Positions 1-64,000 of a DNA stretch of 64,000 nt are shown piece by piece. A program made the translations under genes and the position numbers. Where the stretch lies: NCBI GenBank assembly GCA_000827205.1, contig KN832560.1, positions 772,743 through 836,742 on the forward strand, given 5' to 3'. The DNA comes from Plicaturopsis crispa FD-325 SS-3. Taxonomy: Eukaryota > Basidiomycota > Agaricomycetes > Amylocorticiales > Amylocorticiaceae. Every line of letters begins with the position of its first letter. Position 1 is the stretch's first letter. The notes under the pieces are model-generated. The model saw nothing but the letters and a program-made list of their open reading frames with translations, was not told where the DNA came from and made no database searches.

Positions 1-812
1 GGGATACTCACGTTGGAGGTGACTCAGGAGCTCTCGCCGTGACGAGCCAGAGGCCCCGTCCCAGCGCGCGCGTCTCCGCACATCGGCAGGGTCGGAGCAC
101 ATTATGAGACTGTCTGGCTGTGAGCAGTCGCGCAAGATTAATTGTGGCGCACGCACCTCGACAATGCATGCAGTTTATCCGACTCGATACCCAACTGCGC
201 CAACTCATCGCGCAGAACGTGCAGCGCCGCCGTGGTCTTGCGCGCCTCCAGTAATTCTAGATACTTCTGCTGGCTAATCAGGAATTTCGCCTCCTGCACG
301 TAGAGTAAGTTAGTGCCGGGCGATAAGGAAGAAAGCACGCACGAGAAGAGCCTCCTCGTCGTCGATGGCGAGGTGCTGTAGCGCAGCCTCCGCACTCGCC
401 CATGCCCCGTGTATGATATAGTCCCGAAACTCCGACACCTCCATCGACTCGAGCGAATACCCCGATTCTGCCTCCAGTGTAGAGGCGGATTCCCTGGAAA
501 GTGTCAGAAGAGGCGAATAGATGCGGTAGAAAGCACGTACGTGTAGCCGACATCGCGGAGGGTCTGCAGCACGAGCCGCACGAATTCCTCCCGGTCCACC
601 GGGCAGTCGTCGTATAGCGTAGTACCCGGCAAGGACACTCGTGCCACGGCGGACGATTTGGCGGGCTTGCGGACGCCGTTACCGGTAGCAGATGCAGGCA
701 AGCCGTGTCCATTGCTGTGCCCGTTCGAGGGCCCTGGCGCGATAGACGAGGGGCCTGCTTCTGGGGCGGCATCGGGCGATGTGGAGTCTTGGTCTGATTC
801 GGGCATGCGCAT
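1..812 (-). CDS. GID7: GID7/WDR26-type CTLH ubiquitin-ligase subunit, N-terminal part (cut by window edge)
   Basis: This gene begins at the ATG at 812 and leaves the window at base 1, so the WD40 part is missing. After a low-complexity Ser/Pro leader comes a LisH-like segment (EFVRLVLQTLRDVGYTESAS) and then a CTLH region (EFRDYIIHGAWASAEAALQ, later KYLELLEARKTTAALHVLRD). An Arg-rich stretch with LIMCSDPADVRRRARWDG follows, typical of the WDR26/Gid7 family just before its WD40 propeller. Joining these pieces needs several short GT..AG introns, for example one that opens right after GYT. In this family the protein is a substrate-side or scaffold subunit of the GID/CTLH E3 ligase, which in yeast degrades gluconeogenic enzymes. 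The family call rests on the N-terminal half only; I infer the propeller lies beyond the edge. Confidence 0.85.
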
Positions 813-2000
813 GGTGGGTGTGCTTGTTGATGGCGAGCGGTCGATTCTCTGTCGCTTTCGGGCTCTGCTGTGTTCAGCGTCTGCGCATGCGCGTCAGTGA
901 TCACGTTTGCGGCACAAAGGCCATCGTACGCACCCAAATTGGTACCTAGCTGTGCTACTGGCTCAGACGGTGTGTCTTCTGTGTCCTCTAGGGCCGACCT
1001 GTTGCGGGTCGACGGAATAAGGCTTGGAGAAGTATCGGGGCGCTGTCGTTGGACCGAAGTCGATATGGGCGAGTGCGGGGGTGCAGACTGCGCAGGCAGG
1101 GGGACCCGCGAGGACGTGGGGTTCGCTGGTGGATCAATTGTGACTTGCTGGTAGCAGGGTAAGGTGCATAAGTAGACGGTGCAGAGAGTTCAGAGGATTC
1201 AGCGATTATTATCAGCGTTTGCAATGCGTTTGTGACCAAACCCTTGTCGTAGCCGACAACCCTTTCTTCGCGTGTCGATTTCAGACTTCGCACGAAATTC
1301 GAATACTCTCTTGTCTCAAGCTTTCATCCTGGAGTCTTCCTCTTTATCGCAAGCGTCCTTGCAACGCCCCAATCGCTCACATCGATGGCACGCCAACTGA
1401 TTCTGTGGTAGATACACGACGCAACGTCGCGGCGGTGACGTTTCTTTCATAGAGATGACTCGAATCTGCCGCTGCCTGCCGACCCTGCCTACCCTCAAAC
1501 GTGTTCCTGTGTCGAGATCCTCGCGCCATATCCTACCATCTGCACATTGTCGCAACGGCGAAAGGCGCGACATGAAACAAAATGCAGGAAACGGCGAGAG
1601 GATCACGTTTCGAAAATATCTAACACTGGTCTGGCGTCCGCGAAGGTCCTCGCCCCCTTCTCTCGCCTCGCGCACCCCACGTCGCCCGATATCTGATTTT
1701 GCGATGGAAAAGCATTGGGAAAAACAGGGCGACTGGGCAGTGGGCACTGTACTCCGGGTTCGGCGACAGGCCGAAATCTCGCCAAGAGAGCAGTCATCTT
1801 ATCTTATCGAGTAAGATGGGCAACAGCAACTTACCGCTAATTTCAGTCCAGGTGGTCGCAGGTGTGTAGACTGTAGGAACTGTCTATGAGAAGATAAATC
1901 TGTCGATAGCTATAGACGGACAGTTTTGCCTCACAGGCAGTCGGTCACCAGGTTAGCAGGTCTGGCGTTGGCGTCTGCGCCGTGCGGTAGCATCAAGCTC

Positions 2001-2136
2001 GGGAAACTGCTAACAGCAAAGATATTATTCGTGTACTTACTCTGGTTGTAGAATGATGATGATGCTACGGGAAACTGCTAACAGCAAAGATATTATTCGT
2101 GTACTTGCTCTAGTTGTAGAATGATGATGATGCTAC
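2001..2136. repeat. Tandem duplication, two 68-bp units
   Basis: The unit starting GGGAAACTGCTAACAGCAAA at 2001 repeats at 2069 with a 68-bp period. The copies differ at about two positions. Each unit ends in a GATGATGATG run. The near identity suggests a recent local duplication, for example by slippage or unequal crossing-over. Confidence 0.93.
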
Positions 2137-2203
2137 GGAAACCTTTTAAAACAGCCTCTGAAGAGCCACAGAAAAATGCGACCTTTCACTGTGGGAACAA
2201 AAC

Positions 2204-2378
2204 ACAATGAATTTCCGGATTCAGATCAATGACGGTACCAAATTCATTGTATTTTACGCTGATCTGGCCTACAATGGATTTCATTGATTCGCCCGCACGG
2301 TCAAAAACATTGTGTAGATCAATGACACGAAAGCGTCAAATATTTCTAACACTGGCTTTCATTGTGAAATACAATGGC
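2204..2378. repeat. Cluster of CATTG/CAATG words (tract A)
   Basis: Nine CATTG or CAATG words, usually extended to CATTGT or ACAATG, lie in about 175 bp in both orientations. Chance predicts about 0.35 for the two 5-mers in this length. It shares the 11-mers TCATTGTATTT and ACACAATGAAT with tract B 2.2 kb away, which suggests common origin or a shared binding function. Confidence 0.75.
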
Positions 2379-4435
2379 ACTTTCTTGCTCGCTGCAAACG
2401 CTCTGAAACCCTACGGTTGCTCTTGAATCGCATGCAAGTGACTACTCTAAACATCTGCGACACCCTGTGAGACGTCGAGACCGTCTCCATCGGTAGACGT
2501 GCACACTACCGGACAGCGCTAGAAACAGCCCATTGGAAGTCCGTTACCTCTAGCATGCCAGCAGCAGTACTCGCCGCTCGCACGCGCGTCGTGCACGGCG
2601 CCACGTCTCCCCTTGTTGCCGTCTGTGCGCTCTTTCTCCCTCCCATCTTCACAGTTGTCTCATCGCCATCGTCTATCACGACCTCTCGACACGATGTCCA
2701 GAGCGCGTCGCCAAGCACTACCGACTCTTTCGTGATCGGTGTCTGCGTGTGCCATTGTCTGCGCACATTTGCGGTGCCCCAGACCGACGTGCACCCATAC
2801 TATGCCCCTCTGGCACTGCACGATGCACGCAAGCATCGCGATGTACTGATGTAGTCCGCGGATGTCTCTGGCCCCGCCGTATCATCCTCTCCTCCCACCC
2901 ACTGTGTTGTCGCGTAGCTGTTTCGAAGGTTGCAATCCGTGGCCTTTCGCACCATTCCATAAACATCTCTACCATCTTTTTTTACGCGTTCGACGCGTCT
3001 CCGTTCAGACTTGGGAGGACAGGCGTGTCGCGGGTGCCTCAGCATGGCCAGTGGTCACACTGACAGCGTAGTCAGTGCATGGAAAGGGTTTAGAATAAGT
3101 TCGTTCTTTTGCTCTCTTTCTGCACTAACTATGCTGTTCCGATTCGATAGACGCACCGCGCGCGCTGAATGCAATTTCGCGAAATCGTTGTATTTAGCCT
3201 GCCATGATTGATACCTGAGCTATCCGGCTTACTGCTGGTCATTCCTCTCCTACAGCGCGCTCGCGGCCGGGTTAACGCAATCCTGTAGGGCTGGCATCGC
3301 TCACATAACTACTCTGCAGAGCTTACTCGCTTGACGTGATCTCGGTGTATTATCGATTTGCTGTCGCAACCTAACGAAAGTTCTTCATCCCACAACGCTG
3401 CGAGGCTGGTCACAGACCTGTCTTGCCACCAAGACCAGCAAATAGTATTTTGGTAGTACATTTCAGACGTAGAGGATTTGTTACAGTACAATTTGCGACG
3501 CCTGAAACTTCGAAAGTGGACTTGCGACTTGCGACGGTGGACTTTTGGTGGACTTGGAGAAATAAAGTAAATCCGTTTGGCGGCGGACTTCAAATTTCAC
3601 GTGCACGGATCGGCCTTCGGATAGGACTTGGACGCGTCAACGCGTTCAATGTTCAATCTCCGCTCACTCCCTCCTTCCTCTCAACCACGACATCGATTGT
3701 GTCGCTCGGTCTGTCACATGCAATTTCCTCAAGAAACCCCTCGTTTTTCTACAGGGCCCTTTCTGATGTGTGGAAGCTTACTTGGTGCAAGTTTGAAAGC
3801 AAACCGGTGAGTTTGAGTTTTACTAGTAATCACTGATACGCATCGGTTCTGCGCACACAATCGCAAATCTCGCTCCCAATGGCATACGAATGCTCCTTCG
3901 TACGACGCCTTCTCTTCCGGACGTCTATCACCTTGGCTCATGCCGTGAGATGAGCGCTTTGGCTGGAGAGTGGCGACCTTCAGGTATAGTACACTCATAT
4001 TTTCTGTCGTCGTCCTCCACTCAATTGGGTGGAACAGCTCGCGCGTCATGGCGTGCGCACGGGACCCTCAGACACGTTTGTAGGCATGTGCTCAGGTGAG
4101 GCGCCTCCCATTCCCCATGTCGGTCTATATGCTAATCTCACATACTGCTACCAACACAGATATAGGCCAGAGCCCCTGTGCCCTGTGACACTATACGTAC
4201 GTTGCCATTATATGGCGCTTGCGAAAAAATGACTAATGCCTCCCGTTTCCTGCTTAGCACTCCGCAAGGCAAGGAGACGAGACTTCGGGCGGCCTGCGAC
4301 TTCCAGCTCGCACGGGCATTCGTGCAGTCTTGGATGCGGGTACGTCGTATGTACGGTTCTGGTCGCATGTATGTAGTATACGGCAATATATACTTTTAAG
4401 CAGCCAAATTCGAATGAGCTAGTGACCTGGAGATT

Positions 4436-4607
4436 CATTGTATGGGCCGACATTGAAAAAATCATTGTACGACACAATGAATCAATCAGTGATCGAAATG
4501 TCGCGATCATTGTACCAGGTCATTGTATTTCTCACAATGAAACCCATTGATCCAGAGCGCGGTACAATGAATTATATTGTGCGGTACAATAGGATTCATT
4601 GTACTAT
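4436..4607. repeat. Cluster of CATTG/CAATG words (tract B)
   Basis: Ten CATTG or CAATG words lie within about 175 bp in mixed orientation, with further near matches (ATATTGTG, GTACAATAGG). Word content matches tract A. It could be a decayed miniature transposon or an array of HMG-box-like sites; the sequence alone does not decide. Confidence 0.75.
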
Positions 4608-5270
4608 CCAATACTTTTCCGTGTATTTTCTTCCCACAGTGCTTTGTGCAAACTTTGCATGCAATTCGAATGATGATGATGTGGGGAGAGGAGTGCCAAT
4701 GCGAAAAAGCGTAAGTACTGTACTACTACTTAGTGATACCAAATGCGACCAAGAACATGACAGGAAGATCAACGAGGGTGGTGTTATATATATATCCGAC
4801 GACGATGAAGACAACAAGAAACAGGTAGCTTTTGGTTTGGGCTTGGATTGCGATATGATACGTTATGCTGAACGGACGGAACGGACGACCAGTGGAGAGG
4901 AGACAGTGAACCAGAAACGGAAACTTGAACGGGCGGTGGTAGATGATATAAATGTACGGAACGGTACGGTAGGAGCGAAGGCGAAGTGGAAGTGGTGCTA
5001 TATGCTATGCGGCGGCCGGTGCGCGAATAGGAGGAAGGAAGGATGCGTGGGGGAGTATGCGGGAATACTATGAGGGGGATACGGGTAGGCGTCTATTGCA
5101 TAGGCTGCTTTTGGGGCCGGGTCGTGGGTGCGGTCGTGCTGGGTCGTGTGGGGGTTTTTGGTGTTGAGCGGAGGCTGAGGCATGCGAGAGAATTCCAAGA
5201 TAATGCGATCGGACAGAGAGAGAAAATGCAGAGTGTAGCAGGACGGACAGACGGACACATACACGGACGG

Positions 5271-6637
5271 CTACCGCAGTCCGCGCCATGTCAGCCGCCG
5301 CTCGCGGCTCTCCCGTGCGAGGAGCCCACTCCGGCCCTCGCCATACCCCGGCGCCTCGACCTTCCTGTCCAGCTCCTCCGCGCGCAGCCTGCCCCGCGCA
5401 CGGCTCTCCGAGCCCGACAGCGGCGCCTCCATGTCCCGCAGCATCATCTTCGGCAGCGGCGAGCTGTTCCTGCGCACCGTCGGCCGCCCGCGCGACGCCG
5501 GACCCGTCGTCCAGTCAAACACCTGCTCCACGCTGTTCATGCGCCCGCGGGTGTGGGCAGTCAAAGCGGGGAGCGCGGGCGGCGGGAGTGGGCGCAGGGT
5601 GACGTGCCGCGAGCGCGAGCGGGATCGAGACCGCGAACGTGTGTGGCGCGGGCTGCGGCTCCTGCGCGAAGGGGCGGGGTTCCGGCGCCGGCCGCGGGGG
5701 GTGCCCTCCAGGCTCGAGCTGGCGTACACGACGGACGCGGTCAGCGAGGGCTCTGCAAGGCGGGATGCGGGCCCGCCGGCGAGCGCCAGTTTGGGTGTGG
5801 GCGGAGAAGCGTGCGTTCCGGCCGTCCGCCCAGACGAGGTCGAGAGCGGGGAGATTCTGTTGGAGGGGGAGCCCATCTGCAGCAGGGAGAAGTACGCGGG
5901 CAGCGACGCCCTGTTGCGGGAGCGCTTGGACTTGGAGGTGATGGTCGAGCTGGGCTTGTCGCGGAAACTGCGGGAGTGCTCCGGCGAGGCGGCTGCGGAT
6001 GCCGTCTCGTCCTCGTCGTCGTTCGACGAGTGTGTCGAGGGAACGCTGCGGGGGACGCCTGCGGAATTGGGGTTGGAAGTGATGCCGGAACCGGAGGATG
6101 TACGCCGATGCAGGAGGGGTATGGTAGAGCGGGTATTTGTCGACGACGGTCGACGTGCGTACGAAAGGCCTGGTGCGGGCTGGAGGTAACGCGGGGACTT
6201 GGAGCCCTCGAAAGCTTCACCGTCGTAGGCACTCTCGTCCTCAGTGCCGACGAGCGCATTGTCGTCTTCGTCCTCGTCTGTGAGAGCAGACCAGGAGGCG
6301 GAGGAGGCGGAGGACGAGGAGAGGGAATAGCGGTTGCGGTTAGCGCTCCCTCTGTAGTTGTTCAATGCAGACCCCAGGGCAGACGGCACGAGTGCCGGGA
6401 CGTCACCGCCCATGGCGTACTCGATATGGGGAGAAGACCAGGCACTGCTCGCGGAAGATATGGAAGGCGAGGCAGCGTCTGCGGTCTCACAGTTGTCGCT
6501 GCAGTAGGCCCGCCTGAAGTAAAGAATACGGGGGGAAGTAAGAAAAGGAAAGAGAAGGGAATGCGAAGGGGGTCGCACCCATCGTCCGCGAGGTGCTTGC
6601 CGCACACGAGACAAATTTCCTCGAACATGCGGTGCAC
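5271..6637 (-). CDS. Ecl1-type zinc protein (stress/life-span regulator family)
   Basis: Two exons are clear. Exon 1 (6637-6579) encodes MHRMFEEICLVCGKHLADDG and exon 2 (6513-5271) continues RAYCSDNCETADAASPSISS. A 65-nt GTGCGA..TTCAG intron (6514-6578) joins them in frame, giving 433 residues. The paired CxxC-x(n)-CxxxC cysteines within the first 30 residues, followed by a short SPSISS segment, match the fungal Ecl1/life-span regulatory factor pattern. S. pombe Ecl1 proteins are under 100 residues, so the roughly 390-residue Ser/Arg-rich tail (Arg-Ser repeats near 5600-5640, acidic DEDEDDNA patch near 6260) is a basidiomycete-style extension. Known members extend chronological life span under starvation. 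Function here is inferred from the zinc motif only. A 534-codon frame on the other strand is its antisense shadow. Confidence 0.75.
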
Positions 6638-9120
6638 AGACGGGTAGGACGTATGTAAACTGACTGGCGGTAAAAGCTAGCGGACAAGCGCTGCGCAGCG
6701 TTGTACGACGAGGAGATGGGGGCAGGAATGGGGAATAAAATGGACCAAGAAAAAGGGCGGTGCAGTGTTATATAGGGAAATGGCGGCAGAGGTCGCGTCG
6801 GAGGGGGAAGGGATGCCGTGATCACAAAGGAGGACTCTGGCAAGAAAAATAAAAAATAAGCAAAGTGGCATTCCTGTCACACTCCTGTCACACCGCGGAT
6901 GACTCGAAAAGGGAAACAGATCTGGCTTCGGTGGGACTCGATCTCGCATCGTCCAGCGAACGTGGATCTTCCCTCCCTCATTTCCCCTCCGCCGATCTCC
7001 TCTTTCTTGTTCAAGCCTCCCTCACTACCTGCACCGTACATTTCACAAACACGTTCTCCATTGTTCTCCCCTCGAGTCCCCTCGACTCGCTTTCCTTCTT
7101 GTATTTCGCTGCCCTCACCATTTCACCTTTTTTTTTCGCGTATTTTACTTCCGTGAACGTTCGAGTCACCGGCCAGTACCGCATCAGTCAGTCCCGGTGT
7201 CCGTCGGCCTGGCTGGCCTGGCGCAGCGTGTCACAGCGTGGACACTCGCAGTGGCACCGTCACACACGCAGTAGTGCCCCATTCATCACACGTTCGAGCA
7301 AGTTCCAGTCCTTGCCTGTACTTATGCCGGTCATCCCACACCAGAAGTCCTATCAGATGACCGACGTCCGCTTGCAGCCCCCCAGCGCGTTTGTATGGGC
7401 AGCCCGACTTCCATACGTGCGTCGCAGGCCGGGCGTGACATGACGCCTAATGCTTGTCTAACCTTCAAAGCACGTCAGCTGGCGTGTTCACGCTGCCGGC
7501 CAGTCGTCACTGTCCTGCCCCAGTGCCCACTGTTCTTTTGAGTTTCACGTTTGTGGTCGAAATCGCGCAGTCATGACGCATATTCTAATCATATCTCGCA
7601 AGTATTTCGGACCATTTTCCCGCCCCATCCCGCTGCAAGCTCTCCGAGTCACTGCGCTGTCACATTTACATTCGCAATACTCCTGCGAACGACGCGAACC
7701 TGTCTCCTGTTGTCACCATGAGCCAAGCAGGTACCCTCGAGGTACCCCAATTGTCTTGTCGCGCTCTTGACCGAGTCAGCAGACGCGCGGGCAAAAATAA
7801 TAAAGTGTCACAAGACGCGCCTGTCACGCTCTGCCATCCGCGGTGTCCATACGTTCATCGCGGTTCCCCATGGACAGCGGATGCACAATATCGTCGGTCT
7901 CCGCCTCCTCATCCGCACTCACCGCACCTAAATCGCCAAGTATCTGCATTTTCTCCGTCCTTGACAGCCGTACCCGCATTTTTCTTGACGACGCGGAAGA
8001 ATTCACCGTGCGCACGGATGCCATCATCGAGGCCAGCCTCGCTTTCTGCGCCGCCGGAACGCGCATTTGTCGCAAGGCAAGTTACAACCTTGAAACCGTA
8101 AACATAAATACGACCCCACAACCTGCCCACAGCCGAATTTGAACAACGTTCGCGTTTGCGTCATGGCATCCCTGTAACTACACGGGCGGGAGTGTAGGTT
8201 GCGAGGCAGTCCGTACACGAGGCTCGCGTGACCCCTTGTTCTTCCGCCTGCCGAGGCGTCGGGATATTATCTTGTTTGACCGTCGACGAGTACCGTGTAC
8301 ATGGCCGACGGAAATGCTGCTTGCTCTGATCGTCGAGTATATACCACTCACTTCGACAGCCCGAGCATCATGGACGGTGATGCCATCTGCGTAGTAGGTA
8401 CCAAAATTCAATGCATTTGCGTGACACCCCTGCGTTATTCTTCCGAGCAGCTGCTTCTTCGGTGAATGGCAAGTTCTACGCAACGCATGTAAGCTTGCAA
8501 TTCTGGCGTGAAGAGATCGCAGGACAATGGCATCGGGGGTGGGCTTCTCGATCTCCTTATCTTCGCATACGAACCCTGCCACTTCCGATAAATCAACGCG
8601 CGACTTCGGATAATGGCAAGTATACAAAATCGCGCGCTGGCTCAGGGATTCAGATAAATGAGAAAGGGCGCGTTAGTGCCCGACCGGTGCCCATAAGCGT
8701 ACACCCGCCGTGCGCAGGCACGCCCTTGAACCTTCCATTGAAGTTTCACAACAAATGGAATGCGAACGTTTCGGGGCTGATGCGATGCAGTCACACCCAC
8801 ATAAGCTCGAGACGCGAGAGTCACCCCGCAGTTCTTGCGATCAATGCACTCTGTGGCGTGTGCGTATCAGAGCCCTAGACTCAGTACCCAGCGTTCCAGC
8901 GCCCGCACAGCCGGTCCGCAGATGCGACGTGTTTCAATACAATTTGAGGCGCCGTGAAACGACCGAATTCTGAGTCCTGAGTCCTGGGTGATGAGAACGC
9001 GCGGCGCACAGGATGGAAGCCGGGTGATAGGTGCATTATAAACTGTGTATATATTCCAAGAGAATGATCAGCGTGTCCTCCGTCCGTGTGATAATTTACA
9101 ATGAATGCAAAGGAGTCAGA
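6638..9120. other. 2.5-kb stretch without a convincing gene
   Basis: The part next to 6637 should hold the Ecl1-like promoter. A strongly pyrimidine-rich tract on the + strand lies at about 6960-7140. Around 7824-8142 both strands are open for 80-100 codons with plausible codon use and no known domain (see the separate low-confidence entry). Another open frame at 8411-8878 (+) shows no domain and no partner exons. Confidence 0.55.
7870..8142 (+). CDS. Possible short gene or exon, unknown
   Basis: An open frame from the ATG at 7870 (context CCCCATGG) to the stop at 8142 would encode about 90 residues (starting MDSGCTISSVSASSSALTAP). It favours C-ending codons (TCC, GTC, GCC, ATC), as real genes in this window do. 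The opposite strand is also open over 7824-8072, with a plausible frame starting MRVPAAQKARLASMM. Only one can be real, and possibly neither. No domain is recognisable on either strand. Confidence 0.2.
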   Translation: MDSGCTISSVSASSSALTAPKSPSICIFSVLDSRTRIFLDDAEEFTVRTDAIIEASLAFCAAGTRICRKASYNLETVNINTTPQPAHSRI

Positions 9121-12100
9121 TTAGCTTCCCTGTGCGGGCGCGGGCTCGGGCTGGGGCTCCTGGCCCGACGTGGCCTCCTCGCCTGAAGGCGCCGGTCGAG
9201 GCGTAGACGGCCGCGAGTTTGACGGTTGGCGCGGAGTAGACAGGCCATTGGCTGCGTCCCCCTCCACGGCGGCGGTGGCGGGGACTTCGACCTGTTTGAA
9301 GCCCGGTGTGGCGCCCGCCTGTGGGCGCGGCGACGTGGGAGGGGGCGGATCGGCGTGACCGTTCCCGTTCCCGTTCTGCTGGCCCAGCGTGACATCCCCG
9401 TTCGAGGCAGGCGGGGTCGCACCGGGGGACGAATTGAACGACGTGAACGACGGTGCGGCCGGGATCGGGGATGGAAGCGCCTTCTCGACAGGAGGCTTTT
9501 CCGAGAGAGTGCTCGCCTTGCGCGAGAGCATGCCCTTGATACGCTGGTTTGCGCTCGTCCCAGGCGCGGGGGCACTCGCCGGTGCGGGCTTGCCGGGCTG
9601 CCCTGCGATGCGTTTCTCCGCGATAACGGTCTCGAGCATGGTGCTCGGGGCGCCGACGTTCTTGAGCGCGGAAAGCTTCTGGTGTAGGTACTTCGCATCG
9701 GCCAGGAGTCTGCCGTGGAATTGTGTGGCGGATTAGCCGTGGAGGTAAGTATACATCGGACCGGCCCGTCCGCAGATAGCGTGCGCACCTGTCTTTGGCC
9801 TCCTGGCTTGGAAGCTCGACCCCAGCATACTCCTCTGACAGCCGGTGATTGATTGCGGCGAAAACCTGTGTCATCACATACTGTGGGTAAACGCATCGAG
9901 TATCGTCAGCGTCAGACAGCTGGAAAATTTTCGCGGGGCTTACTTCCACAACGGGAGTCGAGAGATACCGAGAAAGGACCTTGTGAAGCGTGACCGTTTC
10001 CTTCACAAGAAGCTCCATGTACCCATTGGGCCCAGAACCGGACGGCGGCGAGTCCCAGTTCACAGTCTGGACGGTTCGTGTGGTGTTGTCAGTCAGGCCG
10101 TGGGCACGATCCCCCACCAGAACGGCGTAGGCTGTACAAATAGACACAACGTGCTTACCTGCAGCGACTTTATGTGTGCACTAAGTCGGTCACCCATGAT
10201 GGCTATGAGTTTGGAGTGGATCTCGTTCTGGTGCTCTTGATAATCCTAAAACGTATACGCCCCACCATTAATCCATGCTTCATGGTTACTAGCGCAGAGG
10301 AAGATGAATGACGCACTCGCTTGAGTTTGTCAAACTCTACCAGCATGACGGCTTGCTTCTGGCTAAGATGCCGCCTGAATGTTTCTCGTACATACGGTAT
10401 GAGAGCAATCATGATGGACAAGGATTGCGAAGCCAGTGCTAATATGGTGTCAGCTCTTGGGGAACATCGCGTCAATCGACTTTGCTACGTACCAAGATGC
10501 TTAGCGGTTATGTTTTTCAGGCCAGCGGAGCGCATGGCGCCCGCTCCGAGGACAACCTGACATGTCCGCGAGTTGAACGCTTTGAGGAATTCAATGATAC
10601 GGCTCATGGTATCTGTCGTAAGCATCGATAGGTTCACGATGACTTTTAGGTAGTCGAGGAGAAGTATGAGGACTTCGGACGTGGCCGAGACTGTGAAGTA
10701 AGTCCGATCCTCAATGCGTAAGTGCTTCGATGTGGAGGAAGAGCCATTGGATTGGAGATTTGGTGTGGAGGGGGAGAATAATGCGGATGGTGGTGGTTCT
10801 CGTCCATTCAAACCAGGTGACGGTGGGGCAGGTGCAACAGCGTTGAGTTTGACTACGAGCTCCGGGGAATCGTGAACCGCAGAATTAACCAGGATGTTAG
10901 CGGTGCGCTGCAGGGACTGTGAAACTTCCGCTGGATTCCATTGCTCGTCTTCAACGAGTTTCGCAGAACTTGATATTCGTGCCTGGTGAAAGGTTTGAAG
11001 AAACACCTTCGCCTGAAATGAAAACGTCAGTCAAACCGCTGGACCATTTAAGATTCAATGTTTCTTGACCTGGCTGACGACGGCACCCCGCAAACTTACG
11101 ATCATCCGCCTGCAGATCACTTCACACTGCAGAACAAAGTTCCACGACTCATTGAAAAAGCCTAGGAAATCAGGCAAGTCGAGAGCAGCATGTTGCTCCG
11201 ATCGGAATCCGACAACCTTGGCTGCACGAGTATTGGAAAATTCCGCGGCGGCCGATAGAATGTCGGACAGTTCCTCCCGAAGAGACGGAATATCTAGGGA
11301 TGAACTTGAAGACCTCCAAGTATTAGAAGAGTCAGATTTGAGACAGGTGACATAGAATTCTGGAACACTGACTGGAGCGGTTCTAGCAGTTCTATAATGA
11401 CACTGTTTTGCGCCTGGAGACCATGTATACCGTTAAGGAGACTCCGGTACATGGCTCGCAAGATAACGATGAATTCAGAGTGTGACATGTTCCGCAAATG
11501 GTTAGCTAGGCCAGCGCTGCGTGCAGTCAATCAATGAAGCGAAACTAAGCAAACAGTAGCTAGTGGTGTTCATACCTGTGTTCTGCTTGCGCCTTGTCCT
11601 GGGGATTATCGGCATCCAGGTCAAATGGTATATGCTACGGGACGTGACTTTAGAATTCACCCACAACAGCCAAGTTGGAAACATACTCGTTTTATTGCGA
11701 CTCGCACTTCGCCTAAAACAACTTCGCGCCATGAGAGTACTGCTTCACGGACACTATTGGTACGAATGAGCCCTTGGAATAACGGCTTTAATCGATCCTT
11801 GAGGGTCTGGTCGAGGTCCTCGTGCGACTTGGCCGACGACGGATCCCAGATGATGCGTTCGACTAGATCGGCACGCAATGCACCCACTACTTCAGATGAT
11901 AGTGATGTAGCAATTTCCATAGTGAGCGTTCGAAGGTGAGAGGGTAGGGAGGCAAAAGCTTGGAGTGAGGATAGCGGTAGGGGACGGTCGTGGCCATTCG
12001 GTGGTCGAGGTTCGTCTGGGGATGGCGGTATGGGCGAAAGCTGCCCATCAACGGGCAGCGATGGCAAGGATTTCGATTTCGCCCTGGTGTGTGATTGTTT

Positions 12101-13243
12101 TGGTTCCGGGGTGGACTCGGACGACCAGAGCGCCTCCATTTCCTCTATGACACCAAGTGCTTCACCCCACTGTCCAGCCGAAACCAGACCTTTTGCAACA
12201 CCAGTCATCTCGACGACGCCGTTCACCATTTTTACGCCATCTCGGACGGCATCCAAGTTTCGCAGTTTCCCCTCCTTCCGAACGACTTCTAGCCCTCGCT
12301 TTGCGCCCTTCTCGTCGACATCTTTCAGAAGGCCTCTGAGTTGAGATATTCGATCTAGGCATTGCTCAGACTCGGTCTGTAAGTCCTGAAGGTTCGTGAG
12401 GGCAGCAAAGAATGATGTTGACCGCAAAGATATCTCCCGGACGAGGTGCTGCTCGACTGTATCGGCATAATGGGACATTTTTTCCAGTAGAGGTAGAGAG
12501 TGTGACAGAGCAGAAGGATCCGAAGTGTCTTCTTCTCCTTCGCGTTGTTCGGTAACCGCGTTAAACGTGCGGGGGTCTCCGATATTGAACGTGCGCTCAA
12601 AAAATATCGCTGGTACCGATTCTAGAGATGGGATAGTCCTTCCGCTAGGTCGGGGAGTTCGCGGCGTCGTTGGACTCATAGGCTCCTCCAGCGTCAAGGA
12701 AGCCTTGGGCGTAGACGGTCCTACGAGCGCAGCCCCCTCCGTGCCAAGCCGGTTGTTTCTCTCGAACCTCTCCCATTCTGGCGCGACCGCACGAAGGTAC
12801 GAGTCAAAGTCCTTCCGACGAACTCGGGGAAGGTCTGCTGGGGGCACTGAAGGTAGAGCGGAGTGTGCTTTTGGCGGAGCCTGCGACTTGTGTGGATTAT
12901 TGAGGACGGTGGATATCGCTAGTGTTCTTAGATAAATTTACCGTTGAAACTATTGTAGATTGCAGGGCGTACCATGAAATCCATGTTTCGAGCTGCTCCA
13001 ATCCTCGGGCAATGCACCTTGCGCGAGGTTTGTCGACGAGGTGTTGAACGCGCCAAACGCGGGTGTCTGAGATGCAAAGTAATCCCCTCCTCTTCCTTCC
13101 GTGGTCTCGGAAACGCTTCCTGGCCCCGCAGGCCGTCGCGATGATGGGTCCCAGTTGAACCTGTACGGCCGAGCCGGGTGTAGATCTGGCAGAGGTCCAA
13201 CTGGGGAGGCTGGTCGCGAGATACTCGAAGAGTGCTCCGACAT
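9121..13243 (-). CDS. VPS54: Vps54, GARP tethering complex subunit
   Basis: Translation starts at 13243 (MSEHSSSISRPASPVGPLPD) and ends with TAA at 9121, across several short introns. After a disordered leader, LPRVRRKDFDSYLRAVAPEW opens the conserved Vps54 N-terminal region. A coiled-coil helical-rod part follows (EQHLVREISLRSTSFFAALT, LDRISQLRGLLKDVDEKG). Further on are VLILLLDYLKVIVNLSMLTT and then the C-terminal Vps54 domain (LALASQSLSIMIALIPYVRE, ETVTLHKVLSRYLSTPVVEY, QVFAAINHRLSEEYAGVELP). GARP (Vps51-54) tethers endosome-derived vesicles to the trans-Golgi network. The last roughly 170 residues are Pro/Ala/Ser-rich and poorly conserved in style. It sits head-to-head with the metaxin-like gene across 429 bp. 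Confidence 0.92.
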
Positions 13244-13672
13244 TTCAAATCACCGACGAGAACGCCTATGCAGTTATCGAGTGTGGGGCGGGATGGCGTT
13301 CACCGAGAGACCTCCGCCGCTAAGTCACCAGTGTGACCACAGGCAAGCGCCCAAGCGGCCAAATATTTTGCGGATTTCGTCTAGCTGTTGTACGTTTGTC
13401 GACCGTAGATGTGAAAGCCACGGTTTTGTAGAGCACAGGCCTGAGGCGTAAGGTCAGTAAATATATGAGACTGAGAGTAAGTACAGCAGCCGCGCCTCCA
13501 CGCCGTCGACGAGCACGGTATCTTGATTTACGTAAGCATATACAGCATTCGGCCAAGTCGCGTCGCTCATCGTACTTTGCTGTTTACTTTACACCGCTAC
13601 TTAGTACTATCAGGTTCGTGGGCATGCAACAGGTCTCCTTGAAGCGCGCTGTTGACTGTGTCTCTAGCGAAT
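13244..13672. promoter_or_regulatory. Shared upstream region, VPS54 and metaxin-like gene
   Basis: These 429 bp separate two divergent start codons, so both promoters must lie here or overlap. I see no strong TATA box and no open frame that looks coding. Confidence 0.6.
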
Positions 13673-14660
13673 ATGGCCCACACTTTGGTTGAAATACCTA
13701 GACCCATACGTGTGTTCTTTGCGAAATTCCCGCTTCATTCATACCCGCCTATTCCCTCACCGACAAAGCTCACTGTCACAACGCCCACTCTCTGGATACT
13801 GCCGCCACGCGACCCAGAAGTCGACCTTCTCAGCAGCGATGTCGAGTGTCTGAAATGGCAGGCATATCTTGCTCTCCGTGGCTTGAACAACATAACCGTT
13901 CGCTGGGATATCGCGCCGGAAGGTGGAATTGACCACCGTCTGCCCAATTTACACGTTCCCGTGCCTGGTAATGCAGACGGAGAACTCCTGGCGGCACATA
14001 CGATACCCGGGTGGGTTGATGGACGCGTCGAGGAGGCTTCCGACCCATTAGAGGGATACAGGGACGAGGCTGCGAGGGATGAAAGCCATGCGTGGGTGTC
14101 TCTCCTCGAAGGACATGTACATTCTGCTCTAGTAAGTAGTACGGCGTTATACAATCCTGGTAAGCTGATCAATTGGTTCAACTTCATTCCAATAGATACA
14201 AGCGCAGCCTAAGCCCTCGCTATGGCACCTTCTGGCGACCCCCGAGCCTATAACAGGGCAGTCTCTCCAGAGCCTGCTTAACCCCCCGGCGATGCCCCTC
14301 TCGGGCATCTTCTCCGTTTTCTCTCCATACAGCACACGCGCCTCGGCATCGACGATCGAACTGCAGTACCGGGAAGCCATCGCCTCGCTTTCAGAGCGCC
14401 TTAGCACCGACAAATGGTTCCTTGGCTCAGAGTGAATATGCTTCCTATCTCTAGTGGTGCACTGCTAACGCTTGCCATTTTCTGCGTACAGGGCTCCGAC
14501 GGCGCTAGACGCGCTCGCCTTCGCTTACTTGCACAGTATATTGCACTCCACCGATAGCATTCGAATCGAAGTCACTCGACGAGTTAACCTGGTCGCTTGG
14601 GAGCGGCGAGTGAGAAGTCAAGTGCGTGCAGCGTTCCAGAGACATGGGAAACCTATTTAG
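13673..14660 (+). CDS. Metaxin/Sam37-like mitochondrial outer-membrane protein
   Basis: Three exons fit exactly: 13673-14131, 14196-14431 and 14492-14660, with GTAAGT..ATAG and GTGAAT..ACAG introns, giving 287 residues. The N-terminus (LTVTTPTLWILPPRDPEVDL, then ECLKWQAYLALRGLNNITVR) has the look of the Sam37/metaxin N-terminal thioredoxin-like fold. The C-terminal part (TALDALAFAYLHSIL) matches the GST-C-like helix of metaxins, where a P-S/T-A-LDA-AF-YL pattern is typical. Metaxins and Sam35/Sam37 are cytosol-facing parts of the SAM complex, which inserts beta-barrel proteins into the outer mitochondrial membrane. No C-terminal membrane anchor is evident, so it could also be a Sam35-like member. 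Confidence 0.8.
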
Positions 14661-14751
14661 TGCGTTCTACGGTACGATACATCCCTTGGTAAAATTATAA
14701 CAGAACTCTTTCACCGCGGACATTACTATAATTCGTCGCGAGATTGATGTT

Positions 14752-16046
14752 TCAATCAGCTTTGCCGTTAGCATTCGCACTGCCGTTGGCGTGTGCGGGC
14801 TTCGTGGTCTTCGAAAAGCGTTTTCTTATTGACCCGACCATTCTGAAAAACCTGTGGACATAAATGAGTGCTGGGATGAAATGTCGAGGAGGGAGGAAAG
14901 CTCACCAGATCCAGTTTAGACTATTCAGTATGATATTCCCTCCGCCATACAAGACGACATATGCTGTAGGAATCTCGTGTCGGACGTCGTATAATGTGTG
15001 GTAGAAGTCATAAGACTTCGAACGTCGAATGAGTAGACGGTCGTGCGCATCTGACAATCAACGACCCACCATTTTGCTTCCATAGACGATTCGGACGCCG
15101 AAAAATGTTGATAACAGCAGCACCCCATTGACGAGTTGGAATTTACTGCCCGTGTGGCCAGTTTTGTCCAACCACCTGGAAGAACGTAAGTCATTGCCAC
15201 AACTCATAGGTCCCATGCACTTACCAATGGATGTTTAGGAAGATAGTGCTCCTAGATAGTCGACGTGAGTAATTTTAGCTGGTAAACCGCTTGGGAAAGT
15301 GAACTCACACTTCCCACAAGAGGAACCGGCAGCCATAGTAAGCTAAAAAGGGTTGCTGTCAGGATGCAACCGTTGCGGTGAGCTCTGTGGCCGTAATGCG
15401 CGAACGAAAGCACTCACGAATGCCATAGCATATATAGCAAGGCATGATAATGCTAGAATGGATGTTAGAATACGCGATGTAGGATTACTTCCGAGCGGTA
15501 TTTCTCACCGTGAAGGACGAAACCAAAGTCCGTGAAGTTCAGTATGGACTCGCATGCGTCCCACAAAAAATATCTGTGCAATTCCAAGGACAATTTAGAC
15601 ATACTGCATAATTCATGGTGGCACATGATCGGTGTGACTGACCCACAAGCAATGGCCTGCAGGAAACCTGCTTCATCGTGCCATCCAAAAGCGCGGTCCT
15701 GGTCCAATGTGGGGACGCCCAAGCAATGCGCAGCCAAAGGCACAATTATCAACGCATGAGCTTGCGAGACTACATGCACCGACCTGCGCAAAGACATCAG
15801 CAACCTTGTACCGGAGGAATACGCCAAAACCTACCAGTTATTCCTGGCCCTGCGCCCAAGCTTTCCGAACGATTCCGGCGCTAATATGCGGCTTAGCAAG
15901 GGTGCGAATACTAGGTGCGTCGAGGTGAAGAACGCGAAGGATAGGACGACGATGTCAGCAAATGGCGCGAGTTTGGTGAGCTTGAGGGCGTCGCCGGCGG
16001 GCACCGCGAGCTCGCGTATGTACGTGCGGGCGTTGGCGAGGGACAT
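14752..16046 (-). CDS. TLC-domain multi-spanning membrane protein
   Basis: The start at 16046 gives MSLANARTYIRELAVPAGDA, then a first membrane helix (FADIVVLSFAFFTSTHLVFA). The next exons give VVSQAHALIIVPLAAHCLG and FGWHDEAGFLQAIACGYFLW followed by DACESILNFTDFGFVLHG, the arrangement of the TRAM-LAG1-CLN8 domain. Membrane-rich exons continue to a last exon ending FFRMVGSIRKRFSKTTKPAH and a stop at 14752. The FxxMVxSIRKRF end resembles that of TLCD4/TMEM56-type proteins. These are ER or plasma-membrane proteins linked to lipid handling. The Lag1 ceramide-synthase signature is not evident, so I prefer a TLCD-type role. Internal splice sites between 14900 and 15500 were not all resolved. Confidence 0.75.
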
Positions 16047-16525
16047 GGCGCGGGAGAAGGTGCGACATCGCGTCCGACACGTTGACGCTGGCGTTTTATA
16101 TACGCGTCGCCGGGACAAGACTAATCGTGAAACAGTAATATCCGTGTGTCGAGACAAAAAAAAACCAGACACAGGACTTGCACAAGACAAAAACAATTGG
16201 ATGCCTCATACGTCGCGGAGTCTGGTCTCATCCTGCAAGGGCTATCCACGCGTCAACTCACGTATACTTACATGCGACATGTGTCGACACTAGAATTGGT
16301 GTTGTACAACACTTATTAGACATGCATATCAAACAGGTAGGTTACACGGCAAACCGGAACAGAGCAAAAACAGAGCGGCAGGATAGCAGAGTGCAGAGTC
16401 CCAGAGTACGAAAAGCAGCAGCGGACAAGACGAAAGCCTGGAATGAGAACGTCGAGAGAAAACAAAGCACAGCAAGTCCAGCACGAGAGCATCGGCGAGT
16501 CAAGGTCCAGTCGGGAGTCGCAAGA
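16047..16525. other. Intergenic, 479 bp
   Basis: This lies between the start of the TLC gene and the end of the next minus-strand gene, so it should hold the TLC promoter and a 3' UTR. Apart from a short A-run near 16158 I see nothing in it. Confidence 0.5.
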
Positions 16526-17576
16526 TTAGAGGTTGTCCATGACGCGCTTGACCATGTTCTCCTGCGTCTTCTTGTCGTCTTTGTGCATGGCCTTGCTTCG
16601 TTTCTCGAGGTTTGATTGCATTCGCTCCAGGTCCGCGGGGAAGGCGTTGAGTTCCGTTTGCGCTGCATCAGCTTACAGAGGGACGTCGTTGTCAACAACC
16701 TGTGAGAGGAATATCGCAAGACGGTAGCCGGAGATAGGTACCAATTTTGTCTATAATCCCCAAGTAATCGTCCCAGACCTTGTTGCGCTGGCGAGTGGCT
16801 TCTTCAAGCTTGGTGAATAGTTTCTTTATGTTCGCCTAGACTACACTGTGAACCTCGAACAGACATCGTGGGTCATGCGATTTTCACCTGAGTTTGTAGA
16901 TGGACACTCTTGAATTCATCTTCTTCCCGTATTGCCATCGCTTCCATGGCGCGACAGGCTGCGTCGAACTTGAGGATGCCATCTGTAAATCCAGGGTCCA
17001 CTTTCTTCTCCGTTTGCAGGTGGGCTTGCCGGACGCGTTTAAGGGCTGGTACCAGCGCTTGTGCAGAGTAGCGGTTGATGGAATCGGTTTGAGAAGACAT
17101 TGATTTCCCTAGTTCCTCAGCAATCGCTAACAAGTCATCGTCGTCGGACGATACAGAAAATCTAGCGGCGAGATGCTTAGCAGAACGACGCATCAACGAG
17201 GCATAAGATCGCACTCCTCTTTGAAAATGGCTACGAGGGTTTCCTCGTGATTCCAGTCGAGCTCGTCCTCTTCGTCTTCATCATCGTTGACGTGCGAATT
17301 GCAGTAGCTGCGCGCTTGGCGATCGTCGGTGTATGCCTCGTCCTCTTCGTAGATGGCAGGAAGGGCGGCCTCGGGCCTGCCGGAGTATCGATTTTGAGTA
17401 GGATAGACACGACGCGTGTGGGTGTTGTCAACTCTCTGCAGCACTCCCCGCTTCGGAGCTGTCCTTAGGAGTTAGCGCGTTCTTCAGTCGATGCGGACGC
17501 GTTTCCTACCGAATGACTTGCTGACTTGTTTCCTTCTCGGAGATGCGTACAATATCGGGCTTTTCTGGAGGACCAT
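16526..17576 (-). CDS. Coiled-coil protein of unknown function (faintly Cor1/SYCP3-like)
   Basis: Exon 1 starts at 17576 (MVLQKSPILYASPRRKQVSK) and joins SFAPKRGVLQRVDNTHTRRV through a GTAGGA..ACAG intron. A strongly acidic stretch follows (NDDEDEEDELDWNHEETLVA). Later exons give SVSSDDDDLLAIAEELGKSM, a helical region (FTDGILKFDAACRAMEAMAI) and a charged coiled-coil end (ERMQSNLEKRSKAMHKDDKK) closing with MVKRVMDNL and TAA at 16526. A basic leader, an acidic middle and a helical tail of about this size resemble the Cor1/Xlr/SYCP3 family of chromosome-axis proteins, but I cannot point to a diagnostic motif. Treat the function as unknown. Confidence 0.65.
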
Positions 17577-17906
17577 TATTATACTGCGAGCTCAGCGGGA
17601 AACGGATTGGAAATGAGATGGACGGAGAGGACAAGGGGAAGGCTGGAAGTGCAGGGATGCAAGAGAAGAGGGAAGCCGCGTACGAGTCGACTATAGAGAC
17701 CGGCTCACATTTGAAGTCCGCTTGCTAACCATTTTCTGCCCCTTCATTGCCGTTCGTATCCGTCTCCTCGTTGTCCAAGGTACGTCTCTTGAACCGTCTT
17801 GCTGGCCTTTCTCTGTATATCTGACTCTCTGCTACAAGGTTTCCGGCTTGATTCTCCACCCCTTTGCTTTTCTTCTGCAAAACCACACTGACGCGCCCGT
17901 CCCATC
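17577..17906. promoter_or_regulatory. Divergent upstream region, coiled-coil gene and first G-gamma gene
   Basis: These 330 bp lie between two divergent starts. The half nearer 17906 is pyrimidine-rich on the + strand (17730-17900), as is common just upstream of fungal start sites, and favours a start for the G-gamma gene there. Confidence 0.55.
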
Positions 17907-18285
17907 ATGAACTCTCGTCCGCATAAGCAGTCGATGTCGGAGCTGAAGCTTCGTCGGTTGACCGAGCATAATCAGCGGTTGCGGGAGGACTTGGCGAGGC
18001 CAAGGGTTCGAGTGAGTGAGGCTAGCGCAAGGTATGTTTCCAGCGCATCCATCCAGCGCAACGACGAAATTGATCGAGGTCCCCAGCTTGATACGGTATT
18101 GCAAAACCACAAAAGACCACCTCGTGCGTTGAGATCACTACGCATTCGAGCATTTCATGCTCTATATGCCTCGTGCGAAACTAACCCTTGACTTTGTCTA
18201 GGTACCCTCTGTCTGGGGACCCGTAGGCAAGGGAGAGGACCCATACGCACCACCCGCGCAGGGGTGCAACTGCGTGGTTATGTGA
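17907..18285 (+). CDS. Heterotrimeric G-protein gamma subunit, copy 1 (CaaX CVVM)
   Basis: Three exons (17907-18031, 18087-18123, 18202-18285) give 81 residues. The first exon encodes a GGL-type helix ([20 protein letters not shown]). The second ([12 protein letters not shown]) carries the Y-C-x(5)-H-L element. The third has VPSVWGPV, a DPYAPP segment and the end GCNCVVM. CVVM is a CaaX box expected to be farnesylated, and the Cys two residues before it could be palmitoylated. G-gamma binds G-beta and anchors the dimer at the plasma membrane; in fungi it acts in pheromone and nutrient signalling. A near copy with the same intron positions lies 1 kb downstream. Confidence 0.93.
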
Positions 18286-19333
18286 TTCGTCTTATCATCC
18301 TTTCCCCTTCCGCCATATGCATTCGACTTTCACTCGACTCGAGCCATTTTATGCGGACCCAGGAGAAACAGTTTCGGGAGAAGCAGGAAGTGCGGGGCCG
18401 CACACAAATACACACCCAGGACAACCACTCATTGCACCACACCTATCGCAGACCCACGCTCGTTTAACCCCTTCTTACATTGGCTACCAATTATATATCT
18501 TATTGACTGCCACAGGCGGTCTTGTTATACCTCGCACTGAATCGCATCCCCATCACCTGGCATATTGCCCCATCCTTTCTACATGGTCTTGCCATCGTCT
18601 TGCGCAGGGCTCGCGTGCCTAATGGTCGTCTCTTGCTTGCTCTATCTCGTGCGGCACCACACTTTCTACTACTTATTCTCTTTCTCTTTCCCTTTTATCC
18701 ATCCCGGACGTACCGGTTCGTTCGTACATATATCATTGTTTATACTATCTTTCGGCGCGGAAATTGTGGAAACATGCTATGGTTTAGATATCGTCGAGCA
18801 ACCTTAGGCTGCACATCGATTTCAGTCTTCCGCTTGAGCACTTGAACAGCCGTTCTGCGAACATCCTTCTCTCAGAACATAAATAGGCGTGGAGACTGAG
18901 AATCACGATGAGTGAGCGCTTCGGCATGCTGAAGAATTTTTCTTTGTCCCGAGCTGTGCGCTTCGAAGACTCGGACGCTGCTCGGACTCAAACGGTACGT
19001 GTCAATACACTCTTTGTACAGCAACCGCCAACTCCTCTGACTCTCTGCGCATTGCACACATATCCATTGCTCGTCCAGAGTCATCATCTACGCCGAGACT
19101 CTGCGCATACACAATTGGAAGCGCCGGCAAAGTCAGGACAAAGTTAAGCGACTCGCGTCTCTTCCAGTCGGTAAGATTGGTCTTTGCATTTCCCATACTA
19201 CCCTCCTTGCTTACTCTTGTGTGCATCCCAGGTCTGACTCATAGCATCTTGTCGACGACCTCCTCTCGCAAAACGCCTATCTGCAGCGAAGGACAACCGC
19301 CTAAAATCACCCCATTCTCGATAAACGCTCACG
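18286..19333. other. Spacer between the two G-gamma genes
   Basis: This 1-kb spacer should hold the 3' UTR of copy 1 and the promoter of copy 2. An ATG at 18908 opens MSERFGMLKNFSLSRAVRFE and reaches a good donor (GTACGTGTC at 18995), but no downstream exon continues it convincingly, so it may be an untranslated leader or a short gene. The region around 18560-18740 is pyrimidine-rich. Confidence 0.45.
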
Positions 19334-19691
19334 ATGAGCTCGCGACCGCGTCAAAGCATTTCAGAGTTAAAACTCCGGCGCGCTACGGAGTACAACAAGC
19401 GACTGCGGGAGGACCTGGCGAGGCCCAGTATACGCGTGAGCGAGGCCAGTGCCAGGTCAGTTCCTCCGTTACCCCCATGAGTATCTGGGAAACTAACCTG
19501 GATGCCACAGTTTGATCCGGTACTGCAAGACCACCAAAGATCACCTCGTCCGTATCAACATCAGCTTCCTGCGCTCGGTGTGTGTGTATGCTGATTATGT
19601 GGTACAGGTCCCATCCGTATGGGGTCCAGTCGGGCGGAGCGACGACCCATACGCGCCGCAGGGCGGCGGATGCAGTTGCACCGTTCAGTAA
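19334..19691 (+). CDS. Heterotrimeric G-protein gamma subunit, copy 2 (CaaX CTVQ)
   Basis: Exons 19334-19455, 19511-19547 and 19608-19691 give 80 residues. The protein closely matches copy 1: [20 protein letters not shown], then [20 protein letters not shown], then [16 protein letters not shown]. Both introns interrupt the same codons as in copy 1, so the pair arose by gene duplication rather than retroposition. The middle exon encodes an identical dodecapeptide in both copies, while the N-terminus and tail have diverged. The tail CTVQ should still be a farnesylation signal, and the Cys at -2 is kept. Whether the copies differ in expression or G-beta pairing is not visible here. Confidence 0.92.
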
Positions 19692-21422
19692 CGGCTGCAT
19701 GACAATCTTGCATCGAAGATAAAATCCCTGCTGGCGCTCCCAAAAACCTACCACCCATAGCATTCTCCTATATCTTCCGTTGTCGACTCTGCTCTGCCTG
19801 CACCCACTGCTTTCCTGTCCTTTCTCTTCGGTCTACATCGCGTTCCTTTGTGTGTACTTGCTCTCGGGTTCTTTCTCTCGGTCATCCTTTCAAATGTTGT
19901 AATATTGATATCTACCTGGCAAGAGGCGGGCGGACGAAAAGTCCGAGACACACACCATAGTTGACCTCCCCCCCAAAGTGGTCCCCGGGGTCTTTTCTCA
20001 CGGGGTTTGCCCTCGAGAAAGACAAAGTTCGGACTGCTACTTCAATTTTGAGCGGAAAGTATTTTGAAGACCACAAGCCCCCCCATTTTAGATAGCTGTG
20101 ATGCCGCCCATGTACTTTGTTTTGCTGTAGGATGCGAAATGAACGAGATACTAGCAGAACAAAGTTGACAACTTGAACGGACATATCTATTTTTGATTAC
20201 TTCCGAGAGCTTCTGACGACGCGTCGCGCTTAGGCATGCACTGGACGCGTCGCGTCGCGTATAGGTCTCTGCCTGAAGATTCAAATTCGCTATATCCCTG
20301 TAGCCCCGTCGAACGTGGCGGCTGGGCGTGCGCTCGATGCGCATCCTCGTGAAATATATCGCGGTTTATTTTGCATATGCAACATTCAATCTTTGGCACA
20401 CCCCCGCCAGCAACGACTCAGACGAGAAGCCAGACGCGTCGCCTGACTTTTCGGGAGCGACTCCAGCTCCTTGTTACGGGAAAAGCTCTCGTCTCACGCG
20501 ACCATGTTAAGAACGCGAACGGCGTCGCGCCAACCACTGGTTTGAATTCAATCATCAGCACAGAAGTTTGGCATGATTGATTTTGTAGCAGCACTTGCAC
20601 CCAGGTCCTCAAGCTATCATTATTTCATTCCAATCCCGCTCCGAGTGTTCTGCATCCGCGCTCAAATTTTTCCACTTATACTGCGAGCTTGCATTCCTCG
20701 TACTACCTACCATTCAATTCCCTTATTCACCGGCACAGGCTCGTTGCAATCACCTTTCAATCCGCGTAGACCACAGTATAGAATTATGCAGTGATGATAG
20801 TACTGCAGTTGACTCTAGTCTAACCTAGTAGTCGTATGTATAGCAATTACTGTACGAAAACGACCATAACTTCGTCACACGTCCACCAGGACGACGAAGC
20901 GAAGCTATTTCGTAGGACAGTCACGCCAAATTTGCCCCGGCGAAGCAAATTTGTGACACTTTCGTTGCGAAATCAAAATTTCTGCCACAAATTACCAAAT
21001 TTGGAAAGGAACGAAGCTATCTGCAGCTTCGTCACAGGTCACTGAGGACCATGAAGCTGCGAAGCTAACCATGACATGGGTCACACGAAATCGGCGCGAA
21101 GTTATGGTCGTTTTCGTACAGTAGTTCAGCCCGACGCTTTGCAGCGAGCCACCGTTGGTGCTTGCCGCCTACTGGTCGGCGAGCCTCGAGGCAGATGGGG
21201 TCCTCGATCCCATCATTACGTACCCCCCCCTCCCCCCCCCCCTCCGGAGTTTGAAAAGTTGGGAGGTGGATGTCTGAAATGTTTCGACCGCCCGCCTCTT
21301 GCTACCTGGTATCGCGACTTCCGCGTATCTCCATGAATGCCCCAGTGCTCTCACTCGAATCAGATGCATGCTCATGAAATAAGATTGCTTGAGGCAAATA
21401 TAGTCTAAAACGTTCGAGCTGG
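19692..21422. other. 1.7-kb intergenic region containing a MITE
   Basis: No supported gene lies here. It contains three GACGCGTCG words (about 20217, 20243 and 20427), the inverted-repeat element at 20848-21123 and an almost pure C-tract at about 21223-21242. The rest shows nothing I can name. Confidence 0.6.
20848..21123. mobile_element. Non-autonomous TIR element (MITE), Tc1/mariner-like borders
   Basis: The left end (20848-20874) and right end (21097-21123) are perfect inverted repeats over 27 bp, starting TACTGTACGAAAACGACC. If the outermost TA on each side is the target duplication, the element is 272 bp (20850-21121) with 25-bp inverted ends starting CTGTACG. TA duplications are the hallmark of Tc1/mariner/pogo transposition. 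No transposase is encoded. Inside are several GAAGC/GCTTC words and a second, degenerate inverted pairing (GTCACACG near the left, GTCACACGAA near the right). Identical ends suggest recent mobility, mobilised in trans. Confidence 0.9.
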
Positions 21423-22069
21423 CTACAGCAGTCCTATGAACTTGCGCACGCCGGCCTCGTTTATAGCGCCCACAAATTGATTAACGGGCTCGCCATCTTT
21501 GAACGCCACGACGGTGGGCAACGAGCGAACCTGCAAAAGAGCGTTCAGCACGCGCGTAGAAAACGGTAAGCCGGAGCAGATATGCGAACCTTGTGTTTCG
21601 CCACGAGATCATAGTTCTCAGCGCCGTCAGTGTCGATGGTAACAAGGTCAACAGGATGACCACTGCCGGATTTTACCGTAGGGTCTTCTGTGAGCTTTTC
21701 CAGGATCGGGGACAGCGTCTTGCATGGGTTACACCAGCTGTATGGTTTCTTGTAAGTACGTGACAATGAAATGCCTGCCAGTGGTAGAAGCACCACGTAC
21801 TCGGCGTAAAAGTCGACCAACACAACCCGGTCTTTCTTCTCGACAGCTTTTCGGAAAACCTATAGCATTCAAAGCTTGAATCAAGACTGGTTTACAATCA
21901 ACCCTCGTCTGCGATGGTATCATGTATGGGTGATAAATTCCCTCCGTACCTCCGGATTTGCGTTCAGATAATGTTCAAGCCGGCGCGGGGTGGCGTGCAT
22001 CGACCGTATCGCCGTAACATGGCGGGATTGGAAGGAGGACTTGATAGAGCGGAATGCGAGAGACGACAT
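21423..22069 (-). CDS. Thioredoxin, probably mitochondrial
   Basis: The start at 22069 (MSSLAFRSIKSSFQSRHVTA) gives a Ser/Arg-rich, acid-free leader of about 30 residues, the profile of a mitochondrial targeting peptide. The thioredoxin core follows: VVLVDFYAD, then after an intron the active site WCNPCKTLSPILEKL, then LVTIDTDGAENYDLVAKHK. After another intron comes VRSLPTVVAFKDGEPVNQFV with the cis-Pro loop, and GAINEAGVRKFIGLL. The exon joint at GCCGA/C-TGG creates the Asp before WCNPC. The active site is WCNPC rather than the commoner WCGPC; both cysteines are kept. Stop TAG is at 21423. It would reduce protein disulfides using a thioredoxin reductase. Confidence 0.9.
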
Positions 22070-22739
22070 GCTGCAATGCCCAATGCTACGTCCTGTTGGA
22101 ACCTGGCAATGAGCAAGAATAGAGGACGGATGTAAGCACAAGTCTTCGGCGTTCGCGGGCGGTCCGTTCCTGTGCTATTGGTCCCTCTGCCGTCCAATCA
22201 TCTTCCTCGATCAAACCTCCGAGTCTGCGTCCGACGCTGAACGGTTACTTTTTGAGCAGCGTTCTGTCAAGGCCACCGGTGCCTACATGGCAGTTGCTCT
22301 GCGGTTTGGCGTACATGACTATGTAGGACGACTCAGGCGTGTTACTGCCTGTTGCGAGGGCTACACTGGCCGCCGCTGCAGCGGAGGCAGGAGGAAGCGT
22401 TTCCCCAACAACTTCACAGAATACGAGGAAGGAAGTCGCCAAGGAGACATGCGCTACCAGAATTTGCCATCGCTATCAAATCCTATAAAGCCTGGTACCA
22501 TCACTGCGCTTTCCATCCCCCGTCTCTCTTGCTCTTTCCGTTCTTTCTGTCCCCCGCCAGCCGGTTCTCTTGTGCAGCCCCCGCGAGCAGGGTACGTTGT
22601 CGGTTCAGCAGAATATCATGAATATCATGAACTTACAAAGCGATTTCGGATCTGCAGTCTCGAGTTTTTGTTCCTTTCAGCACTCATTTGAAGGAGTAAT
22701 ATCATCCCAATCGTATCAATCTACCGACCTCGCTCTGCA
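22070..22739. promoter_or_regulatory. Divergent upstream region, thioredoxin and cupredoxin genes
   Basis: On the + strand a TATAAAG box at 22484-22490 is followed by a long CT-rich run (22500-22560). This is a classic strong fungal promoter arrangement about 180-250 bp before the cupredoxin ATG. A 65-codon open frame on the minus strand (22245-22442) has no ATG of its own and is not called. Confidence 0.6.
22484..22490 (+). promoter_or_regulatory. TATA box of the cupredoxin gene
   Basis: TATAAAG lies about 250 bp before the ATG and just before a CT-rich tract, as expected for a strongly expressed fungal gene. Position and sequence are clear; use as a promoter is inferred. Confidence 0.55.
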
Positions 22740-23568
22740 ATGCATTTCACCACTCTCGTTGCTGCTCTTCTCCCGGTTTTGGCGGTGTCGGCTCAGACAA
22801 CCCACACGGTCCTCGTCGGTAACAACCAGGGCCTCACGTATGAGCCATCCAGTGTGAACGCCAGTGTGGGCGACACCATCGAGTTCCAATTGTACGTGAC
22901 AAGAGTATGCAGACATCTCCGGATAGCGCTGATTTTTTGAAATAAAATACAGTATCTCGAAGAACCACGTATGTCTGATTCCATGCCTTTGCCTCGATGC
23001 GCATGCTAATTGATATATCCTAGACTGTCACCCAGTCCACCTTCGCCGCTCCCTGTGAAAACATGACCACGCCTACAGCGGGCATTGACTCCGGCTTCAT
23101 GCCCGTCAGCGCTAACGCTACCGGTGGCCAAGTGCCCGCATGGAGCTTCACGCTCAACAACGCTAGCGCTCCCCTCTGGTTCTACTGCCGTCAAACAGGG
23201 TGCGTTATCAATGCCCTTCTACTTTTCTATCCAGATTACTCATAGGTCTGCAGGCATTGCCAGAAGGGTATGGTCTTCGCCGTCAACCCCACCGCGGCCA
23301 AGAGCTTCGAAGCGTTCCAGGTATGAACGTCTGCCTCGCCAATACAAGATACATATTAACGATAATATGATTTTAGGCAGCGGCTATGGGCAACAGCAGC
23401 ACCGCATCTGGCTCGGCGAGCGGGTCCACTGCGTCGTCGACTTCCGGAGGTTCTGCTGCGGGTTCCTCAAGCACACCTAGTGCATCTGCCAACGGTGCCC
23501 TCAAGCTCGGTAGCGGTGCCGCTGGTATCCTCACCATCTCCGGGCTCGTCGCTGGCCTTTTGCTGTGA
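22740..23568 (+). CDS. Secreted GPI-anchored cupredoxin-like Ser-rich protein
   Basis: Five exons (22740-22891, 22953-22968, 23024-23199, 23254-23320, 23377-23568) give 200 residues. The first 18 or so are a signal peptide (MHFTTLVAALLPVLAVSAQT). A cupredoxin domain follows: TVLVGNNQGLTYEPSSVNAS, DTIEFQFISKNHTVTQSTF with the first copper-site His, then LWFYCRQTGHCQKGMVFAVN with the C-x4-H-x4-M ligand pattern. The tail is Ser/Gly/Ala-rich and ends in a hydrophobic stretch (GILTISGLVAGLLL), typical of a GPI signal. Such proteins are abundant in basidiomycete walls; binding one copper ion is expected, but the biological role is not settled. The second exon is only 16 nt and carries the His. Confidence 0.92.
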
Positions 23569-24111
23569 TCATCTGGATAGTTTAACTTGGGTTTGCTTTC
23601 GGTGGTCGCTTTGCGATCGGATGCGTTCTTTTTTTCTCCGGGTCTTACATCTCTCCAACACTGTGTGTAATAGTACCAATGGTTGCTTTGAAAGGAGGGA
23701 AATACAACGGGTGCACTTTGACAGAAATTGTGTGGCGGAGTGAAATCGATGTTGTCGGGTATTTATTTACAGCAAGTCGTGAGAGCCTCCTCAGATTCGC
23801 CTCATAGGATTTGGCGTGAACTGCATCTCCTTCCTCCGTTCCACTCGTCTTGCGTTGCAACGACTTTTCGCTGTCGCTCCTGGTGTTCTCTGTGCTCGTT
23901 TTCTTAGGTTACAGACGACCAGGTAAGTTACATTTAGCAAAGCACGATGCCTACTCCCTCCACGCGTTCCCCTCCTTACCGTCCCCGACATCTGCCTCAG
24001 AATACCACTCCGACACACGTCCCCAAGATTCCTACCTCCTTAGATATCCACAGGCCTTGAACATACTCCCGCCCCACTTCCCAGAAAACATTACTTGACA
24101 CTGAATTGGCC
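23569..24111. other. Intergenic, 543 bp
   Basis: This holds the cupredoxin 3' UTR and the KH-protein promoter. A C/T-rich segment at 23840-24080 precedes the KH start codon. Nothing else is visible. Confidence 0.5.
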
Positions 24112-25532
24112 ATGCCAGAAGCTGATTCCACGCGCAAACGGTCTCGGTCGCCCTCCGACAGCGAGCAGCAGCAGAAGCACCACAAGCGGGCCAACACTGG
24201 CGCTGCCTCTAGTACCAGCACGCATGACTCGAATGGTACTGCTGCGGGCTCTGGGACCGCTGCGACGAGTAATGATGTGACCATGGTCGACGGTAACCCG
24301 TCCACATCCCCGGCCGTCAAGGAAGAGGATCGTGGCGGAGAGGACAGGAGTCTGGACGACGATGCATCGAAATCCGCGACGACGTCGGCAGCGCCCTCGA
24401 ACTCGACCTCGGCACCCCCAGCACCCTCTGCTATGATACACATGCGATGCCTTATTGTCACTCAAGACGCGTCGATCATCATTGGAAAAGGTGGCTCTCA
24501 TGTGAACGAAATCCGGGAGAAGAGCGGCGCAAGGGTCATGGTGTCTGAGAGTATTCCTGGGAACCCCGAGCGCATTCTGAATGTGAGCGGGCCTCTGGAT
24601 GCGGTGTCGAAGGCGAGTGCATGCACGTTCGTGTTTCCCGTTACGCGTCTGACCTTCCCCAAGGCCTTCGGCCTCATTGTGCGAAGAATAAACGACGAGC
24701 CATTCGATGTTCCTTCTGTGCCCGGCAGTCGTGCAGTGACGATCAAGTTCATGATTCCTAACTCGCGCATGGGCTCCGTGATTGGGAAACAAGGCTCTAA
24801 GATCAAGGAAATTCAGGATGCAAGTGGTGCGAGACTCAATGCTAGCGAAGGAATGCTCCCCGGTTCCACGGAGGTATAGCCAGTATTTATAACTGCTCAT
24901 AATCCAGCCCTTGACCGCCTACATTTTCAGCGAGTTCTAAGCGTGGCCGGTGTAGCCGACGCTATACATATCGCGACGTATTACATTGGCAACATCCTCA
25001 TCGAAGCTCAAGAGCGTATGCCTTCGTCGTCAAACTCGAGCTACAGGCCATCGAGCTACTCCCGCCGCCCACCGCCGGCTGCGACTGGCGGAGGCTCGTC
25101 CTATGTTCCTGGGTACTCGAACCCGTACGGTGGCAGCGGTGGTCCCCCACCTCCGCCCTCGCATCACAATCCGCCCGCCCAGCTCCAGACGCAGCAAATA
25201 TATATCCCGAATGACCTCGTCGGGTGCATCATCGGGAAGGGCGGGAGCAAGATCAACGAGATCAGGCATATGAGCGCCAGCCAGATAAAGATCATGGAGC
25301 CTGGCGCGGTTGGCGTGGGTCTCAACGGTGCACCGGCGCCCGCGGGCGGTGAGGGTGAACGGTTGGTAGTGATCACCGGGCAGCCTGCAAATATACAGAT
25401 GGCTGTGCAACTGCTCTACCACGTATGTGCACTAGTATCTTTCAGTGGTTGAGAGATCGACTGACACCGTTCCTCTAGCGACTGGAGCAAGAAAAACAGA
25501 AACAACTGCGCGCTCAGTCGGGACCCGTATAG
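24112..25532 (+). CDS. Triple KH-domain RNA-binding protein (PCBP/hnRNP K-like)
   Basis: The ATG at 24112 opens a Ser/Gln-rich leader with an RKRSRSPS element. KH1 reads MIHMRCLIVTQDASIIIGKG with GSHVNEIREKSGARVMVSES. KH2 reads VTIKFMIPNSRMGSVIGKQG with SKIKEIQDASGARLNASEG. A Pro/Gly/Ser-rich linker leads to KH3 (LVGCIIGKGGSKINEIRHMS). Each has its GxxG loop (GKGG, GKQG, GKGG). Exons 24112-24612, 24664-24873, 24931-25422 and 25479-25532 give 418 residues, ending RLEQEKQKQLRAQSGPV. The first intron (24613-24663) uses a GC donor and is in frame. S. pombe Rnc1 and yeast Pbp2/Hek2-type proteins share this layout and bind mRNA or telomeric transcripts. Confidence 0.93.
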
Positions 25533-26119
25533 TCCGAATGCACAGATGTTTCCCTCGGACCGTTGCTGAATATTTCCGTCGCTGTTCTCCTCCGCACGCT
25601 TTCCTAATGAACCTGTAATAACTCTTTTGCCCAGTTCACTTGCTTGGTAGCGCTCAAAACTCGAGGTTTTTATAACATGCTTTCGACTTGCCTCATTTTT
25701 GTTCCCCGAGATGTTCAATAAAGATGTTGCTTGAGTACATTTGGGTTTCATGCTTTGATCATTGCTGTAAGTTGGTGTACTGTGCTCGTACAGGGCTCAG
25801 AGCTTCAGTGACAGTCTCAGGCAATTTGAATTTCAAAGAATGAGGCCGTGAAATCAGAGTCAGACAGGGTAAAACATATGTAGTCATTTCATTGTTTTAC
25901 ATTGCATGGAAATGGACAACGCCCTTAATCGGCCTTGTCGCGTCTATGTAGCTAGGTTTTTCGTAGTACAGGAGTCCTGATGAGCTCGAGGGTCAGCGCT
26001 CAGAGCTTTTGCGGTATGAGCGTTCTACGCCTTCATTCGTATTCTGCTTCATGCTTCCCGTCACTGTCGACAGAAAAATTCCAAGAAGAATTGACTAACC
26101 AATGTGCTTATTTGACATT
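25533..26119. other. Convergent spacer, KH protein and MFS transporter 3' ends
   Basis: An AATAAA hexamer at 25717-25722, 185 bp after the KH stop codon, is a good polyadenylation signal for that gene. The rest is unremarkable. Confidence 0.55.
25717..25722 (+). terminator. Polyadenylation hexamer of the KH gene
   Basis: AATAAA occurs 185 bp past the stop, in an A/T-richer patch. It fits the usual fungal 3' UTR length. Confidence 0.5.
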
Positions 26120-28040
26120 TCAAAGTTGGCCCAGCGCGATCTCTTCGTGACGGTGACTTTGAAGCCTGGCATGCCTTGCAAGACGGCGTGCCAACATTTT
26201 GCGCCACGGGCTGACCTCGAATATCTGATCGAGCGCCTCGAGACTCACGCCCTTGGACTCGGGTTGGAATGCCAAGCATACAAGGACAGTCAAGAGCGAG
26301 CAAGCGCCGAAAAGGAAGTATGCCCCGTATGACGAGCGCGCGAGAAACAAGGGGGTTGAGAACGCGATCACCCAGTTAATGACCTACGCCGGCGTCAGCT
26401 CAGTAGCCTATGTGCTGGAGGGTGGAAATACGCACCCAGTTCGCGCACTGCCCCAAGCTTGTCGCTGCTGCGCGCGTATGCATGGGCTGGATCTCCGAGC
26501 AGTAAACGCGGTTCGTGACGGCCCAGCTCATGGAGAACGCAGCGACAAACACATAGATGAGCGCGATGATTGTCCAACGGCCCGCAGGTGTGTCGCTAGC
26601 GCGTGATGCATAGAGGGAACCGATGATGAGCATCGTTCCGGAAAGGACAAGACCCCCACGAATCACAGACGGTCGGCGGCCCCCTGTCATTACGGGAAAA
26701 GGTTGGTCAGTCACTAGAGTGCAGCAAAGAGGTGATGCAAGTGCACATTTTTCGGTGTAGATCTGGGTTACGATGGTGCAGGCAATATTGAGGAGACCTG
26801 AAACGCCTGACGCAAGAAATGCGGCCTTTGTGGACGAGAGTCCAGCCTGGGAGAACAGCACCGGTGCATACTGTATGTAAAGGTACGGTCGTTCAGCATT
26901 CCGATTGTGCGAGGATTGTAGAGATCTAGCCTAGGACACTCACATAAAGCACGCCATCAATGCCACTCGCCTATCTTTCCTTGTGAGTATCCGTTCAAGT
27001 ATCCAAGAACGGCGTTCGTGTTTACCTGCTGCATGGCCATCAAGAAACACCCGAGGAAAGTTCTCATGCGCACATCCCGGTGCCACAGCTGCTTTGCGAT
27101 ACTCCTCCAGTCCTGTTGTCTGCGCGATTCCTGTTCTTCGGTACGCTGCACTGTCTCACTCTCCTTCTCCGCTTCTGCCGCGGTGAGCCCGAGACGCGCC
27201 CATGCGACATCGACCTCGGCATCACGCCCGACGTGCTTGAGCCAGCGCGGCGAGTGCGGGAGGAAAATCGATCCGGCAGCGAGTATTATCCCTGCCACGG
27301 CTTGCATGCCGAAAGGGAACCGCCACGAGAAGCTAGCCGATGCGCGTACAGTTCCATATGTAACAAAATATCCTACGGGTACCGATGATCAACGAGAGGA
27401 GCCAGCGATCATGGAGAACAGCAACATACCTGCGGCAATGCCAATAGTGATCAAGAGCTGGAGAGTACAGCACAAAGTTCCCCTTAGGTTGCTGGGTGCA
27501 ATCTCACAAATGTATACCGTAACGACAGAGAGGAACAAGCCCTCGCCAACGCCAGCGATGCAGCGACCGACGAAAAGCATCGCAAGATCAGAGGCGGCAC
27601 ATGCGAGGACGGAGCCGATAGAAAACACGGCACCGCCTATCGCAATCGTGCGCGTGCGGGAAATGCGGTCAGAAAGGGGGCCAGCCACGAGCGAGGCCAA
27701 CGCGGCAGGAATGAGGATAGAGGAGACGATTAAGCCTTGGAGAGTAGGTGAGATGGGATCAAAACGGTCCTTGAACTGTGGCATAACTGTTATGGGTCCG
27801 ATGGAACCTAAAAAATGTTGAGATGAGTTGCCACGAACGGGCATACGACGACGCATTCAGCATACCGGTGTCGAAGCCGAACATGAAGCCTCCGATAGAT
27901 ACGAAGAGGGTACACCAGGTATACATTGCCAACAGCCCCGAGAGCCGCTCACGTATCATACGCCCTTCGCGACCATTGGTGGCAGAAGCCCTAGGAGGGG
28001 GAGCTTCAGCAGTGCTGCTTGGTACCGTTTCCGGTGCCAT
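26120..28040 (-). CDS. MFS sugar transporter
   Basis: The first ATG in frame is at 28040 (MAPETVPSSTAEAPPPRASA), and the gene ends at 26120. Helix 1 appears as WCTLFVSIGGFMFGFDTG, the start typical of the sugar porter family. The loop-2/3 signature is DRISRTRTIAIGGAVFSIGS, helix 4 GRCIAGVGEGLFLSVVTVYI is followed by EIAPSNLRG. PHSPRWLKHVGRD lies near the middle, and PESKGVSLEALDQIFE closes helix 12. All are standard sugar-porter elements, so the protein should move a hexose or similar sugar with protons across the plasma membrane. Several short introns interrupt it. The substrate cannot be told. The gene lies tail-to-tail with the KH gene. Confidence 0.88.
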
Positions 28041-28773
28041 TGTGCTTTTGGCAGGCAATTCCTACATTGAATGTCAATGGAAGGGCAGGACGAGCAGGAC
28101 GCAGGACCACTGTACCGTTTGGTCCATATCCATGGATAACCACCGACAGCCTCAGAGATTGTCTGGCGTATATAAGTACTATTCTTCAGCACGAGTTATG
28201 TTACGAGAAGTGACTTACAAATTTACATATGAACTGAGCACACCCCGGTGCCGGCCTGCCCATGGCTGGAACCTTCGGGGGCCAAGCGAATGCTTACCAA
28301 CACCAGTCTCACCGTCAGAAACATGAGCGGATTCCGTTCTCTATGAATTCTACATAAGTATGATGTGAGTAGCCGTTGATAAGCCTGCTATTCGCAGTCG
28401 ACTCCGAGTCGGAGGATAGACTGGGCTTGAAGCTTGAAGCTGAAGCAGTTGGCGTCGGATATCCGGAAATCGTATCGTGGTCAAGTCCGCGGCATGGACA
28501 ACAGGACAGTACTAGTCAACGACTCAACGACTCAACTTCGACTCATTCGCCGGAACGCTGGCAGCTGCAGATAGTCCAAGCTCTGCAAGTAATTGTGTGC
28601 TATGGGATAGATAATAGCTCCCTCACAAGGTAACGGTAATGAGACGGTGCAAGCGACGCGCCAAATAAATAGTTTGCGTAGCCTTGGAAGGACCTGCCTA
28701 CCAAGGTAAATAGAAGACGTCGAAATTTGCGGGCAGCAAACGCCTGCCCGATATCCTCCTCGTCGCTCTCTCC
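28041..28773. other. Intergenic, 733 bp
   Basis: This lies upstream of the MFS gene and downstream of the glyoxal-oxidase-like gene, both on the minus strand. It should carry the transporter promoter. I see no open frame or repeat worth naming. Confidence 0.5.
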
Positions 28774-31236
28774 CTACTCGGACCCATCGTCCGGTTTCTG
28801 GCCCTTGGATTCCTCGTACTGATCCACATCGCTTTTCGCGAGGAGGCTAATGTGATTTATTGGATTAGCGTCGACACTCTTTCATGTCGTAGGAATGGAC
28901 TCACTTGGCCAAAGCGCCTGCGTCGACGGGGGGACTCTTCCCGTCTCCAACCATCACCATGATACCCTTACTTGGGACACCATCTACGACGATGTAGAGC
29001 CATCCGGGTCCTGGTGGATATATATTGCCGTTGGGGGGAGCCTTGACAGTCAGCGTATTGGCCGCGAGAGTCCAGTCCAGGTAAACGAGACGAGAATTGG
29101 CGTGGACAGCATGCGTTACGTAGCCAAGGTCCATAAGAGCAACTACATATACAGGGTCAGTCAGCTTGAATCTATCATGATAGGATCTCAGTGACCTTTG
29201 ATTTCGGGTGATTTCTGTGTAGCAGAAGGTAGCTTCACCGCGACCTGGACGGATTGCCCAAACGGAAGGTTGGTTGACGATCCGCTGAGCGAGGCGACGG
29301 GCCTATCCATCTTCATGTACGGTGGTGCAAACCATTCGACGCGATATTCAGTTCCGTACTTAACCTCGCTCCTGTCCAGGTTCGGGTTGCTTCCAGCGAC
29401 CATGATGTCTCCATTCGGCGTCAACGTCGCGACGGAGTGATACAGACGGGGAATCTGACTTGTCGGCAGGCCTTTGGAGGAGAACCGTTGACCAGCGGGG
29501 GCGATGGGATTATACAAGACTGGAGTGAGGACAGGGTTGTCGGCATTGGACGCGCCAACCTGGCCAATGACGTTTCCGTACCCAGAAATGCCCGAGCCGG
29601 CTCCGTTGACGATCAAGATTTCGCCAGTAGGTAGGAGCACTGCGTCTGGCATGAGTCGAGCCTGGGGCATTTGCTCGACCTGCCAGCCGGCAGCGATACC
29701 AGCGGCGTCCAGGACCATACGGGAGCATTGAGCAGATGCAGGGTCCTGCGAGTTGATCTGGTAGCCAGCCTTCTTGTCGTCTATAGTAGATCCACCGCAT
29801 AACAGGACTTCAGGCTTGTAGCCGTTGCTGGACGAGAGCGGGAGAAGGAGTCCGGTCCCGGTCATGGGATATGTGACTCTGACACCATTCGGGATCTTCG
29901 GAAGACGTTGCTCGGTGTTGCTCTGCCAGTCGTAAATCATGGCATCTTGATTGGCGGCCATGAACACCCGGCCATCGGGAAGTGAGAATACGATAGGAAA
30001 CAAGTTTGAGTTCAGCGTGTCGACGAGAAATGGAAGGTTGGCAGCCAGGCCGTTTGATCCATGCACATTCTTCGGAGGGTAGTACTCGACAGTGGGGTTG
30101 TTCACGGTAGCATTGTTGATCCAACCGCCCTTTTTGGAGCCTCCAACGACCATCGCACTGCCGTCGGAGATGCGGAGGACAGTGTTGTACCAGCGCGGAC
30201 TAGCCATACGAATCCGAGCGTGATTTTCGTACATATCGCATCCTTTCGCTGAGTCCGACGTGCAGGGCTCGAAGATTCGAACAGCCTGTAGTCCATCGAG
30301 GTCACCGAAATCAGCTGACGATGTCCGACCGTCCACGATGGGATTCCCGCCGACGTTGATCAGGGTCCCATTTCCGAGGAAAGTACCGCCAGCGCAGAAC
30401 GAGTTGGACTGCATCGTCAGAGGTTGTACAGCGTCCGTGTCGAGGTTGTATAGGGCTCCCCACGCGGGGTGTCCGTCTATCGTAAGGGGATTATGCTCTA
30501 CTTTATCGAGGATGATAGCGTGCGTAGGGGAGATGATTGCCAGCTGCATCGCGTGTACACCCGTAGTGCCTCTCTGTGTGAGGGTCCATTGAGGGGCCGA
30601 GGGAGGGGACGCAGCGAGGTCGGGTTGTGCGACTAGGTCCAGTGAATGCTGAGCAACAGCGTCGGACTGCGCCGGTGCAGGTCCCGCGGCGGCTTGCGAA
30701 TCGACACCTTTCGTGACGACAAACGCGTCGACAGCGAGGAGTGTACCCTTTGTTGACCCGGGTCTCTTTCCTGTATTGATGATCTTGACGTTGTGTTTAG
30801 CAAAAGGCAAGTCGTATTTCCAAAAGACGCGTTGCTGCTTCCTGTCGATTTCACTCCACGCATCCACCTCTTCTGCCAGTCGGCCATCGATATATACCTG
30901 CGATACACCGTGCGTCCTCCCAGTGTTTCCGAACCATTCGAAACCGGTCCCGGTGAACGTGAATGATACAGATGCGTTGGCGCGGGAGGTCCAACGGAGC
31001 GATTTTTCGACGTATGCCTGGGAGTAAGAGTCCACCCATTTGCCAGAGTACTGCAGCAGAGGTGAGGCGGAGTCATATCCTTTGGCTCCGAGGGGGACGT
31101 AGTAAGGTGTAAAGACGGCGGGTGTCGTGGATCCGGGAAGAGTGTGTCCGTTCCAAGCTGTCTCCGCAGCTGCAACTGCGCCGTGAGCGAATAGGGCCGA
31201 ACATGCAAGCAAAGAGCGAAGGATCATCGAGACCAT
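28774..31236 (-). CDS. Glyoxal oxidase-like copper-radical oxidase with extra N-terminal domain
   Basis: The ATG at 31236 gives a signal peptide (MVSMILRSLLACSALFAHGA). Residues about 45-170 form a separate beta-rich domain (YSGKWVDSYSQAYVEKSLRW, then ASVSFTFTGTGFEWFGNTGR). The oxidase follows. SNSFCAGGTF supplies the Cys and SPRWYNTVLR the Tyr of the Tyr-Cys cofactor. PRLYHSVATL supplies the axial Tyr and a His, and in the next exon GYVTHAVHANSR supplies the last His. The DUF1929-type end runs to exon 3 (DQYEESKGQKPDDGSE, stop at 28774). Introns at about 29135-29200 and 28850-28900 join in frame. Family members oxidise simple aldehydes to acids and release H2O2 for peroxidases outside the cell. 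The substrate is unknown here. Confidence 0.9.
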
Positions 31237-31548
31237 CAGGAAACGATGAAAGCGACGGAAAAAAGAGCGGCGGGTGGTCGAAGAAATAAAATAAAGAAAG
31301 CAGAATAAGAGATGCAACCGCAGCGGAGGCGCGAGTCTGCGCGAGTTCCAACACGCGAAGAGCCACGTGGGCGTCGACTCTAACTCACGTCGCTCGACAA
31401 TCTGTGGCGCAAATATTGGGCAACTCGATTTTCAGGTTTGGGACCACCAGTATCGCGCGTAGGTTGCTAGTTTACATTAAATTGTAAGTAATCAGAGACA
31501 TTATGAACACACAGGGAATGATATTGAAGCAAACGAACTGGGAGAGCA
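31237..31548. other. Intergenic, 312 bp
   Basis: This lies between the oxidase start and the 3' end of ADE4, both on the minus strand. It holds the oxidase promoter; nothing specific stands out. Confidence 0.45.
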
Positions 31549-33617
31549 TCAGCTTGTGTTCCAGCTGTTGTGCAGTCCGACCGTGTCATCGCCATTCGTC
31601 GGGCCACTAGACGCAACAACATTCTCCCGCTCTTGTGTAGTGTTCGCGAGTGCCCCACCACCTTTACCTTCACTGGCACCTATATCGCCAAGAGTCGGTT
31701 TGTCCTTGACATTGTCGGCGCGCAGTTTCTCCAGTCTGTCCAGGTATTGTTCGTCCACACCGCCAGTAACATATTCGCCAGTGAAGACCGAGCAGTCGAA
31801 CGTCTTGATCTTGGGGTTGAACTGTTGAACGGACGCTATAAGATCAGGTAGTGTTTGGAAGATGACAAGGTCGGCGCCGATCGCTTCCGCGATGGATTCA
31901 GTCGTGCGGTCGTTCGCGACGAGCTCAAACCGGGAAGGCATGTCGATGCCGTATACATTCGAATACCTGACCAAGCAGTGAGAATGTAGAAGGGGCAAGC
32001 AATAGTCTTTACGCACCGGATAGGAGGTGCACAGCTAGCGATGATAACTTTCTTGGCACCCACGTCCTTGGCCATCTGGATCATCTCCTTTGATGTTGTG
32101 CCCCGCACAATAGAATCTTGAAACGCATTATCAGTGCTGGTTCTACGAATATGTATTGGAGGGTACTCTGACCGTCGACCAAAAGGACGTTCTTGCCAAC
32201 AAATTCTAGAGCCATCGCGTTGAGTTTTCGCCTGACGTTCTTCGTTCTACCGAAGGCGAAGTCCATAAGTATTGTATCCTGTGCCTCTATGAGGAATATA
32301 CGCACCTCATCTCTTGGCCAGGCATGATAAATGTGCGGCCAACGTAACGGTTCTTAACAAACCCTTCGCGGTACGGAAGACCAAGCTTCTGCGCGAGGTT
32401 CAACGCCGCAACGCGCGAGGTGTCCGGGACCTCAAAGCAAGTGTAAGCCCTGGAAATGCTTTCGTGTAGAGTGTACGTACTGGGATCACAACATCCACCG
32501 TCAAGTTGTTCTCATCGAGGACCCTCTTGACCTCGTCGGCAAGAGCGTCGCCCATCGCCATTCGGCTTCGGTAAACACTGATCCCATCTAGAACAGAGTC
32601 TGGTCGTGCAAAGTACACGTATTCAAAGATATCCGGTGCAAAGGTATTGGGGGGTGCAACGTTGCGGCGGGTTACACCGGAGCGAGTGATAATCACTGCT
32701 TCACCTGATGACGAAAACATTGTCAGAGTTATAACACGTCGGTTTTAGATTTCACTCACCAGCATTGACGTCTTCCCATTCACTATAACCGTGAGCGTCG
32801 GCGACGACGCTCTCACTGGCAAACAAATAATCTTTGCCGGTTCCAGATTTTCGAACGGCCATGCCGACCGGCCGAATTCCATTGGGGTCGCGGAATGCGA
32901 TGATACCAAAGCCAGCGATCATCGCGACACACGCGTACGCGCCTATGCACTGTTTCATGAGCCCCCCAATCGCGGTGAAGATATCCTCCTCATTGATTCG
33001 GAATTTCCCAGTTTGCTGGAGATTGTTCGCGAAGATGTTGAGCAGCAGTTCCGAGTCTGACGACGTGTTTATGTGCCGGTGGGCAGTAGCATCCATGAAT
33101 CGCAGTAGTTCATCCGTGTTTATGAGATTTCCGTTCTGTGGGGCGCTATGAGTTTACGCAAACAGTCGCCCACAGGACTGTACGAGCACGTACGTGGCCA
33201 AAAACAATTCCATAGGGCGAGTTTACATAGAATGGTTGAGCTTCCGCGTGGTTGGAGCTTCCCGCCGTAGGATAGCGCACTAAAGGGGACTTAGCTGGTG
33301 GGCAGCACCTAGGTTAGGAAGCGCACGCACCGTGTCCAATACCCATCCCGCCGATCAGTCTACCAATAGAGTGGTTGTCGAAGACATCGCGGACCATGCC
33401 GTTTGCCTTGCATTGGTATAATCGTCCTTTCGGTCCGCAGGTGACGATCCCACACGCATCCTGGCCTCTATGTTGTAGCAGAGATAGACCCTCGCTGATC
33501 TCCGCTGCCACATCTACATTCGGGTCGTGTAACAAGACACCCATAATTCCGCACACTAATTATGTGACCTCCGTGAGCGACTGGACAATGAACGACAGAC
33601 ATCTCGGAGAACTCACT
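31549..33617 (-). CDS. ADE4: Amidophosphoribosyltransferase (first committed step of purine synthesis)
   Basis: The mature protein starts [20 protein letters not shown], with the Cys next to the initiator Met that becomes the Ntn nucleophile of the glutaminase domain. [12 protein letters not shown] follows, and [20 protein letters not shown] and [17 protein letters not shown] are in later exons. The phosphoribosyltransferase part includes [19 protein letters not shown] and [17 protein letters not shown]. The last exon ends in a low-complexity tail (stop at 31549). The enzyme makes phosphoribosylamine from PRPP and glutamine and is feedback-inhibited by purine nucleotides. No ATG precedes TGCGGA in genomic DNA: an in-frame TAA lies 6 nt upstream. 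A 61-nt GTGAGT..ATTAG intron (33556-33616) places an A (33617) before TG, so the start codon appears to be split by splicing. Confidence 0.93.
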
Positions 33618-34236
33618 GATTGAAAGCGATAAGAAAGCTAATAATGATAAGATGAACGTGGTGTAGGACGATTCCTGGGACTATGCTGCTATGTCGAACG
33701 TGTAGGGGGAGGGGGAGAAGCAGGAGACTGCATTCCACGAATCCACTGCCAGTGGTAGGATAAATTTTCGGAGTCCATCCGATCGAAAAATCGATCGCGT
33801 CTGTGGCACGTTCGCGATTCATCCGAGTCAAGTCCGAGAACCCGAAATCGCGTAGATCAGTTATCTCTCTCTGATTTTACTCTCATCGCAGCTTGCAACG
33901 GACTGTGAACATATCATGTTCGAACGATAGAAATGGATACAGTAAGATGCGGTTGAACGCGGTGTATTCTTCTACTACTTTTGAAAACAGCGAAGACAAG
34001 GCAGCCATATAGCAGGCGGCTATTCTACAGATCCTAGGAGAGTAGGTATATGCTAGGTTAAATGTACGATGGATGTGAGCGGTTAGGTGTGCGAGTTAGG
34101 TGGGGGCGAGATAGGCGGGACGTCGAGATGTACAGGGGAGAGCCGATGAGGGCAATGTCAAGACGGATAGATGGGGGGAAGGATGAACTTCCGATGCAGT
34201 GTAAAAAGAACGAGGAAAACGAAAGAACAAGTCCGC
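33618..34236. other. Intergenic, 619 bp
   Basis: This lies upstream of ADE4 and downstream of the SAM synthetase gene. It must contain the ADE4 promoter and 5' UTR. No repeats or reading frames of note. Confidence 0.5.
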
Positions 34237-35745
34237 TCAGAGCTTGAGCTGCTTGGGCTTCTCCCAGGTGTAAGAAGGGTTACCTGTCAGGATCATGCTT
34301 AGTATGTGCGATTGAAGAAGAACAACAGAGGTGCACTAACCGAAGTGGCCGTAAGAAGCCGTCTTCAGGTAGATAGGCTTCTGGAGGTCAAGCTGGCGAA
34401 CTGTGATACATCAACAGTCAGGATGCGGAAAAAAGAGCGAAGGCAATCAGGGAACGAACCGATAACACCAGGCCTCAAGTCCCAGTTGTTGCGGATGATG
34501 GCAACGAGCTCCTCGTCAGTCTTCTTCGAGGTGCCGTACGAGTCGACGTAGATAGACAGAGGCTCAGCTACACCGATGGCATACGAGAGCTGAACAAGTA
34601 CTCGTCGGGCAAGGCCGGCGGCAACGAGAGACTTGGCTAGAAGGAAGATTTGAGGATGCAGAAACATACTGTATGGGAAGGAAACTGACCGATCCAACGA
34701 GCAGTGTACGCAGCAGAGCGGTCAACCTTGGAGAAGTCCTTTCCGGAGAAGGCACCTCCACCGTGCGCACCCCAGCCACCGTAGGTGTCGACAATAATTT
34801 TACGACCAGTCAGACCAGCATCACCCTGGGGTCCACCAATGACGAAACGACCAGAGGGTTGAATCTGGATCGGATATTAGAATGGAAGGATATGTACGAT
34901 AGCGGCAGTACGCACGTGGTAGATAGTGCGCTCATCCAAGAGGTTGGCGGGGATGACCTGCTTGACCACCTTCTCGATGAGCTCCTTGCGGAGGTCCTCA
35001 GTCGAGATAGAATCCGCGTGCTGCGTCGAGATAACGACGGTGTCAACACGGAGGGGAATGGTAGCACCTCCCTCCTTCTTGTACTCGACAGTGACCTGGG
35101 TCTTCGAGTCGGGACGGAGCCAGGCAAGAGCACCACTGCGGCGCGCAACAGCCATCGCGGCGTTAAGCTTGTGGGCAAGGACGATGGTCAAGGGCATGAG
35201 CTCCTCGGTCTCGTCGGTGGCATACCCAAACATGATACCCTGGTCACCGGCACCGTGGTCCTCGAGCGAGCCGTGGTCCAAGCCCTGGGCAATATCCGGG
35301 GACTGCTGCTCAATGGCCACGAGGATGTTGCAAGTCTTGTAGTCGAAGCCCTTTTCGGAATCGTCGTAACCGATCTGCTTAATCGTGTTACGGATGACCT
35401 TCTGGTAATCGATGGATGCCTTGGTGGTGATCTCTCCGAAAACCATGATCATGCCCGTCTTAGTGGCAGTCTCGCAAGCAACCTTGGAGCCCGGGTCCTG
35501 GGCAAGGCATGCATCGAGCTGAAGAAAAAATAGAAAAATCAGTTCATCGCGATCCCGCATACACAGAAAACACCATGGTGAACTCACGATAGCGTCAGAG
35601 ACCTGATCGCAAATTTTATCTGCGATCTCCTTCAGTCAATGGCCCCATTTACACGCTCATCGCACATACCAGGGTGTCCCTCGCCAACGGACTCGGACGT
35701 GAAAAGGAAGTGGCCGGGGGCAAGAGCGGCGTGAACGGTGGCCAT
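34237..35745 (-). CDS. S-adenosylmethionine synthetase
   Basis: The start at 35745 ([20 protein letters not shown]) is followed by [16 protein letters not shown], where an intron falls inside the Asp codon. The central exon carries [20 protein letters not shown], the family signature. Later come [20 protein letters not shown] and [11 protein letters not shown], the Gly-rich phosphate loop. The last two exons give [19 protein letters not shown] and a TGA at 34237. All three domains of the roughly 390-residue enzyme are present. It makes AdoMet from methionine and ATP in the cytosol and supplies all cellular methylations. A 286-codon frame on the + strand is its antisense shadow, a by-product of strong codon bias in a highly expressed gene. 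Confidence 0.95.
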
Positions 35746-36026
35746 TGTGGAGGAGGAAAGGGGAAAAGGATGGAGAGCAGGGGGTGTAACGGGGAGAGTG
35801 GAGGGAGGAGGGAAGCTGGAGGAAAGTTTGCAGCGCGAGACTTTCAATTTACAGACCTGCTTACGTTATCTTGTTAAACCATCACGCCATAAATTGACAC
35901 CGATGGCCTGTCTTTTGTTGCTCTTGACACCGACACGAGACAAAAAATGGGGTCTTGACGTCGAACGTAAAAAACACGACGTGTGCTGTACGCAGTGGTG
36001 GTACATGGCTTTGATATGATACAGAA

Positions 36027-38997
36027 TTACAGCAATCCAACTCCAAGCGGATCCGAATTACTTGAACTGAGCGGGGGTGACTGCTCTATCGAAGATTGGG
36101 TGGCGTTTAAAGGGACATCTGGGGTTTCTCTAGATGGTGTAGATGCGAAAGAGCTGACACGTCTGGGAGTTGGATGCGCAATAGTAGGATCCGTGGGAAG
36201 CGATCCAGGAGACCCAAACAGGTCACCAAGGGGAGAATTCCTCTGAGGGGGTGACCGCACTGAATTCCAAGGATTGTCCGAAGAAATATCAGGTATCGGC
36301 GAGCGAGGCTTGTTGACGCTGGCCCATGGATTTGTAGAGGCACCCAATGTATACGAGGTGCCAGGGTTCCGTGATGTGGACAACTGTGATTGCTCCTCTC
36401 CCCAAGCATTGAGGGTATCTCGACTTCGCAACTCTGAAGTCTTGTCAGATGCGCTTCCTTCCTCTGCTAAGGACATGCCCTTGAAATCCTTTGCGAGCCC
36501 ACCGTACGCCTCCTGCACCGCCGAAAATGCCGTCGTCGCGTTCGATGACAGCTTCCCCCACATTGACCTCACACCAGTATTAGCGAAAAGGTCGGGCTGC
36601 CTAGTGTTACGAGAAAGACCCGGAGACGGGTTGGCCGGTGACGAGGGCGACCGTGTTGGCCTAAGTGACATCGACGAAGAGGTGGAAGGGAAGGAGGGTC
36701 TTGAGTTGTCGGTGGGCGGGTCAGCTGCGACCATTTGTGACACGTTAGGCATAGACGATGATATCTCCAGCGGGGCACCGGCCATCGAAGGCGATACACT
36801 CCGCGAGAGGGTGCCCATACGTGATGGCGACACAGGGGGTGGAGATGTGACAGGTGTGGGAGGAAGTGAGACGGCAGATGGAAGTGGGGAGCGACGCAGT
36901 GCGATGGGGTCGTCGTCTGCCCCTTCGATGGGGCCGACGAGCTCAACCCCACCCACCTGGCTCGTGACGATCCGACCATTCATCTCATCATCTGTTCGGC
37001 CATACAACTCGTGCCAGAAACGCACATCTCTTGGGTTGGGAAACAAGACACCCATGTCAGCTTTCGGCGCACGACTGAGTGGGTCATCCAGTGTTGGGTC
37101 GTACGATGGATTGGTGTTTTTCTCCATCTCCGCAGGAGAATTGAAGAAATCCCAAACGCTGAGCGTGCGGTCGCACGGCGGGGGCCCTCCTTCCCCGACA
37201 CGCCGTTCGCGCTCGGAATTAAATAAGAACGTGCCGAACTGGCAAGAGTATAGGTGATAGTGCATTTGCTGCAGAAAGCGCTCGTTGAACTCGAAGCGTT
37301 CTGGGAATTGGCGTTGTACTTGGCGAACACACTCCAGGAATTGATGAAAGACGGGACTCGTCTCTTTCAGGTGGTTTTGGGACACGAAGCGATTCTGGAC
37401 AGACGCCAAAAATGCCTGGGCTGCGTCGGCGCTTCCACCACCTGCAGCTGTTTCCGCCGGAGACACGAAGAACTTGTCTGAGGACAAATGCCCGCATCTA
37501 TCCAGGAATTTGTGTCCGAACGACAGCCAGTCCTTTTCCACTAGTATCTCGAATCCACGTATGGTCCGATAGAAAGGGTCGAGGCATAGTTGTGACATGG
37601 CGGAGAGTTGCGCAGTGCGATCCCACCCATCGGAGCAGTGTATGAGGACGTGCGATGAATTGACGTGTATGTTTCGGACAATCAAGACGGTGCCTTCGAG
37701 GATCGCCGACAAATGCCGCAGCCAGCCGGAGCGCCGCAACGTCTGCCTGTCCAAAACGGACAATCCTTGCAAGTCGGTGGATAGGTCGTTGCTGATGCTC
37801 GCCGCTAGAGTATCAGCCTCGCGCAAGGCATCGACAACCTTGTTAAGGGACTCCCGCATCGTATGTATATTGTCGATCCCGAGATACGCTTTCTTGGCTT
37901 CCTTGTAATGGTCCATGTTCTCCGTACCGGCACCTTTGGCAGTATTTGCCATGGCGTTTGTAGTCGGCCGCGCGTCGATGATTAAGTTTGTAGATGTTGC
38001 GCCATATACAGGTGAAGCTGAGGCGCGCGAATCGGGAGAATAGTGCGATTGGAAAACAGCTTCAATGAGTTTCTCGTCTTGTATCGATCGGCTTTGCGTG
38101 ATACCGACCATAGGCTGACTAGAGCGCGTAATGCTTCCCTGAGAACGATGTCAATGCATCGCTGAGAGGTAGCAAGTGAGTCACGTACATAATTTGCCCA
38201 GTGCAAGTACGTCAAGGAGGGTATTCGACATTTGCTGCGATATTTCGACGCGTATTGCAGTGTCGCATCGCTTATTTTGGTCGGAACGACCATGCGAGCA
38301 GGGTACGTAGGACAGAACTAGAGATTCTGAGAGCAGTTAATCGAGGATGATGAGGTCATGGACATGTCACCCACGGTATAGTCCTTATTTATATCGCTAA
38401 ACCGCCATGCTTTCGTTCGAGTGCCCAGTCCCATGCGTCCGAATTCTTCGCGAGGGGAATAGATAGCCCATCCTGAGTTCGAAGGAAGTGGTGGGTTTGG
38501 CTGGTAGTAGAATGCGTACAATCTTTGGACGGACGCTAGCCTGGGGATGAACGCGTATACAAAGGAGGAACGACAGTTATGGACTTACTGGCTACTGTGA
38601 GTTCTTTCACACTCTCAAATACGTCAACCGCATCGCCGTCTTTTCCAAACGTCAAGGAAAAGGTCGTGAATGTGCGGAGCTGGAATGCGAGGGGAGATTG
38701 TCCTTGCAATGTTTGCGGAAGACGCGTCACAAGCGAGATCAATGGGTACGGCACCTGCGCGGACGGTCAACGAGAGACCTCGCGAAGCTAGCTGTTACGA
38801 CTTGCCCACATCTCGTCCAGTTTCCCGTCATCATAGTTGAATATAAGGTGATGTGCTGTGAGATGAATTGTGCCGATGGCGGTGACGCCGGACTTGGTGC
38901 ACACCACTCGTTCAACCTGGTGAACGCCGATGTGAATGCAGCACATGGTAAAGCCTAGCACACATATCATACCTTTGTAACCCGGATTGAATCCATA
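36027..38997 (-). CDS. YMR1: Myotubularin-family phosphoinositide 3-phosphatase
   Basis: A 24-nt first exon (38997-38974, MDSIRVTK) joins VERVVCTKSGVTAIGTIHLT and TAHHLIFNYDDGKLDEMW, the PH-GRAM domain. Several small exons follow (FQLRTFTTFSLTFGKDGDAV, SGWAIYSPREEFGRMGLGTR). The long last exon carries the phosphatase core: SHVLIHCSDGWDRTAQLSAM has the CX5R motif C-S-D-G-W-D-R with its catalytic Cys and Arg, so this is an active-type myotubularin. About 300 Ser/Pro-rich residues follow the core. Such enzymes dephosphorylate PI3P and PI(3,5)P2 on endosomes and vacuoles, and yeast Ymr1 is the fungal representative. No FYVE domain is seen. Confidence 0.92.
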
Positions 38998-39349
38998 TTC
39001 CAGACTCTGTAGATTTAGTATAGCGATCCAATGATAACAACGAGGCCGTGGACGCTACAGAGCTTGACCCAAGCAAGATGGGGAGAGGGACGGCCCTACA
39101 GCTGCCGATTCCGTTCGCTGAATTTCAATTCGGGTTTGCTTCCAAGTTTTGTCGATCTCCGAACCGCTTTCAAGTTGGACGCTGCAACATGGCGATGAGC
39201 CCGCGTTTCTCGATAACTCCTCTTGTATGCAGACTGGGAATTGGCGAAACACTCCGGTAATCGAGCACGGCATCCCGGGATAAAAGAGCAACGCAGCCGC
39301 AGCATCTACTATCACCTCTAGATCTTCGCGTTGACTTGCAATTGCTGTC
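38998..39349. promoter_or_regulatory. Divergent upstream region, myotubularin and dual-specificity phosphatase
   Basis: These 352 bp separate two divergent phosphatase genes. No TATA box or repeat stands out. Confidence 0.5.
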
Positions 39350-40049
39350 ATGGATCTCATTGAACCAGGAATTTATTTGGGAAAGTGTGTATCACCGTCT
39401 GCTTTATCCTACCTATTATATTCCGACTGACAATCGAGATACTCTGCAGTATATTTGCACCGCGCAATGCGGTTGCGTTGGCCGAGGCCAATATCACGCA
39501 TATTCTGTCAGTGACGGGCGACTCCGTAGTCCTGCCCCCTGATTTCAAAGGCGTACGGACCAAAATCGAAGTGGAGGATTACGGGGACGAGGTATATTCA
39601 CAGCTTTGGGCTGATTTAGACTATCCTGACGCGTCGTTCGTAGGATTTGCTCCGTCATTTCAGCGAGGCAAATCGTTTCATAACAGACGCGCTATCTGGA
39701 GGTGGCGCTGTCCTCGTACACTGCGTGCAAGGGGCCTCCCGGAGCGCTACTGTTCTAGCGGCATATCGTGCGTGCATTTGCCTTGGACGCTTCATTCGAC
39801 TAATTTGTTCCGCCTCGCCCAGTCATGCGCAAACACCATATATCTCGATCGGAGGCAGTCTCGAGACTCAAGGCCAAGCGCTCCCTGGTCAAACCAAATC
39901 AAGGATTCTTAGATCAGCTCGATGTTTACGAACGAGCAGGATACGAGATCGATGAGCACACCGAAGGCTATGTCCAGTGGCTCGCGAAACGGGACGAGGC
40001 ATTTCGGGATAGCATGAAGGCAATGGGTATAGACGAGGACAGCCATTGA
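39350..40049 (+). CDS. Small dual-specificity protein phosphatase
   Basis: Four exons (39350-39384, 39450-39591, 39644-39767, 39823-40049) give 175 residues. The protein opens MDLIEPGIYLGNIFAPRNAV, then ITHILSVTGD, as DUSPs do. The catalytic loop is VHCVQGASRSATVLAAYLM, with HCxxGxSRS intact, and the general-acid loop is EVEDYGDEDLL. RKHHISRSEAVSRLKAKRS and KPNQGFLDQL follow, the usual C-terminal helices. Length and motifs match single-domain DUSPs (DUSP12/22 or yeast Yvh1-like core). No zinc-binding tail is present, so it is not Yvh1. Substrates are unknown. Confidence 0.92.
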
Positions 40050-40209
40050 TACTCGCGGAAAAGACATGACCATGGTGCAGATGAATGTGTTTATCTTATT
40101 CCGTATACAATATGGCATATACATGTACTGACCGTATACATTGACTCCTACACTGTTTTCCTATGAGTGTTGAGACTCCTGTACCACATAAATAGGCCGC
40201 TCAGATCCC

Positions 40210-42526
40210 TTAGGTTGCCAACGATGCGATTTCTTCCACAAATTTGGTCCATCGTTTCTCCCAGCAAGCAATGGCGCGTTGCTTCTCTTCTGGCTCCAGC
40301 GTAGAGTACTAGGAAAAACGCAAGCGGGCACGATCAGTTAGTGAACTTCGTCACAATGCAGTAGACTGACCGTAAGGCTATCACGGGCCATCTCGCCCAG
40401 CGTAGACAGTCCTGTTATCTCACTGGAAACAAGGACCTATATGATTGCTACCTGTCAGAGATGATGCCGGAGGGGAGCGACAAGGAACAACACACCTGGT
40501 AGAAATCATAGGACAGTCCCATACTGCCAAAAATAGCAGGGTCGTCAGAGCATAGTGCGACAGGCACTCCGTTGTTTATCATTGCTGGCAGAGGATGCGT
40601 CGGCATTGACGACGTCAAACGCTGCATTCACGGATTCAATGCACAATAAGCAGATGCGGAAGCCGCGTAGTAGGTAGAATCTTACCAAGATCTCGTTGCT
40701 AATGCCGTCCACATGAGTCAAACACAGGTGGAGCAAGCAAGACAACAGACGACGTACGAAATCGGGCAGACTTCAAGCATTATGCCTTTTTCCCTGCATA
40801 TCTCCAGCAGCTTAGGGTGCTTATATATCGAGAACCTGTATATCCGAATAACAATAGTCAGCGCCAGATACTCCGCATGCATGTACAAATATCACCGACC
40901 CGTGGCCGATGCGTTTAGTGTCCAGTAATATTGCGTCGTATAGATTGACATCCGCCTCAGTGCCGTCCCCAAATGTCTCGCCAGCGTGGAAGATGAAAGG
41001 AATATCTAGCCCCAGCTCCGTTACCCGAGCACGGAAGCGGAGGAGAGGCTCGATGTAGTAGATGAGGGGCTTCAGCTTGTTCTCCGGTCCCACAAGATCA
41101 AAGCCTATGTCAAAACAAACAATAAGCATCTGATCCTAACAATTAATAAGGCGGACCATAAACACGAACCTGCTATGAGATGCGGGAACTCCTGCTTGAG
41201 CGCGATACAGTCTTCGGTGTACCACTCTAGTTCTTCAGGTGTTATGAATCTAATGGTGGTGTAGATTATCTGCATGGCATTAGCTACTGTACGCGGGTCA
41301 TAGCGAAGGGGCAAGCCACTTACCCGAGCACCAATGAATTCATCTTCTCGCCCCTGCTGCTTCATCTCCTCCTTGACCTCTTTGAGTACTTCATCGAACA
41401 TGATGAGCCACTCCCTATGAGGCACGTTTTCTTGCCCGTCAACGCCATACATAAATCTGCGTTTGTCATAAGTTCAGTACCAATACCAACAGAATAAATA
41501 TTACGGAGGAGAAATACGCACTTGTATAAGAAATTGATGCGGGCTTCTACGTATGAAATGCCATCCTCAATCGAAGAGAGGAAGAATTCTCGGATATAAG
41601 CCCTCCATATGGGTTGAAACCTAATGAGACCCTGGTTCAAGAAAAGGGTTAGTCCGATGAATATAACAAGCAACCTTATACTGACCGTGGATGTCAAGAA
41701 CGTGCTGGTAAATTTAGTCCAGATCTAAGTGAAGAGAAAAGTCAACTTCTGCACCGATTAACACCAGAGATGATGCACCCAGACTTTATCAATGGTGTTG
41801 TGAGTATGGTATGCTTCATTTGGGTTGATAGTCAGAGCCCCAATGACCCAAGCGTCGAATGCTTTTGGACCTCCTAGTGCGGGATCGAATGAATCTCGAG
41901 CGTTACGGAGTGATACCCACTGGTTGCCCGCGTACGACGCGTCACTCAGCGTCGCGACATCGGAGAACTCAGCCTGTGGGAGCGCGCGAAACTCAGGTAG
42001 GGTCTCTCCAAGAGTGGCCGCATTTATGGCGTGCGGTGCGCGGACGTGGATTGCAGGCTGCTCCAAAGCGAGTTGGAGCAGAAATTTCGCGTCCACAGTC
42101 GCGTCCAAATGCACGTGGAGGAGACCGCCCTTTGGCATCTGTAGGACAAGCCATGTTCAAAAAGCAGCAGCATGGTCACTGAAGAGTCCAACACTACCTT
42201 TGTCAATAGTTCGAATATTTGGGTCCTCTGTATGATACTTTTCCCTGTCAGACCTGATCAATCCCAATCCGTAGACATCCCAAGTCGCATTTACCCGTCA
42301 GGAACTCCATGCCGGGGAAAGGATGGGGTATAGACTCATATTGAGCACTCCATATCGTCGATGCCTCAGTCTGACGAATTGCGCATATGACCTCGTCAGC
42401 CTTTCGCTGGACGTCGGAGAAGGTGGACGCCCGAGCGTAGTCGACGCGTAACGACCGACCATCGTCAATGAAAGCGGCGCGTTTAGCGAGATATCCCGCA
42501 ATATCTGGCTGCTGGGCTGTCGACAT
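40210..42526 (-). CDS. Adenosine deaminase, ADGF/CECR1-type
   Basis: The start at 42526 gives MSTAQQPDIAGYLAKRAAFI with no signal peptide. The core starts PKGGLLHVHLDATVDAKFLL, with the zinc-binding HxH. Later exons carry VDGQENVPHREWLIMFDEV, GFDLVGPENKL and FIFHAGETFGDGTEADVNLY with the catalytic HAGE motif. ILLDTKRIGHG and PVALCSDDPAIFGSMGLSYD give the last metal Asp region. The end is RWTKFVEEIASLAT with TAA at 40210. At least eight short introns interrupt it. The longer N-terminal region and the order of motifs match the ADGF/CECR1 branch rather than the short Aah1/ADA1 type. It would deaminate adenosine or deoxyadenosine; animal members are secreted, whereas this one seems cytosolic. Confidence 0.88.
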
Positions 42527-42692
42527 GATGAACGCTAAGCACAGAACGCCCTTGGAGAAAGAAACCTAGTGAATTGTTCGCGGTAAGTCTGCTAGTGCCC
42601 GTCCGCGGCAAGATGGTAGCACTTCCGAGGTCCGACGGCCGACGCGCTCTTCACGTGGAGAACGCGTCCAACTGTTTCCTCGTTTTCTGGTC
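42527..42692. promoter_or_regulatory. 166-bp bidirectional promoter, adenosine deaminase and Csm1/Pcs1
   Basis: The two start codons face away from each other across only 166 bp, so the core promoters must overlap and the 5' UTRs must be short. Confidence 0.6.
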
Positions 42693-44459
42693 ATGTCCGA
42701 CTCCGATGCAGACCTCGGTACGCTCAATTCGTTTTATTGCACGATAATTTGCTGTTGACAAGTACAGAAAACTAGGATCGTATGAACCGACGACTCCTTT
42801 CAAACCAGCACCACCGAAGAAGAAACCTCCAACGAAGAAACCGAACAGTACGGCACATGCAGTCGCTGGCCCGTCATCCAAACCTGCTGCCAAAGGCACG
42901 CGACGAAACAAGAAGAAGTCGCCAGAGCCTGACCCTGATCTTCAGGAGGTTGAAGAGGTACCAGAGGAGCCGATGGAGATAACGTCCGGGAACGAGGAGG
43001 AGGACGCTGAAGGCACACCTGTGCCACCACCGAAGGGCAAACGCGCCGCTGCCACCAATGGAAAGGCAGCGGCAAAGGGGAAGGGAAAATCCAAGGCTGA
43101 TGTAGCAGCAAAAGCACCAGTGCGCAAAGCCGCGGAGGACAACGATATTCAGGTCATCGAAGATACCGACGCAGAGACATTCTCCAAACCCGTCCGTACC
43201 GCTGCCGCCGCCGCAAGAAGTCAGAAGAAACCTGCGGCTGCGGCTCGTGCCTCCAAGGGCAATGACGCGTTACAGAAGGAGATTGACCGTTTGCAACAGC
43301 GTCTCAAAGACGTGAGTATCTCGTCTCACCACGCACTGATTACATCCTCATTGTTTTATCTGGGCAGTCGGAATCTCAAAGACAAGCACTCTCCCACCAA
43401 GTTGAAGAGCTTGTTCGGATCCGCCGGACAGAACCAGAGGAGGCCTTGGCTGAACGTAGCGCAGTGTACGAAAAGCGAATATCAAGTGAGCATCGCATTG
43501 AGTGTGCCGAGACAAAAACTAACAACAGATATAGCTCAAGAGGAGATGATAAAGGTCTTGACCGGACAGTTGAGCCGTGTAGAAGGCTTGGGTAAATCTG
43601 GGAAAGCACCATTCATCCAGTTCCTCACCAGAGAGGCCGCGGACGAGGAAAAACGTGCATTGGAGCAAGAGGTTTCCCAATGGCGAGAAACTGCACAAGA
43701 GAAAGATACTACTCTTCGCCTCAAGGACGAGCGCATTGCCGAGCTCGAACAATTAGGTGCGTGTGCATGCTCCCTGTGGTATTCGTATGTTAACCTCGGA
43801 CACCTTATAAAGAACGAGATCTGCGTCACGAGCTCAGGCTTGAAGTTCAGCGCTCACAATCCTTGGCCTCAAAAGCACGTACTGGCCCTCCTTCGGCGCA
43901 ACGCCCTGGACGACCCGGTGGCGTCCTCGGCTCCGACAACCCGCACAACGCAGATGTCGTAAAGTTCTACGAAGATCTCACGAACCTGCTGGTCATCAAC
44001 AAGAAAAATGACCGCGGGGAATATTACGAGTTGGTAGGCGTCGAGGACACAGTGTTCATATGCGTATACTCGAATTCCCAAGATATACGCGGCAATGCCC
44101 AAGAGAAAAGTGCGTCCGTTCGCCAATATCTCCATTGCACGCCACTGACTTGCACCGCAGGCTTGAGTTTCAGCCTGCGAATACATTACGCCCTCTCCGA
44201 CCCAGAGTACACGGGCCCTGTCACCAGCATGGATCAACTCACTGAATCTGTGAAGTACACGCCTCTAGAACTTGAAAAGGAGTCGCCCGAGTACCTCGAG
44301 CAGCTAGCCTTCTTCAACAATGCCTTCACATTCGTCCGGGACCAATTTCCAACATTCTTGAACACGTTGTACAAGAATATGTACGGCGTCACGGACGACG
44401 ACGAGGCTGTGGCTGAGGATAACAGTGGCGAGGAGGAGGCTATGGATGAGGATCTGTGA
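42693..44459 (+). CDS. Monopolin-type chromosome segregation protein Csm1/Pcs1
   Basis: Exon 1 (from 42693) encodes MSDSDADL and joins GSYEPTTPFKPAPPKKKPPT through a GTACGC..ACTAG intron. A long Lys/Pro/Ala-rich, probably disordered region follows. A coiled coil comes next (DALQKEIDRLQQRLKD, AADEEKRALEQEVSQWRETA, LRLKDERIAELEQL). The globular C-terminal domain starts DVVKFYEDLTNLLVINKKND and continues YYELVGVEDTVFICVYSNSQ and LSFSLRIHYALSDPEY, matching the Csm1/Pcs1 C-terminal domain. It ends in an acidic tail (EDNSGEEEAMDEDL). In yeast meiosis it clamps sister kinetochores, and in S. pombe Pcs1 prevents merotelic attachment. Confidence 0.87.
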
Positions 44460-44920
44460 TTGGGCGGGACGAGTAGTGTGGTATTTGATCTTATAGCTCT
44501 GTAGGAGCTTTAACTCGGCGGCGACTTGACCTTCATCCCCATTCCTGACATGATCACCTATCGGGCACCTAATGTTGGGCTGTACTTGGTTTCACTTCTA
44601 ACCGGTGTAATTTATGTTTATCTTGCTTTGACCCGTCCTTGTTTCAATCACTTCATCTGTGTCGCCGTGCTGTTGTCCGTCGTTGGCGCTCCGTGTACAG
44701 CGCCGAGCGCTAAGAAGAAACATGGCGCACAGTGACACAGGCAGCCACAGGCTGAGCAGCGTCGACGTCTCAGAGATCGGCTAGATTTCAGTCCGATTAC
44801 ACAGGGACCGATTACTTCACCGATAAGTTGCCGGAGTATGTATTTGACTCGGGCTCAAAATAATAAAATCTGCATCCTCGTCGTGACTCACCTCCTTGTT
44901 TCCCCCTACATCCACTCGCA
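44460..44920. other. Intergenic, 461 bp
   Basis: This holds the Csm1/Pcs1 3' UTR and the TRP5 promoter. A 69-codon frame at 44526-44735 with a hydrophobic middle has no supporting features. A TAATAAAATC patch lies about 60 bp before the TRP5 ATG. Confidence 0.5.
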
Positions 44921-47518
44921 ATGGAGGCGCTCAAGAAAGTATTTGCTTTGAAAAAGGCGGAGGTGCGTCCAACTCATGGTTTTAGGGACCCGGTCTGACA
45001 GGCGCATACTACAGGGCAGCCCAGCGCTGGTCACCTTCGTCACCGCAGGGTACCCCACTAAAGATGCAACGATACCTATCATGCTTGCCATGCAGAAGGG
45101 CGGCGCAGACATTATTGAGATGGGTGTACCGTTCTCAGATCCCATTGCGGATGGACCAGCTATTCAGGAAACGAATACGGTGCGTTTGTCGTGTGCTACT
45201 AGGGGCTAACACGGCAGCTCATAACATCTTGGCAGATTGCGCTTGGTAACGGCATAGACTTTGCGGATGTTCTCGGGCAGCTACGAGAGGCACGGGCGCA
45301 AGGACTTACTGTCCCCGTACTACTGATGGGTCAGTGGTTACGATACGCTTTCGGTACTGTGATCTCATACATTCGGAATATAGGTTATTATAACCCGATC
45401 CTCTCATACGGAGAGGATAAAGCTATCCAGGATGCGTATGAGGCGGGTGCGAATGGTTTCATTATGGTCGATCTTCCACCCGAGGAAGCCATCACTTTCC
45501 GTGAAAAGTGTACGAGGTCACAGTAAGTCATGTCCCTTGAACCATTGTCTACGAGTATGAAACAAATTTGCAGCATATCATATGTTCCCCTGATCGCCCC
45601 TTCGACAACCCTTCACCGAATCAAATTCCTTGCCTCGATCGCAGACTCGTTTATCTACGTTGTATCCAAGGTATTGCCATCTCATTCAGTTGGGTCCGGC
45701 ACGAAAGTAACTTGACTTTTTCCATAGATGGGTACAACGGGCTCTACAGACAAGGGCACCGTCAACACTGAACTTCCTGCCATCATCTCCCGGGTGCGCG
45801 CATATACTGACGTCCCGCTAGCCGTCGGGTTTGGCGTAGCAACTCGCGAGCACTTCGAGACCGTTGCGGAGGCTGGCGCCGATGCAGTGGTTGTCGGATC
45901 CCGGCTCGTTTCTATCATGAAGAGCGCACCAGAAGGCGAGGTCGCCAGCCACGTCGAGACCTACTGTCGCGAGATGAGCCTCAAGGGCCAACCGCCACAT
46001 ACGTTTACACACACGAACGGCAAACCGGCATTGACGACACCTACGACAAACGCCAATCGTGAAGGACCTCCCGCGGGCAACAGTGCCTCTGAGCCGGTTG
46101 TACTTCCTGCGCGCTTCGGTCAATTCGGTGGACAATATGTGCCAGAGGCTCTGTTCGACTGCCTGGTTGAGCTCGAGGAGGCACACAAAAATGCCGTGAA
46201 TGACCCCGAATTCTGGAAAGAGTTTGAAAGCTTTTATGGCTATATGAACCGCCCGTCGAAGTTGTATCTTGCTGAGCAACTGACGAAGCATTCCGGGGGC
46301 GCTAAGATCTGGCTCAAGCGCGAGGACTTGTGAGCGTCACATTGCAGAATGCAACTTCGGGTGGCTGATCAGGTTTAGGAACCACACTGGATCGCATAAA
46401 ATCAACAACGCGATGGGGCAGATATTGCTTGCCCGGCGAATCGGGAAGACGCGCATCATCGCGGAGACGGGTGCAGGCCAGCACGGTGTCGCTACCGCAA
46501 CAGTATGTGCTCGGTTTGGGATGGAGTGCATCATCTACATGGGCTCGGAGGATGTTCGGCGACAGGCTTTGAATGTCTTCCGGATACAGATGCTGGGTGC
46601 AAAGGTGCGTTCTGTTTCTCCTCTGTTGTCGAAGAAACATACTTATCCAGGGCATCCAGGTCGTCCCGGTGAACTCGGGCTCATGTACCTTGAAGGATGC
46701 CGTCAACGAGGCTATGCGCGACTGGGTGACAAACTTATCAACAACGCATTACCTCGTTGGGTCGGCTATCGGTCCCCACCCGTTCCCCACCATTGTGCGA
46801 GATTTCCAGCGTGTCATTGGGAAGGAAATCAAGAGCCAGCTGCAAGAACGTGCGGGTAAATTGCCAGACGCCGTCATTGCGTGCGTTGGCGGAGGCAGCA
46901 ATGCGATCGGAACATTCTACGACTTTATTGAGGACAAGAACGTGCGACTTATCGGTGTCGAGGCTGGCGGTGAAGGTGCGTCTATTTCACTTGCTATACT
47001 ACGAACTAGTGTTTATATGACTATGAAGGCATCGATGGCGACAAGCACAGCGCAACACTCGCGAGGGGTACACCCGGTGTGCTGCACGGCGTGCGGACGT
47101 ACATCTTGCAATCGACCGCGGGGCAGATCATCGAGACGTACTCTATCAGCGCGGGTCTTGATTATCCTGGAGTAGGACCTGAGCACGCGTGGTTGAAGGA
47201 TTCGGGACGCGCCGAGTATGTGGTCGCCACGGACGAACAGGCCCTACGCGGATTCCGTATGCTGACGCAAATGGAGGGAATCATTCCTGCGCTGGAGTCC
47301 GCACATGCGATCTGGGAAGGTGTGCGTCTAGCGAAGACACTGCCGAAGGACCAGGATATTGTCGTTGTGCGTGCAGATCGTGCCCGTCTATGTCTGATAT
47401 TGGTGCTTACTCTCTGATAATCCAGTGCTTATCGGGACGTGGCGACAAAGACGTAGAACAAATATCAGAACTGCTGCCCAAGTGGGCAGATACTTTGGAC
47501 TGGCACGTATCTGTTTGA
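44921..47518 (+). CDS. TRP5: Bifunctional tryptophan synthase (alpha-beta fusion)
   Basis: The ATG at 44921 gives [14 protein letters not shown]. The alpha half has [17 protein letters not shown], then [17 protein letters not shown] with the catalytic Glu and Asp, [11 protein letters not shown], and [21 protein letters not shown] Thr/Pro-rich linker of about 50 residues leads to the beta half: [20 protein letters not shown], then [20 protein letters not shown] with the PLP lysine in the HK pair. [20 protein letters not shown] and [15 protein letters not shown] (phosphate loop) follow, and the end is [20 protein letters not shown]. Around ten short introns lie mostly in the alpha and distal beta parts. 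The alpha-before-beta order is that of fungal enzymes. It makes tryptophan from indole-3-glycerol phosphate and serine, channelling indole. Confidence 0.96.
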
Positions 47519-48002
47519 CCGGGAATGACGGAGTACTTATACGGAATCATAAAATTGTGTTTAAACATGTAGAATCACTCCTATACATTATTCTTTCGGC
47601 TCTTCATGAATACGCCGAGGGAAACTCGGGGGGAAGCGCCTGCCAGAGGACGAAATAGGGACGCACGATATCCTGGATGCTCGCGCACATTCGGCTGACA
47701 CGCCATAATGCTGGTATACAATTGGTTATCAATCACCACCACCTCATGATACGAAGGGCGTATAGACAGTGAAAGAGTCACACATCCTGGAGGGTAAGTA
47801 GGAAAGCATTGGCGGCGGGACAACGAGAGAAATTCCCGTTCCTGCAGCAGACACTGCAGTCGACCGGGAGCATTAGATATTGATGTTCGCAAAACGGGAG
47901 CGCCTGAGTTTGACAGTGACGAAAGTTGCGAAAAGAAAACAGGTCATCCGGATTAAATCAAAGCACAAAGGCACGTCTACCTTACAAAGATACAGTACAC
48001 AA
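47519..48002. other. Convergent spacer between TRP5 and PNO1
   Basis: The two genes end towards each other. A 103-codon frame on the minus strand (47581-47892) shows no domain and no splicing to PNO1, so I treat it as chance. Confidence 0.5.
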
Positions 48003-49075
48003 TCACAGCGCCCGCTGCCTCATCCGACTGCTTACAGTCCTGAGTCCAGCATAGACCTTCCCTGGTGGCGAGCCGAGAATAAGGGATACAATGGCGTCTC
48101 GTGCGACTTTGATATTTTGGAAAGATCCCATGATATGGATTTTGCTGAAAACGTAAATCACGATGGTCAGTGAGTGGGTTAGAGCGTTAAAAAGGGAGAT
48201 TAACTGACGTATCAGCGAGCACAATACGTGTGCGGCTAGCGTTTTCGATGGTGAACTTGGTTTTTCCATCTTGTCCAGCAATGCGGCCTGCGGTGGACCG
48301 TAAGAAAATGGGATTTCGCGTTGGTGCAGTTAGCTTACCGATTGCTCGCGAAAGATGATCGCCGTGAAGACTCTTCACATCCTTGATCTCGAACGAGTCG
48401 AGATAAAGGTCATCCAGACGGAGGAGGGCAATAGCATCCTAGACATTCGGTCAGCTCAGAGGAAGCCTGAGGGAGATAAAAGATAGTGATATGCATACAT
48501 TGACGTCGAAGCCTAGCGCGTATGCTTTCACGAAATCGGCACCCTTCTGGAGGGCTCCGATGTCTTTTGTGAGCTTGGATGTCTAAGTTGCTTGATTAGA
48601 GGGTGGTCGACGAAGGGTTTTCAATGTTTGATTGACGCACCCGCACTTCCACAGACTTCCGCTGCACATTCATCCTCACTTGCAGCCCCAGCATCTCGGT
48701 CAAAGGTCCGAAAATATTCACCCAATCCTTCTTCAGGGGTGTCATGCGATGTGGGGGCATTGCTATGCGCCGTGTCTCCGATTTTAAAGTAGATCTGCCC
48801 GCAGAAGCGGACAAAGGAGGGAATGCGGGCGCAGAGGTTGAGGGAGCTACAGAAGTGGGATCGGTGTCGATCATAAGCTCGTCATCTGCGTCTCCTTCCG
48901 CAGCTACAGCAGGGACAGTGTCTTCCGGTGAAATATTTTCGACTGTCTGGTCATCGTGCATCTCGTCGTCGAGAGCATTTTCGTTGTCGGGAATCCGGGG
49001 AGCCTTTTTAGATAGTTTACGGCGGTTTTTCTTCGGTGCAGATGAAGTACTGGGTTCGGGGTGAGCAACAACCAT
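48003..49075 (-). CDS. PNO1: Pno1/Dim2, KH-type 40S ribosome assembly factor
   Basis: The start at 49075 gives an Ala/Asp-rich leader with a basic patch ([20 protein letters not shown]). The conserved core begins [20 protein letters not shown], continues [20 protein letters not shown] and then has [20 protein letters not shown] with [20 protein letters not shown]. The KH region reads [20 protein letters not shown] and [20 protein letters not shown], ending [17 protein letters not shown]. This is the exact order of Pno1. In yeast Pno1 binds the 3' end of 18S pre-rRNA near cleavage site D and recruits Dim1. Several short introns cut the C-terminal half. Confidence 0.95.
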
Positions 49076-49272
49076 CGTAGTCCAATTTTTCGAGTCGAAA
49101 GAAGTGGTTTTGAGACGGAAAGTGTTTTTCGACGAGACTGCAGATTGCAGATTTACTTAGCGGAATCTGTGCGCGATGATAAAAACGAGGCGTCCACGTG
49201 GGTTCTGGCTGCACCGCACCATGACCCTGCAGCTGAGCCAGGCAGAAGAATTTCCTTCATCTGCCTCCTGCC

Positions 49273-51554
49273 ATGTCGGCGAATATACGAGATCTTAACG
49301 AGGGCAGGGCACAAGGTTGACCGCATTTCGTGTTCAAATCTCCACCAGCCTCGTCTGATACTTTCTTAGCACTTCAGGGTCTTCTCAGCTCTCTGTCGAT
49401 TGCAGAATCTGGCGGCCCAAAAATAAAGCCAGAACAACTACGTGAACTTTCGGAAACGTTAGGACAGTTAGTCGGGGATGTTGAGTCCGATGGTCCAACT
49501 CAGAGAAGAAATGAGAGGGGTGAGGTACGTCCGTTCAGTGTATAACTTGACGCAATGTTTTGATATACGATGTAGCTTGTGAATGAAGATGGCCTTCCTA
49601 TATTCGATATCTCAGAACCACTTCCCAACGGTGAACCTGCCCAACCATCGGAGCCCGAGTTAGCACTGGATGACACCGACATTGTACCTCTCACCTCCCT
49701 TCCCACCGCGGAGCGGGAACGGCGACGGTTAGAGCGGGAGCGTCTGCTTGACTTGCTGGAGGAAGAAGAAAGGGCCGAGCAGGCGAAAATCGCAGCCGCT
49801 GAATCGCAGCAGCGCCAGGATGCGCTTCAGAAACGCAAAGAGGCAGCCAAGGGCGAGATGGACAAGTTAAAGGCAGCGAAGGAGATGCAAAAAAAGATGG
49901 GCAAGGCGCTCCTCCAAAACATGGCGAAGGCTCGGGATCAGGAGGAGAAAGCCAAGAAAGACGCGCTTGCCCAAGACCATGCGATCGAGGAGCAACGCCG
50001 CACCCTAAAGCCCAGAAAAAGTGTCTCCTTCGTTGCTGATCTACCCGAGGGCGGCGGCGAGCCCAAAGCCAAGTCTAAAATACGGGAGAAGGAAGTGAAC
50101 CTTGACTGGGGAGACGTTACGCCGGCGAGACTCCGGCCCTCGAAAACCGCCACACCTGCTACAAGGGCTCAAATTGAGCGAAATCCTATGAAGATGGACG
50201 TTGTCGAACGCACCCCAGCTCCCCTGTCCACAGAACAGCCATTCATAGAGAACCGTGACTCCGATGACGAATCCGCACCTGGATCCCCAGTTCCTGCGGA
50301 TTCCGACGAAGGCGAAGCAATTCACTCAGACCTTGACGAAGACGAGCCACATAACCATGTGCCGAACTCAGAGAGCGACGGAGACGAAGATACAGAGGAT
50401 GAACAGATATTGGAAGAAGAATTCGACCTTGATACTGCTCAACACCAGCGCGAGATTGCCCTCGAATATTACAATAAAAGGAGTACTGTTGGATCGGATG
50501 CCTCGAAGGCTATGACGTCCCATACCCACCACGAGGAGGAAGACGAATGGGATCAGCCGGTTTGTGTTATCCTATCGTTATTGCGTATAGGACTCATATT
50601 TATTCGCCATTGCAGGAAGTGCCTTTGGAGGCGACCCTTTCGGGATCGCAACCAAAACCATCTGTGTCACGATTTAAAGCCAATCGAATCGCCGCAGCGT
50701 ATAACGCTACTACGCCATCCTCGTCGACTTCTCTCGGCACATCCGTACTCCCCGCTTCTAATTATCAGACCGTTAAAAAAGCGATCAGGACGGGCAAGCT
50801 GGAAAATGACCAATTGGTCGTGCCGGCAGATGAGAGCGGGAGTGATATTGACGACGACGCCAAAGAGATACTCGAATTACTCAAAAAAGGGGAGATACAC
50901 AACATTGGACCGGACGCATCGTCACTGACACCGAAAGTCGTTTCCCCTCTTCCTTCGATTGCAGTGTCTGCACCCCCAGAGCCGGAAGTGCATTCGCCAG
51001 CGGTTCCTACAGCACCTAAGACATCCAGATTCAAAGCCACGCGGCAAGAGCGGCATGTATCGCCTTCTCCGTCCTCTTCTCGTCCATCTCCGCCATCTAC
51101 GCCCATTTCGACGGCCACTAGATCGTCCCCGAAACTCCCTTCGAACTCACTACCGACGTCACCTGCAAATGGGACGGCGTCTTCACCGATTGCAGGACTT
51201 CAGATGCCCAGTATGATCGTCGAGTCACCGTCATTTGCGCGGCCCAAGTTCCCCGTGAAAGCAGCGACGCCGCACGGGTCTACACCCTTAGCTCCAACAC
51301 TAGCCTCCGTTGACTCTACAAGCTCGCAGCCACCGTCCTCGATCTCGTCTACGCCTACCGTAGTTGGCTCCCCTATTTCGCCAGCAATCAATTCGCCTTC
51401 GTTTGCAAGCCCTCGGTCGACGGAAAGCATGTCGCGGCGGCCAGACCGTCCACCCATGGTCATGAGCACTGCTGTGCGGGAGTCCATGCCTGGACGTGCT
51501 GAGGAACCTCCCAAGGAACGAAGGATGTCCAGATTTTTAGCGGAGAGGATGTAA
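49273..51554 (+). CDS. DUF3835 protein, URI/Bud27-like C-terminal region
   Basis: Exon 1 (49273-49315) encodes MSANIRDLNEGRAQ. A GTTGAC..CTTAG intron then joins ALQGLLSSLSIAESGGPKIK at 49370. The second part has FDISEPLPNG, a long charged coiled coil (ERERRRLERERLLDLLEEEE, KEAAKGEMDKLKAAKEMQKK) and RKSVSFVADLPEG. An EVNLDWGDVTPARL motif and an acidic run (DSDEGEAIHSDLDEDEPHNH) follow. The last exon carries VSRFKANRIAAAYNA and repeats SRFKATR and MSRFLAERM further on. The KSVSFV and SRFKAxR elements are those of DUF3835, found at the C-terminus of URI/Bud27. No prefoldin domain is seen at the N-terminus, so the protein would be a URI relative lacking it. Confidence 0.68.
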
Positions 51555-51738
51555 ACCTGCGGATGATCTACTATAGATCTCGATGTGCAATGCCAGAATT
51601 TGAAGCAGTGTATTTTTTCATGTATACATTGGAGTCAGATCCCGATGAATGCTTTGTATTCTCTCTTCTATATGTATTATTTCTGTCTACTGCCAATGCT
51701 GTCCTCTACGCATCCGCATCCCGAAAGCTTAAACAGTC

Positions 51739-51744
51739 AATAAA
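51739..51744 (+). terminator. Polyadenylation hexamer of the DUF3835 gene
   Basis: AATAAA lies 185 bp after the stop at 51554 and only 6 bp before the stop codon of the convergent asparaginase gene. The two transcripts therefore probably overlap at their 3' ends. Confidence 0.45.
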
Positions 51745-51750
51745 CAACAT

Positions 51751-54314
51751 CTAAGCGTTGGCAACCTCGACACCAGCCTTTAGCCATATCCTGGTGGACG
51801 CTACGTCTCCCGCCCTCAGCGCTCTCTGTGCGGCCAGATGGGCATACCCACCTTCTACATCTGTTCCGCTCAGAATGGCTCCAACTTCAAGCAGCACGTC
51901 AACTGTTTCCTCATGTCCTTGTCTCGCCGCCTTGGTCACGCGAAGAATTAGATCATGATACGACCAGGGGATAAAAGCACGCACATAATAAAGAGGACTG
52001 TGTCCTAATGAGTCGCGTAAATGTACTAACGCGCCTGATTTTATCAGCAAGCGTGCGCATGAAGCGCTACCATTCAGAGCCGCTACGTGCAGCGGTGTAC
52101 GCCAAGACGTCCGGTCGAGAACGTTGACTATTCCAGCTGCAGTGGTCATCGACGGGCCTTGTATATCCATGCCAGGACTGGACAGCTTTTGCGATTCAGA
52201 AGCAGCGAGGCAGAACTGGATGCTTTCGAGGTCATCGCGGGCTGCAGCGAGATGGATAAGGAAGGGAAGCAGTGCGCCCTCAGTCGAGGCTGCCTCCGCG
52301 GCTGTCCATCTCCATGGCGCCGCTGCATCTCTTGCGTTGTCGTCTAAACCCAATTGCGAGCGCCTTCCATGGTCGGTCTCCAGCACAATTTTGGGCTGCG
52401 AAGACGTGGTAGACAGCCGAACGAAGTGATTAAGAACATCGTGGATTTTGTCGAGAGTTTCTTCCGTAATTTTAGGAGAGGATACCGAGGGAAGCCGTGG
52501 GCGGGTGAGCTCTCCACGAAGAGGAGTGCCAATGAGGTTTCGCACCTCTCCCGGCGAAAGTTCGGGCTTAGACAGGAGGTAGCTGAGTTTTGTCAGCGCG
52601 CACTGTGACGAATACACTCGGTTAGCTTTTTTCCATCGGTCGCATGTTTTTCACGGGCTTACCTCTGGTGTCATATCGCCGCCTGGTACAACTCCTGCGT
52701 CTAACAGAGTCCTCCCGGTGTCGTATGCATCGCTAACACTGCCTTTGGCACATTGAGATATGGCGACAATCACAATTCCCTGATCACACGCTTCCTTCAG
52801 CGCGTTCATTAAATCAGACCGCTGTGGCGCATTCCCGGAACCAAATGTCTCGAGAACGACACCACGGGTCGGAGGGTGGAGGAAGGCGCGGACAGTGGAA
52901 GCTGGAATCCCCGGAAAGAGGCGGAGGGTAGCTATGAAGGAAAGGTAACTCCCAAGTCAGATGCACGCGATTTGTGATGGAATGGAGAAACCTACCGACA
53001 TGGGGACTCATGTCTGGCAAAATTAGCCTTAATAAGCATTTGAACAATCCAAATCAGTCCGACCTGACGCACATTTATGCGCCTTGAAGCGCCTGAGGCT
53101 GGTTTGTCTGAGAACGTCATTCCAGTTTACAATGATATCGATTCCCACTGGACATCATTATCAGAGTGAGCATCCCTATTCCACATTGGCGAGACATACC
53201 TGTAACTAGTGGTGAGAAATTCGGGCTTGCGAACGCATTCAAATCATATGATGATGCCTTGGAGACGCGATTGCCGCGGAAGAGTGTATGGTTGAAATAT
53301 AGAGCACATTCTGAATGTCCGTAGGTGAGGTGATTGCTGGGAAAAACAATGCAGATTGACCACGGACCGGGAATGATGTAGTGGCCTGCAATCGACAGGG
53401 CTCCGAGAAGATTATCGACTGCGTCGTTGCGCAGTTGCGACAAGGGAATTTGAGCTCCAGTGATAATCTTAAGACGCAATATTTGAGGACGTCGGGTACT
53501 TTGGCTTGCGTCTCCCAACCGACACTAACCACAGTTTTTCCAAGGTCTTCTAGCAGGAAGCTCAAAGCGCTCGAAGTGTAAGACATGGTGTCGGTGCCAT
53601 GCAGAACGACGAAAGCATCGAAAGTGGAGTAATTCAGTTCGATCTCAGTGGCGATTCGGATCCAGTCTATCCTTCAGTATTCTATCGTCAGCAAAAATTG
53701 CAACGCCTTAAGTGTAAGGTTCGTTTCACCGTCTGATTCGATATTGCTGCTGTCTAGTAGTGGGTTCCACTACGGGAGAAGGACGTTCGGGAGGAAATGT
53801 ATATGATTTTATCACTACACACCTCCATTATAGCATAGCGAATGCGTTTGCTACCGCTTCCGCCAGGGCCAGTGCTACGAGGTGTGACCAGACTGGGTAA
53901 GTCTGCTTCGTAAACATTATCCTCAATTTTGGAGCATACTGGATGCTGTATCTGGGACAGCTGCGGACCAGGGGATAGCGAGTTCGCGATCGGAGGTCCA
54001 ATTGGCCTAGACGAACGAACGCGTAAAGTTGCGAGTTGCTTGTGTTCGGTGCCGCTGTGCTCTGTGGGCGAAGATGGACCTAAAGGGCTGGATCTGCCGC
54101 TGTTGGTGCTCCAGTCTCTGAAGCCCTGCACAGAGGTAGCTGTAGAGAAAAGAGAGTCCTGTAAAGGGTCGTGAAAGCGCGTTTGAGATCGGAGCGTTTC
54201 TGTCAGAAAATAGGGCTCGGGGACATAGCCATGAGCCCCGACAAGCATCCCAATGGTTCCCCCGGTATAGATGACCAGCACCCTAGACTCATCCGATGGT
54301 TGTGAGAGTTCCAT
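51751..54314 (-). CDS. Cytosolic L-asparaginase with C-terminal ankyrin repeats
   Basis: The start at 54314 leads into VLVIYTGGTIGMLVGAHGYV, with the first catalytic Thr in TGGTIGM. A Ser/Pro-rich insert of about 80 residues follows. The next exons bring FDAFVVLHGTDTMSYTSSAL, with the second Thr in HGTDTM, and VVTGAQIPLSQLRNDAVDNL. Then come ALYFNHTLFRGNRVSKASSY and GVVLETFGSGNAPQRSDL. The end of the enzyme is QCAKGSVSDAYDTGRTLLDA. The last exon holds ankyrin-type repeats (WRTPLHVAALNGSASCARLL, DSLGHSPLYYVRAF, GHEETVDVLLEVGAI). Human ASPG has the same order. It hydrolyses asparagine to aspartate and ammonia. The long insert after TGGTIGM is unusual. Confidence 0.92.
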
Positions 54315-54483
54315 TTGTTGGATATGGATGGGTACAAGGTTGAAAGCGTTCGATAGATATTTCCTTCACCCGGTCGACGTCGGACGAGGACAAGCAAGGA
54401 CAGGGGCTAATTAGTATCGACGCGCCTCAACCCAGCCTCAACCCAGCCTCAACCATCCCGACATCTCTGTCGATGACCAGGAC
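54315..54483. promoter_or_regulatory. 169-bp bidirectional promoter, asparaginase and GPI10
   Basis: The two ATGs face away from each other across 169 bp. About 30-55 bp before the GPI10 ATG the motif CCTCAACCCAG recurs about three times in a row (54424-54453). Confidence 0.6.
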
Positions 54484-56380
54484 ATGAAATACGCGACATT
54501 CCTCGCCCTCTGCCTTCGCATTTCTGTCGCTCTTTTCACGCGGACATTCTTCCAGCCAGACGAATATTTTCAATCTCTTGAGCCTGCACATCACCTTGTC
54601 TTTGGCTACGGACATCTTACCTGGGAATGGCTTACCCCCGCTCCGGTGCGGAGCGTATTATACCCCGCGCTGAACGTGCCAGTCTATTGGATATTGAAGA
54701 CATTGAGTCTTGACAGTGGATGGCTTATGGTGGGTACGTGTTTTGTACTCCTGGCGCGTGAATCCAATCCGACCGATTGAACGATGTAGGTTGCTGGCCC
54801 GAAGATACTGCATGGATGCTTCGCAGCATTAACCGACATATGGATCCGTGAACTTTCCAGAAATATACTCGGTGAACGATATGTGTCTACAACGGTATGA
54901 TGATACTAGTTAAAATATGTCTCGTTCGCTGACCTATGTGCACCAGTACTTCTTGTCATTGACATCATTCTTTCACGCGTTGTCCTTATCACGCTCTCTG
55001 TCGAACTCCCTAGAGACGTCGTTGACGACAATCGCGTTGTCGTTTTACCCATGGGAAATCAGCGGATACTCACGGTAAGAGCCCCATGTTCCAACGCGCA
55101 AGTGCAGACCCTGACAGCTCCCAGGTCGCAGACGCGTGTCATGATTGGGTTCGCAGCCCTTGCATGTGCCATGCGCCCTACAAACGGTGTAATATGGATC
55201 TACATGTTCAGCGTGTTACTCTGGCGGCTTCGCCGCGAGAAAATTGCGCTCCTTTCATTCATTTTCGACGTCGTCCTCACAGGGTCAGCTAGTTAATTTC
55301 TTCAACTGGTGGATCGGAAACTGACGGGTAGTTTGATAGTGCTGTGGCCTTAATTTCACCGACTGTGCTTGACACGCTGTACTATGGCAATCCCACCCTG
55401 ACACCCCTCAACTTCCTCCGCACAAATCTATCGCCGGTGTCCCTTTTCTATGGCAGCAGCCCCCTCCACTATTACCTCACGCAGGCACTGCCCATCCTTT
55501 GCACGACTGCCCTTCCATTCGTGCTGCACGGTACGTATCTATTAAGCAGCTTGTCTAAGGGCAGGACGGCATGCGGATGTGTTGCGTGGACCTTGGCCAT
55601 CTACTCGCTCGCCGGGCACAAGGAGTGGCGCTTCATTCATCCTCTGCTTCCACTCTTGCACATCTTCGCTGCCAAATCACTCGTGGATCATTTTTCTGAC
55701 AAAGCATCCTCAGAGCACGCAAAGGAGCGAAGGTCAAACGACACCCTTCTGCCAGTACGCCGTCGTATACTCGTGTTCCTCTTGCTGTCGGTTCCGGCTT
55801 CACTGTATGTGATTTTCTTCCATGGAGCCGCGCAGATATCGGTCGTGGAATATATTCGTGGTATTCCTGAACTCAAATCAGTCGGCTTCTTGACGCCCTG
55901 TCACTCCACCCCCGCGCATGCGTACATTCATCGACAAGAACTAGCCCCACCCGGACGGATGTGGGCTCTTGGATGCGAGCCACCCTTAGGATTAAAGTAA
56001 AGTTCCTTCCTCGATCACGCATTCCATGACTGACGGGTCTATGTCTGCGTAGAGGTGACGACCTGATCGAATATCGAGGCCAGAGCGATGTATTCTTCGC
56101 GGACCCCGTCGCATATATAACACGTTACCTCCCACCTGGCGTGGATCCCTCGTTCCCACCTTCTCCCCGAGCGTGTTCTGCTCCGGGCACGCACACACGC
56201 GACTGGTGGCATGAGTGGCCCCAGTACATCGTACTCTTCGGGGCTCTGTTGGAGGACTTTGGCGTGCAGGATCTGCTAGCCGACAAAGGGTATCACGAGG
56301 TGCAGAGGTATGGGAAAGAATGGGAAGGCGAAGGCCACAGAAAGGGAGCGGTTAGAGTCTGGATGTACTCGGATACTTGA
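54484..56380 (+). CDS. GPI10: GPI mannosyltransferase 3 (PIG-B family)
   Basis: The ATG at 54484 gives ALCLRISVALFTRTFFQPDE with the catalytic Asp-Glu pair (QPDEYFQSLEPAH) of the GT22 family just after the first membrane helix. LTWEWLTPAPVRSVLYPAL follows. Multi-spanning segments come next (GFAALACAMRPTNGVIWIYM, VALISPTVLDTLYYGNPTLT). AGHKEWRFIHPLLPLLHIFA is the HKExRF element of this family. Late parts are GFLTPCHSTPAHAYIH and GVDPSFPPSP, typical of PIG-B, which has CHSTP and DPSFPPS blocks. The end is AVRVWMYSDT. The enzyme adds the third mannose to the GPI precursor inside the ER lumen and is essential in yeast. Confidence 0.93.
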
Positions 56381-56661
56381 TATGCAGTACACCTTGTGCT
56401 TTCGTTTGCGCTTACCGAATTTTATATGGCTTCATCCAACAATTGTTGTCTGCACGTTGTGGCGTGATTGCGTATACTCGCCACCGTCTATAACACGAGC
56501 CCACGAATTGAAGATTTCAGGTTATCATTGCATGGAAAAAAGCAGGACTCGACGATTTAAAGACAGTAGAGGCGCGAGGCTGTCCACGAAGATCGGGGGT
56601 GTCCAACAGTGCGAAAGGCGATCAATATGGAGATAAAGACGGGAGGATAAAGGTATACGAA

Positions 56662-57560
56662 TCACCGGCCAATCTTCAGGCGAGTAGCACGGGTAAGCTG
56701 AAATGCGAATGGTGAGTAAAGATAAATACAAGGTAAATGAGAATCAACACACCTTTCTTCGCTTCTTCAGCCTGAGTTGCAAATGGAGAAGTTAGACCAG
56801 TTGGTTTGAAGAGAGTATAAGAAGTTACTCACTTGTGTTTCTTCATCTTCTTTCGCCTCTTCCTCTTGGTGCTATCCATGTATATGTCATTCCACTCCTT
56901 CTCCAGCTCCTTCGAAAGCTCTACGCGTCCCTCGTCGACGTCAACGCCCAGTCGTCGCAACGTGTCTTCCCATGCGATAGCCCCGCCAACACGGTTGAGA
57001 ACAAGCGCTCGCGCTAACACCCGCGCAGCGTCCTCATCCGCCTCCTGCGTTGCCTCAGGTGGGTTGTCGAGAGTCAACGGAGCTTGCGTCGCCCTCGAGT
57101 TCGCGGTAGTTGTGCTCGACGCGAACAGAGGATGCGATGGCGGCGATGGCGCGAAAATGTCGGACGCGGGATGGTCCAGGGAGAGCAAAGGTCGGTGGAG
57201 GGAGAAGAACTGGTGCAGCTTGAAATCCTGCGCGTTCACGGAGGGGTGCACCGGGAGCACGGTGTATCCGGAAGTGAAAGGCATTTTCGTCTGCGATAAA
57301 TGTGGCGGCGACGTTGCGCTCTGCGCTTGAGCGGCCACCTCATGGGTCGACAACGACGGTGGTGTCGATGAGTTATCGTCCGCGTTTATCTTCCCATTGC
57401 TCTTCTTCCCTGCACCTCCTTCGCCTTTCTCGATAGACTTGGGCGGCTTTGACGAGTTGAAGTAACGACCTCCACCCGGCTTGGAGGAGAAAAAGGAAGA
57501 ATAAGCGCGGTGTGTCGTTACTGGCAGTGGAGGGTGTAGAAAACGGGCGAACAGGGACAT
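56662..57560 (-). CDS. Mitochondrial small ribosomal subunit protein mS38 (Cox24/AURKAIP1 family)
   Basis: Three exons (57560-56833, 56771-56753, 56697-56662) give 260 residues. The Met at 57560 opens MSLFARFLHPPLPVTTHRAY, an Arg/His/Ser-rich mitochondrial leader. A long Ser/Pro linker follows. The C-terminus DSTKRKRRKKMKKHK then joins, through a 19-nt middle exon, LKKRRKLTRATRLKIGR. This Lys/Arg block is the Cox24/AURKAIP1/mS38 signature (KRKRRKKMKKHKxKKRRK). In the mitoribosome this tail reaches into rRNA near the mRNA channel, and in yeast loss of Cox24 blocks COX1 and other mRNA translation. The signature is cut by two introns, so it is easily missed in a raw translation. Confidence 0.93.
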
Positions 57561-57860
57561 TGGGTATTCCCTGCAGCGCTGTGCTCGATGATGATAAGAG
57601 AGCAAGGACAAGTCACACAAGCAACGTCGACCGAAAAGGCGCTCGGCAAAACCCGGCCCCGACGGGTGTGGCTGCTCCTCCTCCTGCGCCGGACGAACTG
57701 AGCGGCAAGTAAATAATCAATTTATTGTACGACGGGTATACGAACAAAAAGAGATAATAAATAGCAGTGCGATGTCGAGGAATGATACGAGGAGAACGGG
57801 AAAAAGCCGGTGTCCATCCAGCAAACCTAACAGTCCCAAAGAGAAAACTCAAGCCTCGTC

Positions 57861-58998
57861 CTATGTAACCGTCACGATCTCTCCTCGGCCATCCTTCAGG
57901 ATGACAAGTTCGCATTCGACCTTCTCACCCGTATCCAGACACACCACGTCCGTCGGGTCCACGGGGTTTGTCTTGATTTGCCTCTTTTCGAAGAACGATC
58001 GGCCGAGCACCACATCGAAATGCGGTTCCTCCGACAGATACACAGCGACTGGCGTAGGCTTGGGCTTTTTGTTCTTCTTTCCTTGAGGCTGGGAGGGCGG
58101 GTCATTGGGGTTGGCAGATGTGAAAGCGGAGGACGGCGTCAGAGTGATAGGCCATGTGCCGATGTTCACAAGTCCGCCATAGCCATAATGTCCCGGTGCA
58201 GCATCTGCCGGGATAAACGCGTGCTTCATGGCGAACTTCCGTGAGATGTAGACGTGTCGATAGCCGTTTTTGAGCAGCATGCGCACTATACGCGTAAACG
58301 GGTTCAGCTCTAGAAGAATTGAGGCGAGCTGGGGGATGGCATACCATTTTGAACAGGACCGATGCTACCCATCACCGTCCTGACACCATTTTCGCTGTGG
58401 AATTTCTCGAATTCTTTCCGGTATGTCGGGACGCCGTCATCTTCAACGGAACGGCGACTGGCCTTCGTCTTTCGCGACTTGCTGCTGCGCACAGAATGTG
58501 CACCATTTGCAACCGCACCTGATTTAACGGATGACGCGCGGACGGTAGAAGGGTGGAAGAGGTAATATGCCGGGTTGCAGTATGAAGGAGGCGTTGGGAG
58601 GGGCGTGAGCGGGTTGCGCAGGTGCAGCGTGGGTGTCTGAGTCACGGCCTGACCGCTAACGCTCCCGTTGCTCGCACTGGCCTCTACAGAGGGACTTGTC
58701 GCTGTTGCGGATTTTTGTCGCCAGACAAAGATGGTATAGTCGGCATCGTCGTCAAGATTCCAGATGGCGTCATTCGACTGGTACTTCAGCCAGCCTGGGC
58801 CGACACGCTGACCATGATAATCTGTATGGGATTTACGCGAGAGCTTGTCGAAAAGGTCTTGCAGCGAGTCCTCGTTGACTAGAAAAGGATAAGCATGTAA
58901 ATGGTACGATCACAAGTTGAAGTAGACCAACTTGAGTGAACGATAGCGAACGACGATGTCGGCGTATGCACATTCAAAACCGAAGGAGCTTCAGACAT
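57861..58998 (-). CDS. Conserved fungal protein of unknown function
   Basis: The ATG at 58998 opens MSEAPSVLNVHTPTSSFAIV; an intron then joins INEDSLQDLFDKLSRKSHTD. DADYTIFVWRQKSATATS follows, which has the feel of a PB1/ubiquitin-like fold. A Ser/Pro linker leads to YRKEFEKFHSENGVRTVMGS. The C-terminal domain starts VRMLLKNGYRHVYISRKFAM and continues FIPADAAPGHYGYGGLVNIG. It then has PHFDVVLGRSFFEKRQIKTN and ends VILKDGRGEIVTVT. The hxxVxISRxFAxKH...hDVVLGRSF layout recalls the fold of retropepsin-like aspartyl proteases (Ddi1 type), but the first DTGA catalytic loop is absent, so activity is doubtful. I recall similar uncharacterised proteins in ascomycetes. Function is unknown. Confidence 0.7.
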
Positions 58999-59277
58999 CC
59001 TACTGGAGCTACAGCGACGGATTTACAAACGACTGGTGGTGGAAGTGGGGAGAGGAAGCTTAGGATGTCTGCCGGAAATCGTTCGCCAAGTTTCATTGTA
59101 CGCTCAGGGGGTGAAATGAACACCCCTGTGCTGACTAAGCCCTACATACCCATCCCAGAGCCTCTTTCGTTTCACTTCATCCACAGCCGCGCAAATAATC
59201 GCTGCAATCCTCTCCTCTCCTCTTCAAATCTTCGCAAAACCCCCACGAAATCAGCCCTTCAAACACATCAACAAACT
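58999..59277. promoter_or_regulatory. Divergent upstream region, unknown protein and UBC9
   Basis: This 279-bp gap separates two divergent starts. The half nearer UBC9 is C/T-rich (59200-59260). Confidence 0.5.
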
Positions 59278-60243
59278 ATGTCTGGAATCTGTCGGCCGCG
59301 TCTTGCAGAAGAACGCAAGCAGTGGCGAAAGGATCACCCATTTGTGCGTCTACCATTCTGACCGTCTCTTCTCGCCAAGGCGCGCAATTCGCGTTGTGCT
59401 GCTCCGTTAACAGCCTCTTGAAATCTAGGGATTCTACGCGAAACCTGCGAAATCTCCTGACGGCTCTATGAACCTGATGGAGTGGGAGGTTGGCATTCCT
59501 GGGAAACCTAACGTACGTCTACATGAAGTGTGTAGCTCCGCTCTTGTGTATGCTAACGCGACGCGTCTTTCAGACTGCTTGGGAGAACGGACTTTTCAAG
59601 CTGGTGATGAACTTCCCAGAAGGTACGAAGCGCAAGAAGTGGCACAAAGAACAGGCTTTTCTCATTTATTGACGCGTTTTTGTGGAACGTGCAGACTACC
59701 CATCCAAGCCACCTAAATGTATGTTTCATACTCTCTTGACTGTAATTGGACCACACAACTTATCGCATCCCTTTGAACCAGGCAAATTCACACCCCCGCT
59801 TTTCCATCCCAACGTCTATCCCTCCGGCACTGTCTGTCTCTCCATTCTCGACGAAGAGAAATCATGGAAGCCTGCTATTACTATCAAACAGGTGAGCACC
59901 TTTGTGATGCTCTTATTCACATCCTTGCCCACTTCTATGCCGCAATCTTATGCATGGCCAACCTAACTTTCACCTCAGATATTGCTCGGGATACAAGACC
60001 TACTGGATGACCCCAACGTGAACGACCCTGCGCAAAGTGACGCATACACCATGTTCAAGTGCGTATCACTCTACACTCCTCTACTATACGGGGTCTAATT
60101 GGCTGTTCTCTCAGAAATGACAAAGTTGCATATGAGTGCGCGATAATTCTCTCTATCATTGGTTCTTTGAGTGCTTACCCGTATGTTTTTCCTTGCACAG
60201 GAGACGAATCAAGCAGCAGGCTCGGGAGAACATTCCGAAATAA
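59278..60243 (+). CDS. UBC9: SUMO-conjugating enzyme Ubc9
   Basis: The ATG at 59278 encodes [20 protein letters not shown], then [20 protein letters not shown] and VGIPGKPN. Next come [40 protein letters not shown] and [20 protein letters not shown] with the catalytic Cys in the TVCLSIL motif. [20 protein letters not shown] and [13 protein letters not shown] close the protein. [19 protein letters not shown] and the [19 protein letters not shown] pair identify Ubc9 and not a ubiquitin E2. Seven or so exons, some about 30 nt, are joined in frame; the Asp of FPEDYPS is made at an exon junction. It transfers SUMO from the E1 to target lysines. Confidence 0.96.
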
Positions 60244-60629
60244 ATGTTTTGTTATCTCCCTCCCGCTGTCGAGACCCATCCGCTGCTAATCTTGTTCGGT
60301 TTACACTCACATCCTAGTTTTTGTTTGACGGTTCTTATGTTGTTCAGCTTCAGTTACTGTGCCATATGATTTTTTACTTTGGCATTTATAGGTCATTGTA
60401 ATTCAGCTTGATAACGCCGTTTGATTGTAACTGTCAAGCTTCACTCCGAGCATGACGTGGCTTATGCGCTCGAAGGATGATAAAGATACAGCACATGCGT
60501 ATTCGAGGAAGGCTACATCCCGAAGAAATGCCAGTGACAACTCCAAATACACTGTATAACTATATCCGATCGGAGGCCTACGCTGTATGGTGCTCCAATC
60601 CCATCTCAGCGACAAGCGAGGCCGCACGC
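60244..60629. other. Convergent spacer between UBC9 and SNU13
   Basis: Both genes end here. No feature beyond A/T-rich 3' UTR-like sequence. Confidence 0.5.
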
Positions 60630-61225
60630 TCAGACAAGTAGCTTCTCGATAGCCAGCTTGACAGTGTTGATCTGGCTTGCGAGCTCACGCGACTCGCTCG
60701 TCGTGACACTCGCGGAGATAACGGGGCGCGAGACATTGCACGCGCGGCCCAGGGCGGCTTTCGAAGGTACGAAGACGTATGGTACGTTCTAAGTTGAAAT
60801 GTAAGCATACTTTGGGGAAGTGCAACGGACAATCTACGCACCTTCTCTTCACACAAGAGGGGGAGGTGCATAAGGATCTCAATCGGCTCAGTGTCGGCCG
60901 TGAGGACGATGAACTCTGAAATACCGCGGTTAAGGGTCTTCGTAGCTGTCATGTAAAATTCAATCAGAACGTTGTAAATTTGAAAGACGGAGGAATAAGA
61001 AGGGGGCGACAAAACAAGAACGGAAAAAATAGACGCACCTTCGTTAGCACCCTTCTTCAGCTGCTTGTACTGGCCAGCCTGTTGCACAAGCTCCAGAATC
61101 TATGAAACATATGACATGAATAGATTAGGGACCCGTCAGAGCTGAAAAAGACTGGTAAAAAGACCAACAGAGTTTGTGAGCTCAGCGTCTGCGAGCGGCC
61201 ATGCTTTTCCTTTGGCGTCGGCCAT
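60630..61225 (-). CDS. SNU13: Snu13/NHP2L1, L7Ae-type snRNP and snoRNP protein
   Basis: The ATG at 61225 gives [20 protein letters not shown], then [40 protein letters not shown] carries the L7Ae kink-turn element ([12 protein letters not shown]). [40 protein letters not shown] and [13 protein letters not shown] close the protein. Length about 126 and sequence are those of Snu13, which binds U4 snRNA and box C/D snoRNA kink-turns. Four exons with small introns are used. The short 3' exon ends at TGA, 60630. Confidence 0.96.
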
Positions 61226-61765
61226 TGTGAATTTGGTTTTTTAGGGTAGTTGGGGGTAGTGTGTGTGTGTATGGGTGACCTCACGTCGGGTTGATCCTTG
61301 GTCGAGAACAGTCGTTTAGTGCACAATCGTGGTGGTGGAAAGGAGATTTACGACAAGCCTACTTTTTTCCAGTTTACGCGATCGAATAGCCACGTGCAGG
61401 AGATTCGACTATCTTGGCCTTTACCCCTGAGTCCTTCGCAACTTAGGTTCTCTCTCAAGTTCAACTTTACGGCAAGGACAGTACGAGGACCCTTGCAATA
61501 TTTGCTTTCGAATTCTTGCTCACAACTTTAGAGCACGTATCATGACATGGCAAGCCGAGGTTTCGTCGAATCATGCATCGCCCATTCAAAGTCCATTATT
61601 TTGATAGGCTGTCCTCGCTGTATCGACGGATAAATGGCTCCACCAATCGCAACGGATCCACAAGGGACTTAATATGTAGCCTTCTCAAATTCACCGGGAG
61701 GTCATAAAACTGGGCCTCGGTGTAAGGGAGGGACCCAAATTTTTCCCCCTCAAAAAGAAGCAGGC
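61226..61765. other. Intergenic, 540 bp
   Basis: Divergent upstream region between SNU13 and the secreted cytochrome-domain gene. A TG repeat-like patch lies at about 61250-61272. Nothing else stands out. Confidence 0.5.
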
Positions 61766-62651
61766 ATGTTCCTCACGAAATTGTCGACGCTCGCCGCCAC
61801 TTGCTTCACGGTCCTTTCAGCAGGTATGTCGTTTCTCAGCTGGGCGTATGCTATATCTTCTCAAAGTCGAAATGGCAGTGCGTGCACAAAGCAGCTCTGC
61901 GTACTGCGACTCTATCAGCGGAATATGTTTTCAAGGATACACGGTCGGTCATAACATTCAGAGCGGGTGTACAGATATTTAGTGCCTGACATATACCGTT
62001 CTCGATCTAAAGGACCCCAGCCTTAACATTACCATTGGCCTCGTCTTGCCTCCCTTGGAGCCCACCGGAAGTAGTACGGCGAACTCCACGGAGTTCATTG
62101 CTCAGATTGTCGCACCCGCAAGTTACGGTTGGACCGGACTCAGTGTGGGCGGAACAATGGCGAACAGTCTTCTCTTTCCCGTGTGGCCAAGCGGAGACGA
62201 TGTTATTCTCGGACCCAGGTGGACTGCGTACGTTTGGTGATTTGTTTTTCTGTCCTATTACTATTGCTAATCGCTCTCCATTTTTTGCAGCGGATATGTT
62301 TTACCTACACCGTACGAAGGCCCCACGATCACGCTACTTCCGGACAGTCACGTCAACAGCACTCACATACAGGCCACTTTCCGGTGCCAGGTAAGCTGTC
62401 GTCCTATGCTTATCTACACTAGCATCGTCGGCTAATCGTTGCATTAGAACTGCACCACCTGGGAGGGAGGCTCTCTCGGCAGTGGTGATCTAAGTGGCTT
62501 CCAGCTCATTGCCTACGTGGCGTCTACTACCACTCCCGTCGATGACCCGCCTGACGTGGATTCGTCCTTCGAGGAGCACAATGAGTTTGATTTCTTCGGG
62601 ATGGATTTATCGACAGTGCACTCTGCTTCTTACAGCTCTTACATTGCTTGA
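61766..62651 (+). CDS. Secreted cytochrome-domain protein (cellobiose-dehydrogenase cytochrome/DOMON type)
   Basis: Exon 1 (61766-61823) is a signal peptide (MFLTKLSTLAATCFTVLSA). The next exon continues AQSSSAYCDSISGICFQGYT; its acceptor is most likely after AATGGCAG, which leaves VRAQ at the cleavage site. Then come YTVLDLKDPSLNITIGLVLP, IAQIVAPASYGWTGLSVGGT, MANSLLFPVWPSGDDVILGP, and PYEGPTITLLPDSHVNSTHI. FRCQNCTTWEGGSLGSGD holds a paired-Cys element. This order matches the b-type cytochrome domain of cellobiose dehydrogenase; the Met of GGTMAN and His of VNSTHI are the likely haem ligands. No flavin dehydrogenase or cellulose-binding domain follows, so it is a stand-alone cytochrome that may pass electrons to lytic polysaccharide monooxygenases. 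Confidence 0.85.
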
Positions 62652-62873
62652 ACCATCCCTGCCTTGTTTGTAAACCTCAAATTTGAAGTTTATCCGTGTA
62701 ATTTGCCTGCTCAAAACTTGACAATATCATTGTTTCCCGTCTAAGAAATTCGTCGGATCTTTGGCGTTGAGTCCGTATGCACCGAAGGCGATGATCAACA
62801 AACACAAACAACGCGCCTCGGCCGCGTCACCTCATCGGACGCTCTACACGCAACCTTGAACACAACGCCCACC

Positions 62874-64000
62874 ATGAACTCCTTCGTCGACCGGTTTTCC
62901 ACTACAAGCGCCAACAGCGAGCTGAGGAAAGCTGCGGCTCTCGCTGAAGAAGATGAAGACTTCTCTGACGCTATGTGGGGCTCAGAGGCAGGGTTTGGCA
63001 GTCTCGCGAAAGGCGTGCCCACTTTCTCTGTTCCTAACGTGCCAGACGTGCGTCGCGATCGTATCTGCTTCACAACACTACTCAATATCAGATGAACGTA
63101 TAGCCGAGCTCCTTCTTAAGACTGCACACCGACGATCACGCCGACCCGAACTGCAGAATCAAGATTCAGCACGGAACGACGACGCTAGCATTCCGATTCA
63201 AAGGCGGGGTTATCGTAGCTGTGGATTCACGAGCGACAGCAGGGAGCTATGTTGGTGAGCTGGTCTGACTATCATTCACGATGCTCCCACTTACGCGTCC
63301 ATCTCAGCCTCGGGGACGGTGAAGAAGGTCATTGAAATCAACCCATATCTGCTCGGAACCATGGCAGGTGGTGCAGGTCCGTATTCTCCCCTCCATCCTT
63401 CTCCCCCCTGCATTGACCTTCCATTTGCAGCCGACTGCCAATACTGGGAGACGTATCTGGGCATACACTGCCGGTTACACGAGCTCCGAAACCACGAGCG
63501 CATTTCAGTATCCGCTGCCAGCAAATATCTTAGCAATCTCGTGTATGGCTACAAGGGAATGGGTCTCAGCATGGTATGTTTGTTCACGTTAATCTGATAA
63601 CAAGGCATCTGGGCTGATTTTTGTGGGTGTAGGGTACAATGATCTGTGGATGGGACAAAACGGTGAGTTGAATTTGATTGTCTTCGAATTACCCTGGCTG
63701 AGATGAGGCAGGGTCCTGCTGTATTCTATGTCGACTCAGACGGCACACGCCTCAAAGGCGACCTCTTTTCTGTCGGATCTGGAAGCACGTTTGCGTACGG
63801 TGTGCTTGACCAGGGATACCACTGGGACCTTACCGACGAAGAGGCACAAGAACTTGGTCGCCGCAGCATATATGCTGCAGGTCATCGTGATGCTTTCTCT
63901 GGAAACACGTGCAACCTGTATCATGTCAAAGAAGACGGCTGGAAGTTCATCGGTGCGTGTTTATGCTACCTCCAATGCGGCAAAGCAAGAGTGCTGACTT
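62874..64000 (+). CDS. PRE2: 20S proteasome subunit beta-5, chymotrypsin-like (cut by window edge)
   Basis: The ATG at 62874 starts a pro-region of about 70 residues ([20 protein letters not shown]) including [10 protein letters not shown]. After a GTGCGT intron come [20 protein letters not shown], where cleavage before TTTLAF exposes the catalytic Thr, and [12 protein letters not shown] with the Asp/Ser-Arg pair. Later exons give [40 protein letters not shown], and [40 protein letters not shown] and [20 protein letters not shown] follow, and the last intron opens at about 63950 just before the edge. This is the PSMB5/Pre2 order. The final short exon lies outside the window. Confidence 0.95.

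Follow-up and report, generated by a model that had tools for sequence, protein, structure and literature searches.

An intron that very probably splits the start codon of ADE4 in Plicaturopsis crispa

Introduction

How does the ADE4 gene of Plicaturopsis crispa provide a start codon for a protein that is expected to begin with methionine followed directly by its catalytic cysteine, if no ATG stands at this place in the genomic DNA? In the window analysed here, a stretch of 64,000 nucleotides from contig KN832560.1, the codons that precede the Cys codon are ACA TAA TTA GTG, and thus the GTG and the in-frame TAA leave no uninterrupted ATG able to start the protein at this Cys. The original prediction was that an intron of 61 nt cuts the start codon after its first base, that translation of the enzyme depends on its splicing, and that this could act as a switch for purine synthesis.

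Re-reading of the sequence confirmed the predicted anatomy, namely the coordinates and the 61-nt length of the intron, the A/GTGAGT donor (here and below, a slash marks an exon–intron boundary or the position of the split), the CTCAC branch-like motif and the TTAG acceptor, as well as the genomic GTG-TGC with the in-frame TAA upstream (33562-33560). The start codon of ADE4 is very probably split by a real intron, a reading strongly supported by the spliced frame, the homologues, the splice scores and the chance counts described below, whereas the proposed switch found no support. The case matters because the chemistry of the protein, in which a catalytic Cys is expected after the Met, allows the start codon of ADE4 to be placed despite there being no ATG in the genomic DNA. 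A gene finder that demands a contiguous ATG would misplace the N-terminus of ADE4, probably to codon 5, and would thereby drop the catalytic residue.

Anatomy of the ADE4 start and gene model

On the minus strand of the window, the letters across the split read ...CTTTCAATCA/GTGAGTTCTCC...GCTCACGGAGGTCACATAATTAG/TGTGCGGAATTATGG, and the features of the region are collected in Table 1. When the join is computed by script, the A at 33617, the TG at 33555-33554 and the following TGC give ATG TGC GGA ATT ATG. At the required place the genome holds no start codon, and one would arise only by the joining of exons, which is what defines a start-codon-disrupting intron. The GTG found in the genomic DNA is to be expected, since any A/TG split with an AG acceptor leaves a GTG, and it needs no separate explanation.

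Removal of the start-codon intron and of seven further GT-AG introns yields an ADE4/PurF protein of 542 residues, which begins with M-CGIMG and has no internal stop. Its coding sequence of 1,629 nt thus holds seven introns besides the one in the start codon. The spliced model passes the NCBIfam purF model TIGR01134, with 440.9 bits for a cut-off of 350, and most of the product can be aligned to PRPP amidotransferases of solved structure. The predicted catalytic Cys of ADE4 is aligned with the first Cys of these structures, several chains of which begin at the equivalent Cys, and the best match begins with Met-Cys. Across the 33.2-Mb genome, six of the seven purF matches are exons of this ADE4 and the seventh lies in a GFA1-like gene; no second ADE4 copy, with a possible intact start, was seen in this search.

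Table 1. Features of the ADE4 locus, in positions of the window
Feature	Position	Strand	Remarks
A of the split ATG	33617..33617	-	last base of exon 1; rest of exon 1 is 5' leader
Intron cutting the start codon after base 1	33556..33616	-	61 nt, GT...AG; flanks join to ATG-TGC
5' splice site GTGAGT	33611..33616	-	score 8.58
ORF of 44 residues from intronic ATG	33468..33602	-	only if the intron is retained; out of frame with ADE4
Branch-site-like GCTCACG	33572..33578	-	branch A at 33574, 18 nt before intron end
TAA in frame with CGIMG	33560..33562	-	intronic; closes the unspliced frame
3' splice site TAG	33556..33558	-	AT-rich bases before; acceptor score -0.86
Exon 2 of ADE4	33331..33555	-	TG TGC GGA ATT ATG...
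Predicted N-terminal nucleophile Cys codon	33553-33551	-	in exon 2
Next in-frame ATG (codon 5)	33542..33544	-	a start here loses the Cys
Rest of ADE4	31549..33330	-	seven coding exons and seven GT-AG introns of 50-59 nt
Later exons of ADE4	33279-33194, 33135-32760, 32704-32481, 32430-32306, 32246-32173, 32116-32017, 31966-31549	-	

A methionine is expected directly before the cysteine

That the Cys must directly follow the initiator Met, as had been argued for this locus, is too strong as a general rule, since some PRPP amidotransferases, such as those of Bacillus and animals, carry a propeptide that is cleaved. The three best solved matches of ADE4 are, however, presumably of the E. coli type, which lacks a propeptide. 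For the Met-Cys question, and solely for it, we used bacterial homologues, comprising the best 80 of 149 relatives found in one scan of genome contigs, all 80 being bacterial by title; one scan of viral contigs gave no relative. In every one of the 80 homologues a start codon is found immediately before the Cys codon (70 ATG and 10 GTG). Upstream of the Cys, a stop is reached before any further in-frame ATG in 77 of them, and the ATG comes first in the other three.

In this genome, an uninterrupted ATG TGC GG is present at all three of the other CGI-type starts that were examined, which makes ADE4 the odd one out. These are the start of the GFA1-like gene, that of an ASN1-like gene, and a third, putative one on contig C2, which lies ~2.2 kb from an asparagine-synthetase-like match and may belong to the same gene. 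A Met would thus be expected before the Cys of ADE4 as well, and this is exactly what the predicted splice would make. A loose pattern for CGI-type starts was uninformative and was dropped, giving 172 forward and 172 reverse matches, versus 133 and 126 for the control.

Splice signals of the probable start-codon intron

In our view, it is highly likely that a short spliceosomal intron of the ordinary type, in a fungal genome rich in introns, lies by happenstance inside the start codon of ADE4, the gene for glutamine PRPP amidotransferase. Exon 1 would then be a non-coding leader that ends in the A of the ATG, and splicing would join this A to TG TGC, forming the start of M-CGIMG..., from which the Met would be removed to leave the catalytic Cys at the N-terminus. 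Most likely, splicing of this intron is routine, and RNA that keeps it would simply be unproductive.

The splice signals were scored with a donor, acceptor and branch-site model trained on 35 partly overlapping stretches of this genome, the window among them, which together hold 170,277 bases. Training began with the other seven introns of ADE4 and was extended, from sequence alone, to 250 putative introns, from which the candidate was left out. These introns were selected for minimum scores of 1 for the donor and 0 for the acceptor and for a length of 45-79 nt, so that percentiles for acceptor and length are biased; 35 of the 250 sit in mutually overlapping stretches, and a few may be double. 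An intron search by coding potential only was dropped, its 73 selected candidates having no clear splice consensus. Relative to the 250 putative introns, the candidate ranks at the 58th percentile for its donor and at the 45th for its branch site. The distance of the branch site from the intron end, 18 nt for a median of 19 in the trained set, is typical, and the intron length is close to the median of 59.5 nt, within the 45-79 nt that the model allowed.

Other features count against an ordinary intron. None of the 250 trained introns, themselves chosen for a score of 0 or more, has an acceptor score as low as that of the candidate. When introns were chosen regardless of this score, with overlaps removed, the candidate ranks second from the bottom among 79, itself included. 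The bases ATAAT stand before the acceptor TAG, and two pyrimidines are present at positions -8 to -4, which is nothing exceptional; in the overlapping set of 83 introns, 27 have two pyrimidines there and three have one. The low score is thus attributable to the A bases, rather than to too few pyrimidines alone. The donor, originally described as perfect, deserves this description on the intron side (GTGAGT), but the exonic A before it is a minority base here, with a frequency of 0.17 versus 0.51 for G, and this also counts against our preferred reading. So does the length, as the intron is slightly longer than the seven others of ADE4 (61 versus 50-59 nt).

The arrangement is more than chance

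The A/TG split arrangement is more than chance. In all the chance counts, the thresholds were the candidate's own donor and branch scores. AG sites were counted on both strands of 164,551 bases, with overlapping stretches removed. A donor and a branch site at least as good as those of the candidate are found 45-80 nt upstream of 146 of the 19,428 AG sites, 16 of which have an A before the donor. When only AG/TG sites are considered, ten of 1,104 have a donor and branch site as good, and a single one also has the A before the donor; its letters identify this site as the candidate itself. The same count with overlaps kept (170,277 bases) gives one of 1,142 AG/TG sites. When the upstream 118 nt were shuffled 20,000 times with dinucleotides preserved, these scores were reached in 13 cases, six of them with an A before the donor.

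Over the whole 33.2-Mb genome, a strict pattern of the arrangement has two matches, versus none for the reversed pattern. The match other than ADE4, at C11:631267-631330, has no long coding frame after the join and was taken as chance.

Comparison with known start-codon introns

Introns that disrupt the start codon, i.e., those in phase 1 or 2 of codon 1, are relatively rare according to Nielsen and Wernersson 2006 (PMC1626468). The ADE4 intron is alike in being in phase 1 of codon 1, although the passages on such introns name no fungal ADE4 case, and the ADE4 case is drawn from genomic DNA alone. The same source describes start codon introns of phase 0, located immediately after the ATG, which resemble the ADE4 intron in parting the leader from the coding body. 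Those introns leave the ATG whole, whereas the ATG of ADE4 would exist only after splicing.

For Cryptococcus neoformans, also a fungus with short and dense introns, PMC3990503 gives an intron density of 3.35 per kb of coding sequence and a smallest exon size of 1 bp. The coding part of ADE4 exon 1 is likewise a single base, but the exon is longer overall because of its leader, and the passages on the 1-bp exons do not state that these belong to start codons. Among the matches listed from the open-licence literature, no fungal gene with an intron splitting its start codon was found, which is no proof of absence. A phrase on a disrupted start codon in PMC10182648 concerns, in the passage where it occurs, a mutation and not an intron.

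By our own arithmetic, blind placement of introns at the density of this gene (7 introns in 1,629 nt), with two breakable bonds in the start codon, would give a split start in ~0.7-0.9% of genes. Dozens of split starts per genome are thus conceivable, or fewer if such introns are selected against. An intron in the start codon, as in ADE4, is unusually placed, yet arrangements of this kind are known.

Alternative explanations

A reading that is compatible with a real splice, but which we consider rather unlikely, is that the intron has been kept near the 5' end because an intron in this region increases the output of mRNA or protein, irrespective of its precise position. In Coprinopsis cinerea, the ble marker behind the gpdII promoter needed an intron after codon 2, which was essential for its expression, while an intron was not crucial for hph, both according to PMC7552465. 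In ADE4 itself seven more introns lie downstream, and thus no special need for the one in the start codon is evident.

Regulation through this intron is a different matter from its splicing. If the intron is kept, the ATG at 33602 opens an ORF of 44 residues in another frame than that of ADE4, which runs across the next ATG of the ADE4 frame, at codon 5, and a product begun at codon 5 would be without the catalytic Cys. The full-length enzyme would thus require splicing, and the dependence of its translation on splicing that was originally predicted follows from the anatomy, as codon 5 lies beyond the catalytic Cys. Controlled retention of the intron, e.g., in response to purine supply or growth stage, could on this basis set the output of ADE4, and if splicing were regulated in this way, purine synthesis in a fungus could be turned on and off simply at this point. 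The form of retained RNA, with an out-of-frame ORF overlapping codon 5, would suit such control, and regulation dependent on intron retention has been reported in the basidiomycete Cryptococcus neoformans (PMC5006051); the weak acceptor is the only hint in favour. We nevertheless regard a regulated switch as improbable. The position in the start codon alone is no evidence for control, since many introns in coding regions would likewise block expression if retained. Furthermore, no Rfam match up to E = 1 was found in 33300-34300, and no unusual fold in 33540-33680, where 85 of 200 shuffled sequences give an equal or better fold (z -0.08). With no Rfam match and a fold no better than shuffles, the proposed switch for purine synthesis finds no support. 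It is likewise improbable that splicing is rate-limiting owing to the weak acceptor and that the first committed purine step is thereby tuned, through intron retention, to purine status or growth stage, while the intronic ATG serves as a decoy against production of a Cys-less enzyme from codon 5. The ordinary intron that we favour is probably unregulated.

It is very unlikely that an upstream exon, spliced to 33555, supplies its own ATG together with a short leader or propeptide before the Cys. The cleaved propeptides of some PRPP amidotransferases offer a precedent, and a further in-frame ATG precedes the stop in three of the 80 bacterial homologues, but the stop comes first in the other 77. 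The candidate donors also argue against such an exon: of the 13 GTs that were found between 31 and 250 nt before the intron end, that at 33616 scores 8.58, but the other 12 reach at most 3.83. With the donor at 33616, the spliced frame has 21 codons without an ATG between the last upstream stop and the split ATG. A spliced leader starting at 33725 or later would hold no ATG before the split one, and a leader extending to 33760 would add a uORF of 14 residues.

The least probable reading, to which we give hardly any weight, is that no splice occurs and translation starts from the genomic GTG or from the ATG of codon 5, because, even with GTG directly before the Cys in 10 of the 80 bacterial homologues, GTG starts are rare in eukaryotes, this GTG is expected from any A/TG split with an AG acceptor, in unspliced RNA these sites would be preceded by the ATG at 33602, and initiation at codon 5 leaves out the catalytic Cys.

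Leader, neighbouring genes and the GFA1-like gene

The end of the leader next to the split ATG (33618-33680, minus strand) is open for 21 codons in the ADE4 frame, without ATG, and its translation is hydrophobic (...TTFILSLLAFLSLSI-MCG), which is most likely due to chance.

Directly upstream of ADE4 and on the same strand is a gene for S-adenosylmethionine synthetase, with the N-terminal and central domains at 34877-35635 (minus strand) and continuing to ~34237. Judged by eye, this gene ends with a stop codon at 34239-34237, which leaves ~620 nt to the start of ADE4. Just downstream of ADE4 lies a glyoxal-oxidase-type gene (29188-31431, minus strand), which lies in an open frame of 747 codons, counted from stop to stop, and matches Glyoxal_oxid_N with 122.9 bits.

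In the GFA1-like gene (contig C9; L130 ~265-625, minus strand), the exon encoding MCGIFSYC is short and is followed, by eye, by a gap of ~300 nt before the next coding stretch, suggesting that this gene has an unusually long first intron.
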